From Cudoniella acicularis (Eukaryota; Ascomycota; Leotiomycetes; Helotiales; Helotiaceae): a stretch of DNA of 64,000 nucleotides. The stretch lies in NCBI GenBank assembly GCA_013054445.1, contig JAAMPI010000047.1:18901-82900 (forward strand), read 5' to 3'. This document shows, piece after piece, positions 1 to 64,000 of the stretch. The position numbers were made by a program, and so were the translations under genes. The notes beneath the pieces are model-generated. The model was not told the DNA's origin. It was given only the letters and a program-made list of their open reading frames with translations, and did no database searches. How positions within the stretch are numbered: the first letter of the stretch is position 1; every line of letters begins with the position of its first letter.

Positions 1-2
1 CT

Positions 3-590
3 ACTAGGGCACCCTTTATAAATAGCGAGGCAGTTAAATGGCTATCTATACTCTTGGTAGCGGATAAATATAACTATAATATAGGGGTAGTTAACGAGTT
101 TAATCACCTGACAGCTTAGAACACTAGGCTATGTTATGTAGAAAGGGGAGGGCACTAGGCTCTAGATCACTGGCTACTACGCATAGTACTTATCAACTAC
201 TATTTATTAGCCTATTATAGTGATATTCTAGAGCCTAGGTAAGTGAGCTTTAGGAGTTAACAAGACTTTAGAAGGCAGTTGATTAGTGCCCTTATAGCGA
301 GATCAAAAGACAATAAGATCTACCTAAAGCAGAGTATATCACAAATTAGTAGAGGAGTAGATTAGGTGCCTATAAGGGTATATAAACAAGTAAAGCTTGA
401 GAAGAGAGGAGAGTGTATAAGCTATAAGGGGCTAAGGTTCATGGATCGGCCTAAAAGGCGGCTACCACTAAGCTAAATTATAGCTAATCAAGGCAGGGAG
501 AGCTCAAGGCATAAGTCTCAATAGGGGTGCTTGTAATACGACGTCCACTTATATAAGTAGAGAGGTTGTTTTAATGTATTTTATAAATAA
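3..590 (+). pseudogene. piggyBac-like transposase relic (C-terminal end)
   Basis: One reading frame (codons starting at position 3) keeps a protein-like pattern across about ten stop codons. It reads a 'EFNHLTA' block, then a 'HWLLRIVLINYYLLAYYS' block, a basic stretch, and a final part with C, H and C residues ending at 588-590. Fungal piggyBac-like transposases (DDE_Tnp_1_7) have this order and end in a small zinc-finger-like cysteine module. Most stops are TAG or TAA where CAG or CAA would fit, and some expected Cys codons read as Tyr, which is G-to-A. This is what RIP does on both strands. The element runs off the left edge. The family call rests on recalled pattern only. Confidence 0.45.
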
Positions 591-719
591 AGATAGAATT
601 GATGCTTTTGATGGGGAAATCCAGCTCTCTGATTGGCTAGAATTAAGCGAAAATCAATGCGCACGGACCAACGCGGGCGCTGTCGCAGCGGAACGGATAC
701 CCTCCCTCTAACTGAGGCC

Positions 720-730
720 AAAAAAAAAAA
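720..730 (-). terminator. Pol III oligo-T terminator of the 5S gene
   Basis: An A-tract on the + strand is a T-tract directly after the 3' end of the minus-strand 5S rRNA, as expected for RNA polymerase III termination. Confidence 0.8.
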
Positions 731-849
731 ACATACAACAGCAGGTATTCGCTGGTGGTCACCCACCCAACTACTAATCTGCCGATCTGAGGCTTATGTA
801 TGGCAGAGCGGACGGGATGCCCAGTTCTCCTCAGTCTATGGTCGTATGT
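731..849 (-). rRNA. 5S ribosomal RNA
   Basis: Read on the minus strand, 119 nt begin ACATACGACCATAG and end in CTGTTGTATGT. The termini pair to form helix I. The internal promoter/loop region TAGTTGGGTGGGTGACCACC, highly conserved in fungal 5S rRNA, is intact, as is the loop containing CATCCCGTCCGCTCTGCC. A T-tract follows immediately. Length and structure match a complete gene of the dispersed type usual in Pezizomycotina, where 5S genes lie outside the rDNA array. It sits beside a transposase relic and a MITE. Confidence 0.93.
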
Positions 850-916
850 GACAGGTAATGTCTAAATAAGTGTTATATAGCTCATGACATTGCTGCTATT
901 GCAATACCGGACCTTA

Positions 917-1185
917 CGAGCCTGGTCGCATAAGTCTGTGGAACACAGGGTATTTTTAGCGACTTTCAGGCTTCGTAACCCCACTATTAGGCTACGGAAA
1001 ACCAAAGTTATCGCGATCACTTGAATGTTATAAAATAACTAGGAATGATTATAGTATAGAGCCTAAGTAATCATGAGTTATAGAGGGCAAAGATACTTTC
1101 TATAAAATAAAATTTTGAAGTTCACGATTTTTGATTTTCAATTTACTAGTAAAATGCCATGCACAGACTTATGCGACCAGGCTCG
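917..1185. mobile_element. MITE with 24-bp perfect TIRs and TTA target duplication
   Basis: Positions 917-940 and 1162-1185 are perfect 24-nt inverted repeats (outer end CGAGCCTGGTCGCA). The trinucleotide TTA flanks both sides (914-916 and 1186-1188). The 269-bp element has no plausible ORF. A 3-bp TWA target duplication is the habit of PIF/Harbinger elements, so this is most likely a non-autonomous Harbinger-type MITE. The superfamily is inferred from the target duplication alone. Confidence 0.75.
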
Positions 1186-1188
1186 TTA

Positions 1189-1660
1189 CTAGGGGTGTTG
1201 CGGGAGGGGTGGCTGAAGTGGCGATTGTTGTAGAATGGATGGTATATCTGCTGCTGGCACTTGTGCAAATCAAGGCGGCCGGGGAGGAACGAGCTAGACT
1301 CTATTTAATTCGACCATAGAGGGTAGGTTCATTCAGGAATTATAGTTAGACGTTTTCAGGGGTAACTTTAGGCAGCTGTTGCAGCTCCACATCCTAATAA
1401 ATAATTTATTGTGTAACAAAAAGGGAACAAAGACTTTCCGCACTCGAGTCAACGTTCGAGATACTTCTCTTTATCAAACTTCAAGATATTTGTCTACCGA
1501 ATGTTCCAAATTCTGCTATTCTCCCAGGCTGGATGATTCACACGGCGATTTCGTAAACAGTGTGGAAGCAGTGAAGTGATAATATTCATAATTATACAAG
1601 TAATAAAAGAGAAAAGGCTCTAGTTTACCCTCCCCAGCTCGAAATAAACTCTTCATAAAA
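1189..1660. other. Intergenic, no gene recognised
   Basis: AT-rich sequence between the MITE and the 3' end of the HET gene. Short open frames here have no protein-like signal. Confidence 0.5.
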
Positions 1661-3933
1661 TCAGACTATCTCGATCGATTCTTCTGAATTTTTATCCTCC
1701 CACCTCGCCATCTCCCCATCCATAATTCCATGAATATATGCCTCCCCAACCAATTGGAACCGCCTCCTCCCCGCTGCCATCTCATGGGATCCAGGATCGA
1801 TACTCGTTACGGGACGGAGAACAAAGGGTACTTGAGCACCTCGAATCAAACAAATCACATCGCCTTCACATTTTTCACCCCTATTGACTGCAAGTGGTGG
1901 CACCATTCCAATATAGCCATTCTCAGTGATGCAAAGCCTTCGATTGAGTCCGCAAGCTGGTATTAAAGTAGCGAACATCTCTTTGACGTCGTATGAGCGC
2001 ATCAAATCTGGTGGCAGAACTGTGTTTGGGTTCAAGCAATCAGGCCGATTCAACATGTCTCTGCCAAACTGGACCCATTTCTCAAAGCTAATCGCGCATG
2101 AAGATGGCGCGAGACTCTTGGTATCAGTCTTGTTTCCTATAAGGGTGCGCCAGAAAGCTTCCCGAAAATGTTGTGGGGGCTTGACATGAGGATAAAGTTG
2201 CTTTACAAAGCGAGAGGAATTGAGATGATTCCAGGATTCTTCCGCGGCGCTGAATAATCGAATATACTCATTCACGTTCCATGTTTCGTCCGATAAGGTG
2301 TTGGAGAATGATAGGGCTGTCAATGGTGGTCCCAGAGATACAATTGAGTCCAAAATCCGACCTTGTAGGACCAAAGCAAATTGGTCTCCTTCAGAACATT
2401 CGGGTTTCCTACCATTGCTTCCACCAGCGTGATAATAGTGTTTCACAATACGTGCGTCATTATAGCTGAGAATCCTCACCAGGGGTTGCCGGCTCCAGTT
2501 TGGACACCAAGAGGGTAACCCTTCCTGATTGTTGGCAAAGAAACCCACTCCCGCATAAGATAGAAGACGCAGTGGTTGATCTTGATCGAGAAGATACTGT
2601 GCAACGTTCTTGTAGACCTCTGTCAGTGCCTCTGCTTCTGATTTTTTATAGTTAGGATGTATCCTATCATCGTGCTTTCCATTGTAAAAGCCGTGAAGTC
2701 CAAACACATAATCTCTCGCATCCGTAGCATTGAACATGTTGGAATCATATAATACCGAGGTGAAAGAAATATCGTTGTCTTTGAATCTCTTTCGAAAGTC
2801 GTTCATTATTCCTAAAGCGATGGGGCCACCCTGTGGACGTAGTCGTGTCAACGGATCCTTTGTAATCTCTAGAAAGGACCCAAGCGACGGATGCCGAATG
2901 CAAGTGGCGATGGCGCCGACTAGATGCTCCCAGGAAAATTGGCTTCTTCCATAGAAAACTCGTATCGAGGAAGCCAATGTGACTTCCTGCACAACCCAAA
3001 TCCTCGTAAACCACTACAACGAATTAGCACTATAAATTTTGGCAGAGGAGGGAGGAGGAGAGGAGCCGAGAGGATGAAACTTCCTCCCGACCACTTAGAA
3101 TAGGAAATTGGGGCCAAGGGACAAAGGAAAAGGTTGGTTACAGGATTCCTGACCAGCGCCAAAAACGCGAGCCATCTAGGATGCCGGATATAACCAGCGT
3201 ACTGCAAATAAATGTCAACCTCACTCGCGTACGTCTTCAAATCCAGAAATGCCAGCTCGTTGATCATGTCAGCGGCAAGAAGTGCTTCCTTCGCCTCGTG
3301 TACCTGAGGAAGAGCTCCTTCGGGTGCTGGAGATGTCTGCAAACAGACCGAGACGATAAATGCCTTGATGTAAATCTCTCTCATGAGACCAACCTGGCTA
3401 CCCTTCTCTTCTTCGTCTTGTTGATTGATGCAAATTGCATCCATCCAAAGTATTTTCGGCCTCCACCAAGAGCTTCTGTTTGAGAGAACTGTGTATGTAC
3501 TCTTTGGAACATTCATTCGTTTGCCATTGACCCAAATATTTTCTCTGATACTCGCATCTCCCCACGTGTATGAAATTGCCTCGTAAGAAGGCACGTTGTC
3601 CAGTGATACTTCGAATAGGCTACATCGAACGTCCGAGAGTGGTATTCGAGGATGTAAAACTAGTAGACGTACACTTTCTCCATGGTTCTTCAAAGGAGTG
3701 TAAAAATACTGTTCTTGCTGAGTCCAATTGGTTTCAAAATTCGTGCGCCGTGGGAATAGATCGCGTGAGTTCCGGAGATCTCCAATCACTCTCCAAGTTT
3801 TAACGAACAAATAAAAGTTCCGGCCTGAGAAGTCCCAATTTTTAACGGGGCCGTTCCAGAGCCGAAAAATTCCAGCAAAAACTCCAGCAGATATAAATTC
3901 GAAGAAGAGCTGCTCGACAAGAGATGCAATCAC
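1661..3933 (-). CDS. HET domain protein (heterokaryon incompatibility), main part
   Basis: Two exons, 3933-3142 and 3013-1661, are joined across a 128-nt intron (3014-3141). The acceptor is ..GCTAATTCGTTGTAG, and splicing restores '..LVRNP|WFTRIWVVQEV', the usual third HET block. The first blocks are canonical: YEAISYTWGD and LWMDAICINQQD. The middle holds 'ATDARDYVFGLHG' (family: TDPRDKVFALLG). The C-terminus has the 'LVGEAYIHGIMDGE' tail common in fungal HET proteins. HET domains trigger cell death on non-self recognition. The frame before 3933 is open back to a TAG at 3946-3948 and then continues in the same frame into 3946-4680, so this is probably the C-terminal two thirds of a single membrane-anchored protein. 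No ATG serves 3933 itself (the codon there is GTG). Confidence 0.85.
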
Positions 3934-3945
3934 TTTCCCAAGAAT

Positions 3946-4680
3946 CTAAGAGAACCGATCAACATTCTCAAGCACAATGTATACTGACATGGCCAAAAGC
4001 CCCTCGAATGTGTTGTTGATGAGAAACAATAAGATCAAGGCCCATCTGTGAAGCCACAGCAGTGCTCTGAGTTGAATGGTGGCAATGATCTTGGATTGAG
4101 ATGAGAGAATCCAAACACTGTGAGCCATATGAATCCATGCATATTTTCGAGGAGGGTACACCAACAGACACAGCCAGTGGGATCGAGGTAGCGCGAAAGA
4201 ACCGTTGATGCGAAAAAGCATTGTAACGAGGGGTGCCCATATTATACAACTGACGAGTTTGTACTGCGCATCTGCTTTGACTTCGGGTTTGGCGACAATT
4301 TCATAGATCTCTCTCGCGTCTTTCCTGGTTTCAGGTCCTCCCAATCTTTGAAGAACATTGGATATTTCTGTCCAAATACTAGGACTGGCCCCTCTTCTCA
4401 ATAGAGCCGGTATCTCGCTAAGAATGCGTAGCTCTCGTCTCACGGTCCCCCAAGCCTTACCACGAACGTTCACTTTGCATTCAGCTAAGAAAGGGTAGAC
4501 AGCGTGGTAAAAGACCCTAAAAATAGCCCACAAAGGGTAGTTCGCAACAGCCCAAGTGTCCGATAAGCCGAGGAAAAAGAGGAACAGTACCGAAAGAGTC
4601 CGCCAAAAGGCTGCTTCCAGCTTGGGTTCAAGCCTGAGGGCTATGCTGGCCAAGCGCGCCGAAACTGGAATTGCAGACAT
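3946..4680 (-). CDS. Multi-pass membrane N-terminus, probably of the same HET protein
   Basis: The frame opens with ATG at 4680 and encodes several hydrophobic segments (for example around 'LSVLFLFFLGLS', 'CIIWAPLVTMLF' and 'WALILLFLINN'). It stops at TAG 3946-3948. The next in-frame residues run straight into the HET part, which itself starts with another hydrophobic stretch. Either CAG mutated to TAG (a CpA-to-TpA change), which breaks the gene, or a tiny intron of about 39 nt removes the stop (GTATAC..CTCTTAG keeps the frame). Such an intron would be shorter than any other here. I favour one gene, 1661-4680, recently damaged. An RNA read across 3946 would settle it. Confidence 0.6.
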   Translation of the reverse strand: MSAIPVSARLASIALRLEPKLEAAFWRTLSVLFLFFLGLSDTWAVANYPLWAIFRVFYHAVYPFLAECKVNVRGKAWGTVRRELRILSEIPALLRRGASPSIWTEISNVLQRLGGPETRKDAREIYEIVAKPEVKADAQYKLVSCIIWAPLVTMLFRINGSFALPRSHWLCLLVYPPRKYAWIHMAHSVWILSSQSKIIATIQLRALLWLHRWALILLFLINNTFEGLLAMSVYIVLENVDRFS

Positions 4681-5189
4681 TGTGATAATTGTAAGTGAAG
4701 AATATCATGGGTGATAGGGCAGGAAACTGGGTCTCGACTCTCTAGAAAATCGCGAAAGACTGCGAAGAGGAGAGCAAAACTCACGATAATATAAATGAGA
4801 GAAGGAGCTAAAACAGGGGGCAAAACGCCGAATAAAATGGGGAAATGAATGTGACTTCTGCAGAGACGACTAAAAGTTGGGGAAGGAAGCCCTGGGCGGA
4901 AATATAACAACTTTATGGTAGAGCGGGAAGCAAAACTGCCAAAACCTGAGCGCTTGGCTTGCGCCACCACGCCCAGCTGAAATTGGTGCGACGTCAGCTA
5001 CACCAGCCCATTGTGTAATGTTGGCTTCAGCAATAATCCCTCATTCAAAAGAATATCTAGCTGGCTTAAATGTAAACAACTGGTTCGATTCGGTTCGGGT
5101 ACGGCGGTACCGGTACCGATCCTTCGGGTTGAAACCGGCATGAAGAACATTCCCTTAGCAACGATCTAAATACTTTCCTATCCATACAC
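4681..5189. other. Intergenic / 5' region of the HET gene
   Basis: No gene is seen. A 14-bp perfect palindrome, CGGTACCGGTACCG, lies at 5105-5118 next to repeats of GGTTCG (5078-5100). Its meaning is unknown. The 3' end of the reductase gene follows. Confidence 0.5.
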
Positions 5190-6243
5190 CTAACTGTAGC
5201 CAAAGCCACCATTCAATGCAGTTGCTAGCACATAAATCGTCCTCAGCATGGGCGTTTCCACACCGTGCTCTCTGGCAAGCCTAAACACATTACCCACAAT
5301 AGCCTCGACCTCCATGATTCTCCCAGCAAGTGCATCTGCCAACATACTCGGCTGAACACCAGGAAGCTCACGAACTGTTGACCTTGCCAGTTGAAAATCT
5401 ATCAGAGCAGTATCGATGCCGGAATACCCACAGGCATTCGCGGCAGCCGCGATCTCGAGCATCACCCCTCGAACAAAGTCCTTTGCCTCGGGACTCGACT
5501 TCAAGACTTGCACATCCCGCGAGCGTGATAGAGCGCAGATGGGGTTCCAGGCAGCGTTCACCAACAGCTTTGACCAACGTTCGAATTGGATATCTTCGTG
5601 AACCTGAGTTGATGCTCCAGTTTCTTTAAGAAGATTTGCAAATCGCGATGCAGATTCTGTGTTGGAAGTGGCGGGATACGAGCCTATGTGAAGCAACTCG
5701 ATCTCTTTGTGCTGTATAACTCCTGGACTGATTTGAGTCGCTGGAAGGTATACAACGGTGCTCAGTAATGGATTGTCCGGAAAGAGCTTGGAGTATGGTT
5801 CCTCGATAGCAATTCCATTCTGAACTAGCACAATCGTCGTCTTGGGTGAGACAGCGGGTTTGATCAGCTCGGCTGTTGATGGAACTGTCGGCAATGCTTT
5901 GGAGCAGACCAAGACATAATCGAAGTGAGACTCTGGGTCAACTGCCGCGGCCTCATCTACGGAACGGACAACAACAGGCTGGACCCTTTGGCCCTCTCCC
6001 CATAGCGAGGAGTTTATCGTGAAGCCATTTTGTGAGACGAATTCAAAATTTGAACGGCAGACTGTGACGATGTTGGATGCCGGTATAGCTCGAGAGAAGA
6101 GAAATGCGTCTTCGACAAGTTAGCACTATTTAGATGAAACATCCTCTTGTAATGGGAATTCAGAAAAAAAAGAACAAAGAAATAAGTTACTTACAGGTCG
6201 CGCCAATACTCCCTGTACCAAATATTAGAATTCTTGGAGCCAT
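5190..6243 (-). CDS. 2-dehydropantoate 2-reductase (ketopantoate reductase) family
   Basis: Exon 1 (6243-6195) encodes 'MAPRILIFGTGSIGAT', a GxGxxG dinucleotide-binding start. An 85-nt intron follows (6110-6194; GTAAGT, branch GCTAAC), then exon 2 (6109-5190), for 322 residues in total. 'NGI' follows the Rossmann domain. The 'KLLVNAAWNPICAL' block carries the family's lysine/asparagine active-site region, and the ApbA_C domain reads 'PSMLADALAGRIMEVEAI'. The family reduces ketopantoate to pantoate with NADPH in pantothenate (coenzyme A) synthesis. Fungi carry several paralogues and many act on other substrates, so the exact reaction is not certain. Length and motifs indicate an intact enzyme, probably cytosolic. 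Confidence 0.9.
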
Positions 6244-6497
6244 GATCTTTTTGTTGATTAACCTTCGTTTTCTCACAGGGGTGATTCAAGCTGACCAAAA
6301 TTATAGGAAAGGTGGGGGAACACGTGACCGCGCCCTTCCAACGTGTCGATGAAACGCGTCTCATCCGAAACATCGCGTTTTCGTCTACAGCACTCCGTTC
6401 GAGCATTTCATCTCGAACATCTGCAACGGTTAGTGTGTGCTGCCTTTCAATTCTCTGCTGGGTGAAAATTAACGATGGAGAATCAGCTCTCCCTCCA

Positions 6498-8089
6498 ATG
6501 GCACCCCAAAACCACGACTTCATCTCCAACCTTCCACCAGAATGCAAATGCGCCGTCGTTGGTTTCCTAGCTGCAAAAGATGCAGCGAATCTGCGGCTTA
6601 CTTCTCGAATTTGACGTGATATAGCTGCTGAGGGACTTTTAAATGTTTTTACGAGAAATGGCTGCTTCGAAGACGGCTTCATTACACGTGGCATTTTTGT
6701 CATCCAGCCTTGGTCACGCTACCGCAGCATTGCCAATGGACTCATTGAATGGATGGGCTAACACATCAAGGAGATTAAAGTATACCTTCCGGATAAAAGA
6801 GTTGACAATTTGGTAGCCGCTGCGGAGATAGCGATGAGTCTGAAAGAAGACTCCGATGCGCCGTGGCCGAAATACCGTCTTACGCTCGGTCATGACTCTG
6901 TAGACTCGGATAACTACGTCTCGCTCATCCAAATATTTTCTCAGCTGCAATATATCGACACCTTGAGTGTTTCTCAAAACGATGCCAGTTCCTGAAATCT
7001 GAAAGACTGCTTAGAACCTTTTGGGAGGATTATGTGGTTGGTGACGATTACCAATTGCTCTTTGGGCATGAATATCAAGACAATGATACTGCTTCCATCC
7101 AGTATACCAGAATTCTCAAAGAAATTGAGTATTCCAAGTCGCCAATCAGAAGATTGCCCTTGGACTTGGTTCTGTTCGATGTCTTCGAACTCTTGGACGA
7201 TTCCGCGGCTGTCGATGTTGATGACAGCAAAATACGCCAAAGTTTAATGGACACGACAATACAACTCGACGAAATCCTCAACGGGGTTCAACATCTGCAT
7301 ATGGTCATTGTGGTGGACAGCAGTGATAGTGACTTATCTTTCTTTCAGGACAACGCTTCCGCTCTTTCTGACTTTCTGGGCACTATGTCAAGCCTACAGA
7401 GTTTGTCCCTGGCATAGTCAGATTCGAATGACCCTTTACCCATCTCCTTGCAATTCCAGTATCTGGAGATTTGGCGCATTTTGCAAACTGCCTTGTTCAA
7501 GAACGCTAGGGCGAAGCTCGAAATCCTCAGACTAGAAAACTTCCGGGCTCTAGATAATCTATTTCTTCGATTTATCATCAAGCATGCCTCTTCCATTCGA
7601 AAATTGTCTCTTAACGGTTGTTTTCTAGGATATTCGTATCGAGACTATAATTTATCATCAAGCTCATGGAGGTCTCACCATAGCGAGGACAACCTCCGGA
7701 GAATGCTGGAAAGCGTAAGGGACCAGACGACGCTTGACGAATTTCAAGTTCGTTTCAACACAAGAGAAGGTGCCTTGTACGACGAAATCTAGGAACACAA
7801 CGATGAAAGCTGGAATAGAATGTGGGAGTTCAAAGACTTTGACTGGAAAGCCATCTCGAATGACTTGAAAGCCCTCCCTGAGGGTTATTATCTCGATGAT
7901 CATTATTTGTTGAACTGCTTTCTCCGTGGTCTGTGCCCTTGGCCGATGGTCCAGGATACTCCTGACTTGTACTGGGCTCCTGAATTCGCAACACTATGGA
8001 CGAAACTGCTATAATGGGAGCCGGACGTAGAAGAAGTCTCGGAAACAGAGGACGGTGACTGGCGCTTGCGGCCAGACCCAAGGATTTGA
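6498..8089 (+). pseudogene. F-box protein pseudogene
   Basis: The reading frame from ATG 6498 starts with an F-box-like 'FISNLPPECKCAVVGFLAAKDAANLRLTSR' region (first and last parts shown joined as read). It continues as a leucine-rich, acidic C-terminal region of the fungal F-box type. It is interrupted by TGA 6612, TAA 6759, TAG 7415, TAG 7790 and TAA 8012, and by a +1-type frameshift near 6990. It ends at TGA 8087-8089. Four stops are explained by CAG or CAA changing to TAG or TAA, and the first by CGA to TGA. That is the pattern expected of RIP or deamination in a duplicated gene. F-box proteins select substrates for SCF ubiquitin ligases. This copy cannot make one. Confidence 0.7.
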
Positions 8090-8551
8090 GAGAGATGTTG
8101 TTATATATCGCTATCTAATTTTCCTTAGGCTGGGATCTTGGACACCTAGCCTGGGCACGCAATAAAGAAGCACGTCGTGCCCCGGGCGAATGGCCTGCTT
8201 TCAGGGAATCCCCGGGGCTGAGGTAGTTTGCCAGTTTCCCCTAAGGACTAACATGTTCGGAAGACAGGTTCTATCAATTGTTAAAAAGAAGAAGAAGAAG
8301 AAAAGGACTGCATAGAATCAGCAACTGCTGCCGTCAGCTTAGTCGGAGTTTGAAGCTCGAAAGCTGAGAGAAAACAGGACGTTGAGGAGTAATAATAATG
8401 GTCAAAGTTTTGACGCAAAATCGAGAAGACCTTGTCTTTCGAGAGCAATCAATGAAACTGGGGAATAGAGATATACAACCAAAAGTATAGTATCAAAATT
8501 AAAACATTCTCATTATTGAACTTCTACGAGTCGAGTGTTGCACTCCTTTTT
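8090..8551. other. Intergenic
   Basis: The stretch holds an (AAG)n tract at about 8284-8306 and nothing gene-like. It separates the F-box pseudogene from the 3' end of the phosphatase gene. Confidence 0.5.
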
Positions 8552-10246
8552 CTAAACCGCAATCATGCCATTGCATTTCCCCTGGACAAGGCTGGCACCT
8601 ATTCCAACTAGTCCATCAAAGTACGCCAGAACCGTCTCAAGCGGAACCATATCCATTAATCCCAGACTGGGATTAGAACTTCTGAGAACTTGTCCTTTCC
8701 ACAGGACACGGATGTAGTAGCCACTGGCACTTGTAGCTGGCGTAGAGGATGGTGACGGGATACCTGTTGTTGAGGCTTCCTTCTTATAAAGCTCAAACAC
8801 CACTTCAGAGCCCATGCCTGGCCAAATCATCACATCCAGCTGTAAAACAGATAACAATCTGGACAACGAGCCATCATGAGCGACATTATGTCTGTATATC
8901 ACGTTACTTTTTCCAGCAACGAAATCTCGAATGTGAGTAGTCAGCTCTCCAATCCAGACTCCATAACTGGTAGCACTCGCTGCGAGACTTCGGGGATCAT
9001 CTCGGTAGATGTAGGAGTACTCGTAGTTTCCAAGCCGGTAAACTTCATTGGCGTAGTCTTGTGTAATGCATGTTGTGGAATTGACTCCGTTGACAAGTTT
9101 ACATGGTAGAGGTTTTGCGTGGCATTGTCGGGCTGAGAGATTGTCGTAGTAATGATCAAAACTTGCGTGGAAACCGGAATCGCTTGGTGATACACCGGAG
9201 ATGTTGTCAAGTGCGGAGTAAAGAGGTGACGCTGCTGTGAGGTGATTTGTCCAGTTCGTGCCGGATTTGATGGCTGAGAACAGGTTCGATGAAATAGAGC
9301 AAGTGTATGTGGGCTCTAGTGAGTCAACCCCGCTTGGCTACTTGGGAGTTAGCATATTTTCACCTCAGGAGACTCCCTGTTTTTACCTGAATCAAGAGTG
9401 GATAATCTGCTTCTGTCCCAAACATGCCGTTTATAACCATTCCAGCAACCTCACTTGTAATTACGTTTTGCGTGACCCTAAATGTGACTTTCTCGTTGGC
9501 GTTGTCCGGAAGAAAGCCCACCAAGTCATGATAAACGCCATATAAATCTCTCCCATGTTGCCATGAATCATCCAGCCCTTCTGCCGTAATCTGAGGAAAC
9601 TGGCAACTCCCTAAAAATCCGGAAGGTATAAATGGATTTTGAGGCGAAAGGTATCCTTGCCAATATGCATGCGCCGATTTCTTGCCAGCATTCGGTTGTC
9701 CGTAATAGAATAACCCTTCATCGTCACAATTCCATCCATATGATTCGACGGGGAAAGAATTCGAAGCATAAACCGTTCGTTTGTGATGTCGATGGATCTG
9801 CAGAACGTTAGTTTCATCTGGCCATGTTCATACACGAGAATACCTACCACTTCGACATATTGAAGCTTGTACTCTGGTGAAGGCTTCTTGTATTCAATCG
9901 CCCGTACATGTGGCATGTTACACCAATTGTAAACTCCATATTGACCTTCCGGTGTCGCCGAGCTGTTGTAGATGAACCCATATACACCAGATCCCCCCAC
10001 AACTTGCGTCAAATTGTTGATAGCAGTCGCATTCGGCGCATGCCAATTGAGGTCAACGGTCGAAGCAGCTATGCCGTGACGAGCAAGAGACGCCGCAACA
10101 GCGGCCATAAAACTAGCTCTCGGATTCGTCTGCATGGTGTATATCTCCTGGCTAACAATTCGAAATAGCAGTATCACGCCAAGGACAGGAATAAGCTTCG
10201 TGATCCAAAGGCCGCCGAAGACTGGCGAAGCTCGAGGGTGGTCCAT
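8552..10246 (-). CDS. Histidine acid phosphatase (secreted/lysosomal type)
   Basis: Three exons: 10246-9848, 9797-9387 and 9337-8552. The introns are 50 nt (9798-9847) and 49 nt (9338-9386). All joins keep phase 0 and give 531 residues. The second exon opens with 'IHRHHKRTVYASN', the RHxxR catalytic histidine motif. The last exon has 'DSLEPTYTC', 'FDHYYDNLSARQC' and 'YRHNVAHDGS', the C-terminal His-Asp proton donor pair. 'VYGFIYNSS' and 'YNWCNMPHVR' are also family hallmarks. The N-terminus has a hydrophobic segment ('IPVLGVILLF') that may act as signal or anchor, but the true start is unsure because the frame stays open around it. The enzyme hydrolyses phosphomonoesters outside the cell or in the vacuole. 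Many N-x-S/T sites suggest glycosylation. Confidence 0.9.
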
Positions 10247-10810
10247 CCATTATATGTACTCTAAGGCTTTTGCGCGCCGCGCTTGTCGCCCACGTTGGAA
10301 GGAGCTCCTGTGATAATGTTGAGGGTTGAATGAAAGCTTGGCAAGCTTGGTATTCCGTTACCGCGGACGAGCTGCAGTTTCGGTCGGCGGTCAATGGTGG
10401 GTTACAGGCTGTGGAGCTTCAGGGACCCACGTGCTGAAACGCCACAAATGAATGGCTGGCGGGGTTATAGCAGGGCGAACCTTAACACAACTTCAATTGC
10501 TGCTCCTCGAACTCTTCCTCTTGGCTGCATATTATTATTTCTCTTCAAAAAATCAATGAAATGAGGTAAGCAATTCTCTTATTCTTTAGTCTCAGCCGCT
10601 TGTAAAAACAGCACAAGAGTTAAAAAGTCACGTGGCGTCGTGAGAGGGGTTCAAGTCGCTATTTAAAGGTTCTGCGAACTTCTTTTCCATCAAGCGCAGT
10701 CTCTTAGTTATATTGCTATAAGAGGCGCTATCAAAATATTTACTTCTGTCTGGATCATATGTGCTATCACCCCCGCCTTCTACCCCGCCTCAAACATTCC
10801 GATTTAATTA
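10247..10810. other. Phosphatase promoter region and spacer
   Basis: No gene is recognised. A CACGTG lies at about 10429 and a GTCACGTGGC site at about 10627-10636, upstream of the minus-strand phosphatase. CACGTG is the Pho4/bHLH core, so phosphate-responsive control is conceivable but unproven. Confidence 0.35.
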
Positions 10811-11030
10811 CCGTATAGATTGACGAGAGTCGGTTCGCGCTATACCTAATATAGAAAGGCAAATATAGTGAATGCTTCGTTTTGTACAAATACGTAATCC
10901 TATCCCAGAGTACAAATAAAAAAATTATCTAGGCAATTGATTTTTCAATATCTCCCAATCTGTAAATAATTTAGAACTTTTATGCTCTATATTAGGTATA
11001 GCGCAAACCGACCCTCGTCAATCTATACAG
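10811..11030. mobile_element. MITE with 44-bp TIRs and TA target duplication
   Basis: Positions 10811-10854 and 10987-11030 are inverted repeats of 44 nt with three differences (outer ends CCGTATAGATTGACGAG and its partner). TA flanks both ends (10809-10810 and 11031-11032). The 220-bp element has no ORF. TA duplication and long TIRs fit a non-autonomous Tc1/mariner-type element. Confidence 0.75.
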
Positions 11031-11343
11031 TATTACAGGTGTAATCTTCGTCCTTAAATGCTAGAGAATCGTTTAGTTTGATTTCCTTTCTTTGTCATTG
11101 AGTACAAGTTTATCCATTCTTAAATACGTAATATATATAGCCCAAAAGATCAAACGCGTCATCCCTATAATGTAGAATCGTATATACTTACTGGATATAC
11201 AGCCAAGCCTTCTAGAAAGATATGAATTCTTTCTTCCGCGAACTCCCGCTTATAATCCCCACTCCTACTCCAAATACACTCTGCATTTCACAACCAACAC
11301 TCTAAACCTCCTAGTTTTCACACCCCTGACTTCAACCCACCCT
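11031..11343. other. Spacer after MITE
   Basis: AT-rich. It contains the 3' flank of the WSC gene and nothing else seen. Confidence 0.4.
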
Positions 11344-14300
11344 TCAAGGGGGAGGCGCAACAGCAGCAGCAGTCTGGTACACACTCAATATCACGCCCGC
11401 TCCACAAAGCTCAGTTGCATCCCCATCACAAGGCATAGTACACTGTGACTCAGGGATCGCCACCGCGCCGACCGAAAACGTGTTCCCGCAATAACATTCT
11501 CGCGACCACTCGGTGCCGAAATACGTGAAGCCAGTGCAAGCAGTTGCACACTGCTCGAGCGTCATGGCATTATCGGCGACTGAGTAGCCGGTTAAAGCAC
11601 GCTGGTATGTGCCCTCGCTCATACAGCTTAGGTAGTTGTACCCGAGTACAGAAGCCTTGTGTTGTGGACCAGTGATGACAACAGGCGGGGGGGAGTTGGT
11701 ATTCTCGAATACGGAGAGACGCAGACCGGCGCCACAGATCTCAGCACTGTTTCCAGAGCAGGGAAAGTAGCATTCTTGGGGGGGGAGCGGGGACAGAGCC
11801 CGCGGAGAAGCTGTTCCCACAGTAGCATTCGCGTCCGTATTCGAGGCCGAAGAACGTGTAGGCTGCACAGTCGGCTTGGCAGGATTCAACAGTCATGCCG
11901 TCGTAGGCTGTGGATTTTAGATTCAAGGCACGTGTGTTGGTGGCTTCTGTGCGGCAGCCGTAGTAGTCAAAACCGACTCCGCTAGGGATGGGTGTGGGTG
12001 TGGGTGTGGGTGTGGGTGTGGGTGTGGGTGTTGAAATAGCGGAAGAGGCGGGAGTGGTGGCTAATTTGTAGACGTCTAATCTTACTCCTGCGCCGCAGTA
12101 TTCCAGAGGGTTACCGTCGCAGAGCATGTTACATTGTTCAACTGGGACTTCAACGCTGCCTGGTTGGAGTTCGTCTCCACAATAACATTCTCCAGACCAT
12201 TCGACGCCGAAATATGTGAAGTAAGGCCCGCAGAAATTAGCACACATTTCAACTGTCATTGTTTCATAGTTGACGAGGGTTGCTTGGTTGAGGGCACGGG
12301 TGTTTGTAGCTTCAGTGTAGCATCCGAAGAAATCATATCCTCCGGCCGAGGGGACCGTCTCAAGGGTTGGGATTACGGTGCTCGAGGATGTGCCGGTAGA
12401 AGATGTTGATACACTCGTTGCTAAGGTCGTTGATGGGGAGGCAGAGGTGGTGACTGGCAAAGTGCTCGATGAAGGCGATGATGGTTCAGAAGCTGGCGTA
12501 GATGCGGCGGAAGAAGATGCTGACAAGCTTGAACTAGGCACAGCTATCGACGAACTTGGAGCTGCCAACGATAAACTTCCTGCGGCCGTTGAGGAGCTTT
12601 GGGCTGCTGACAGACTTGAACTAGCTGCAGCTATTGGCCAGCTTTGAGCTGCTGACAAGCTTGAACTGGCTGCGGCCGTTGAAGAGCTCTGGGCTGTTGT
12701 CAAACTTGAACTGGCTGCAGCTATTGACGAACTTGGAGCGGCCAAGGAGCTGGAACTTACAGCGGCGAGGGAAGAGCTCTGAGCCGCCGATAAGCTAGAA
12801 CTAGCTACCGCTGTACTTGAAGCAGCAGCTGAAGTGCTCGAATAGGCGAAAACAGTTGAGCTTGGGGCAGTGGTGAAAGAGCCTTGGGTTGTTGTTAAGC
12901 TCGAACTGGCTGCGGTCGTTGAAGAGCTTTGAGCTGTTGACAAGGTTGAACTTGCTGCGGCTACGGACGAGCTTGGGGCAGCTTTTGAAGAGCTTTGAGC
13001 TGCTGACGATGTCGATGCTAATGCACTTGAGACCGCTGAAGATATTGAGCAGGCGCTAGGATTATAGGAACTGGCGTCGAAAACAGTCCAATACCCATCT
13101 CCACCACACGTCTCTGTGGCGTCGCTAGGACATGCCGAATTACACTCGGAATCATCTGCTAGAGCCAAGTCATTGGGGTTTTGTAGATTTTCCCCGCAAG
13201 TACACCAAAACTCTTCGTAGAAATATCCAAACGCGGCTACTGAGTAGCTCGCTCTTGTACAAACTGATAAGCAGGATTCAATATCACCCGTCCAAATGCC
13301 GCCATACGGGTAATCAGCTTGGGTGTCCGAGTTATCTGAGAAAAAGGTGTTTATATTAGGATCGGCGTAGCATCCTAGACTTGGTGGTAACGGGGCAACA
13401 GTTGAGGCACAAGCTGCTGAGCTGGACACTAATGTTGGACTAGAAAGCGCAGTAGAACTGGACAAAGCCGCTGAATTAGACAACGTTGCTGAAATTGAGG
13501 GCGCCGCTAGTGAACTGGATAGGGCAGCGGAACTAGACAAAGCTGTGGAGCTAGAAGGGGCAGCTAGTGAGCTAGAGAGGGCAGCGGAACTGGACAAAGC
13601 CGCTGAACTAGAGACAGCAGCAGAACTAGACAACGCTGCTGAACTCGAGGGGGTCACCAATGAACTAGAACGAACAGCAGAACTGGAGGGAGCCGATGAC
13701 AGAGTTGCGGGTAAAAGACTCGAGGCAGCCGCACTTGAACTTGGCGCTGCTGACGAAGTCGAAGACAATGCGGCGTTATAAGTAGTTGAAGGATCAGCGC
13801 TCGACAGGTACGCAGAATAGCTGCTGGAAGTAGCTGCAGAAGGATAGGAACTTGTCAATGCGGCCGAGAGTCCGAGACTTGACGAAGAGGCTGCTGTGAC
13901 TGATGGAATTGCCAATGAAGCAATTGAGGAGGTTGCAGTGGATATTCCAGTAGAGCTTGGTGAGGAGGGATCACTTGCAGATGCAGAGGATGATAAAAGG
14001 GTTGACGATTCTGCCCCGGATATTCCAGTGGAGCTTGGAGAGGAGGGATCGTTTGCAGTTGACGAGGCTGCCCCGGATATTACGCTGGAGCTTGGAGATG
14101 AGGGATCGCTTGCAGATGCTGAGGCTGAAAGAAGAGTCGACGAGGCTGCCGCTATCTCATTCGAGCTTGAAGGACTTAATAAAATGCTTGCCGAAGCTGA
14201 GGCTGAGGCTGATGGGTCATTCGAGGAGGCTGCCGCAGGTGTCTGACTCAAGCTTGGAGCAGCGGAAGGAGAGACAATCGTCAATGCCGCCAAAAGTCCG

Positions 14301-14963
14301 GGGCTCGATGAAGAGGCCGCTACTGGTGTCTGGCTCGAGCTTGAAGCATCGGAAGGAAAGGCACTTGTCAATGTTGCCGAAAGCCCGGGACTCAATGAAC
14401 TAGCCGCGGCTAAAATATCACTTGAGCTTTGGGCAACAGAAGAATATGCAGTGGACACAGCCGCTAGAGTGGAGGTTGATGAACAAGTCGCTGGTCTGGT
14501 GAAACATCCCACATCATAAACCTCGTACCGTGAGGCCTGGTTTGGCGTAAAATCTGAATCGACACTCCCAGGGTAGGTACCGCAGAGGTAAGCTGTCCAA
14601 ATGATACTTCCACAATTAGGATCCGCAGCACAAACTTCCCCGCATGCCTCCGGAGATCTAGGACTGTAGAATTTAGGTTCCGTGTGTACGGGGGGTGAGG
14701 CTAGCAATCCGCATTCGAGGCCAGGGCCAGGCGACGGATTCAATTCCAGTGGGCATGTTGAAATTGAAGAGGGCGAAGATGGAGGACTTGTGTTGGTGGA
14801 TCTTGGAAGGGCAGACGATGCAGCAGCGGACGGTTTTACAAATGCCTGGGCCGAATTAAACAATACTTGTTAGAGTGTTTCTTCTTCAGAGAAGAGTGCC
14901 ACATACCACTGTGAAAAACACACACGCGCTGAGCAGGGCACGCTGAAAGAGTGTGAAAGCCAT
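11344..14963 (-). CDS. Mucin-like WSC domain cell-surface protein
   Basis: Exon 1 (14963-14907, ATG with a good context; another ATG lies in frame at 14972) encodes the signal peptide 'MAFTLFQRALLSACVFFTV'. A 61-nt intron (14846-14906) leads to the long exon. The order is: a cysteine-bearing Apple/PAN-like segment, about 300 residues of Ser/Ala/Thr repeats, a WSC domain (about 13070-13385), a second Ser-rich stretch, and three WSC domains near the C-terminus (each ..C-x-CG..C..C-G). A Pro-Thr linker from a hexanucleotide repeat separates two of them. WSC domains bind carbohydrate, and Ser-rich mucin stretches are heavily O-mannosylated, as in wall-stress sensors and secreted wall proteins. 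No C-terminal membrane segment is seen, so it may be secreted. The third WSC domain is split by a frameshift at an 8-base G run, 11778-11785. Seven bases would restore the frame, so error is likely. Confidence 0.85.
11990..12031. repeat. (GTGGGT)n hexanucleotide repeat
   Basis: About seven tandem GTGGGT units. On the minus strand they encode the Thr-Pro linker between WSC domains two and three, so repeat-length change would lengthen or shorten the linker without breaking the frame. Confidence 0.9.
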
Positions 14964-16122
14964 AATTGGCATAAGTGAGTGTGTTTCTGGAATAACGACA
15001 ACGACAACTGCCACAAAACGAAGGACGAGCGTTAGCAACGCAGCAAAACCACAACCAAAGAGCGACAATTCGATGAATATCGAAGAACGAGTGTGGAGGA
15101 GACTTCCCAAGTTATGGAGAGAGGATGTGAAAACCCGCGAGAAAGCCTTCCCTCAGGTCGGGAATTCCGCGTAGACTATGAGAAATATTTGAATCACAAC
15201 GAACAGAAATACCGGATCATGACAAGGGTTAACAATGTTACCGCAGAACCCTGGCCATTTTTAACCGCCGTTCATATCATGAACTTGACCTAACCAAGAT
15301 ACGGCAGCAAAAGCGCAACCAGAAGCGGATAGGGGGTTCAAAAGAAAGCACAGGGAAAAACAAACCCAAACCCCGAACAGTGAGGTACCTGACTAGTTTA
15401 AGACTTGGCGTAAACGAGGCTCAAATGCGGCTGAAACATAGCAATTGCCAGGCGAACATTTCCACAAAAGGCTTCCCTCTAATGTTTTCCACCTCTTGAA
15501 CATGGATAATTCCGGTAGGCATGCAATATTTAGAAACTGCAGGGTCAACCCGTATTGAAATTATAGAAATCAATTACGCTGCATGATGTAGTAAAGAAAA
15601 CGCCGAACAGGCTTTGGCTTCGTCATGAAAGCGCCCCTCAAGGACTTTGAATGAGACGGTTGGGGGTGGGGGGGTAGTGAAAACGGTGGAGCGGACCTTG
15701 CCGGTATTCGTCATGGTGGAAATGATGGTAAATACAGATTTGTTCAACGAAGAAAGCAAAAAAAAAAAAACTGTGTCGCCCTTATCATGACTAGGGTCTC
15801 AAAACATGTGAAATTCGTCTCGAAAAATGCGATAGGGGCAGCACACGAAATGTTTGCGCCCTAGATTATCTCCACTCTTTTACCAAGCGAGACCTTGCCG
15901 TGAGACCTTGCCCTTTTAACTTTACACCGTGTAAATGGCCTTGCCCACAGTAACCCGCAAGAGCACAGTGATTTATCCCGGATTAACCAAGAACCTGCAC
16001 CCCACTGCGGCTGCAATCGAAAGTGGGTAGGGTCGTTTATACGGTGTAGGAGTTGATAGCACCTCTCCATTTTGCGACACTTTGTCTGGTGGAAATGGTC
16101 GAGTTTGCGTCACTATTCAAGC
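14964..16122. other. Long intergenic region
   Basis: Holds the promoter side of the WSC gene and the 3' flank of the lactone oxidase gene. An A12 tract lies near 15761. Short open frames have no recognisable content, and I see no RNA gene. Confidence 0.5.
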
Positions 16123-18002
16123 CTACATAACTCCGATTATTTCGCCCACCACACTCTTAAATATGCCCTTGGGGTCAAATTTTGCACGCACAGCAGCGAA
16201 TCGTTGAAGATGCTGTATGAAGGAAATTAGTCGAAGCATGATGTACGGAATTAGGAGTATCTATTACGCACAACCGAATCTAAGTTCTTAACGGACTGTT
16301 TTAAAACATCACGAGTATTTTTCGTCCAATGCGGCCGGCAAGGAAACTCGTTGATCAAAGTAGTAGCTAGATTATGATCTAAGAGGGAGTTAGTACAATT
16401 AATATTAAATTTTGTGCTATTGAACGAAGAAAATCACTGACAAAAGGGTTCATTGAATCTCAGATTGTCTCCCCATGTTGGACGAAAGCTTGGAAAGTCG
16501 AACATTATTGCGCCTTTGCTCCAGTCCGCACCATCAGTATTGTTTATACTCCATACCTGGCCCAATAAATCGTTGTATGGCCTTCCGAACTTGATATTTA
16601 TCCCACTCCTGTAGGTGCTCGTCATGATGATTCCCTTAGCCGTTTCGGCATCGAATAGTGCACGTATACGGTTCAGCAATTTATTGGCAAGTGTGACAGG
16701 AACAGCGAGCTCAAGAGTATATCCTCGGAGATTGTAATCCCATTCTGGGAGCATTCCCGGGTAGAGGCCGCCGATCAATACATCATAATCCCAACCATAA
16801 ACAGGCCAGTCGGATATAGTAGAGTCATTTGTTTTTTCGTGAAAATTTGGCGCAGACCAGATGCCATAAAAGATTGTCTCGGAAAGCATGTTTGAAGTTG
16901 CTAGGATTTTCCCACTGTCGAGAAGGGTCCGAGCTGTAATGGCTTCAACTTCTGTAATCGAAAACGTGGATTGAAAGCCTTGTTGGGAACTGAGGTTTGT
17001 AGGTACAACATCGTAGTAGCGCTGGTGGAATTTTCGAAGATATGGCCACCACTACAATCTTGTCAGAGCTTGAAAGAAGTCAATGCAATGGAGGAAGTTC
17101 ACCCAGAGATTAGCCGTAGCGTATGGAGCAATCAAACCGCAGATTTCGCTATTCAACACGTCGGCTTCTTCGAGTCTAATTTTGGTTAGTAGAATTCTTC
17201 TGTATTTCGTTGACTGACATATTTTGTTGGGCGTAAAGTTTGAAATCAGGGTATATCTTGAACTTGATTCTCGCAATCGGGCCAAGCAGACCTAAAGAAG
17301 TGGAAGCCGCCAGCCAGTCGTCATCGGTCTCGTTGCGGACAATCTGGCGGATAGTTCCTGTGCCATCAATGATATGAATTTCCATAGCACCTGCAGCGAC
17401 CATTGAAGCTTCCCTTAGCGAGGAGCGATGTGCACCCATTGCCACCGCCCCTGCGATAGTCATGTTCCAATTAACGAGAGCATACCCGATAGAAGCTCCA
17501 CGCTCATGCAGATATTCGGCTAGTTCAAAGAACGTCACACCCGCCTCAATAGTTACAGAGCCCTCTGCGCTCCCAAGAGAGAAGCCACTAATACCGTTTA
17601 TGCCTTCAGTTTGAATGACGATTGTGTTGTTGTCATCTGAGCACATCGTGTCATACCACTAGGAGATAGCACGGTTAGTGGCGAGCTTCTTTTATTTGTG
17701 TGACTCGAGACAATGTGTTTCAGGACCGGGAAGGGCGTAGAAACATCAAGAGCTATGACTTTGAGGGTTAAAGTTGAAAGGGGCTTTACCATATGTCCCT
17801 TCCCGCTAGCTCGTACAGGAGTGTTAGATCCAGCCGCCTGCTGGACAATGGAAACCATTTCGTCGACACTTGCGGGATGGTAAATTGTGGATACATTGTG
17901 ACAGGCTGGGAAGCCAACACCATCAAACGTGTTGTAAGGAATAGCAAAGACACAAGTAGAGAACAGGCCAAGAAGGATGGTCACTCCAGTCGAAAAAGCC
18001 AT
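16123..18002 (-). CDS. Secreted FAD-dependent sugar-1,4-lactone oxidase (ALO/GULO-like)
   Basis: I reconstruct six exons: 18002-17790, 17658-17219, 17175-17103, 17051-16442, 16378-16272 and 16212-16123. The five introns are 43-131 nt and the product is 510 residues. It starts with the signal peptide 'MAFSTGVTILLGLFSTCVFA', then a FAD_binding_4 domain with 'VRASGKGHMW', the flavin-binding turn, and 'AGAVAMGAHRSS'. The C-terminal half is the D-arabinono-lactone oxidase domain, with 'RPHWTK' (the HWxK motif of this family) and the closing 'KFDPKGIF'. Relatives oxidise aldono-lactones to ascorbate-type products. A secreted version probably oxidises an extracellular sugar or alcohol and releases H2O2. 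Two introns use GTCAGT donors. A TATA-like CTATATATGAG lies about 70-80 nt upstream. Confidence 0.9.
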
Positions 18003-19050
18003 TTTGAGACTTGGATGAAGTGACTGGAAGGATATGTCTGTCGATGAGAAGTCTTCTTATTCCCACTTCGACTCTCATATATAGATCAGGGCAGCCCAAG
18101 GACACCAAATACTCAACAACCGTTATTCGCGATCATGGGGCTGCCACCATGTAATGCCGAAGGGGGTTATATCGAATTGTGTCAAAATACCCACAATCCG
18201 TACGCGATGAAGGTCTCGTCGGCCTGCCTGCCTTTCGAGGCCACCGCAGGATGTTAAATGCTGTATTCGGTCATTTACCAAACCCAAAGTGCTGCACGAT
18301 AGAGTACAATTCGCGATTGAATGGCGGGATTCCGTGCAGGCACGATTATGAGTCCATGAGGAAGAGCGTCGATAACATCGTGCAGGGAAGGGGCGGACGA
18401 AGAAAAGTTGGTGGCCTCATCGTGCAATACCCCGCGGTATTCTGCGAAATAGAAGATGAGAACGAAGTGTGGTTGTACGGATGTTCCCAAGTCGTGAGGA
18501 TTCTGATCCCTGGACCGGTAATGCTATGTTAGCGCTAAGCCCTACGGCCGGTATAATTTCGGGTTCTTCCCCTGACCCGGGACTCACATTCTGAACTCCC
18601 GGCTCCCGGCCCGACCGACGATCACTTACACAAGCGTTTCAGAAACTTTAGTTCCTCAGCCTATAGCCTAAAAGACCAGTCCAGCGAAACCTCCAAAATA
18701 AACAGGGAGCAATCCGCTACTTGTTTAATTTGCACGAGTGAAGGATATCACTAAGATGAAAACTTATATCGCGTCGAGAATTATCTTGTATATTTGACAT
18801 ACAAGTACTGAATATAATTACGACAGGTAAGAGTTAGAAGTATATCCATTAGGATCAAGCAATCTCCCACGCTATGTACGCCCGCTGCTAATGCTAATAC
18901 ATTCGAGAATATCCAAACCTGGTGTCCCATAATCTACACGTGCATTTGTGACATGCCAAGCCAGAAAACGCCAGGACATGCTAGAAGAGATAAATATCGC
19001 TCAAAAACAACGCACTAAAATCTTTCGCTCTTTATGTCATTCCGTTGACA
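18003..19050. other. Intergenic
   Basis: Promoter of the lactone oxidase on the left and the 3' flank of Rxt3 on the right. An open frame at 18179-18532 (+) has no family resemblance, signal peptide or domain, and I do not call it. Confidence 0.45.
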
Positions 19051-22000
19051 TTAAGATGATATGTCCGGAGCCGGGATGTTTGTATTTGCGTTCTCGATCA
19101 TGCGTTCCGTAACCTTTTCAACAACGTCGTTTTCTTTCTCTGGCCTACTTCCGATAACTGGTTCCGTCTTCCCATTCGAGCCTGCTGCACTCTCGACTTC
19201 CACTTTCCCAACTTCGGCCCTAGTCTTGGTCTTGTTCCAACTTTTTGTCCCAATACCCTTAATTTCCCCGTTCACCAAACCCTCGGCACCTCTCTCAAAG
19301 CTTTCTCTCAATAGGCCATTGGCCAAGACAGGGCCGCCGTTCCCATTCACCATCATCTTCGCGAGGCTTTCCTCATCCTCTAAATCTTGTGCAGTGAGTT
19401 GCTCGCGGAATAAATTTGTCCTTGCCACACCGCTCCGAGCCTCTTGTCCATCAATACCAGTCGTCCACTGAACGCTGAGAATCTTGAAACTCAAACCATC
19501 GTGCACGCCTTGATATCCGCCATGCTTCCCGCCCCAGTCCCTGCTCCTTATCCCAAATCGCGTTGTACTATAATATTTGGCCAAAGGCGGAAGGATGAGT
19601 ACTTTCACCTCCAAGTCGTGGTTTTCTGGCACAATCCACGGACCAGAAGATGGCGGGGAAGTAAGCACGTCCTCAACACGGATAACCTCTCTGGGCTTAT
19701 CGTTGATTTCCAGATCCAATAGACTAATGTCAACATCATCAGGCCATGCACCCCGGAACCAACCTTCGTGAATACAGGCTGCAATGATGTCCGAATCGTC
19801 GGTATATATATCCGTCCCCCACACGGCACGGCGTCTTGTGATTTCTTCTCTGCTAATGTCTGTCAGGTGTGCACGCGGAACCTTGATGGTGAATGTGCAA
19901 TTTTCTTTCCCCTCAAATCGGGGAAGTGGACGTGGTGTGCTAGCGAACCCACGGCGCGTTGCTGGAAGTCTACCTTGCGATGAGTCTCCGCCAGGTCTGA
20001 GCGTTACTTCATAGTAAGCATAACCAAGATGGTTGCGGCGACGGTCCGCAACGCTTTCGAGAACAGCGTTCGATTTAATGGTCCTTTTTGGAAGAGGTAC
20101 CACTGGATTGGCTTCCGCCGGAGTTTTGTGAGTTGTCACGTGATGTTGGGTTTTAGGCAAATGATGGCTGTGTGTCCCTGGCGCTGATTTGACCTCAGTA
20201 CTTGGGGGAGACGGTACTAAAGAGCCCTTAGAATTCTTGAAAGGGGTCTGGTGAGGTTGCGAAGGAGAAGATGTACTGTCAAGAGGCTCGGTACGATGGT
20301 GATGGTGACTCAATCAAAGCTAGGTTAGCCAAGTCTAAAGATAACATGAAGGAGAACATACTGATGATGGTGATGATGATGGGTCTTTGCACGCTTGCCT
20401 CGGCCGCTTGGGGTACGTCTGCCGTTGCTACTCTCATCATCTCCTCTGCCATCCTCTTCCTTTAGCTTTCGCCGTCTAGACCCACCGCCTCGAGATGATG
20501 AACGTGGGTTGTTGTGACCACCATTTTCCATCGCCATATCCTGGTTCGTCATGTTTTCTGGGTCATCGCGACGAAATTGACCTGAGTTTGAGAATTGCAT
20601 TGACTGAGGGCCTGTTGCAACTGGGCTTGGAATTCCCATGGCTCCAACACCGCTTCCGATACCCGAAAACATCCTGCCAAATTCGCTTTTTATTCCTGGC
20701 TCTCCACCTGGACCGCCAAGTTGACCTTGAACCCCTTGCACAGCTTGAGGAAGGGGTGAAAGTCGGCCTTTGCGATTGAATTCTTGTACACCAAGAAAGC
20801 TCCTTTGCTGTTGCATTGGCTGCGACTCTTCGACATTTCTCCTGCCTGGGGATTCGTGAGCGGGGTACGGGCCGTTTTGAGATGCTGGAGAGTACACAGG
20901 ATGTTGTTGTTGGTGCTGTTGAGGCTGTGTAAGCCTTTGCCTCTCAATAGCGGACGCCTCATACTGCGATGTAGGTATACTACTGTGTTGAGGAGGCATA
21001 GAAGTAGGTTGTGTTGTAGGTGGATATCGCGGCTCGTGAGGAGCATAAGCCCCATGACCTCCATACTGGGGCGCAGTTGTGGTTGGATATTCGTATGCAT
21101 TCGGAGCTGGCGCCGGTTGGGGGGGTGGTCGCTCAGCGGGGTGCGGCTCATATGCGTGTCGTGAGGGCTCGTAGTTTGGTCGCATCCAGGCTGGCTGCTC
21201 TCGAGGGTCTCGAGGTTCAGGAGGTCGATTGTAAGCGGTTGGTGCACTCCTCTGGGCTACTATTTGATGCGCATACTCCTGCTGGGCATGACTAGCCTGC
21301 TCATTCAAAACCCGCTCTCGTTGTTCCCTTTCTCGCTCTCTCTGTATTACAGCCTCCCTTTCCTGTCTTTCTCTTTCGGCAAAACCGTAGGCAGGAGTTT
21401 GTCGTTCCTCAAATGGAGGTCGCTGGTACTGAGGCTCTGCTCGATTCGGAGGATCTGGAGGCCGTGGCACATTATCTGGCCTTCTCCCAAACATGTTCTC
21501 GTTATGTGTGGCTAAGCGCGGATTTTCATGCGTACGCTGCGGTGGGGGTGGATTGAAACTCGGTTGGCTGCTGGGTCGAGGCGGTATAGCAGAATTCGGG
21601 TTGGGCACACGAATCGGTTCGCGCCGCTCGTCAGCCATCGGCAGGCCTGATGGCCGTGAATATTGCGGCGTACCGAATCGCCTGCTCCCTTCAGGGGTGA
21701 AGTGCCCGATGCCCTGGGGAGATCCTGCCGAATTGGCCCTATGATCTCTGGTTTCGAAAGTAGTTCTGGGATGCTCAGGGGTTTGTGGTCTTCTGAACGG
21801 TGTATATTCTGTTGCCGTGCTCATTCGTGGTGACGGATGCGTTGTCCCAGGAAATACTGGACCTGGAGCCGCTGAAGTTCCAATCGCAGAGGCATATTGC
21901 GACGTTGGTGGTTCGCGCGTTACAGTCGGAGGACCTCCCAGCATAGACGATATAGACATACTGCTTCCATTATTCTGTGGCCTCCCGCCTATAGGAGGAA

Positions 22001-22424
22001 GTGCAGGGAGCTCGCGCCCCGATGGGAAAGTCGAAGGAGGGCCAAGAGACACTGGAGGACCCCTTGGAGCTGGCGGAGGGCCGTAGCTGTGATGAGGTGT
22101 CTGCGAAGCTGGCTGTTGAGGTGAGGATGGAGGTGGCATCCCTCGACTTACAGGAGTGCCGTGGCCAACAGAAGAAGCACTTTGATGTCTCGAGTGCCCT
22201 GGGCCAGACATCGAAGGCCCCTCAGGAGCATAACTCCGTTGCGCGGTGTAGAACGGAGGTTCTGAAGGTCTGTGATGATGGTCGGAGTATGAGGGCGTCG
22301 AGTTCGGTGGATGGGAGGATGCAGAAAAAGGTGGTTGATTCGAAGAAGGTGGGAAAGGGGTGCGCCCATAAGGAGAAGCAGTATTCCGCGAGAAGGGATG
22401 TTGCTGCGGTTGTCTTGGATCCAT
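19051..22424 (-). CDS. Rxt3-like subunit of the Rpd3L histone deacetylase complex
   Basis: Two exons (22424-20362, 20308-19051) are joined over a 53-nt intron (GTATGT, branch GCTAAC), giving 1,106 residues. The N-terminal two thirds are Pro/Gln/Ser-rich and disordered, with a charged helical patch ('REREREQRERVLNEQ') and an Arg/Lys-rich possible nuclear signal. The exon join falls in a run of histidines. The C-terminal third carries the Rxt3 domain: 'CTFTIKVPRAHLTDISREE', 'AVWGTDIYTDDSDIIAACIHEGWF', 'WGGKHGG'. Rxt3 belongs to the large Rpd3/Sin3 deacetylase complex and helps repress transcription in the nucleus. I chose the ATG giving 'MDPRQPQQ', the usual start in fungal homologues. The frame stays open upstream to about 22540, after a possible acceptor. 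Confidence 0.88.
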
Positions 22425-23576
22425 AATGTCTTTGATTTTTGGCGGCGGTGTAAGTAGCGCAGATATTGTTTGCTGGAGTGTGTGGAGGTTCGCGTCAACT
22501 CGTCGTGAAGAGGTATCCACCGCGTCCTCACGCTTCAGCTGAGGTCATAACCGTGTATATCGCTCTTGTTCGCGGTGGTGGGCAGTGTATGTATCTGGTG
22601 CGTTTTCGATGACGGCAACCGCTTTGGATGTCTCGCAGAGCAGCCAGCAGCTGGATCAAGACCAGACGAATGGCTTTTAGCGGGCGACGAATCTACACAT
22701 CCATCACCAGAAATACGGGGAGGGGCGCCGCAGTGCGAACGGACGTTGGGTTCTCGGGTCGCAAACTGGCGGAGGAAAGGAGGGGAGGATACGACAATAT
22801 AGAGGCGGTGATGTTGATGTTGTTGGAGAGAGAGCAAAGACTCACAGAGAGTCCAAGTGCTGGTGCTGGTGCTGGTGCTCGCTGCATCAAAGTTCGCAGT
22901 GCAGGTGTCGGTGCCGCGCCTTCCCTGGCTCCTCCCTGGCCGGACACCATTCCTTTCTAGCTGCTGCAGGGGTTGATCTGCATATTAAGCACGGATGAGA
23001 GCCACAACTGGCTAAAAGCATCCAAGCCGGTCAGATTTCTGGGGCACATCATGTTGGTTACAACCCGGCGCCTCGAAGGGTCAAGGCTTGAAGGAACTCC
23101 CACTCCCACTGCCAGTGAGCCACTGCCACTGGTTCGTTCAGGGCCTGTGCCGAGACCCAATAATTCTCTAGGCAGTCCCTAGGCAATCTAGAGGCTGCAG
23201 CCCACGATAAGGGCCACGCTGACCGAGGCGGAGATCCTCCCTAGAGACTACAGTAGGCACTTTGTGTTTTTGTAGACCAGGCACGCGCGTGCAGCGACGA
23301 CGAGGTTCAACGACGCTGTGTTGCTCCGAAAGCATCCAAACAAAGCGCACAACAGATATGAGTGCCATCGGGAACAGCGCCGGCAGCATCGTGGATTCGT
23401 GGTATCTTGTCATCCTGCGCCGATCTGCCCGTGCATCGTAGGGGTAGGGGTCTAGAGATGTTCGTGTGACAACTTACAAGGCCGCAAGAGTGGACACGAA
23501 ATTGAACCCTTAACACCAAAGATCCGAACATCTATTTTCTCTCAATAGATGCTTTTGCGCACAAAGCCTCACTGCC
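22425..23576. other. Divergent promoter region between Rxt3 and Btn1
   Basis: The two genes point away from each other. A short (GGTGCT)n run lies at about 22857-22880. Several open frames on both strands here are GC-rich leader sequence without recognisable domains. Confidence 0.5.
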
Positions 23577-25052
23577 ATGATGAGTAGGTCGCCTTCATCA
23601 TCTGGTTTACTGCCTCTGCCAGGCTCTCCAGGCTCTTCATGGGTGGCCTATAGAATGAGGCTCAAAGCTCTTTTCAGTGGCGCCGATACATCGGTTCTGG
23701 TGGCATTCTGGATATTTGGTTTGACGACTTTCATCCGCTTGATCTTGACATTTGCTAATCTGCTACTTGCAATCCAGGTCTCATCAATAACCTCTCCTAT
23801 GTTATTATCCTCTCCGCAGCCCTCGACCTCGTCGGGCCCGATATACCGAAAGCCGTTGTCCTCCTCGCAGATGTTATGCCCTCATTCGCTACAAAGCTCA
23901 TAGCCCCATACTTCATTCATAAAGTTCCATATTGGGCGCGAGTTCTCTTGATGACTGGACTTTCAACAGGTGGAATGTTTCTCATTGCCTTGACACCAAG
24001 CTCTATTCCTATAAAGCTATTCGGCATTGCAATCTCATCAGTTAGTAGTGGGGCAGGAGAACTTTCCTTTCTCGGCTTGACACATTATTACGGACACTTC
24101 AGTCTTGCAGCATGGGGCTCGGGGACAGGAGGAGCTGGATTAATCGGTGCTGGATTATACGTTTTCCTGACCAGCACATTGGGTCTCTCCGTCAAAACCT
24201 CCCTCTTGACATGCGCCTTTCTCCCTTTTATCATGCTTATATCATTCTTCCTCATCCTTCCACTTGGTCCTCTCCGCCGAGCCTCAAGCATGAAAGAATA
24301 CACCAGCATAAACTCGTCCGAAAATCTCACATCAATCCGAGAAGATTTCAACGAAGAAGACATTCGCTCTCTTCCCATAGCATCTGCTTCCGAATCACTC
24401 CTTGCTCCGGGCCTCTCCACCGTCTCCGCAGCCTACACCTCACACTCTCCACGTCGCTCACTCTCCCCCTCACCAGCAACCCACAGCCAAAAACCCACTC
24501 TCCTCCGTAACCTGAAGCGCGCCAAACTCCTCTTCTTCCCTTACATGCTCCCCCCTCCTCCTCGTCTACATCGCAGAATACACCATAAACCAAGGCGTCT
24601 CGCCAACTCTCCTCTTCCCACTAGCCAGCAGCCCCTTCGACACCTACCGCTCCTTCTACCCGTTCTACAACCTCCTCTACCAACTCGGCGTCTTCGTAGC
24701 TCGGTCTTCTAGCCCATTCGTAAGATTACACAACCTATACCTACCATCATTCCTGCAAATGGGGAATTTAGCCCTCTTGATAACTCAAAGTCTATATTGG
24801 TGGATACCCAGCGTGTACATTGTTTTCGCGATCATTTTTTGGGAGGGCTTGCTCGGAGGGGCGGTCTACGTCAATACATTTGCGGAAATCATGGAGAATG
24901 TGCCAGAGGAGGAGAGGGAATTTAGTCTAGGGGCTACGAGTGTTAGTGACAGTGGGGGAATTTGCATAGCGGGCTTTATGGGTATGGTACTCGAGATTGC
25001 GCTGTGCGATAGACAAGTTCAGAATGGGAGGAATTGGTGTAGGACTTTGTAA
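23577..25052 (+). CDS. BTN1: Battenin / CLN3 homologue (Btn1), vacuolar membrane protein
   Basis: Exon 1 (23577-23718) joins exon 2 (from 23778) across a 59-nt intron, giving '[19 protein letters not shown]', the first conserved CLN3 block. Later blocks are '[14 protein letters not shown]', '[20 protein letters not shown]' (battenin signature) and '[13 protein letters not shown]'. After about 24555 the homology continues in the next frame ('[11 protein letters not shown]', '[12 protein letters not shown]'). A C run at 24550-24555 has six bases where five would keep the frame, so the break is one base and may be a sequencing error. With it corrected the protein has 471 residues and about ten membrane helices. 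Btn1 sits in the vacuolar membrane and affects pH and basic amino acid transport. Its human orthologue is mutated in Batten disease. Confidence 0.9.
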
Positions 25053-25634
25053 AATTTTTATGGGTCAAGACGAAGTGAGATGTACAATGAAGATATGTAT
25101 CACGATAATAGATGGTCGGTAGATGGGAATACGGAGTTTGGGTTTAGTATGTTTTGTATTTTGCATTTTGTGTGCTGCTCTACTTCGTGCTATTGTTTCC
25201 CCGTGCAGCTGAGATATCCGTAAAGCCCACTGGCTATAGCGAGGTTCAATTGCTGAAAATAAGCCATGTGTGCCAGTGTACCATAACAAAGTCAAGCAAT
25301 CACCTCCCTGCATTAAAGGCCCACGAGCCTGAAAATGTGCCACTGATGCAATCTAGACAAGGATCGCGGTCGTGGCTCCGGAAATACGTTCAATCTTTTT
25401 GCAAAGCGCCTATGCTGGAGATCTGAAAGGAGAAAATGAGATGTCCTCGAAAGAGAAAAATACTCAAACAAGTATGGTTGTCGCTGTGCTGCAGAAGTCG
25501 ATATAAAGAGCAGATGTTGAAATTGGTGAAGGCTAGCGGTTTTGTATGTTTGTATGCTCTCTTCGCAAATTGTTGGATTGGTGGCAGCAAGGCGGCATAT
25601 GTCGTTGTTCCAAATTTCGGACAATCCACAAGGC
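25053..25634. other. Convergent intergenic region
   Basis: The 3' ends of Btn1 (+) and the 2EXR gene (-) face each other. I see no convincing gene. Confidence 0.5.
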
Positions 25635-26705
25635 TCAAAACTCGCACCTAATCGTTTCAAGGAGCTGCTCTTGGAATCGAACCTTGATTACCGGCATCGC
25701 CCAATCTAGGTTTTCCTGTTGGTATTGTTGGAAAGGGATTAGGAATTTTCTTTTGAAGTCTTCGTAGAAGATTTTATGGTGGTGTGGCATGTTGTCAACA
25801 CCCATTTCTCCGTCTTTTTCCGCGGGTATTTGCTTAAGTGCCATCAGAGTAACGTACTGTGGTACATGTGGTGGAGCCAATATATTTCTGTGATTTTCCA
25901 TCAACAGAGTCAAGGTTTCAAGCTCTGGGAAACCTTTCCTTAGGAACTCTGGAGACAAACGACAGTAGATATAATCCCATCTCTTGAAGACCAAGTATTT
26001 CAGAGTCTTCGAGATTTCCAACTCTGTCATGCCGTGATAATTTATTGGGGAATATCGTGACCATCGTGGAGGTCTTTGAGTGCTTTTCGTTCCAGCATAC
26101 ATTGCACCCTTGAACATGTCGATATCATTTGAGAAGAAAAGTTGTGAGCTCCGAAATCGAGTTTGAAAATAGAGTCTGTAAATCGGATGTTGTCGACGCC
26201 TTGCGGCTGCGGAATCTTTGTCTTCTTCTCTGCCCGTGTCCAAGTACTCGGCTCTCGACTCCCTGCAGGCATGAAGTACAGCGGGAACCTTTCGACGGTA
26301 AGTGAAGCGGCCTGGTAATTTTTCGCTTGGACGTTGAACAATGAGTTGAGGCTCAGGAGAAGCAAAACTCCAAATTATCAGTCGAACCTCAGTCGGAAGG
26401 TCCGGAAAGCGTTCGAATTTGGGGCCGTCATCTCGCTCCTCAGTTTCAGTGAAAACAACGCCCTCGTCCGCGCTGGTTTGCTCTGCAGTCGTGGGCTTTT
26501 GAGTCGTCGTCTTCTCAATCAGCTCCTTGACCAAGGCCTTCTTCACTCCTACAGCTTTCCTGGAATTCTTCTTCGCTGCTTTTTTCTTTGCCACCCTGCT
26601 GATATTCGCTGATGATCCGATGATCGGCTGGGACTTTCCTCGAGCAGCGCGAGCCGGTTGCTTCCGTATCGCCGGAGGCGTTGCGTTGTCGCGAATTGGT
26701 GCCAT
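25635..26705 (-). CDS. 2EXR domain protein, intact
   Basis: A single exon of 356 residues starts at ATG 26705. The first 60 residues are rich in Lys, Arg and Ala, possibly a nuclear signal. The 2EXR domain starts with 'FPDLPTEVRLIIWSFASPEPQLI' and includes 'VPAVLHACRESRAEYL'. The two ExR-type motifs define this fungal family of unknown biochemical role, which is greatly expanded in Leotiomycetes and Sordariomycetes. This is the best preserved of the five clear 2EXR copies in the window. Confidence 0.85.
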   Translation of the reverse strand: MAPIRDNATPPAIRKQPARAARGKSQPIIGSSANISRVAKKKAAKKNSRKAVGVKKALVKELIEKTTTQKPTTAEQTSADEGVVFTETEERDDGPKFERFPDLPTEVRLIIWSFASPEPQLIVQRPSEKLPGRFTYRRKVPAVLHACRESRAEYLDTGREEDKDSAAARRRQHPIYRLYFQTRFRSSQLFFSNDIDMFKGAMYAGTKSTQRPPRWSRYSPINYHGMTELEISKTLKYLVFKRWDYIYCRLSPEFLRKGFPELETLTLLMENHRNILAPPHVPQYVTLMALKQIPAEKDGEMGVDNMPHHHKIFYEDFKRKFLIPFQQYQQENLDWAMPVIKVRFQEQLLETIRCEF

Positions 26706-27611
26706 GGCTGAAGATGGGCACGGAATAGCCTTCAGGAAGGTCCACCCTCTTGAAGGAAGGTTCAGAATCAGGAGTCGATAAGATTGAGGTATGTGTTCTA
26801 CAGACAGACAAGCTTGAAGAAGCTCCAGGGAATGCGATCCAACGTCGCAGTACGGTGCTCAAGAGGAGAACTTTGAAAATTCTCGAGGAAATGTGCTTGT
26901 TTGCAGGTGGAAAGAAAGAATAAATAAGTGGCCGACACGGAGTAGCTTCTATACGCGTCATGGTTCGCTTAGCTAAAGTGAATAGGGAAAGAGCCGGAGT
27001 TGAAGTGGTTACCCGACCGCCTTTCCTAATATCTGCCTAGGTAGTATTGAATTAGGTAGGTACCTAGGTAACCGCACAGGACCCATCTATTTAGTGAAAC
27101 TTTATTAGGTATTAGGCAGGCGGTTGTGGTCGATTTTTCATCGTTCAAACGGCAAGGGGCAAACAGCAATGGAAAATAACCCAAATGTCTAGCACTTCAA
27201 CAAGGGCAGAGCAATCTAGGGATCTAAAATAACAGTGAGGTGATCTGTAATCTTCACGGGCTTGAATCACTCATAGTAATTGAGATATTCAGTTTTAAAA
27301 GTACTCTTTTAAGGTTTTATTGGAAAGAGTCCTTTGACAGTTTGACGAACCTTATCCCATTCTTTTAACACCTGCAAAATGGATATATTATGCAAAGCGG
27401 TATGAAGAAGGGTATCTCGGGTATAGATACATTTCCAAACGGCATTTGAGGCATTTGCTATTATCCAAAAAGGTATTCAATCCTTTCAAAGTCTCAGATC
27501 ATACATGCAAGCCCAAAGGCCATTTTGAAGAACTCACCTCTTCCTCTTGCCAACCTCAATGCTCTTCTGCCTTCTTTTTACACAGCAAACCAAGTACGTC
27601 CTGCAGCTCTC
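26706..27611. other. Intergenic
   Basis: Holds the 2EXR gene promoter. A TACCTAGGTA-rich block lies at about 27036-27070. The same CCTAGGTAGGTACC-type motif recurs near 37605, 43150 and 43519. No gene is seen. Confidence 0.45.
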
Positions 27612-28145
27612 TTAACACCTAATTATTTCAGTTCCCTCCGCAAAATGAACATGGTTGTTCTTTCTCTTGCGTCTCAGACATCGATTTTGCGAGTCTTCCG
27701 TTGCAACAAGTCTCGGCGCTTTTGGCGAAACATGCGCTTCTTCATTGTCTCCGCTCGAAGCACTATTGTCTCCTTCTAACCGTCTGGTTACTCCTGTGGG
27801 CTTAGCGCTCGAAGTTAACATATGCACAAGTTATTTAAGATTCGCGTCCCACGATTGCTCAAAGCACCGTGTTCGCAGAAGCAAGACTTTCTTCTTGCCA
27901 TTTCTAAGTAGCGCTTGTTAGTTTGATGATTACTATGCCGAAAGATTCACTTGTTGAAGTAATTTAAATACTTACACATAGATGACTTTCGACTGGAGAC
28001 CAGGATCATCCGGTCGAAGCAGGGAGTTATTTATGGCTTCAGAATCGCCGTCCACGTCTTGTATTGGGACAGACTTGCGATGGACATGGATCTCGTACTC
28101 GGTCGCGGTACAAACGTCGCGTATAAATATTGTACCTTGTGCCAT
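27612..28145 (-). CDS. Possible small spliced protein, function unknown
   Basis: ATG at 28145 opens 'MAQGTIFIRDVCTATEYEI'. A textbook intron (27904-27975; GTAAGT, AAACTAAC, TTAG) leads to 'VNGKKKVLLLRTRCFEQSWDANLK' and a stop at 27831 (80 residues). If a weaker 45-nt intron (27808-27852; GTGGGA..TTCGAG) is also removed, the frame runs on as '..EQSAKPTGVTRRLEG' to 'HFAEGTEIIRC' and stops at 27612 (138 residues, basic C-terminus). I know no family for it. The first intron and the coding-like composition are the only evidence. Confidence 0.4.
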
Positions 28146-29459
28146 TGGTTGGAATTTTTATTTCAGTTCTAGACAAAAAAGTTTGGTGATCTTGTGAGTT
28201 GGCAATGATATATAGTAGGTTGAACCTTTACAATCGTGAATCCTTGGAATCAAATAACGAATTTATAGGTCGTAAAATTCTGTACAAGGAAGAATTTGAA
28301 GTAATGTTACAACTTACCACCACAGCTAAATTTTCATAAGATACCGAGGGAAAAAATGTTAAGTACTGAGCGAGTCGCTCATGACAAGCAAGTGACTTCA
28401 CAAGCGCAAAAAGCTGTTCGCTGCAACGGCAACTCAACAAGTGCAATACTGCAGAGAGCTTCTTGAGGTAAAGTTGTTTGAAAGGGGTAACATCCGCGGG
28501 TAAATTTCCAGACAAACATACCTCCTAGTTGCGGTGAGTGTGGCTTTAGCCTCTGAGTGCGGCACTGCACGACATACAGTACCATGCGCAGCTTACTGTA
28601 CCGTGCATGTACATTATTGCTGAAGTACTTCTATAGTAGGAAGTTAATTACACCACCCACTCCCACTCGCTCTTCCAATACCGCCAACACCAGATATCCC
28701 CAGTAAGAACGAAAACGCAACAACAACTGCAACGTTCTATGTGGTTGTGTTTCTCTCATCTCGTGATTTCCACCAACCCAAAAAATCAAAATTGTTTCCC
28801 CTTCATCTCGCGAGCAATAAAAAGATGCATTTCAATCTGTTGTGTAACATTAAGTGGTGATGGTGGGGTGATCAACCAAATGTATTCCCGGTGGCGGAGA
28901 AAAGGGGTCGCTTAGCCAGCTGACCCTATACTGTAATTAATTCTTGATTGGTGTGATGTCACTCTGGGTGATGTATGCTACAGTAGTATCTGAAATTTGC
29001 GATAGATAGAACAACAGTACTGTTAAATTTACAAAATATAGATGCGGTGCCCATTTTCACTCAGAATGTAAGTGCGAAATTTTAGGGGTGCGTTAGGGTG
29101 CAACGCGCTAGGTTATAGTTAGCATCCCCTGTAATTTAGAGAGCAAAGCTTAAGTTTCAGCGTACGATAGGTACAAATATCGACTTGCATACTCTGCGTT
29201 TTTGCATGAATTTTTGCTACCTGAATTGAACTACAAATAGTTTATACTTGGAAGAAGGTTATAAAGGGTTCTAAGTGTGGCTTAAATACGTTAGAGCTGA
29301 GTTCACTGTTCAGGCGGTCTGAAAAATGAAAACGTATTCCAGTTTAGGGGGGTTGGCTGTTATTTTGAAGCTTTTCTGACATTTTTCTATTCATGAACCG
29401 TCTAGTCTCCACATCTCATCAAAACATGACTTTTGAAATGTAAACATCGTATCGAACAT
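28146..29459. other. AT-rich intergenic region
   Basis: No gene or RNA is recognised. Open frames at 28228-28585 (-) have no domain and weak composition. The 3' end of the tryptophan synthase gene lies to the right. Confidence 0.45.
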
Positions 29460-31900
29460 TTAAAACCTCAGATCCCATCCGATCTGAGGACCCAACTTTG
29501 GTAACTCCTCGGCAACACTTTGTACATCTTTGTCGCCGCGACCACTGAGACATATGACGATATCCTCACCCTTCTTCATCGTCTTTGCCAGCTCAAGAGC
29601 GCCCCACACAGCGTGTGCTGTCTCTAAAGCAGGAATGATACCTTCCAGCTGGCTTATCAACCTGAATCCTATGAAGGCCTCAGCATCTGTTGCTGCGATG
29701 AATTTCGCTCTTTCATTATCTTTCCAGGATGAAAGCTCAGGTCCGACACCGGGGTAATCGAGACCAGCAGATACGGAGTGCGTATCGGAAATTTGGCCGT
29801 GTTTGTCTTGTAGGACATATGTTCGAACACCATGCAAAACACCTTTTGAGCCTCCTGATAAGGTAGCGCTATGCCTGTTTGTATCTAGACCATCTCCGCC
29901 TGCTTCGACACCAAGAAGTTTGACGCTTGGGTCTTTTGAAAAAGGATAGAACATGCCGACCGCATTACTGCCACCCCCAACGCATGCAACAACTGCATCA
30001 GGTAATTTTCCACGCTTTTCTTGCATTTGAGCTTTCGTCTCGTCCCCAATGACTGATTGGAAAGTACGAACGATGGTGGGGAAGGGATGAGGTCCAATTG
30101 CTGAGCCGATGACATAATGTGTAGTGTCCAGCTTCACGACCCAAGCACGCATGGCTTCGTTGACAGCATCACGAAGGGTGCGAGAGCCAGCCTCAACGGC
30201 GACGACTGAGGCACCGAGAAGCTTGATACGGAATACGTTGAGGGCCTGTCTTCGGACATCTTCCTATAAAATGGTCAGAACAAGTAGTGAAAACGATTAG
30301 GTGTTCATAACTTACAGCTCCCATGTATACAGTGCACTTCATACCGAACTTTGCACAAACTGTTGCTGTAGCCACACCATGTTGACCAGCTCCTGTCTCT
30401 GCAATAATCTCGGTCTTTCCCAGCCTCCGTGCCAACAAAACTTGACCCAAAGCATTGTTGATCTTGTGACTTCCGGTATGATTTAAATCTTCTCTCTTCA
30501 ACCAGATATTAGCCCCACCAGCGTACTCGGTTAACCTCTCAGCCATATGCAGCTGACCTGGTCTTCCCATCCAAGGATAATATGATCGATACTCTTCCCA
30601 AAAAGCAGGATCATCCTTAATCTTGTTAAAACCCTCTTCGAGCTCAAATAAACAGTCCATCAGCGACTCGGGGACATATTGCCCGCCAAATTCGCCGAAC
30701 CGTGCAGGCAAAGCAGCTGGGTTAACCGGACCATCTGTGTTGAGTGCCTCAATCTGGTCAGCCAAACCAACGCCTTCACTCTCGCGAATAACAGCATCGA
30801 CTTGCACGTTGTCTCCATTTGGCTGTTGGGCTTCATGCACTGCTTCCACAATCCCAACTTCTCGTGTCAAGCCACCGTTAGGGGCATTTCTTCGTCCAGA
30901 GACTTGAGCACAATATTCTTCAACAGCTTTTGCTCCTTGCCCAGATGGCGCCTCGCTCAATGTTGTGACAATTTGACTTCCAATGACCACACCATCTGCA
31001 ATTTTTGCAACACTTAAGAAATGATCCCGAGTAGAAACACCGAAACCCACAGCCGCAGGCTTATTTCCTGAGTACTCTTTCACACGCCTCAGCAAATCTG
31101 GTAGACCCGTGTTCAGTGTTCCTGTAGCGCCAGTGACTCCCATACGCGAAACAACATATATAAACGAGTCGGCAAGTTTGCAGAGGAGCTTCATTCGTGG
31201 CTCGGAAGTGGCTGGGGCTATAAGAGGGACATAGGATAATCTGAAAATGGTGAGTTAGAATACCTTCATAGTGAAAGAAATTAGTTATGACTCACCCGCC
31301 TTTCGTGCAGAAATTCCTAAAGCTTATAGCTTCTTCGGGAGGTAAGTCCACGACAATGAATCCATTGACGCCTGCTTCTCGGCAGTCCTTGAGCAGTCTT
31401 TCTTCGCCATAGCTCAGCATTGGGTTGTAGTATCCCATAAACAAAATTGGCGCTCTCAGTCCCTTCTTTCGCACTTCCCGAACTATTTCTAAGGTTGATT
31501 CCACTGTGACTCCGTTCTTTAGGGCAATCTTGAGAATTGTAAGCCATTGCTATTCGCTGAAGGTGCTATATACGAACAGTATTCGACTTTTGAATTGTCG
31601 GGCCATCGGCAATGGGGTCGGTGAAGGGAATTCCAAGTTCAATTACATCTGTTGAAAGACGTTAGCAAGCATTTAATTGTTCAGATTCGAGTGAAATACC
31701 GGCACCACCAGCTTCCATTCCCAATAGAACGTCTACCGTTTCTTCTGGTGTCGGGAATCCTGCCGTAACATAGGTGACCAGAGCCGGCTGTCCAACAAAT
31801 CAGTATTGTCGATTCAATGCGTTTGCGAAATCTGAGATGGATTAATACTTACTCTTCCCTCTTTCTTGCATTGCGCGAACGTTTTTTTGAGGCCTTCCAT
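29460..31900 (-). CDS. TRP5: Bifunctional tryptophan synthase (alpha-beta fusion)
   Basis: Six exons: 31900-31853, 31787-31700, 31648-31578, 31528-31296, 31240-30316 and 30263-29460. The introns are 49-65 nt and the product is 722 residues, normal for fungi. The N-terminal TIM barrel is the alpha part ('[17 protein letters not shown]' holds the catalytic acid residues; 'AAVGFGVST'). It cleaves indole-3-glycerol phosphate. The beta part follows after a linker: '[11 protein letters not shown]', 'HTGSHKINN' with the PLP lysine, 'ETGAGQHG', and '[10 protein letters not shown]', the phosphate-binding loop. It condenses indole with serine. This fusion makes the last two steps of tryptophan synthesis in the cytosol. 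The gene looks intact, and the ATG is followed by the usual 'MEGLKKTF' start. Confidence 0.97.
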
Positions 31901-32207
31901 GATTGCGAATTGTTCGGGGTTTGTGTTTTCGGGGATCAATGGCAAGTCGAAAGCAGCTGAAGTTCATGTATAAATAGTGACTCAATGGCAAAGAAAGAAA
32001 TCGGGCGTGGGAGCCAGCCACAACCGCCCCTCCACCGCCACATATGGTCACCGCCCGGCATAATGGCTGGACCTCGGGCTATTTATTTGTGGCGCATATG
32101 TACAACGTCAAAGTATTACTTGCCACCGTCAACAACACCTACATCTCATTCAATTCTTCTCGAAAACCCTCAACACCGCTTTTCAAATTTGAATTGTACG
32201 ATAAGCC
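31901..32207. promoter_or_regulatory. Shared promoter of tryptophan synthase and SDHAF4
   Basis: The two ATGs point away from each other across only 307 bp, so the spacer must hold both promoters. A CTATTTATTT stretch at about 32078-32088 is a TATA-like candidate for the + gene. Confidence 0.6.
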
Positions 32208-32684
32208 ATGTCTCGAATATTACCACCAACATTTCTCCTACCCTCTCGACGCCTCTTCACACATTCCGCGCGCCGGACAGCATTTGCATCCGGCCCAGCG
32301 CCTCCACGTCTCCCCCCAGAGGAGCAGGAAGAATTCGAGCGACTGCAGAGATCTTCAACGGGTGCTTTCAGTACACCAAAGCCTACCACCGAGACTTCAT
32401 CTCCTGCAGCTTCTGCAGCTCATTCACGACCTAGACCTCAAATAAACCAATCGCCTGCATCGAAGCCAGCTACGGAAGAGGCACAGATAAATGCTAGAGT
32501 AGAGGCAAACGGGAAGGGAGAGGAATTACATCCGGACATTAGGAGGGGAGCGAAACCTGAATTTGAGGGAGATGTGAATCCGAAGACTGGCGAGGTTGGA
32601 GGACCGAAGAACGAACCGTTAAGATGGGGGAGCAGCGCTGAGAGGGGCGATTGGAGTTACAACGGAAGAGTAACCGATTTCTGA
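32208..32684 (+). CDS. SDH8: Succinate dehydrogenase assembly factor 4 (SDHAF4/Sdh8)
   Basis: A single exon of 158 residues. The N-terminus is basic and hydroxylated without acids ('MSRILPPTFLLPSRRLFTHSARR'; read as two pieces), a typical mitochondrial presequence. The C-terminus is the diagnostic DUF1674 block 'DVNPKTGEVGGPKNEPLRWG' ending 'GDWSYNGRVTDF'. The protein acts in the matrix, binds the free FAD-loaded Sdh1 subunit and helps it join Sdh2 while limiting radical production. The middle is low-complexity and disordered. Confidence 0.95.
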   Translation: MSRILPPTFLLPSRRLFTHSARRTAFASGPAPPRLPPEEQEEFERLQRSSTGAFSTPKPTTETSSPAASAAHSRPRPQINQSPASKPATEEAQINARVEANGKGEELHPDIRRGAKPEFEGDVNPKTGEVGGPKNEPLRWGSSAERGDWSYNGRVTDF

Positions 32685-33434
32685 TTTTGATGGAGAGATG
32701 TGTATAATCATGGTATAATGACTGGGAAGACATGGGGCTAGAATTGGGAAAGATCGGGATCTCGAACCCCGGAAAGACGAAATCAGGGCTAGGAGGCTCT
32801 TCGAATGTGTACAGTTACTTTAGGAGGCCAGACCCTGTCAAAAAGTATAAATAATTTTTTAAATATCAAGCAATTGGGAAATGGTGGCAAATATCCTGGC
32901 CGTGGCTTTGCACCCGGGCTTTTAGACTCACGGACTTATACGAAATCATCAGTGCCGCAAGGTATATCCAGAGCATCTATGTCCAGCAGTTGTATCATTT
33001 CCAACTTCTTACGATCAAAGGAGAAGATGTCTTCTAACCTATAGCTTTTTTCTTGTCGCAAACTAGTTTTTGGACCCATGTACAAGGTACAAATGCACGA
33101 AACATTTCGATCATGCAGTTTCATGCATGACATTAATACTCTGAGTGTTGTTAATTCCTTTAAGTCCCAAATTGGAAGGTGCGAAGCTTCACGCCTCCAG
33201 GCCATGTTCATAAGCAGCTACAGAAGCGACTTTTTTAAGAAGCATGATGCTCGAACACACAAACCATTTCAAATTTTCATCTGAAGGTTCTCTGTAAAGT
33301 TCTTGTTCCGTTTCCTTCCGAAGTTTTATATTCTGCGCGCATATCGTTGCCGCGCGTTGCCCCTCGGCAGCACAGCCTCCGAACTCAACCTCGAAAATTG
33401 GTGATCAGATTCTCTCTCCAGCTAAACCACAGCC
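32685..33434. other. Intergenic with a possible gene fragment
   Basis: On the minus strand, 33211-32936 stays open and reads leucine-rich protein-like text ('WDLKELTTLRVLMSC'). It is preceded by a TAG where CAG would fit. It resembles the leucine-rich middle of 2EXR or F-box type proteins but lacks a start and a domain core. I read it as a decayed fragment at best (low confidence). Confidence 0.25.
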
Positions 33435-34451
33435 ATGGATACGAAAAGCCCAAAGGCTCCAAAGCCCATGGCAGACTACAAGCAACTCAGCAAGGTAATA
33501 AGCATCTACAAACCACCAACAGAAAAATCAAACCCCACAAGTCACCAATCCTCAACTACACCACAATGCCCTCCCTCCATGGTCATCCTCTGCACCTGGC
33601 TGGGCGGAGCCACACCCCGACGGATCTCCAAATACACAGACAAGTACAAGAACCTTCTCCCACACGCCCAAATCATGGTCATCGAAACCACGACCCCAGA
33701 CATGATGACCCGCTCCTTCTCCGAACAACAACGTCGGCTTAGTCCCGCTCGAGAAGCCATCCGTTCCCTCTTCAAGCAGAACCCTTCCGCTACAATCCTG
33801 TTGCATTTCTTCTCCAACTCTGGCGGCAACCAAGCATTGCAGCTAGCGAAATCACTAAATGGCGAGAACGAACCACTTTCCAAGCATTTGCAAGCCGTGA
33901 TCTTTGACTGTGTTCCAGGGAGACAGGATTTCGTTAAGGGGTACAATGCGCTTCTGATTCTGCTACCGCAAGCGACGGTTCTGAGGCTGCTGGGGAAGAT
34001 GGTGATGTTCACGTCAATGTGCTTAATTACTTCGCTGATGAAGACGGGGTTGATGTCTTCGATTGATACGCTGAGGGTGGAGTTGCAGAAGGAAGAAGTT
34101 TTTGGGAAGGGGGCGAAGAGGCTTTATATGTACTTGAAGGGGGATGAGATGCTTGATTCCACTGCTGCGGCTCAGCATGCGGTGGAAGCCAGGGGCTTGG
34201 GGTATGATGTTGAGACTCTGGCTTTTGAGAAGGGTGGGCATTGTGCGTTGATTCTGTCTGAGGGTAAGAAATACTGGGACGCTGTCAGGCAACTTTGGGA
34301 AGCAAATGATGGGAAGCTGGAAGAAGGCGCGGGTCACAATATTGCTGAAGCTATTACGAAGCAGGGGGAAGGTCTCGAGCTTAAGGCAAAGGACAAGAAG
34401 ACTGGTAGTGAGAAGGTATTGAAGGAGCCAGCTATTCGGTGTAAACTGTAG
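33435..34451 (+). CDS. DUF829 / TMEM53-like alpha/beta hydrolase
   Basis: A single exon of 338 residues starts at ATG 33435 in a GCCATGG context. After a short basic leader comes 'PSMVILCTWLGGATPRRISKYTDKY', the start of the DUF829 (PF05705) fold. 'LLHFFSNSGGNQALQL' gives the nucleophile-elbow-like S-N-S-G-G, and 'HCALILSEGKKYWDAV' near the end supplies a histidine. Human TMEM53 is a nuclear-envelope relative. The biochemical activity of fungal members is unknown. The C-terminus is Lys-rich. There is a hydrophobic run around 'LLILLPQATVLRLLGKMVMF'. Confidence 0.85.
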   Translation: MDTKSPKAPKPMADYKQLSKVISIYKPPTEKSNPTSHQSSTTPQCPPSMVILCTWLGGATPRRISKYTDKYKNLLPHAQIMVIETTTPDMMTRSFSEQQRRLSPAREAIRSLFKQNPSATILLHFFSNSGGNQALQLAKSLNGENEPLSKHLQAVIFDCVPGRQDFVKGYNALLILLPQATVLRLLGKMVMFTSMCLITSLMKTGLMSSIDTLRVELQKEEVFGKGAKRLYMYLKGDEMLDSTAAAQHAVEARGLGYDVETLAFEKGGHCALILSEGKKYWDAVRQLWEANDGKLEEGAGHNIAEAITKQGEGLELKAKDKKTGSEKVLKEPAIRCKL

Positions 34452-34958
34452 GTCGCTTGCTTTCAAGATTCTGCGCCTGTTGATAATAACAAAGCTCGAT
34501 GTTTCCTACTATTTGGACATTGTACAGTACACATGCAAATGTTTCACAGCTTATTGGCAAAAGTGATGTTCAAAATAGGCGAACTCCCTCCCGGGGCATT
34601 CAATCCATCTCGCATCCCGAGTAATTCTTGATCCACAGCCACAACTTCACCTGCACATTGATCTTTGTAACTTCCAAAATGGGGGTGTACTAGTTCTCAT
34701 TTGCACTGAACTAAGCTGGTAGACATGTCTGAAGAAAGAATCCCAAATTGGGATGTGCATTTATCAAGTGAGTAAGAAGCTTAGAAGATCGATTCCTTCC
34801 TGACGACTTCTAACGCACAAACAGGGCGCTCTCGCAAAGGAAGCACCAAAAGTCTCGTTCAAGTATTCGAGGTGTTGAGTCTTTGGGATCCCGATACCTG
34901 CTTCTCGAATTCGTAGTCCCCAGCGCCAGCTTTATTCACCAGTCAAATAACCCAGGTC
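34452..34958. other. Intergenic
   Basis: 3' flank of the hydrolase and upstream flank of a broken 2EXR gene. Nothing else is recognised. Confidence 0.45.
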
Positions 34959-35776
34959 ATGAGACGCATCTCTTCTCTCAGCGATACTGTCCCAGCAACG
35001 AAATTATCCTCCTTCCCTGAACTCCTCGCAGAGATTCACCTCCAAATATGGGAGCTCGCTGTACCCGGCGTGCGTCTTGTCACGATCAATTACCGTTGCT
35101 ACAGATACAAGACTCGAAATGGCCTGCACTTCTACAAGACTGGGCTCATCGCAGAGCAGGAAGATATCGGGATGCTTGGGGCTTGTTGAGAGTCAAGGGA
35201 GATCGCTTTAAAGTACTATCAGCTCAGCTTCATTGACCACCTCCCTTATCCGGTCTATATGGACTTCACAAAAGATGTCTTGATCTTCCGCAACCAGCGC
35301 TCTTTGCTTGCCTTTGTGGCTGCCATGCTACGTCTTATCTGAGGGACCTTAAGTTGCGACAACTATTCATCGAACCAAAATTCATGATGAAATATAAGTA
35401 TTACAAGCCTGCCAGTGTTCTGGACTTCGGTTTTATCTGCTCATGGGAAGTGCTAGAGTTTGCATGTATGAGGTTTAGGACAGTTGATTTAATTGTGATG
35501 ATGGAACGTCATAAAGGGGAAGAATGGAGCGAAAGTACTGAGAAGTTGATGGATGATATAGCCAGCCAGAGGACCGACTTTCTTGGTCTGTGGACTGACC
35601 TCACAGAGTCATACATTGCGATACATGGGGACAATGGTGGACTTATGGACCTCAAGTAATACAACCTTGCCTTAAAAACAGCAGGCATCATGCCATACGA
35701 ACTGTTGAGGGAGCCCAAAGTTGTTTTCGACTGTGAGAACCGGTTTAGTGGGGAAGAGTTACTATTTACAATCTAG
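34959..35776 (+). pseudogene. 2EXR domain pseudogene A
   Basis: Starts 'MRRISSLSDTVPATKLSSF' then 'PELLAEIHLQIWELAVPGVRLV', the 2EXR core. The frame changes near 35190, where 'ALKYYQLSFIDHLPYPVYMDF' continues in another frame. It hits TGA near 35340, shifts again to 'LRDLKLRQLFIEPKF', and meets TAA at 35657-35659 before the end at TAG 35774-35776. With two frameshifts and two early stops it cannot be functional. Confidence 0.7.
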
Positions 35777-36196
35777 TGTTTTGGTAGCAAGAGCGAGGAT
35801 AATTCTGGGGGAACCTGAGAAAGACGTCTTTCATGCTTTATTAGATAGTGTGAAAGAATAGTTTCCAAAGCCAATGGTCTACTGAAGCGCGGCAGAGTCT
35901 TTCAGCTGCATCGCTGTAAGCTGGTTCCAAAATCTGTCATTGACTCATGCAAGAACGCAGGTGCCCCTTAAGTTCTCTTGAAGTGTCTATTACAATTAGC
36001 TTACAAACAGCTCGATATCCTCAATTCCCACAAAATTGCTCAGAATCATCAGCATCCTAATTATTTTGCTCTGTAATTCCTCCCCTCAACTTCCTCATAA
36101 TCTCAAAGGTTATCTCCCTTGTCAGTCCTGCTCGTCCTATCTGATACCTCACTAAATCAAATGTATCATCCACTTCGCTCAAAGTAGACCGTTTCT
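35777..36196. other. Convergent intergenic region
   Basis: 3' flanks of 2EXR pseudogene A (+) and of the next 2EXR gene (-). Nothing else is seen. Confidence 0.45.
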
Positions 36197-37024
36197 TCAG
36201 AGCTCAACAGTTTGAGTAGAATCCCACTCCATGGTGGTCTTGTCAGGGAACTTCGCTCTACGCCACTGATCCTGATGGCCGAAGGTCAAAATTGGTGGTT
36301 TCCACTTATCCAAACGATACCTTCCCTTGAGCAGTGGGGACTTCTTTATTTTTCCTTCCACACCAGACCAAAAGAAAGCGATTTCGTCTGGATTCTTAGT
36401 GACGGGGCAATGGCTTCCAGCAGAAAGAGGGTCCCACTGATACATGCCCCCAGTAAAAGCCAAGAATATGTGCTTCAGTTTGCTGAAGTACATGCATGCT
36501 AAGGTCAATAGATCGAAGTAGCCTGAGAGCTTTGCAAATCCTTCAAGAGCGAGGTAAGACAACTTGGCAGCCTTTTTGGAATACGCTGGAACTTTCTGAC
36601 GAGCTCTGTGATCAAAACCCCCTAAATCTAGAATCAAGTCGTCAAGATCCTCTGCGCGCATTTGCAAGACATCCATGTTGAAATTGATGTGGATTGGATA
36701 GAAGAACTCCTTGTAGAAAGCCCAGTTGTATCGTTTTGAGATGACTCGTCGGGCGTCGTAAGAGGCTCGAAACATGCCAGGGACTTTGTAGTGGGCGATT
36801 AAGACATCATCTTCGTACGAGGGCTCCGGTGCAATGTAATCAAACTTTTTTACAACTTTGATGATTCGAGACTCGGGCTCTGCTGCTTCCTCCCAAATCA
36901 GGAGCTGGAGCTCTTTCGGTAAGAGTGGGAATTTCGGAAATGATAAGTAGTTCTTGACGTAATATGGACATGGTCTTGTGAAGTAGTCGATCCATGGTGG
37001 ATCGAATGTCTTTGGTCGGTACAT
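36197..37024 (-). CDS. 2EXR domain protein, apparently intact
   Basis: A single exon of 275 residues from ATG 37024 ('MYRPKTFDPPW'). The frame is open further upstream but without an ATG. 'FPLLPKELQLLIWEEAAEPESRII' opens the 2EXR domain, and 'VPGMFRASYDARRVISKRY' is the second motif (family: HACRESR). 'DFNMDVL'-like text follows, as usual. Function is unknown, as for the family. Length is near the family norm, and no break is seen. Confidence 0.8.
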   Translation of the reverse strand: MYRPKTFDPPWIDYFTRPCPYYVKNYLSFPKFPLLPKELQLLIWEEAAEPESRIIKVVKKFDYIAPEPSYEDDVLIAHYKVPGMFRASYDARRVISKRYNWAFYKEFFYPIHINFNMDVLQMRAEDLDDLILDLGGFDHRARQKVPAYSKKAAKLSYLALEGFAKLSGYFDLLTLACMYFSKLKHIFLAFTGGMYQWDPLSAGSHCPVTKNPDEIAFFWSGVEGKIKKSPLLKGRYRLDKWKPPILTFGHQDQWRRAKFPDKTTMEWDSTQTVEL

Positions 37025-37641
37025 GCTGCGACGCCTTGTTTGTTGCAAATATCTTTGTCGCGAAAAGGCTCCAGAACAGTAAATAGGATATCTAAGCGCT
37101 TGTTAGCAAAGCTATGACCTATTATTGAAGTGCTTTTACGATCTACTAGCCAGGTTTAGCGAAGTATCTCCATCTGGAATTGCGTGTTGTTGGGGAGTTG
37201 AGTTGTTGACATGAGAAATGACGGACAGGAAAATAGCGCATCGACTGAGTGGATGGATGGGTCACGGGTAACGCTAGCTTAACTCTATATGGCGCGCCTC
37301 AGCCTTATCACGCAGAACTACCCTCATGTGGGCTCTGATATTATGTCAGGAAATTTGCGGGTCGCTTCACGTAATAACATGCATTCAATAATACGAATGC
37401 TAAGCTCCATTGGTGATCCATGCGCCTTCGCTTCATGACTCAGGCCGGGACGCTAGCGGGCACTAGCATATATAGTGGGTGCGAAATGCAACAAAAGTTT
37501 GAATTGCGTCTGATATCTATTGGAGACCCCCTCTGAAGTGAGGTTGATAAGGTGGATGCGGTATCTCCTTACCAAGCCGAGATATACTCAAAAAAAAAAA
37601 AACACATACCTAGGTATCTTCTCAAAAACGCAAAATATAAT
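37025..37641. other. Intergenic
   Basis: Promoter side of the 2EXR gene. An A12 tract lies near 37591 and a CCTAGGTA motif near 37608. No gene is seen. Confidence 0.45.
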
Positions 37642-37808
37642 GGATTGACAAGGATTCGAACTTTGGACCTCGCACTCAAGCCTCGTTAGAGTACTGCAGA
37701 GGGTGAACCCCCTCAAGAACCACCGATTATTTCGGTTTCAGTACCAACGCAAAGGAACCCCTTAATGTACAACTGTGAGCGTGCGCTCTGCCACTGAGCC
37801 ATCAGCTC
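37642..37808 (-). pseudogene. tRNA-like relic with a long insert
   Basis: On the minus strand a D-arm/A-box (GAGCTGATGGCTCAGTGGC, perfect GCTC/GAGC stem) is followed about 110 nt later by a T-arm/B-box (AGTTCGAATCC). The acceptor ends (GAGCTGA and TCAATCC) pair at five of seven positions. A CGCAC/GTGCG stem could form across the insert. U33 is not in place and the insert is much longer than a normal tRNA intron, so I read this as a decayed or interrupted tRNA rather than a working gene. Confidence 0.4.
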
Positions 37809-38876
37809 TGTTTATTGACTGAGTTTTGCTTAAACTGACTTATAACTAGCACGCAAAACGAGCTGATATTGGGTTGGAGACAATGCACCCCCTCCGCCTT
37901 TTCACCGACCACTCAACTGCGTGATTAATTATTCAAAGCAAGCGAGGATTGGGTAATACAAAGGGTGATCTCTATGTGAGAAGAATCCCGAACAAGGGAT
38001 ATCCCCTTCTATTTACGTGGAATTGAGTAAGCCCTGCTATCAAACTACAAACAGAGTACAGTGGCCTGATCCACTTTTACTCCTATCTTAAGCGAAAGAC
38101 GACATCACCTCTCGGAATCATCATCGTAGGGGAGAATCAATATTCATAATCCGGATATTAATATTGGTGTTGAGCTTCATGGTAGTGAACCAAACAATTG
38201 TTCGTTCGGGGAGGTGGTTCCGGATTCGACACGATGCGTGTGACGAGCGGGATTTCTTGCTTCAAGTTTGCGACGGGTCGGTAAGGGGGGAGGCACTTCA
38301 AAGTATCAACACGCCCACAAAATAGAATTGCTGGTGAAGACGATAAACTTGCAGTTTGAAACTTTCTTTGCCTTTCTTTGGTGCGCCATATTTTCAGTTC
38401 GGACTTGATATGTTTAAATTTTGAAGTGCTCTTAGCGCTTTTCCGCCCTGGTGGCACTGATCTGGACTGGAAAGGTGAGGTTCAGAACATTCCACTAAAT
38501 TCTGGAGAGAACCTCGGCTCAATCAATGAGATTGCTATAAATTTCAACCCCGGCCTCGGCATTTCTCAAACGGATACAGATATCATCTCAGCTTCCCGAG
38601 TACCAACCTTTTCAAACAAACGCTCACCAACTCAGTGATCTGACATAACTCAGGAACCAAGTCAGTTATTGCATCCCTTCCCATCCCTTACTTTCATCTA
38701 ATCTCAACAGCGACTAATTTAATATCTTGTAGCGATCCTTGAGACCAGTTCAGGTTTACGCAATCTGTCAATAACACGGCCAAACTCTCGATCTCCCATA
38801 CATTCGCCGGCAACGAAACCTGAAAGAGTATCTTTGAACAGTCAATTGATCTACGAGAACCTCTCCCGAAACAAAA
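37809..38876. other. Intergenic
   Basis: Open frames at 38158-38638 on both strands show no domain. The upstream flank of 2EXR pseudogene B lies at the right end. Confidence 0.4.
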
Positions 38877-39596
38877 ATGGCTCAGTCATGGGAAGCCTAG
38901 GGCAAGAATTTCTCCGACTTGTCCGCCGAAATAGCTGAGCAGATTCTCGTCCTCCGCAACCACCTCCCAAGACTAGTCACCTTCTCCGAATACCCCTACT
39001 CCTTATCCGAGCAAAACGACCGAAGAAAAGTCACATTACAATCTTAACGCCCCTCTGTCTTCCACATCAATTTCAAAAGCCGAAAAGAAGCCAACCAAGC
39101 CTACCATCCGATGTTTTCCCGCATCCTTGGCTGGGACTCCGACTTCAACTCCACCAGCGGCACTTCACTCCTGGGAAAACGAGATATTGTAGGCCTGATG
39201 GGTTGTTACATCTATAGAATTGGAAGAAGTAGTGATTTCAACAAGATCCGATCGCTTGCAATGCAGGTATTTGATCTTAAAGCGCCGGAATAGAATGCCC
39301 GCATGTTCAGCCGGCACTTCTCCAGCGTCCAGAAACTCTTCCTCATTGTGAGGGAAGGAGAAACAACGGGAGTTAATCATAAGAGATTGATTAGGGTCAT
39401 TGTGAAGACGGAGCTGAAGAAACCTAGGAGGCAGTACTTGGAGGATGTACGGCAGTACCAGGAGTCTTTTGGACGTAGCTTTGTCGCGTATACTTCTATC
39501 CCTGAGATTAAATATTTGACACTGGCGGAGCTGAAGGCTCAGCTTGGCGGTGCAGAGGAGGTTCGGGTTTTCAAATCTTGGAATGCGACACCATGA
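38877..39596 (+). pseudogene. 2EXR-type pseudogene B with three nonsense codons
   Basis: A single frame from ATG 38877 to TGA 39594 (239 codons) is broken only by TAG 38898, TAA 39045 and TAG 39291. Each is one CpA-to-TpA change from a glutamine codon. Text such as 'FSDLSAEIAEQILVLRNHLP' and 'VFHINFKSRKEANQAYHPMF' fits the 2EXR fold, although the first motif is divergent. No indel is present, so the decay is by point change only and probably recent. Confidence 0.65.
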
Positions 39597-40482
39597 ACCT
39601 AGGTAGCTACTCCCTCTTCTTTGAATTAGCTTGCAGACGTAGCTAATATTTAAATTGCAGCTCTATCACAAATCTCTTCACACCAACTTCTATTCGAATT
39701 CGGAATTTCCAAATTAGACATGTTGAAGTATGCGTCTAGCGGATGTTCCTAGTCTCTTCCTGGTTTGAGGGATTCACAATTTTCAAGACAATACATATGG
39801 AAGGCACAGCATTATGCTTTGGAAATTGGAGGCAGACAAGGACCGGAAAATCAGACTTGATGGCGTGATACGGCATGAACAACTGTGGCGTTGTCTTAAA
39901 ACAAAAAGTAAACTGTTCAAAGTATTCTGTTCCTTTTTAAAAGAGACTTTGTTGTCTCCAATAATGCGGAATCAACAAGTCCTTGCTTGCTAGCCAGTCG
40001 CATTTTTGTCTTGTTCGTATCGTACTATCGCTGAACCCACCATTTTCGAGATGTATTTTTATACTGAATTCTTGATGGCATCATAGCATTAGAAGACCAC
40101 TTTACAGTAATATGGGGGTTTCATTGGAGGTTCTTCTTATTGAGTGCTATGGGTCATTTTGGACATACAAAGCTGTTTCCCAGATCATGAGGTGACTGCT
40201 CAAAGGCCACCGAATGTAGCATCGTTACAAGGAACTTTCATATCATACGCTTCCCCCCAGATGTTCATTGTATCCCAGAACTGCTTTATGATATTGACCA
40301 ACTCCAGCACCGCTATCCCCATCGTCTCTTGTATGCATTTCGATGTATGTAGAGTAGCCCGGCATCCGCAGTTACGAAGTTGGCGACTAGAAAGCTTTAG
40401 TGAGAACGTCGTTGATTGCTTGGAGATTGACAGACCAGATCTAAGGGTTTTCCCAAGACATTGGCAAACCCGTCACATTTTT
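39597..40482. other. Convergent intergenic region
   Basis: Between pseudogene B (+) and pseudogene C (-). AT-rich, with no gene seen. A + strand open frame at 40144-40596 is mostly the shadow of pseudogene C. Confidence 0.45.
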
Positions 40483-41876
40483 CTAAGATTTGTTGTTGAC
40501 GAATTGAACTTCAGGGATGCTAGAAGTAAAGGCCGGATCCAATTCTTTCACCTTGTAGAAGTCCAACAAGTTCTCTTGGTACTTGCCCCAATCTGAAATT
40601 GCTCTTGGGTCGTAACCACGTAATGGGTTCCCGTTGCATTGTATCACGATCAGCTTCTTCAGACTCTTGAAGTCGGCGAAGAAATCTGGTCATGCGTATG
40701 ACCACGGAACCTTCGTAATTGCAAGAAATTGCAATTTTTCTTTCAGATTTGGTTGCACATAGTGAGTATTAACTGTGTCACCCTCGAGAGATTGGAGAAA
40801 AGTGTAAGGGTTATTTCGCATATTACAATGAACCCTCTGCCAAGATATCTTTCCCAAATGGCTCTCTGCCAAGAAGACATCCAAGAGATTTTTTTTTAAT
40901 CGCAAGAAGATCCTGGATAAAGTCGAAATAGACAGGGTGTTTGAGTTGAATCTCAAATACAGGGGTGTAGCTTTTCAGCGCGATAGTACGAGCCTCCTTG
41001 TTGACACGAAGCAAAGCAGGTGTAGTGTAAGCTCCAACTTTCGCTGTGCTATATGTCACAGGCACAGGATTCTCATATCCAGGTGGGAAAACCCATTCAC
41101 GTCCCCGCTTCGATGAGATGCATTCGCCAGCTTTGTTGTAGACTTGCTTTTTCTCGCCACAAGCTACTCCAATGTCGATCTTTCTGGGGTTTTTGAAGGC
41201 CAGGTTTCAGACCATCTCGCGGATGTCAAAGGGAAGTTCGGGAAAGAGATTAAAGGCTACTCCTTCCTCTTTGGGCTCTTCCAAGGTATTAGTGCTACCT
41301 GAAGGCGGCAAATTGTCTGTTGTTGTAAACGGCTTAGTTGCTGTAGATCGTTCAGTTGTTGCGCCCTTTTTATTGGATGTCTGCTCCTCCGAATCCTCCC
41401 TGGTGTTATCGCTCGTAGGCCTCTTGCGCTTCAGATTTTTTCCTGATATCACACATTTGAGGACTGGAAGTCGACCCACTTCTCTGAGATATGTCTTGAA
41501 ACGCCAGCTGCCAAGTTTTTTCTCGCTCGTGGCAACTCGAGGGTTCAAATCATAAGAAGACCGCTTGAGTGTTAGAAAGGCTAGAACTGGGAAGGCAATA
41601 CGCTAATTATATGAGGAGCACTCACGGGCAATTCAGGGTTCAATTCCCAAAATTCTGCCAGAAACTTGTTAACTTCAGAGACCCACTTTTCTCACGGGCG
41701 TTGATGTGTTGCTTGTGTTCCTGAGAAGCGCTAGCTTCTTTAGAAGCCCTCGCAAGGTGGCGCGCAACATCTTCTATCAGGGTCTCAGAGAATATGATTT
41801 GTTGTCGCCACTGGAGCATCTCTGGTGTGTAGGGGTCGAGCTTTGGTGCCGGAGTTGACTTTATAGAGAACCACAA
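40483..41876 (-). pseudogene. 2EXR domain pseudogene C
   Basis: An N-terminal exon (about 41876 to 41619) reads 'PYTPEMLQWRQQIIF' and ends after a TGA. A plausible intron (GTGAGT..TCTAACACTCAAG) leads to the main part: a Lys/Thr-rich leader, then 'FNLFPELPFDIREMV', with TGA at 41207-41209 where the family has Trp. It continues 'NLAFKNPRKIDI' and 'PALLRVNKEARTIALKSY' (2EXR). A frameshift at a nine-base A/T run (40889-40897) and a TGA at 40690-40692 follow before the end 'EVQFVNNKS' at 40483. Four separate defects exclude function. Confidence 0.65.
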
Positions 41877-42117
41877 GAAAGTGGCAATATTGATGTTTTC
41901 TAGGAGGACCGAGGAGGGGCCCTTATGTTTTGTAACTGAAGTTGACGCTAGGGCAGTGGCCCTCGGTTAATGAACCACTAATTTTAAAGTTGTTCAAGAC
42001 TCTGGTCTGGCTTATCAGGTTATCAATTTGGCAGATAAAAGTCATTACAAAAGAGTGAACAAACGATTAGCTTTTCAAAACTGATAGCCTTGAAGAAGCA
42101 TGTTCAGACATATATTC
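41877..42117. other. Spacer
   Basis: Upstream flank of pseudogene C. The last 5 bp (TATTC) are the target duplication of the solo LTR. Confidence 0.4.
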
Positions 42118-42464
42118 TGTTGGAGGTAAGGGTATATAACCGTAGTACGCGGTATATAGTATATAGAGGATATATCTATATAGTCGTCGGTAGGCGGCTA
42201 TGGTGTGGGCGGAAGAAGAGTCGACTGTTAGGTCGAGAGTGATTCAAGTATGTGGAATAATAATATGAATTTGACTTAAAGACTTATCTATCTACAAAGG
42301 AATAAGCGGACTATATATACTACGAGTGTAGTTACTAGAAGCTTCTATATCTTAGAAATCAACGCTTATAAATCAAAGCTTATAAATCAAGGAACAACCT
42401 AGAAGATTCTAGTAAGGTTTAAACCTTAAGCTTAGAATAGTGCTTATTACCTAATAATGCAACA
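42118..42464. mobile_element. Solo LTR with 5-bp target duplication
   Basis: The 347-bp block starts TGTTGGAGG and ends GCAACA, so the termini TGTTG/CAACA are inverted. The 5-mer TATTC directly flanks both sides (42113-42117 and 42465-42469). It is AT-rich with TATA-like runs, as expected of an LTR promoter. No internal retrotransposon domain is next to it, so a recombined solo LTR is the best reading. RIP may have contributed to the AT content. Confidence 0.7.
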
Positions 42465-43334
42465 TATTCTAGTGCATCTTAATATAAATTTAAGGAACAG
42501 TGCTAGTATATAGTTAGTAGTTCCAAAGCATCTAAGCGAAAACTTGCGACAACACTTCAAAGCAATTAAACAGTGAATAGTAATTGCGCTTATCGTCTAC
42601 GGTAGTAGAATAGTATATATTCATAGAAGTTCATCTACCTAAATGTTACGCCCTAGTATAGTTGTAAATTATTTAACTTTTGTATTGATTTCAGGCAAAA
42701 TCACATGCAAACCAACGTTTGGTGAGTTCAATAAGATTGCCATCGCGAAATATGGGCAATAAATAAGCATACCTATAACAATGAAGATTCTAAATCTTGG
42801 TGGGAATACTAAGAAATAATGCTCAATCCAGAACAAAAGAGCAGGTTGGCCTAAAACTCTGAGAGGGGTGTTTGCTATTTGCATGTAACAATGGAGCAAA
42901 GTGCGCAAGCAACAGATGATTCGCAAAACAAGCAATTATATTTGTTCATTCTGTTAATCTCAAACAACAAAATAGTTTAATCATTTTGAGCATTTTCTAG
43001 GAAAGGTATTGAGTTGTTGCACTGATTTGATATCTAATCTCACGCAACTCTAAGCCTGTGGTGCTGTGATATAGATCATTGCAGAAACATAGTTACACAG
43101 TAATTAAATGCTACCTCTTTTTGAATTACACAACATCATTTTGTACCCTCTGTACCTAGGTAGGTACCCGCTCAAACTCCTCCCTAGGCTTCTTGCATGG
43201 GTATAGCCGAGGAAATTCCTACCTTCCCTCCTATAAAATTCACAATAGCAAAATATTCACTCAAAAAATCGTCAAACCCTCGGTGTAAGTTACCCCTCAA
43301 CTCTGTTCTGCAAAAACAATAAAAGACTGACATA
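42465..43334. other. AT-rich intergenic region
   Basis: A minus-strand frame at 42935-42669 is hydrophobic ('FRIFIVIGMLIYC') and might be a membrane-protein fragment, but it has no identifiable family. A TACCTAGGTAGGTACC motif is at about 43153-43168. Confidence 0.35.
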
Positions 43335-43421
43335 CTCTTAAGCGTCTAGTTGGTTTATGGCGTCCGGCTGTAATTGTTCAGTCTTACCGGAATGTCGCGC
43401 GTTCGACTCGCGCCTGAGGGA
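43335..43421 (+). tRNA. tRNA-Tyr (GUA) with a 12-nt intron
   Basis: The acceptor strand CTCTTAA (43335-43341) pairs with CTGAGGG (43414-43420), with one mismatch and two G-U pairs. The D-arm GTC..GGC carries AGTTGGTTTA. The anticodon stem is TCCGG/CCGGA, with loop CT-GTA-A and anticodon at 43370-43372. A 12-nt intron sits at 43374-43385 after position 37, where eukaryotic tRNA-Tyr always has one. The T-arm GCGCG-TTCGACT-CGCGC is perfect, and the discriminator is A. A T7 terminator follows. Confidence 0.93.
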
Positions 43422-43429
43422 CATTTATC

Positions 43430-43436
43430 TTTTTTT
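43430..43436 (+). terminator. Pol III T-tract after tRNA-Tyr
   Basis: Seven Ts begin nine bases after the tRNA 3' end, as expected for RNA polymerase III termination. Confidence 0.75.
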
Positions 43437-43940
43437 GCATTTCTTTTTTTGCTGCGACTCTAATAAAATACTTTTGGGGGTAGGTTATTGCGGGGGTTGT
43501 CCTTGTCACGCTGAGCAGGTACCTAGGCATAAGGAGAAGAAGTGTACTGTACTTTGGTGGGTGACGAGTGGGTTACCTGATCACGTGTGGATGAAAGTTG
43601 AGGATATAGGATATATTTTTCGCTTTTTTTCAATTTCCCTCCGTTTTGTAGTCGAGTTCTCTTTTTTTTTTTTTTTTTGAATGCACATCGTTTCCATCGC
43701 TTGAAGCTATTCATCATTTCGAACTGCTCTGTGATGTTACAACGCATGCTGATCGGGCTTCAGTTGACAGCCACCACGTGCATGCTCGCCTAACACACCG
43801 TATCCATGCACGCTGCATAATTTTAGCTTTACTTGGTTTGTATAGTAAGTCTTACTTCGTATAATCAGGTATGACTAGGGTTACTAATGAGTAGCTTTTC
43901 ATGCAACAAGACCCAAGGTGCATTTGCCAAAATAGTATCA

Positions 43941-43957
43941 CACGTGACAATCACGTG
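43941..43957. promoter_or_regulatory. Paired CACGTG boxes
   Basis: Two CACGTG cores (43941-43946 and 43952-43957), 11 bp start to start, lie about 620 bp upstream of HET gene 2. They could bind bHLH factors. There is no direct support for function. Confidence 0.3.
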
Positions 43958-44576
43958 ATTACCCCTCCTTTCTTTGTCGGTTGCGACTGCCGAGGGGGTG
44001 CGGGGAGCTTCGCTTTGAAACACCAAACTCCAGCTTCAATATCAACACCATCTCTCTCTTTATTCATCTCGCACATTCTTAACACAACAACACGGCTCTA
44101 CGCAGAGCCGCAACAACCCGGACATCCCACACCCCCCCTCTCGTGTCGCAGGTCGGCCAATCCAGAATCATTTAGTCATTTCAAGACGAGATACACGCTG
44201 TGCCACGCATTGCTACCCACTGAAAGGCGCTGCACGTGCATCGTTGAAACCCTGACGAGTGGCCAGCCCTTCGCCTATCGTGGCTCAACACTGCAAAAAA
44301 GCAAAAGCGCATGCATGACAGGCATTTAACCAATCAGACCGCCAGGCCACATGCTCGTCCGCAGGTGGGGAAATCCCCCGCAGTGAGACATAGATACCGC
44401 AAAGCCAATCTTCAACACAACACTCTCGAATGATCCGATTCTCGTTTCTTTAAAAAGCTTGATTTCAGCGCCCCACGTCCTGGAGAAATCATCTGGAGCT
44501 GGCCTACCCCTGATTATTTCCATTTCCATGTTTATGCTGCTTCCGCCACTATCCGGTGCCTATTGTCATCAGAGTC

Positions 44577-46496
44577 ATGGCATATCCGCCACTGGATCTT
44601 GCCCAGGATGAAATAAGACTCCTTTCTTTGGTCGTCGACGACGACTCCAACAAATCCATACAGTGCACAACCACCATCACCAAGCTCGCTAATGCTCCTC
44701 CGTTTAAAGCCCTCTCCTATTTTCGCGGCGATCGGTTTGACCGCAGGTCTGTTATGCTCAATGGAGAACGGCTGATGGTCCCCAAAAACTTGGATGCCGC
44801 ACTTCGAGCACTCTACCGACACGAACAAAACGCCATATGGGTCGATGTTCTCTGTATCAACCAGGACGATGGAGTCGAAAAGAGCCATCAAGTCGGCCTC
44901 ATGTCAGAAATCTATGGTTGCGCGGCTGAGGTGCTGGCTTGGCTGGGAGCACCAATTGGAAGTCAGCGGTGGACCAATGGCGCCTTGATTTTCATTCAAC
45001 TATGGGCTCAGTTGGATTGGAAGTTAGATAACAAAGCGGATGTGCAACAAATGCTCAGCCAGAAGCCATTTTGGTTGAGGCAAAGCTGGCAACAAGCCCA
45101 AGATTTTTTATTGCTGCCTTTCTGGAAGCGGAGATGGATACTTCAAGAACTTGTTCTAGCGAGGAAAGCTTTCCTCTTATGCGGAGGGAAGAAAGTTGCC
45201 ATGGGCGATGTCGAAAAGGTTATGGAAACTTGGAAACGGTTACAAGAACCAAGTTTCGCATTTGAAATCAAGCAATACATTCAGTGGGTACAGCCAGTGG
45301 CGACCGGAAGATTGCAGCTGTACTCCAAGTTGCGTGCTTCGAGGCTGAAACATGGAACTTCTCCGACATTGGCCACGCTACTCGAAGTATGTCAAGCTAT
45401 GGATGTCTCAGACCCTCGAGATCAAGTCTACGCGCTGTTAGGCATGGCGGAAAAGTGCGACATTGTCATTGACTACACAAAATCTGCAAAAGATGCCTTG
45501 ACTGATATCGCCGCTCAGATGATAAAATCATCTAAACACCTGGATATATTGCGGGACGCGGGAGTCGTTGATTTGAAGCCAGTGGAGCGCTTTGACTTGC
45601 CTTCGTGGGTGCCAACGTGGGAGCGACCTCCTTGTCTCCCGTTACCAAAAACATTCGATTCTTCCAGTAATTACGATGCAATATATCATTTCGACGAGGA
45701 TGAATTGTTGGGAGAGCAGAACAGAGCGCGATTGTTCGCCAATGGTATCAAGTGCGGCAACATTATTGAAGTCGATTCAGCAGAGGTCATGATCGAAAAC
45801 CCCGCACAAATCCTAGGTCAACACTTCGTCCGCTACAAATTGCACCAAAAGTACCCAACAGGAATTCCAGTATTGCAGGCGATCTTCAGAACGATGCTAC
45901 TCGACAACAATTTTACCTCCTCAGAAAGGCTCACAGCAGATGACAACAAATTTTTCGACCTCGCAGCGGGCTTCCTTTTCATGCTCCAACTCATGGACCA
46001 AGTCAAGAATGAGAGTCTCTTCGAGCTGGCAATGACATACGACGTCTCCGTCGACAACGACGAAGAATTACCAGATTACGCCGAGTCATTCTTGAAATAC
46101 ACCGATCAAACCTCAAACAATCGGGCCGTGCAAGACATCCTCGAATTATTCCTCGGCACCTCAGAATTGCCTTCACAATTGCAATGGCCAAAAGAGCTGG
46201 ATCTCAAACGCGGCCAGGCAAATCTCAGACCCTTCCTCGCCGAAGCAGCGAATTGTTTGGACTCTCGGTGCATGTTCTCGCTCGGAAAAGGATATTTTGG
46301 TGTTGGACCTCTCGGAATTCAACCTGGTGATATGGTCTGTGTACTTTGGGGTTGCGATGTGCCGCTTGTGATCAGAAGAGTTGATGATTATTATCTTCTG
46401 GTTGGCGCTTGTTTTGTATTAGGTTTCATGGATGGAGAGGCGAGGAAAATGGTTGAGGAGGGAAAAAGGCGAGTAAGAACTTTTAATTTGCATTAG
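44577..46496 (+). CDS. HET domain protein, divergent, intact
   Basis: A single exon of 639 residues from ATG 44577 (earlier in-frame codons include GTG only). The HET blocks are 'FKALSYFRGD' (family: YxALSYxWG, so the usual Trp is replaced), 'AIWVDVLCINQDDGVEKSHQV' in two pieces, 'WKRRWILQELVLARKAFL' and 'VSDPRDQVYALLGMA'. The C-terminal tail 'YYLLVGACFVLGFMDGEA' matches the HET1 tail. HET proteins take part in non-self recognition and cell death in fungi. No membrane segment, NACHT or ankyrin repeat is visible. The altered first motif may change activity. The gene is uninterrupted and lies in tandem with the SNTX-GTPase gene 830 bp downstream. Confidence 0.92.
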   Translation: MAYPPLDLAQDEIRLLSLVVDDDSNKSIQCTTTITKLANAPPFKALSYFRGDRFDRRSVMLNGERLMVPKNLDAALRALYRHEQNAIWVDVLCINQDDGVEKSHQVGLMSEIYGCAAEVLAWLGAPIGSQRWTNGALIFIQLWAQLDWKLDNKADVQQMLSQKPFWLRQSWQQAQDFLLLPFWKRRWILQELVLARKAFLLCGGKKVAMGDVEKVMETWKRLQEPSFAFEIKQYIQWVQPVATGRLQLYSKLRASRLKHGTSPTLATLLEVCQAMDVSDPRDQVYALLGMAEKCDIVIDYTKSAKDALTDIAAQMIKSSKHLDILRDAGVVDLKPVERFDLPSWVPTWERPPCLPLPKTFDSSSNYDAIYHFDEDELLGEQNRARLFANGIKCGNIIEVDSAEVMIENPAQILGQHFVRYKLHQKYPTGIPVLQAIFRTMLLDNNFTSSERLTADDNKFFDLAAGFLFMLQLMDQVKNESLFELAMTYDVSVDNDEELPDYAESFLKYTDQTSNNRAVQDILELFLGTSELPSQLQWPKELDLKRGQANLRPFLAEAANCLDSRCMFSLGKGYFGVGPLGIQPGDMVCVLWGCDVPLVIRRVDDYYLLVGACFVLGFMDGEARKMVEEGKRRVRTFNLH

Positions 46497-47325
46497 ACGA
46501 TACCTATGAATGTAAAATAGTTTCCTTCAACTGAAGTAGACTTGAATTAAGTTTGATCCAAGTCGAGGAAGGTAGCTAATTAATTTTTGGAAAAAAGTTG
46601 TATTTCTGAGGTTGAAGTCTAGTAGTTTCATAAGAATTCAACGACAAATTTTCTTTTCACGGCTTAGAATAAGAGGTCGTCTTCAAGTTCTGGCGCTCTG
46701 AATGCTTTTTCTGATTGGACGCATCTCTCCTCACAGCTCTCCTCACTTAAGGCAGGTACTCACCTCGTCACAATTATCGCGATGCTAAAAATCCGAATTC
46801 CATTTGAATACAAACACGTTAATTTTATAATTGGAAACAAGGTGCTTCTTTCGAAAAATTTATGCGACACTCACAAATGGCAGAGGAAATTTGCGCATAA
46901 AATACTTGGGATAAGGAACGAGGCTACAGTCTGCCAGGCAGACAGCCTGATCAGGGCTGTGCAAGCCATTTGACAAGGGCCAAGAAAATCCGTCGAATAA
47001 CAACATGCTTTCAAAAGCCACGACAAAATATAGCCAAGGCTATTGGAGCCAGATAAGCATGCTTTTGCTATCGTGGTGTTGCGGAACGTCGGATATAAGT
47101 GGTACTTTGCGCTCAGGCTCCAGCATCCCCAATGTTTTATATCTCCTCACCGAGGCCCGTCTCAAGGCGACTTTTCGCATTTCATACTCCCCACTTATTA
47201 GGCTCCATGCACTGGAGTGAATCTTAAGCTTATTTTGAGCCAGGCTAAGCTTTTTCGAATACTTAATCGCTGGACGATCCGTACTTTTCCGTGAAATCAT
47301 CTACTCTCGCAAGAAATACTTTGCA
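46497..47325. other. Intergenic / promoter of the SNTX-GTPase gene
   Basis: No gene is seen. Two short frames (46782-46973 and 47005-47220) have no domain. The sequence before ATG 47326 is GCAATG, an acceptable start context. Confidence 0.45.
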
Positions 47326-50300
47326 ATGTCTGCCGAAACCTTGAATCGAGCGGCCCTAGGCCAGGTCGCTCTTTTAGGGATGCTTTACGATGCTCGAAGC
47401 GATCAGTTCCTTCCACATTCAGCGCTCAACGGTGCTCTTCCAGACGAGGCTGTGAATCGCTCAAATGTGCGCCCGAAACACCAAACACTCATCTCCAATG
47501 ATTCCTACAAAGACAAGTTCGAGAAAATGGGGGTGACTTCAGAGCTGGGAGCGAGCTTTCTAGCAGGTTTGGTCAATGTGGAAGGCGCTGGACGATATCT
47601 TCAAACACCAGATCGCGGCACAGCCCTGACGGCTCACCGAGCACTGCACTACACCATTTCGACTGTGCAGGAGAGCATTAATCTCGCAGGTGGCAATTTT
47701 AAAGATTTCCTCAGTACTGATCAACTTTTAAGCACTGTTTCTGCTACCCATTTTGTCAGTGGAGTTACGTGGGGAGCCAGTTGTATCGTGAGTGCAACTC
47801 GTACAATTCCGAGCGAAAATGACCGGCCTGGGGTTGAAAAGGCCTTGGAATCGGCTTTCGAAGCTTTCGAGTGGACAGATGAATGGGGATTCGATGGAGC
47901 TTCGACATACCCACCCCAGCTCAAAGAGGAATTCGGAGACATAATGGTCTATTCGGACATTCTTGATCACAATGAGTATCTTCTGAACGACTTGGATGCC
48001 GCTCACACTCTCTTCGTTAACCTTCCCAAGCTTGTCGAGGAGTCAACTGATCCCAAAGGAACTCCCTTATCGTATACTTTACTACCCATTGGCTTTCTCT
48101 CCATGTTCTTTGGGGTTTCGATTCCTAGCACCGTCTCACAGGGTCACATCAGCGCGGAATATCAAGAGAAGTACGTTGGGTTGCTGGACGACCACCGGGT
48201 TGCCCAAGGGTCACTTAATGATTATTACCAACAACTGAAAGACCATACTCTCTGCGTAAGACCAATGGATGTATTTCGGGTTTCTGATCGTGTGAGAGCC
48301 GCCGAAAAAGCCGAAACGGAGCTTCGGTCAACATACACGAGATTGGTAAAGGACATCAGAGCAGGCAAAGCGAGCTCGCAGGACTTGTCGAAAATGATCG
48401 AAACATTTACGCAAGGGAACAGTTCGCCGAAAGCTCTCACGGCCATCACGAAGGAGTTCTCAGAGAGATTGTCTTTTGTTGACTTTATTGAAGGAAAAGG
48501 GGCAAAATATATTGGCTACGATGGCGCTTGTCGTCAGGAATTTGAAAAATGCAGTCGGAAAAAATCTTGGGGCGATTCCTACATTTTCTACTTCAACGAC
48601 GATTCAATGAAAGACGCCCAGGCATGGAAAGAACACCTCGACCTTCTGACGGATATTCTCGACAAGATGACTGAAAAAGAACGAATGTTTGTGGTTGACT
48701 GTAACGCCACTGGTACGCCATTCAAGGAGCTATGCGTGGTCCAATATCAAGAAGAAGAACTCGTTTCGACAAACGTCTTGAAGCAAAGAAGACATCTTGC
48801 TGATAAATGCATTTTGCGATACGACCCCAGATACTTGGATGAGACCATGAAGGACGATCCATGGCCACCAAAACGGAAAATGGTGAAGATTCCTTGTCCA
48901 GGTGCCGGTCCAAGTTGTAAGATGAACCACGAGTGGATCTGCTACAAATGTCACTCCCCAGTAGAGTTCGGTACGATGACCGAGTACATGTATTGCGAAT
49001 GCGGTCGAGTGAGGTGCAGGGGGTTATTATACGGGTTCGACTGCCAGAAACCAGGACATACGCCAAAGTACGCAAAATACGAAGACTATCAATTGTTGAG
49101 TGTCATGAAAGCTCTCGTACCACCACCAGAGGTCAATATACTGATTCTGGGGGAGACTGGTGTGGGGAAGTCGACCTTCGTCAACGCTTTTATCAACTAC
49201 TTGACCTTCTCATCGTTGGATCATGCCTTGAGTGCCTCGCAGCTGAACTGGGTCATCCCTTGTTCTTTTGCATCATCCGCCGTGGATCAGGACACGGGCA
49301 AGCTCATGCAGAGAGTGGTACAAATTGGCTCCTCGGAAGCGGATGAAGTGAGTGGTGTGAAAGGGAAATCAGCAACCCAGAAAGCAACTGCCTATCCTAT
49401 TTACATAGGAGGAAAACTCATCCGCCTCATCGATACTCCCGGAATTGGCGACGTTCGCGGTATCGAACAGGACAAACTGAACATGGTTCACACACTCTCC
49501 GTGTTGAGAAATTATGATACACTTCATGGAATCATGATTCTTCTCAAGCCCAACAATGCTCGTTTGACACTTATGTTCAAGTTCTGCATCAACGAGCTTT
49601 TGACACATCTCCACCGCGATGCTGCAAAGAATATGATATACGGTTTCACAAACACCCGAGGTTCGATGTATACCCCAGGGGACGCAGTTGGACCGCTTGA
49701 GACCCAGTTGTCGAATTACCAAGGAGTACTGCCCGGTCTTTACGAAAACACGGTTTACTGCTTTGATTCAGAGAGCTTTCGCTATTTAGCAGCACGGAAA
49801 CAACCCGACGAACTCGATCTAGGCAACCTCGATGACTACCGAAGAAGCTGGGAGCATTCCGCCACCGAATCCCAAAGACTTATGGACTATTTTGAAAAGC
49901 GAAATCCACATCTGGTGAAAAGTACACTGGAATTGGCTGAAACTAGAGACCTCATAGCTCGACTTGTACAACCAATGGCGGAAATTATCAAGGTGGTTAC
50001 TAAAACCATTGCGGATAGCAAGAAGGCTATGGATGATTTGTCCAATACGCAGAAGAGCGGAACAGCATTAAAGGGCCTCCTAAACTTGACGAAAACAACG
50101 TTGGTCACAAAGCAACTGGACAGGCCTTATACTGTCTGTGATAATACAGCTTGTGTTTCGCGTGTGGCAAATTCTGGTGGAGGAGGCAGTGTTGTGCTTC
50201 GAAAGTCCCTTTGTAAGTGCACCTAATTCATGGAATGTTCTATTTGAAATTCTTTTTGCCCCTTCGACCGTTTCCAGACCTCCACGATAGAACTCGCAAC

Positions 50301-51564
50301 ACTTCGAAAAATAAACACTCTACTACTGTGAGATATTATGAGAAGGCGACACGAATCCTATTTTGCCCTCGTACAATTTGCTCTTTAAGAAATTGAGTGT
50401 GTATTTTTCGAGTAGTATCGTGAAATATGCCTAGGAACTGTCGAAGGGAAATATATCTTCATTTTACTAATAGACAACAGGTCACGATCCATGTTCTCTC
50501 ACCGAAATAAAACGAGACGAGCGAGGCGCGGCCGGCATCTCAGGCTGCTATGCCTTCCGAGAAGATGGAAAATGCCGCAAATGTTCACACCCCCCAGCCG
50601 ACCACATGCACGTCATGGTCCTATACTCGGAAGCCACTGAAACGTCGATAGATCCAATCGTTCAGCAGAAACTCAACGCCAATGCTAGCGAATTCCAAGT
50701 GAAAGACGCGCAAGTCAACGCTCTGAAACAACGCATTGCTGAATACCAAACAGAGAAAGACTTGCTGGAGGAAGCACAAGCAAAGTTCAGCCATTACCTG
50801 GAGCAGAATTCAATTACAGTGTATAACGATGTGACGATTGAGTATTTGGACCACTTAATCAAAGACGAGAAGGCGAAAATGGGCCCCAAGTCGGGAGTTC
50901 ACGATACCAGCGCGCGGATCTGATCGATGCTCTCGAAATCAGCAAAAAGAAACACCTCGATTTCGTTAATGCAATGCGGAAGGGAAAACAAGTGCAATTC
51001 GGGTCAAAATACCAAGCTTTAGACGAGAAGGGGGTGCATCGACTCGTCACATCCCTTTGCGCAATGAAGCACTACGGCCAACAGCTCAAACAAGCTGAAG
51101 CAGCAGTCAAGAATGCCTACGCAGCGCAGTTTAACGAACGTCCCTACCGCATCCGCAGACCGGAAGCTTTCATGTTTGGATCGTCAGGCCATTCATCTTG
51201 GAAAAAGAAATCCTCTTCTTCGTGGGGGAAACCAGTCAAGAGCATGCTCTACGACTTCGGAGGAGCGTCAAATACGAAGAGAAATTCAGAAATGCCGCCA
51301 ACCCTCCCCCCTTTAACGCAGCCGATGAACGGTTCCAGCTCAAGAGCATCCATGCCACCCCCCGGGAATTCTTCTGGCTCGAAGAAGAACTATTTGGATA
51401 GTGACGAGAAGTCTTCATATGATGGGAGTGGGATTTCAGCGCCGCCCCCGTATGATTTCCCTGCGAATGGGACGACGATTAGTGGGATTGGGGGGCAGAG
51501 CGCGAACAGACGGCTTAGTTTGAAGAATTTTATTAAGGCTAAGGTGTTTAGGAGGAATCCTTGA
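47326..51564 (+). CDS. SNTX-type MACPF domain fused to a P-loop GTPase
   Basis: Exon 1 is 47326-50212. A 268-nt intron (50213-50480) restores '..KSLC|HDPCSLTEI', and exon 2 runs to 51564. Total is about 1,323 residues. Residues 1-250 resemble the stonustoxin-type MACPF domain: 'GMLYDARSDQFLP' near the start, 'LGASFLAGLVNVEGAGRYL', 'ATHFVSGVTWGA', and 'LFVNLPKLVEES' followed by 'SYTLLPIGFL'. A helical stretch and a thioredoxin-like region follow (about 270-510), as in that family. A Cys/His cluster lies at about 523-590. The GTPase has GETGVGKS (609-616) and DTPGIGD (703-709). Its G4 motif is unusual ('GFTNTR'). After the intron come a second cysteine module ('CRKCSHPPADHMHVM'), a coiled coil and a Pro/Ser-rich tail. 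There is no signal peptide. One base is missing in GGGCCCC (50881-50887), probably an error or a late break. Function is unknown. Confidence 0.8.
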
Positions 51565-53433
51565 GGGCTGGCAAGGAGATTGATGTGATGTGATATTGCT
51601 TTTTGCTTGACTCGTGTGGCGCTCTTTTTTACGGTGCTTTATACCAGAGCGATTGAAAGACTATCTCTGCTCAAATATTTCACATTTTAAAGTTAAAATT
51701 TAAATAAATAAACATTTATGAAATTTACCTAGCTTGTGTTGTGTGAGTCTAGCTAGCCACGTGCATCCATCATTGTGTCTCCTCAACTGTGATGCACGCG
51801 GTACTGTCGCGAAATCTATTATAATATTTTAAATGTCTCTACTACTGTGACGCATTGTAAAAAATAAACTAGATTTTGCCTAATCCAGCCTATCCTCTCA
51901 TACTGACTCTCTAATTTTTAGTACTTTTCACTTAGTAGCCGTTTATAAATTCTCGAGTGTTTTATGCGAGTCTGCGATACTGGGCGTATGATGGCCGAAG
52001 AGATACACTTATCGCGCGAAAACACTTCACGTTTTCACAACACCTTATAATTCTAAACATAATTTATGTTTGTGAAATGGATAATTGGAGCTAGGTAATT
52101 TAATTACAGTTATTGTTGCAAAGAATCTTTTCGTGATTCTTTTAATCTTTTGAAGTTGTTTCCTCCCACAATTTGGGCACTATGTCGCTACTACCCACGC
52201 GCAACTAACTGCCCCTCGATTCGGAATTCGCTACTATTGTAGACTTTCTACCAGAATAAGCCATTACAGTTTGCAATCAAATCTCGAGTTTCTTAGATAG
52301 CGATTTTGTTAAGTAGGTTTACTTTGTGTCATGTTGCGAATTTGTAAGTTGTGGGTGCGCGGGGTTGACCACGCATTGGAGTCAGGTCGTGAATTGGCAG
52401 GTTTCAGGGAAGGACATCGCTGAAGCTATAGGTTATTACAAGGCTTGCTTCGTTAATTCAAGGTGGTATTGTAGTAAGTCAGGCGGGTGGTAATACTAAT
52501 CCAGCTGCTAATATCATAAAAAATACTTCACAATTTCATGAGAATCCAGGCTTCTAGAAACCTCGCAAACTTCTGATACGGAGACTGAGATCCTTCTAAA
52601 ACAAAATAAGCATTACAATAAATAAATATTTTATAGTGCATTTAATCTTTTCAAGTGGCCTGAGTATTGTTCAGGCGTCTTAGGGATCTGCGCAATCACA
52701 TATATTCACTGTCCCATATAATTCCCAGTCTATTTATCAGATTGTATTTTTTTCTATATGTAATAGTTCTTAAAAGTTAATTAGGAATAAATTATTCCTT
52801 TTTTTGGAGCCTTTTGAAGTCGTGAGTTGTGGGTTGGAAACAGCTCAGGCTTGGCGTTTGTTAGCGATCAATAAGGAGGCGACCGCTAAAGGCTATAGGG
52901 TCCTACAGTGCCTTATTCGCTAAGTGGCAATGCTATTTCGCGAACTTAGGGAGCGAGCACCCACCAACCGGGCGAACGACATGACAGAGTGATTGACGTG
53001 CGGTAACTAGATGTTTTAGAGCTTGAAGGATCTATTGGTGGTAGTCTGGTAAGGCGCGTCTCAAGGCATACTCGTTCTTAATTTCTCAACAAATTGCTCC
53101 TTAGGGTTTTCATAGTCAGCGAATAGAAGTCCACATCATGCAGCCTCATTTGAAAGCTACATAGGTAACAGCTGCCAAGACAATAAACTGTGTTTCATTG
53201 GCCAAACTCGATGCATTTGGATCTTATGCGCTTATTTCTGGGCCGATGCCTAGACCCAGTTGGTAGTGGAGCAGGGCGTAATTGACGTGGCTCGGCTTTA
53301 GAATTGATTCCCTACTTCTAACCATACGATAATAAAACACTCATAGGAGTTCTGTCTAAATATCCTGACCTTGAAATTCTAGGTTCCAACAAATCTCTTG
53401 TACTGTTGATCAGCTTTCGTTCTCAAAGTCAAC
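51565..53433. other. Long AT-rich intergenic region
   Basis: No gene is recognised. Two GC-richer patches (about 52330-52510 and 52825-52990) look alike in outline ('GAGTTGTGGG', then 'GCTATAGG' with a similar tail) and may be old copies of one repeat. Otherwise the stretch is AT-rich and probably RIP-altered. Confidence 0.4.
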
Positions 53434-55881
53434 ATGTCTCTCCAAAGATCAGCAGGCTATGGCTCCTTGGTCGCCCTGGGCATTGGACTTGGCGACCTTG
53501 CAACTCTCGTATCGTTGAGCAAGCGAGTTGGAAATTGGATGACGGTCGTTTCTGGAGATGAGGACTTCCTCAAACTTCTAGACCAGGATGAGATGGATAT
53601 TCTACGAAGACGAGGACTGCTCGATATAGCTCGTTTCAACAAGAAGTGGGGCTCTCAGATGGGGCTACTCTCAAATGGCCGCCCAACAGTCTTCGAGGGC
53701 GACATCGCAGAGAAAGCACTTCAAAAGCTCAGCCGTTTCACTGCAATAATGGTATGTGTGGTTGCTGCACTGGACGCATTTGCGGCTTCTGATGTCGTCA
53801 AATCTATTATCAAGAGAGTTCTCCTTGAATTATTACGTACAACAGATTATGGTGCTGATATCCTGGCATCGCAATTCTCTCATCGACTTAATTCTTGGGT
53901 CTCTTCGGCCATTCTCCGAGGACTTAGCGTGGAAGCGAGGCGGATCCGACGTGGCCTCCTACAACAAAATCTAATTGTTGACGGCTTGATGCCGAAAGAC
54001 GATTCAGAACTCGTTGTTACTTTTCTGGTGTGGCTACTTGCTGATAACTCAGAGACTTACACCACACCGTCTTCCGACATTGCGGGCATTGCACTCTGCT
54101 TATCACAACTCGGAATTGATATTCTCTCCGTTGAAGGGTTTGGTGTGCCCTGCTTGCCAACCGCTTGCCGACTTATGTACAACCAAGAGGCTGTAGTAAG
54201 TCTAGACTACCGTCGATCGCGGGTCGCCTTAGAGTTGCTCCGTCGCGTACCTTGTACAACCATAAATCTGCAGTGCCCAGAAGAATCATTGACGACTTTT
54301 CCCGTCGATGCAGATACCGCCAACAGATGCCGGGCCGCATGGCTCGAAGGAAGTCAAGCTGCGGAATATATAGTTTGTCGGCCTGTCGTACCACCGGCAA
54401 ACGTTACTCACCACGATGATTTCAAGTACATTTTCTACGACTCTGGTCATCGCCCTGGTCGAACACGAACCGAAATATACCAACTGGCTTCTTGCCATGC
54501 ATTCGTTGCCAACAAAGAGCTTTGCACCAGGCTGGAACAAGTTCTTCAGCATGAATCTTCTCCTACTCTAACTTGGCTCCTTGAGCAGACGACGACAGCA
54601 ATGGCTCCGGACGCAGAGGAGTGGGACTTAAACCAGACAAAAACGCAAATCTGGAACCTCGACATGAGAGATGAAATTAAAGTGAATGCATTCACAGTGT
54701 TCCAGGCCTTCTTCATGGGGTATTTTTATTCAATATTTTTGAAACTAGTGGACACCTCTACACTTCGAGTTCAAACAGTGGATGGTGCTTGGGGTTATCG
54801 ATCACCAGTCTTTTTGTGTGATATTCGCACCGTCTGGCTCTCTTCGTCTCAAACCCGGGAACCCGGAGTACAGATTCTCCGAAGAGAAAGCGTTTTAAGC
54901 ATTCTTTCATCGCTGCTTCTTGGCAAACAGAAGGAGATATCCCGAATAAAAACTGCCTCCTTTCAGCAAGACAATTGGTGTATAGGTGTTATTGAAAAGA
55001 GAGCATTACTTATTAGAAGTATTCTCAAGCCTTGCAGAAATATTCGAGAAACTGGAAGCTTCGATCTAGTCGATGTTGACGTCAGCGGAATTCCGTCTGA
55101 CATTAATGGTGTGGTCCGTCCTGGCGTTGCCAGCGTAACCATCTCTGCTCCTCCGCGAACGCTGGAAGAATTCGAGAAATACTACTCAACACAGTCTGTA
55201 TGGGATACCCCCAGCAACCGAGGATCTGAGGATTTGGGAAATGCAGCAGATGCTACATTCCATATTGAAGCAGATTGGGACGGAAACCCGGAGACGATGC
55301 TACTTTGTGTCCGTTACAATGGACGACGTATTGAAACTATCAATCCTGCGAATGCCGACATAACTTTTCTAAAATCCTTGCAACCAGTCACGGCCATTGA
55401 ATTCAAGGAAGGGCGGCAAAGCCCGAAGTTGGAAAAAGGGGATATTGTTAATTGGGGAATTCCAGAATTACTCAACGATGACCCATTCCCGCTTCCAGTT
55501 CACCTTTCAGATCAACCAAACTTGCTTCAATTATCTTTATCTGGGCGACCACGTCTAAGGTATTATGCAGCAGAGAAGTACATGAGTCGAAGCCATCACG
55601 TGTGCATAGTGACGGAGAGTATGAGCAAGGCGTTTCAAAGATGTAGAGACATCACTAAAGGCAGTCGTTTTCGTCCTTTAATTGTTATTACCGGCAGCGA
55701 GGCTGAATCTTCCCCCACCGTAGATGATTGGGTGCCGGAAGAGATTGCAGAGAGAGCGGACAGAATCCAGAAAACACTGGCCGAAAATCACAGATTAGGT
55801 GGTGAAACTTTAAAGGGGAGCGATAGAACTTTCACTCTTGGACGCTCGAAAGTGGAAACATACCTTATTTCATCTCAGTAG
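53434..55881 (+). CDS. Large fungal protein of unknown function
   Basis: A single exon of 815 residues starts at ATG 53434 (AACATG). I do not recognise a named domain. The N-terminus is 'SLVALGIGLGDLATLVSLS', a hydrophobic/amphipathic helix of the kind found at the front of some fungal NLR-like proteins. A second hydrophobic stretch ('AIMVCVVAALDAFAA') follows. The middle has 'SSDIAGIALCLSQLGIDIL', a pattern I associate with a lineage-expanded hypothetical family. The C-terminus is acidic and charged. It is an intact long frame without RIP-type stops. It lies 1.9 kb downstream of the SNTX-GTPase gene on the same strand. Any link is only positional. Confidence 0.75.
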   Translation: MSLQRSAGYGSLVALGIGLGDLATLVSLSKRVGNWMTVVSGDEDFLKLLDQDEMDILRRRGLLDIARFNKKWGSQMGLLSNGRPTVFEGDIAEKALQKLSRFTAIMVCVVAALDAFAASDVVKSIIKRVLLELLRTTDYGADILASQFSHRLNSWVSSAILRGLSVEARRIRRGLLQQNLIVDGLMPKDDSELVVTFLVWLLADNSETYTTPSSDIAGIALCLSQLGIDILSVEGFGVPCLPTACRLMYNQEAVVSLDYRRSRVALELLRRVPCTTINLQCPEESLTTFPVDADTANRCRAAWLEGSQAAEYIVCRPVVPPANVTHHDDFKYIFYDSGHRPGRTRTEIYQLASCHAFVANKELCTRLEQVLQHESSPTLTWLLEQTTTAMAPDAEEWDLNQTKTQIWNLDMRDEIKVNAFTVFQAFFMGYFYSIFLKLVDTSTLRVQTVDGAWGYRSPVFLCDIRTVWLSSSQTREPGVQILRRESVLSILSSLLLGKQKEISRIKTASFQQDNWCIGVIEKRALLIRSILKPCRNIRETGSFDLVDVDVSGIPSDINGVVRPGVASVTISAPPRTLEEFEKYYSTQSVWDTPSNRGSEDLGNAADATFHIEADWDGNPETMLLCVRYNGRRIETINPANADITFLKSLQPVTAIEFKEGRQSPKLEKGDIVNWGIPELLNDDPFPLPVHLSDQPNLLQLSLSGRPRLRYYAAEKYMSRSHHVCIVTESMSKAFQRCRDITKGSRFRPLIVITGSEAESSPTVDDWVPEEIAERADRIQKTLAENHRLGGETLKGSDRTFTLGRSKVETYLISSQ

Positions 55882-56325
55882 GAGCAGTTTATTTCGTGAA
55901 GGCTTGAATCAGTACCTTGAGGTATGTGGTTGTATAGTGCTATATAAACTCGGGAGGTTGGGCGATTCTTAGCTCTCGATAACTACTATAACTTTATTAT
56001 AAGGCACATGGTTTCTCGCGGGGGATAATTGCTATGTACAACAAAAGGAGAGAAATAAAAATTCACTCTACGGTATGGAAGCAAGGGTGCGAGGAGGGGT
56101 TACTATATGACTAAGTTATATATGGTTTTGTTGCAACAAAACCGTTGGTATGATTTTTATCTGATGTTGTGTTGTGTTGTGTTAGAGTAGAGTGAATAAC
56201 AGGATAGAAGCCGATGTATAGAGGCAAAGCGATTATTATTTCATTCACTTCACTATATAACACCTTTTTCAAAATCTCACTTCAATCCCTCTTAACTCTT
56301 CATCCCACATATATTCTATACTCAC
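55882..56325. other. Convergent intergenic region
   Basis: Contains a (TGTTG)n run at about 56164-56184 and the facing 3' ends of the 815-residue protein gene (+) and the first SDR gene (-). Confidence 0.5.
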
Positions 56326-57465
56326 TCAAGGAAGCGTATAACCCCCATCAATAACTAAGTTTGCCCCTGAATTGCTCATCAGTCTTGTAACAAAAAGGGG
56401 GAGGAGGTAAAATACCAGTCATATAGCTACTAGCATCACTTGCACAGAAGACATACGCGCCCTTTAACTCAGCTGGCTCGCATAATCTGGCGGCAGGAAT
56501 CATGCCAAACCATTTCTTTCTCCATTCTTCGGGGTGGACGTCGAGCACTGTGTTTGGTTAGTGGAGGGTTGTTAAAAAAAGAGGAGAGAGGGGGGAGACG
56601 GGGAGAGGGGTCTTACTATCTGTTGCGATGAATCCCTAAAACAATCATTAGTCACAAATCTCTAGCGCTGGGCACGAAGCAAAAAATAAAAAGGGAGAGG
56701 GAAGAAAGAAAAAGAGGCAACACACAGGACTAACACAATTAACCCTCGCAAAATCCACCCACTCCACACTTAAACACCTCGCAAGCTGCACCACCGCTGC
56801 CTTACTCGCATTATACGCCGCCTGTTTCTGCGGCACATTAACCAATATCGCACTAACACTCGCTGTGAACACCACATTTCCCTTCCTTCCTCCCTCCTTC
56901 ACCTGTTTCTCGAATATTCTGCCTGCAGCTTGAGCAGTGTAAAAGGCTCCGTTGAGGTTTACGTCCATGATTTCTTTGAATTGTTCGGGTGTGTAATCGA
57001 GGCCTGCGTAATGGGTTGCGATTCCCGCGTTAGCAACGACGATGTCGAGGGTTCCGTGGCCGAGTTCGGAGGTGGCGAGGGACATGGTGGTGGAGATTTC
57101 GGGTTGCGAGGTTACGTTGCATTTGTAGGCTTTGATGGTTTTGCCTGTGGAGGCGGCGATGGACTGTTGTGAGTTAGCATTATTTCTTCTTTTTTGGGGG
57201 GGGGGGAATTCGAAGAGGAAGGTAACGAGAAGGTAGATCGTCAAAAAGGAAAAATAAAAGGGTAAACTTACAGCAGCAGTAGCATCAGCAGCCTCTGGAG
57301 ATGTGGAAGTATACAAAATCGCAACATTAGCGCCTGCTTCAGCAAGGCCGCGCGCGACTTCCAGACCAATTCCACGGGTTCCGCCTGTGACGAGGGCGNT
57401 TTTCCCTCGAGCGAGAAGTGCGAGAGGGCTGGGGAGGAGGGATTGGGGTGGGCTGCGAGAACCAT
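56326..57465 (-). CDS. Short-chain dehydrogenase/reductase 1 (polyol/ketose type)
   Basis: Five exons (57465-57272, 57164-56726, 56635-56617, 56547-56416, 56366-56326), introns 49-107 nt, give 274 residues. The NAD(P) motif is 'TGGTRGIG', the NAG block 'VANAGIA', and the catalytic region 'FTASVSAILVNVPQKQAAYNASKA' (two pieces; Ser, Tyr-x3-Lys). The C-terminus 'DASSYMTGANLVIDGGYTLP' appears only after the last intron is removed. It resembles fungal sorbose reductase, D-arabinitol dehydrogenase or xylulose reductase enzymes, which interconvert polyols and ketoses. One base is unresolved (N at 57399), giving an unknown residue just before 'ALVTGG'. It is the tail gene of a sugar-alcohol cluster. 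Confidence 0.88.
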
Positions 57466-57837
57466 GTTTGCTTTTGTGTTGTGTTGTGGTTTATGTGTTT
57501 TGAAGGGTGTTGAGTGGTTTGTTGTGTTGTGAGAAATAGGTTGGGGATGTGAAGCGAGGATGGAAGAGAGGAGAGGGAGGAGACGGCCCTTATATGCTGC
57601 TGTGCGCTGGCGGGGACCGGACATCACTCGACCTGGTCTAAATTCTTTTCGCGGGCGCGGGGAGAATCGATGGTCGTGTGACATGACCTGTTGGCTCTCG
57701 TCTGTCGCTAAAGATTTCACGATCGTGGTGTTTCGGTGGTTTTGCAGCGATTCTCACAGCGATTCTCGCGAAATAGGGGTAAAAATAGGGGTTTAAGCGA
57801 CTGGAATTTGTAATATGAAAATTTACAATTGAACTAT
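57466..57837. other. Spacer between SDR 1 and the zinc dehydrogenase
   Basis: About 370 bp holding the SDR 1 promoter (minus strand) and the 3' flank of the next minus-strand gene. No other gene is seen. Confidence 0.5.
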
Positions 57838-59145
57838 TTACTGAACACCCTCAATAACTACTTTCATGACATCTTCTTGTCCCTTTTTCACCAATTCAAA
57901 GGCCTGCTCTGCCTCCTCGAATTTAAATCTGTGCGTGATGAGAGATTTGGTGTCGATTTTACCAGAAGCGACAAGGTCTACGGCTGCGGCGTAACAGCCA
58001 GCTGTGTATCTAATTGAGCCTTTGATGTTCAGGGCTCGGATGCAGGCTGTTGTGATGGGAAATACGACGTTCTATGCGGATTGTCAGCAGAGTTTTTTTT
58101 TTTAATGTTGCAAGTGCAGAACCCACCTCCTTACCCATGCCAGCTTGCACGTAAGTTCCACCCTTCTTCGCAGCAAATATACCAGCCTGGATACAAGGCT
58201 CGGCACCAGTGCACTCCAGAATCACATCAGCTCCCTCGCCAAGTCTAAACTCTGCAACAATCTTCTCTCCAATTGCTCTGCTCGCCTCAACAGGATCAGT
58301 TCCAGCAGGAGCGCGCTCAGGAACAAACACCCCATCAGCAGCATACTTGGCAGCAAATTCCGTCCGCGCTTTCGAAATATCAACACCGATGACCTTCTTC
58401 GCGCCATACGCCTTAGCCATTGCCTGGCACAAGACACCAATGGGACCACAGCCGAAGACAATCACGGTCTGGTTTGCTCGCAGGTCTGCAACTTTGCAGA
58501 TTTGAACGGCGACGGCGGTGGGCTCGACCATGGCGCCATCTTCGGAGGACATGTGTGCGGGGATTGGGTAGCAGTAGTCGGATGCTACGGTGTAGTATTT
58601 TTGAAGGGTGCCGTCCCAGGGTGGGGTGGCAGCGAAAATGGTGTCTGCGCAGAGGTTGTAGGAGCCTTCGCGGCAGAAATCGCAGCTTTGAAAATAATCA
58701 GCTCCTATTCTGGAACTCTTGGAGGGGCAACTTACTATCTGCATGGGACACCGGGCTCGATTGCAACTTCGAGAAGTTAGCCTTGATCTCGTCAGAGATT
58801 TGAGAAAATATACCTCGATCTCCCACCTTAACATTCTTCACAGCCTTTCCAACCTCAACAATCGTCCCAGAACTCTCGTGTCCCAAAACGATTGGGCTGT
58901 TCAAAATGAAATCTCCAATTCTGCCTCGTTGCCAATAGTGTACATCACTTCCACAAATTCCAGTCTGCTCAATATGGACTCTGACGTCGTGGTCATTTCG
59001 AAGTTTGGGGATTTCTCTGTTCTCAATGGAGACGTTCTTGATTGAGTGCAGGACGAATGCGGGGTTCTTGGAAGGGTTAGCTGGGCCGTCCGGTCGGGTT
59101 TTGGTGGGAACTTACCACTTCGGTGCTGGTGACTGAGGGAGACAT
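57838..59145 (-). CDS. Zinc-dependent xylitol/sorbitol dehydrogenase
   Basis: Five exons (59145-59116, 59066-58814, 58766-58736, 58685-58127, 58071-57838), introns 47-55 nt, give 368 residues. It holds 'TGICGSDVHYW' and 'GHESSGTIVEVG' (catalytic zinc ligands), 'EPGVPCRYCDFCREG' (structural zinc cysteines, split by two introns), 'FAATPPWDGTL', and the NAD site 'GCGPIGVLCQAMAKAYG'. This is the polyol dehydrogenase family that oxidises xylitol to D-xylulose or L-arabinitol/sorbitol to the matching ketose with NAD+. The 'FAATPPWDGTL' text points to the xylitol dehydrogenase branch. It is cytosolic. Neighbouring SDR and sugar-transport genes support a role in pentose/polyol catabolism. Confidence 0.92.
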
Positions 59146-60322
59146 TTTGGTGTTTTTTTGAATTTATTTAAGTGCGGATAGATGAGATGAAACTGATAGA
59201 GAGATTTGGAAGAGAAATCAGATGGAATAATGGAAAAATATGAAAATTGGTAGACTTAAGGCGGGTTTTGGAGGGGTCGATGCGGGGTCAAAAAATGTTT
59301 CTTCGTGCGACGCGACGGAGACAGTCGACCGCGACTCTCAACCTGACAACACCTGGCTGAATGGAGCTTCAAATTTCAAGCCACGATGCTACTCTGTTTG
59401 CTGTTCGACGCCAGGAAAGAGTTCCGATCATAGTCCTCAATATGAGAGTGAAGAATAGGAGAGAAGAGGGTGATTTTGTGAAAGGCTCAACTCATGGCGA
59501 CGCGTCGTGAAGGCTCTCCAGATTTCACCAGCGTCATCATCAGCAGTGTTGAGCTTTTCATCCTTGGCAGCTATTAGGTCATCGAGGTCCGCTCACTGAG
59601 AATTGATACGGGGCGCTGGGGATGAGCAAAGCGGAGGTGGGTGCAAAATAATGAGGGTGAAGATGTCCGTCGGGCGTTGCTTGTGGCGGAAACGGCTCGT
59701 GAATGCGGAGCGGACACCAGGAAGCTGGAGTGGGATGGGTCACGCGAGATTCCTCGATCACTGTGGTGAAGACTCAGTAATTCAGCGAATCGCACTATCT
59801 ACATGGACTACAAGCCGAGATGAAGCAGCGGAAGGTACCCGCAGAAATTATAAGCCTACAAAGGACAGCCTCGGAGGCACAGATAAAAGGGTCACGTGAG
59901 TCGCCCCCTTTTTGGATGTAGAAGCTGTCCAGGTCCCTGTCGCCAGAGCCTTCATATTTTGGTGATTCTTAACATGACGCCACAAGTTCATGCAAAGTCT
60001 TGGATCTCTCATCTTTCCTTGTCCCAGTTAAGCTAGCTTCCCTGCCAGTCCACGCTCCCCAACTCCGCGGCTGAAGGGCGGAGAGACTCACCCTCTCCGT
60101 GATGGCGTTATATACAAAGGGTGAGCGGGGCCTAGATTCCGCCAGCGGAGTAGGGGAGCCCCGAGAGAGTGCGTTGGCAAGGCTGTCAATGGCCGTTTCT
60201 TTGATACTTGAGATGATTAAGTTTGATTCTATGCCTCAATCATTATATCACTCACTAAACACTCTCTCAATTCACATCCAACCTCGCTTCAATTCTCTTT
60301 TTGATACCTTATTTGCTGCAAA
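59146..60322. other. Divergent promoter region of the polyol cluster
   Basis: Between the dehydrogenase (-) and SDR 2 (+), so it may control both. A TTATATACAAAG TATA-like box lies at about 60108-60119, about 210 bp before the SDR 2 ATG. A GTCACGTGAG site lies near 59892. Open frames here are not protein-like. Confidence 0.45.
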
Positions 60323-61259
60323 ATGGCTACCAACGGAACAAATGGTACTCAGAAGTCCATCCGGGCACCAAACCCTCCTGTTGAGGACAGTGTTTTTAAG
60401 TCTTTCCGTCTTGATGGACGAACGGTTATCATCACTGGTGGATCTGGTGGAATTGGATATGAGATTGCAAGAGGGTTAGCTGAAGCTGGTGCCAACGTAA
60501 GTCTCATCCAGATAATCATTCAATTCAAGCTGACAAGTCACGTAGATAGCCATCTGGTACTCAGCCTCGGGCAATGCCGACAAACAAGCCGCCATAATCA
60601 CCAAAGACTTCGGCGTCAAGACCGCAACATACAAAGTCCAAGTCGAGAACTATGCCGAAGTCGAAGCTGCTGTCGCACAAGTGGTGAAGGATTTCGGCCG
60701 TCTGGATGTCATGATTGCCAATGCCGGTATTCCTTCAAAGGCTGGTGGACTTGATTCCTCTGTTGCGGACTGGGATCGTGTTCGTGCTGTGGATTTCGAC
60801 GGTGCTTATTACTGCGCGAGAGCTGCTGGTTTGGTCTTCAAGGCCCAAGGACGTGGAAACTGCATCTTTACTGCTAGTATGAGTGGTCATGCGGCCAATG
60901 TTCCACAAGAACAGGCCGGCTACAACGCCTGCAAGGCTGGTGTTGTAAGTTCTCCCGAGATTTACGTTTGTCAAATCTTCACTGACAATTGATATCAGAT
61001 CCACCTCTCAAAATCTCTCGCTGTTGAATGGGCCAAATGGGGAGGAAGAGTGAACTCCGTGTCACCTGGATACATCGATACAGCGATATCAGGGGATTGC
61101 CCTTTCGAGATGAAGGAGGCATGGTTCGGACTGACTCCATTGAAGAGAGATGCGGATCCAAGAGAACTGAAAGGAGTTTATCTGTATCTTGCCAGTGATG
61201 CAAGCTCGTACACAACCGGAGCCGACTTTATTGTCGATGGAGGATATACTGCTCGTTAG
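60323..61259 (+). CDS. Short-chain dehydrogenase/reductase 2 (polyol/ketose type)
   Basis: Three exons (60323-60496, 60546-60944, 60999-61259) with introns of 49 and 54 nt; 277 residues. It has '[19 protein letters not shown]' (NAD(P) binding), 'IANAGIPSK', '[20 protein letters not shown]' then ACKAG (Ser and Tyr-x3-Lys catalytic residues), '[15 protein letters not shown]' and the end '[15 protein letters not shown]'. This is the sorbose/L-xylulose reductase-like group used in pentose and polyol breakdown. SDR 1 is a paralogue and is only moderately similar, so the pair may use different substrates. The gene is complete, with a TATA-like box upstream. Confidence 0.92.
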
Positions 61260-62419
61260 ATACCCCAAATTGAACTCGTTCTCTCCCCTGTTTTATTTTC
61301 GATTGTTCGGTTAGAGCGTAGGAGTCATGATCATACTCCCTGCAAATCGAGGTTGACCAAATGACTCAAATAAAACACGAATCTATCACACCTCCGACAG
61401 GCTGTTAAAAATTCAGCTTTTCACTTCCATTCCGCTGACTTTTAACATGAAGTGTCTGAGAAAGGAGAAGGGCTTCGAAAATTTGGCGTCCAGCGAATCG
61501 AAGTCCGTCAACCAACTTGGTTGACTTAATGTTTGGACTTACTGAACAAAATTCATCTATACAGTGATTATGAAAGTCAGCCACAAAAAGACAATTTTCA
61601 AGAATACAGACCGCGGCACACGAGAAAAAGGGGAGAGCGTTGAGCCGATAATTGACGTCTCGACCGAAGCATACCAAGTCCAGTAACAAACATCCTCGGC
61701 CATCTTCACGGAGTGGCTCAACTCAACATCTTAGAGTTCTCTCCTTGCGTCTCGACTGTCTGCCTGTGGAAGTGGTCTGTTGTGATGAAAAAAAAGGGGC
61801 GGTTTTTGACGGGTCAAGCTTACTCATCAATATGCCTCCACTCTTGGCATTTATCCTCCACCTCCTCTCTCCATCATCCCCAACATCCCTATTATTTCCC
61901 GCCGCCTCACCCGACAAACACGCTCGCCTTGCGTCCCGAACACAGCGCCCAAAATTCAACGGGCCATGCTTTCCGCCAGCTCTTAGCGGAGGGTGACAGA
62001 AGTCCGTTGCGGGAAAAGATGGAGAAGCCAGTCCAAGCCAGGGCTTTTACCATGGGGAAACCCCAGGAATCCCAGGAAACTTGGAATTGGGATCCCCACT
62101 TCTTTCTCCGCCTTTAGCCCATTTCACAAATAATTAGCGCCAGAAACGTCGAGTAATGTGTGCGCGAACGATGGGGACCGCAAGGAACCGTGGCGTGAAC
62201 GGCCAATGCGGAGGGATTTGGCAGGTTGATGTTGATTCCGCCATGGAATTATATAAGTATCTCGCTTCTCTCCCCTATTTTCTTTTTCGGTCCTGTCAGT
62301 GTCGCATTCTAGCTCTCTCCATTTATTTGAGTCTTTGGCTGTTCGTCGCAACTTGAGAGTGTTTGAGAATTTTGTCTTACCTTCCCGATTTTCTCCAATA
62401 CATCGCGGTACCGCCAGCC
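61260..62419. other. Intergenic / promoter of the sugar transporter
   Basis: No gene is recognised. A TTATATAAG box at about 62247-62255 lies about 165 bp before the transporter ATG. Confidence 0.45.
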
Positions 62420-64000
62420 ATGAAGGATTCTGATATTGTCGGCCAGTCTTTGGCTGAAGTGCTTCCTCACAACCCAAAATACTGGTTTCAAACACCTCAC
62501 CTCCTACGGTTGAATCTCCTCCTTCTGGTACCTCTGATTTCATCCTCGGTTGCAGGCTATGATGGTACGTACACAAATCAATAGTTTCAACTCATCTAAC
62601 AACTCCCAGGATCTCTCATGAACGGTCTCCAATCACTTGATCAATGGAAAGCCTATTTCGGCCACCCAGCAGGTGCCCTTCTCGGACTCGTCAATGCAGC
62701 CCAATCCCTAGGATCTGTCTTCTCCCTGCCAGTTGTCGGTTTCGTCTCTGACAAGTTCGGACGAAAACCAGTTCTCTTGGCTGGCATTCTCATGATCATA
62801 ATCGCCACCGTTATTCAGTCCGCCTCCATTAACCTGGCTATGTTTATCGTAGCTAGATTCATTGTTGGTTTTGGAGGAATGTTTGTCGTACAGCCTTCCC
62901 CTATGCTCATCGCCGAATTGGCATACCCAACCCACCGAGGAAAATACACTTCAGCATTCTGGACAATGTACTACATGGGTAAGTATCCAGAACCCCCTCC
63001 CGAAATCACATAAACCGCTTCTAACTCCACAAAGGTGCCATCCTCGCCTCCTGGACCACATTCGGCACACAAGACTACACCTCGGAATGGTCCTGGCGCA
63101 TCCCCTCGATCCTTCAAGCCGGCTTCCCCATCATCCAACTAATCTTTTGGTACTGGATCCCCGAATCTCCCCGGTGGCTCATCGACCAAGACCGCGCGCC
63201 CGAAGCAACTGCAATCCTCACCAAATACCACGCCGGCCCAGAATACGAAGGAACCAGCACCTCCCCCTTGGTCTCTCGCGAAATCGCGGAAATAATAAAC
63301 ACCATCCAGCTTGAGAAACTCTCCAAGAACACAGGCTGGGGAGCTCTGATTTCCACACCCGGAAACCGCAAACGCACTTTAATCGCCGTCTGCTTGGGCG
63401 GATTCGCACAATGGAACGGAATCGGCGTCGTCTCCTACTATCTAACCCTCGTCCTCGACACCGTCGGCATCACCGACTCCTTCAACCAAACGCTCATCAA
63501 CGGCCTCCTGCAAATCTTCAATTTCGGTGCTGCCTTCTCTGCCGCTATCCTTGTCGACCGTTTAGGACGACGAACACTATTCCTGTGGTCCGGAATCGGC
63601 ATGCTGGTTTCGTATATCGTGTGGACGGCCTGCTCAGCCGTAAACAGCGACACGGGCTCCAAGCCCGCGGGAATCGTCGTCGTCGTGTGCCTCTTCACCT
63701 TCTTCTTTCACTACGACATCGCCTACACGCCTCTTCTCATGTCCTACCCCACCGAAATCTTCCCCTACTCTCTCCGCTCTAAGGGCATCGCCGTTGAGCT
63801 TTTTGCTATCTACGGCTCTTTGGTGATCGCTGCGTTTGTTAATCCCATTGGATTGGAGAATATTGGGTGGAGGTATTATATCGTGTTTTGCTGTTTCTTG
63901 GTGGTGTTTTTGATCGTGACGTATTTCTTGTTTCCGGAGACGAAAGGGTATAGTCTTGAGGAGATTGCGGTGCTTTTTGATGGGGATGAGGCCCAGGTTG
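62420..64000 (+). CDS. MFS sugar transporter (partial, cut by window end)
   Basis: Three exons so far (62420-62564, 62610-62978, 63035-64000+), introns 45 and 56 nt. About 490 residues are visible. The signatures of the sugar porter family are present: 'DKFGRKPVLL', 'RFIVGFGGMF', 'PESPRWLIDQD', 'DRLGRRTLF', 'YPTEIFPYSLRSKGI' and 'PETKGYSLEEI'. The last normally lies close to the C-terminus, so only a few tens of residues are missing. It resembles fungal lactose permease and hexose/pentose transporters in the plasma membrane. Its place beside two SDRs and a polyol dehydrogenase suggests that it brings in the sugar or polyol they use. Confidence 0.93.

What the first reader, a model, noticed from the sequence alone, without database searches (positions are those of the whole stretch)
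47326..51564. Fungal protein joining an SNTX-type MACPF domain to a P-loop GTPase and cysteine modules
The first ~250 residues follow the stonustoxin-type MACPF pattern block by block (start motif, 'ASFLAGLVNVEG', 'ATHFVSGVTWGA', and the downstream 'LFVNLPKLVEES' region). A helical and thioredoxin-like middle follows, as in that family. It is then fused to a GTPase (GETGVGKS, DTPGIGD) and two Cys/His-rich segments, with a coiled coil and Pro-rich tail. There is no signal peptide, so it is unlikely to be a secreted toxin. An intracellular pore-former or scaffold gated by GTP, possibly for cell death or defence, would be new biology. Seen: motifs and domain order. Known: SNTX proteins are MACPF relatives. 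Inferred: function.
Basis: partly seen in the sequence, partly recalled or inferred. Interest (0 to 1): 0.85.

Follow-up and report, generated by a model that had tools for sequence, protein, structure and literature searches.

The report
Fungal perforin-like protein fused to GTPase
This fungal gene encodes a protein whose front half is built like a stonefish-venom pore-forming protein and whose back half is a GTPase switch with metal-binding modules, a widespread but apparently unstudied combination that may be an internal cell-death or defence device.

The parts
47326..50212 (+). Exon 1: residues 1-962, one open frame with MACPF_SNTX, helical, thioredoxin-like, Cys/His and GTPase domains
47344..48114 (+). 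SNTX-type MACPF/CDC domain, residues 7-263
47506..47604 (+). Helical cluster 1 (predicted TMH1, residues 61-93)
   Evidence: model secondary structure; equivalence to the membrane-inserting cluster is inferred from the fold
47815..47931 (+). Helical cluster 2 (predicted TMH2, residues 164-202; pLDDT under 50 at 186-189)
   Evidence: model secondary structure; inferred equivalence
47746..47775 (+). MACPF signature-like THx7G, residues 141-150
   Evidence: T141, H142, G150 in 93 of 93 rows of A2, W149 in 87 of 93
48115..48480 (+). Helical (FAT-like) domain, residues 264-385
   Evidence: model helices within 277-390; aligned to stonustoxin
48487..48825 (+). Thioredoxin-like domain / DUF7656, residues 388-500; no CxxC
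   Evidence: PF24676 E 2.2e-23; fold match extends to residue 490; CxxC in 0 of 93 rows
48865..49065 (+). First Cys/His-rich (probable zinc) module, residues 514-580
   Evidence: conserved C/H positions
49117..49947 (+). Toc34/GIMAP-like G domain, residues 598-874: G1 GETGVGKST 609-617, G2 T684, G3 DTPGIGD 703-709, G4 position FTNTR 774-778
50137..50611 (+). Second Cys/His module (from C938 in exon 1 to HMH in exon 2), interrupted by the intron
   Evidence: precomputed PF26633 on relatives
50213..50480 (+). Intron 1, 268 nt, GTAAGT ... CTAAT ... CAG
   Evidence: the deposited protein P0020 uses the same junction
50481..50889 (+). Exon 2: rest of the Cys/His module and start of the helical stalk
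   Evidence: blastp of exon 2 to P0001, P0002, P0021 at 66.9-75.7 %
50890..50942 (+). Zone where the coding frame changes (damage or assembly error; alternatively a weak 53-nt intron)
   Evidence: relatives P0001 and P0002 code through it
50943..51564 (+). C-terminal helices and Ser/Pro-rich tail, in the changed frame
   Evidence: frame matches P0021 and P0022 at about 51 % as well as the deposited protein

Best explanation
A cytosolic, multidomain SNTX-type MACPF protein whose membrane-acting head is controlled by a Toc34/GIMAP-like GTPase. Shown by homology and predicted fold: the three N-terminal domains have the stonustoxin fold and order; a conserved GTPase with two flanking Cys/His modules and a helical stalk stands where the fish proteins have SPRY; the whole unit recurs, with correlated divergence of its halves, in many Pezizomycotina. 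Inferred: GTP binding drives face-to-face dimerisation or polymerisation of the G domains, as in the paraseptin GTPases; this brings MACPF heads together into a prepore on an intracellular membrane, where the two helical clusters can insert, killing or walling off a compromised hyphal compartment, or attacking an internalised membrane. The Cys/His modules and helical stalk would be the sensing or scaffold part.
Against: No expression, localisation or activity data. The amphipathic-strand test of the two helical clusters did not separate them from the rest of the domain (mean beta moment 0.76 and 0.65 against 0.65), and the second cluster varies in length from 34 to 56 residues among the 93 rows. 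The most hydrophobic 19-residue stretch (252-270, mean 1.68) lies outside both clusters and is borderline for a membrane helix. G4 is TNTR rather than the usual (N/T)KxD, so nucleotide specificity is uncertain. Superposition is loose (rmsd 6.5 A over 396 residues; TM 0.31 by query and 0.45 by target length). MACPF folds without lytic activity exist (recalled). This copy has a frame change.
Confidence: 0.42

Rival explanations
1. A non-lytic membrane scaffold: the MACPF head and FAT-like helices only bind or shape membrane, and the septin-like GTPase polymerises to mark, tether or repair internal membranes or septal pores.
For: The G domain lies in the Toc34/GIMAP/septin neighbourhood by fold, proteins that act as membrane-bound scaffolds (recalled); TMH amphipathicity could not be shown; the highest conservation is in the GTPase.
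Against: The MACPF signature residues are invariant (93 of 93) and the segment around the first helical cluster is 44 aa long in 68 of 93 rows, which suggests constraint beyond simple binding.
Confidence: 0.3
2. An offensive or antimicrobial pore-former released by unconventional secretion or lysis against competitors, grazers or endobacteria, the GTPase serving only storage or assembly inside the hypha.
For: Fish SNTX proteins act outside cells and (recalled) also lack a classical signal peptide; the head diverges faster than the motor.
Against: A protein of 1200-1300 aa in most listed relatives, with a conserved GTPase that would need cytosolic GTP, is a poor secreted toxin; no hydrophobic leader by a simple scan.
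Confidence: 0.1
3. At this locus only (not exclusive of the readings above): a decaying copy. The family works elsewhere, but this gene is no longer intact.
For: Frame change at about 50890-50942 in a stretch that relatives code through; a second copy in the genome (C1001) is also interrupted and has a transposon-like RNase H frame close by (by eye).
Against: 962 residues of exon 1 remain open with the motifs and splice sites in place; a single frame error is also typical of draft assemblies (1836 contigs).
Confidence: 0.35
4. Annotation artefact: two genes read as one (SNTX gene plus GTPase gene).
For: The deposited model P0020 is itself a wrong join, with the upstream HET gene.
Against: Single uninterrupted frame of 962 aa here; a frame with all domains in the C1186 paralogue that stays open over 1283 residues; SNTX and GTPase-half matches together in 109 of 120 listed relatives.
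Confidence: 0.01

Closest known systems
Stonustoxin alpha/beta and fish cytolysins (PDB 4wvm)
   Different: No PRY-SPRY; instead Cys/His module, GTPase, second Cys/His module, helical stalk, Ser/Pro tail; no known activity
GIMAP/AIG1 and Toc34/Toc159 GTPases (paraseptins)
   Different: AIG1 score under cut-off in relatives P0001 (19.3), P0010 (21.9), P0013 (26.7) and P0014 (25.9); G4 is TNTR; fused to MACPF
GTPase plus Cys/His plus helical-stalk proteins of animals (P0030 coral, P0047 beetle, P0103 millipede) and one cyanobacterial contig (L017)
   Same: Same GTPase core (36-46 % identity) and a C-terminal region matching exon 2
   Different: No SNTX or DUF7656 match; the animal ones carry the GTPase twice per protein
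Other fungal MACPF proteins: PlyB/EryB partners of aegerolysins (PF01823)
   Same: MACPF/CDC superfamily; other MACPF structures also appear in the fold list (8b6v, 3kk7)
   Different: Those act as partners of separate aegerolysin proteins; no GTPase is mentioned in the passages I saw (PMC9505663, passages)
Fungal STAND/NLR and HET-domain incompatibility proteins
   Same: Layout only: multidomain NTPase with an N-terminal putative death effector; a HET gene is adjacent
   Different: GTPase is not NACHT/NB-ARC by Pfam; no repeat sensor domain detected; analogy, not membership

Membership tests
SNTX-type MACPF (PF24674) | Profile match above the curated cut-off | tested here: met
   64.3 vs 27 bits
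SNTX-type MACPF (PF24674) | MACPF/CDC fold with two helical clusters flanking the central sheet | tested here: met
SNTX-type MACPF (PF24674) | MACPF followed by helical FAT-like and thioredoxin-like domains | tested here: met
SNTX-type MACPF (PF24674) | Pore formation on membranes | not testable with these tools
   amphipathicity scan did not discriminate
Fish cytolysins (venom branch) | C-terminal PRY-SPRY domain | tested here: not met
   no SPRY/PRY among the 25 Pfam families of exon 1 at E up to 1, none at all in the exon 2 and tail pieces; GTPase in its place
AIG1/GIMAP GTPases | AIG1 profile match | tested here: inconclusive
   27.7 vs 27 bits here; 19.3 in P0001, 21.9 in P0010, 26.7 in P0013, 25.9 in P0014; 30.4 in L017
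AIG1/GIMAP or Toc34 GTPases | Paraseptin G-domain fold with G1 and G3 | tested here: met
GTP-specific P-loop GTPases | G4 (N/T)KxD | tested here: not met
   TNTR at that place, T775 and R778 each in 89 of 93 rows
Redox thioredoxins | CxxC active site | tested here: not met
   0 of 93 rows
Fungal STAND/NLR | NACHT or NB-ARC NTPase | tested here: not met
   neither among the 25 families of exon 1 at E up to 1; the animal relative P0030 has a NACHT match under its cut-off (25.9 vs 26.7), as do other P-loop families
Secreted toxin | N-terminal signal peptide | tested here: inconclusive
   highest 19-residue hydropathy near the N-terminus 0.79; relatives start in register inside the fold; no dedicated predictor was run, and SNTX is recalled to lack one too

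The most novel reading that the evidence does not exclude
A Pezizomycotina-wide class of intracellular immune or allorecognition executors in which a septin-like GTPase takes the place of the NACHT/NB-ARC switch of NLRs and directly assembles a perforin-type pore: the first MACPF proteins gated by GTP, made by fusing an ancient GTPase/Cys-His/stalk core (shared with animals and found on one cyanobacterial contig) to a stonustoxin-type head.
Probability: 0.28. Interest if true: 0.9.

Novelty: new variant of a known kind. Interest (0 to 1): 0.62.

Why it matters
SNTX-type MACPF proteins are best known in function from fish venom (recalled). A conserved family in which the same three-domain head is tied to a GTPase in ordinary moulds would give a genetically tractable way to ask what this branch of perforin-like proteins does outside venom, and whether a GTP switch can control a giant pore. 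It would also add a class to the fungal cell-death repertoire of HET, NLR-like and gasdermin-like proteins (recalled).

Full report
What is in the sequence. On the + strand an ORF from ATG 47326 runs 966 codons to a stop at 50226. Its last four codons lie in an intron with textbook signals (50213-50480, GTAAGT ... CTAAT ... CAG); exon 1 therefore gives 962 residues. Exon 2 (from 50481) continues a Cys/His module and a helical stretch. Between about 50890 and 50942 the coding frame changes; relatives P0001 and P0002 code through this zone and match on both sides. The tail reads in the other frame to 51564.

Whose genome. Exon 1 is 100 % identical to part of P0020, deposited for Cudoniella acicularis, a helotialean ascomycete; the window is C1249:18901-82900 of a 53.2-Mb, 1836-contig assembly. 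P0020 is a faulty model: its first 567 residues are 99.6 % identical to the neighbouring HET gene (44577-46496, PF06985 E 1.2e-25), and it leaves out part of the conserved C-terminal region.

Distribution. The exon 1 search gave 19 proteins among 7993 scored candidates, all 19 with the SNTX domain and 14 of 19 with a P-loop/GTPase or PF26633 entry as well. A search with the GTPase half of P0001 gave 1293 proteins; of the 120 listed, 109 have the SNTX domain and 11 do not. Of the 11, three are animal proteins with the GTPase twice (coral, beetle, millipede); two (P0021, P0022) start at query residue 428; three (P0055, P0067, P0108) come from contigs of 2.4-2.6 kb; P0124 has a SNTX match under cut-off (23.5 vs 27 bits); P0102 and P0113 were not looked into. 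Named carriers among the rows include Aspergillus, Exophiala, Fonsecaea, Podospora, Neurospora, Daldinia, Xylaria, Glarea, Geopyxis, Dactylellina, Icmadophila and Trichoglossum, all Pezizomycotina as I recall the taxonomy. This genome has three SNTX loci, each with DUF7656 and GTPase in order; the C1186 copy has all domains in one frame open over 1283 residues up to the end of the stretch, the C1001 copy is interrupted. N-half and GTPase-half distances correlate (r 0.589, 0 of 999 permutations; 89 of 93 rows used; the same nearest neighbour in 60 of 89), as expected of a unit largely inherited together. A cyanobacterial contig (L017) carries the GTPase, Cys/His and stalk core in a 733-codon frame near a DUF4351 gene; it was not matched in the other 290 genomes sampled from its order.

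How it may work. Head and motor are shown by homology and predicted fold; the link between them is inference. I think the most likely mechanism is GTP-controlled assembly of MACPF heads on an internal membrane, giving a pore that kills or seals a compartment (0.42). A non-lytic scaffold is the main rival (0.30). Against the pore reading: the flat helical-cluster test, the unusual G4, and the possibly broken state of this copy. Adjacency to HET is weak support, because HET candidates are everywhere in this genome (652 stretches, 150 scored).

Novelty. The parts are catalogued and the fusion is already in databases, so it is not a discovery of sequence. Ten paper searches (listings, several capped) listed no study of it; most subscription journals are not in that library. 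I rate it a new variant of a known kind.

Noticed in passing
window 44577-46496 (+) and deposited protein P0020: The public gene model joins a HET-domain gene to the SNTX-GTPase gene; the HET frame runs on to its own stop, so the joined protein looks like an annotation error.
   Followed up: yes
L017:2737-4845: Cyanobacterial contig (Nostocales MAG) with an intron-less copy of the GTPase, Cys/His and stalk core, 46 % identical over 602-952, near a DUF4351 gene and, by eye, a PIN-like gene; not matched in 290 other genomes sampled from its order. A possible cross-kingdom transfer.
   Followed up: partly
P0030, P0047, P0103: Animal proteins (coral, beetle, millipede) carry the GTPase twice in tandem, without an SNTX match.
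   Followed up: partly
L013:3124-3990 and L015:3082-3801: Near the interrupted SNTX copy on C1001 lie an RNase H-like transposon frame and a frame that looks like part of a NACHT-type NTPase (both by eye, not scanned).
   Followed up: no
window 29460-31194 (-): Bifunctional tryptophan synthase gene (Trp_syntA plus PALP) split into two frames in the window, by an intron or a frame error.
   Followed up: no
window 25635-26705 and 36197-37024 (-): Two 2EXR-family genes (PF20150) in the same window.
   Followed up: no
window 53434-55881 (+): 815-aa ORF downstream with no Pfam match better than E 0.14.
   Followed up: no
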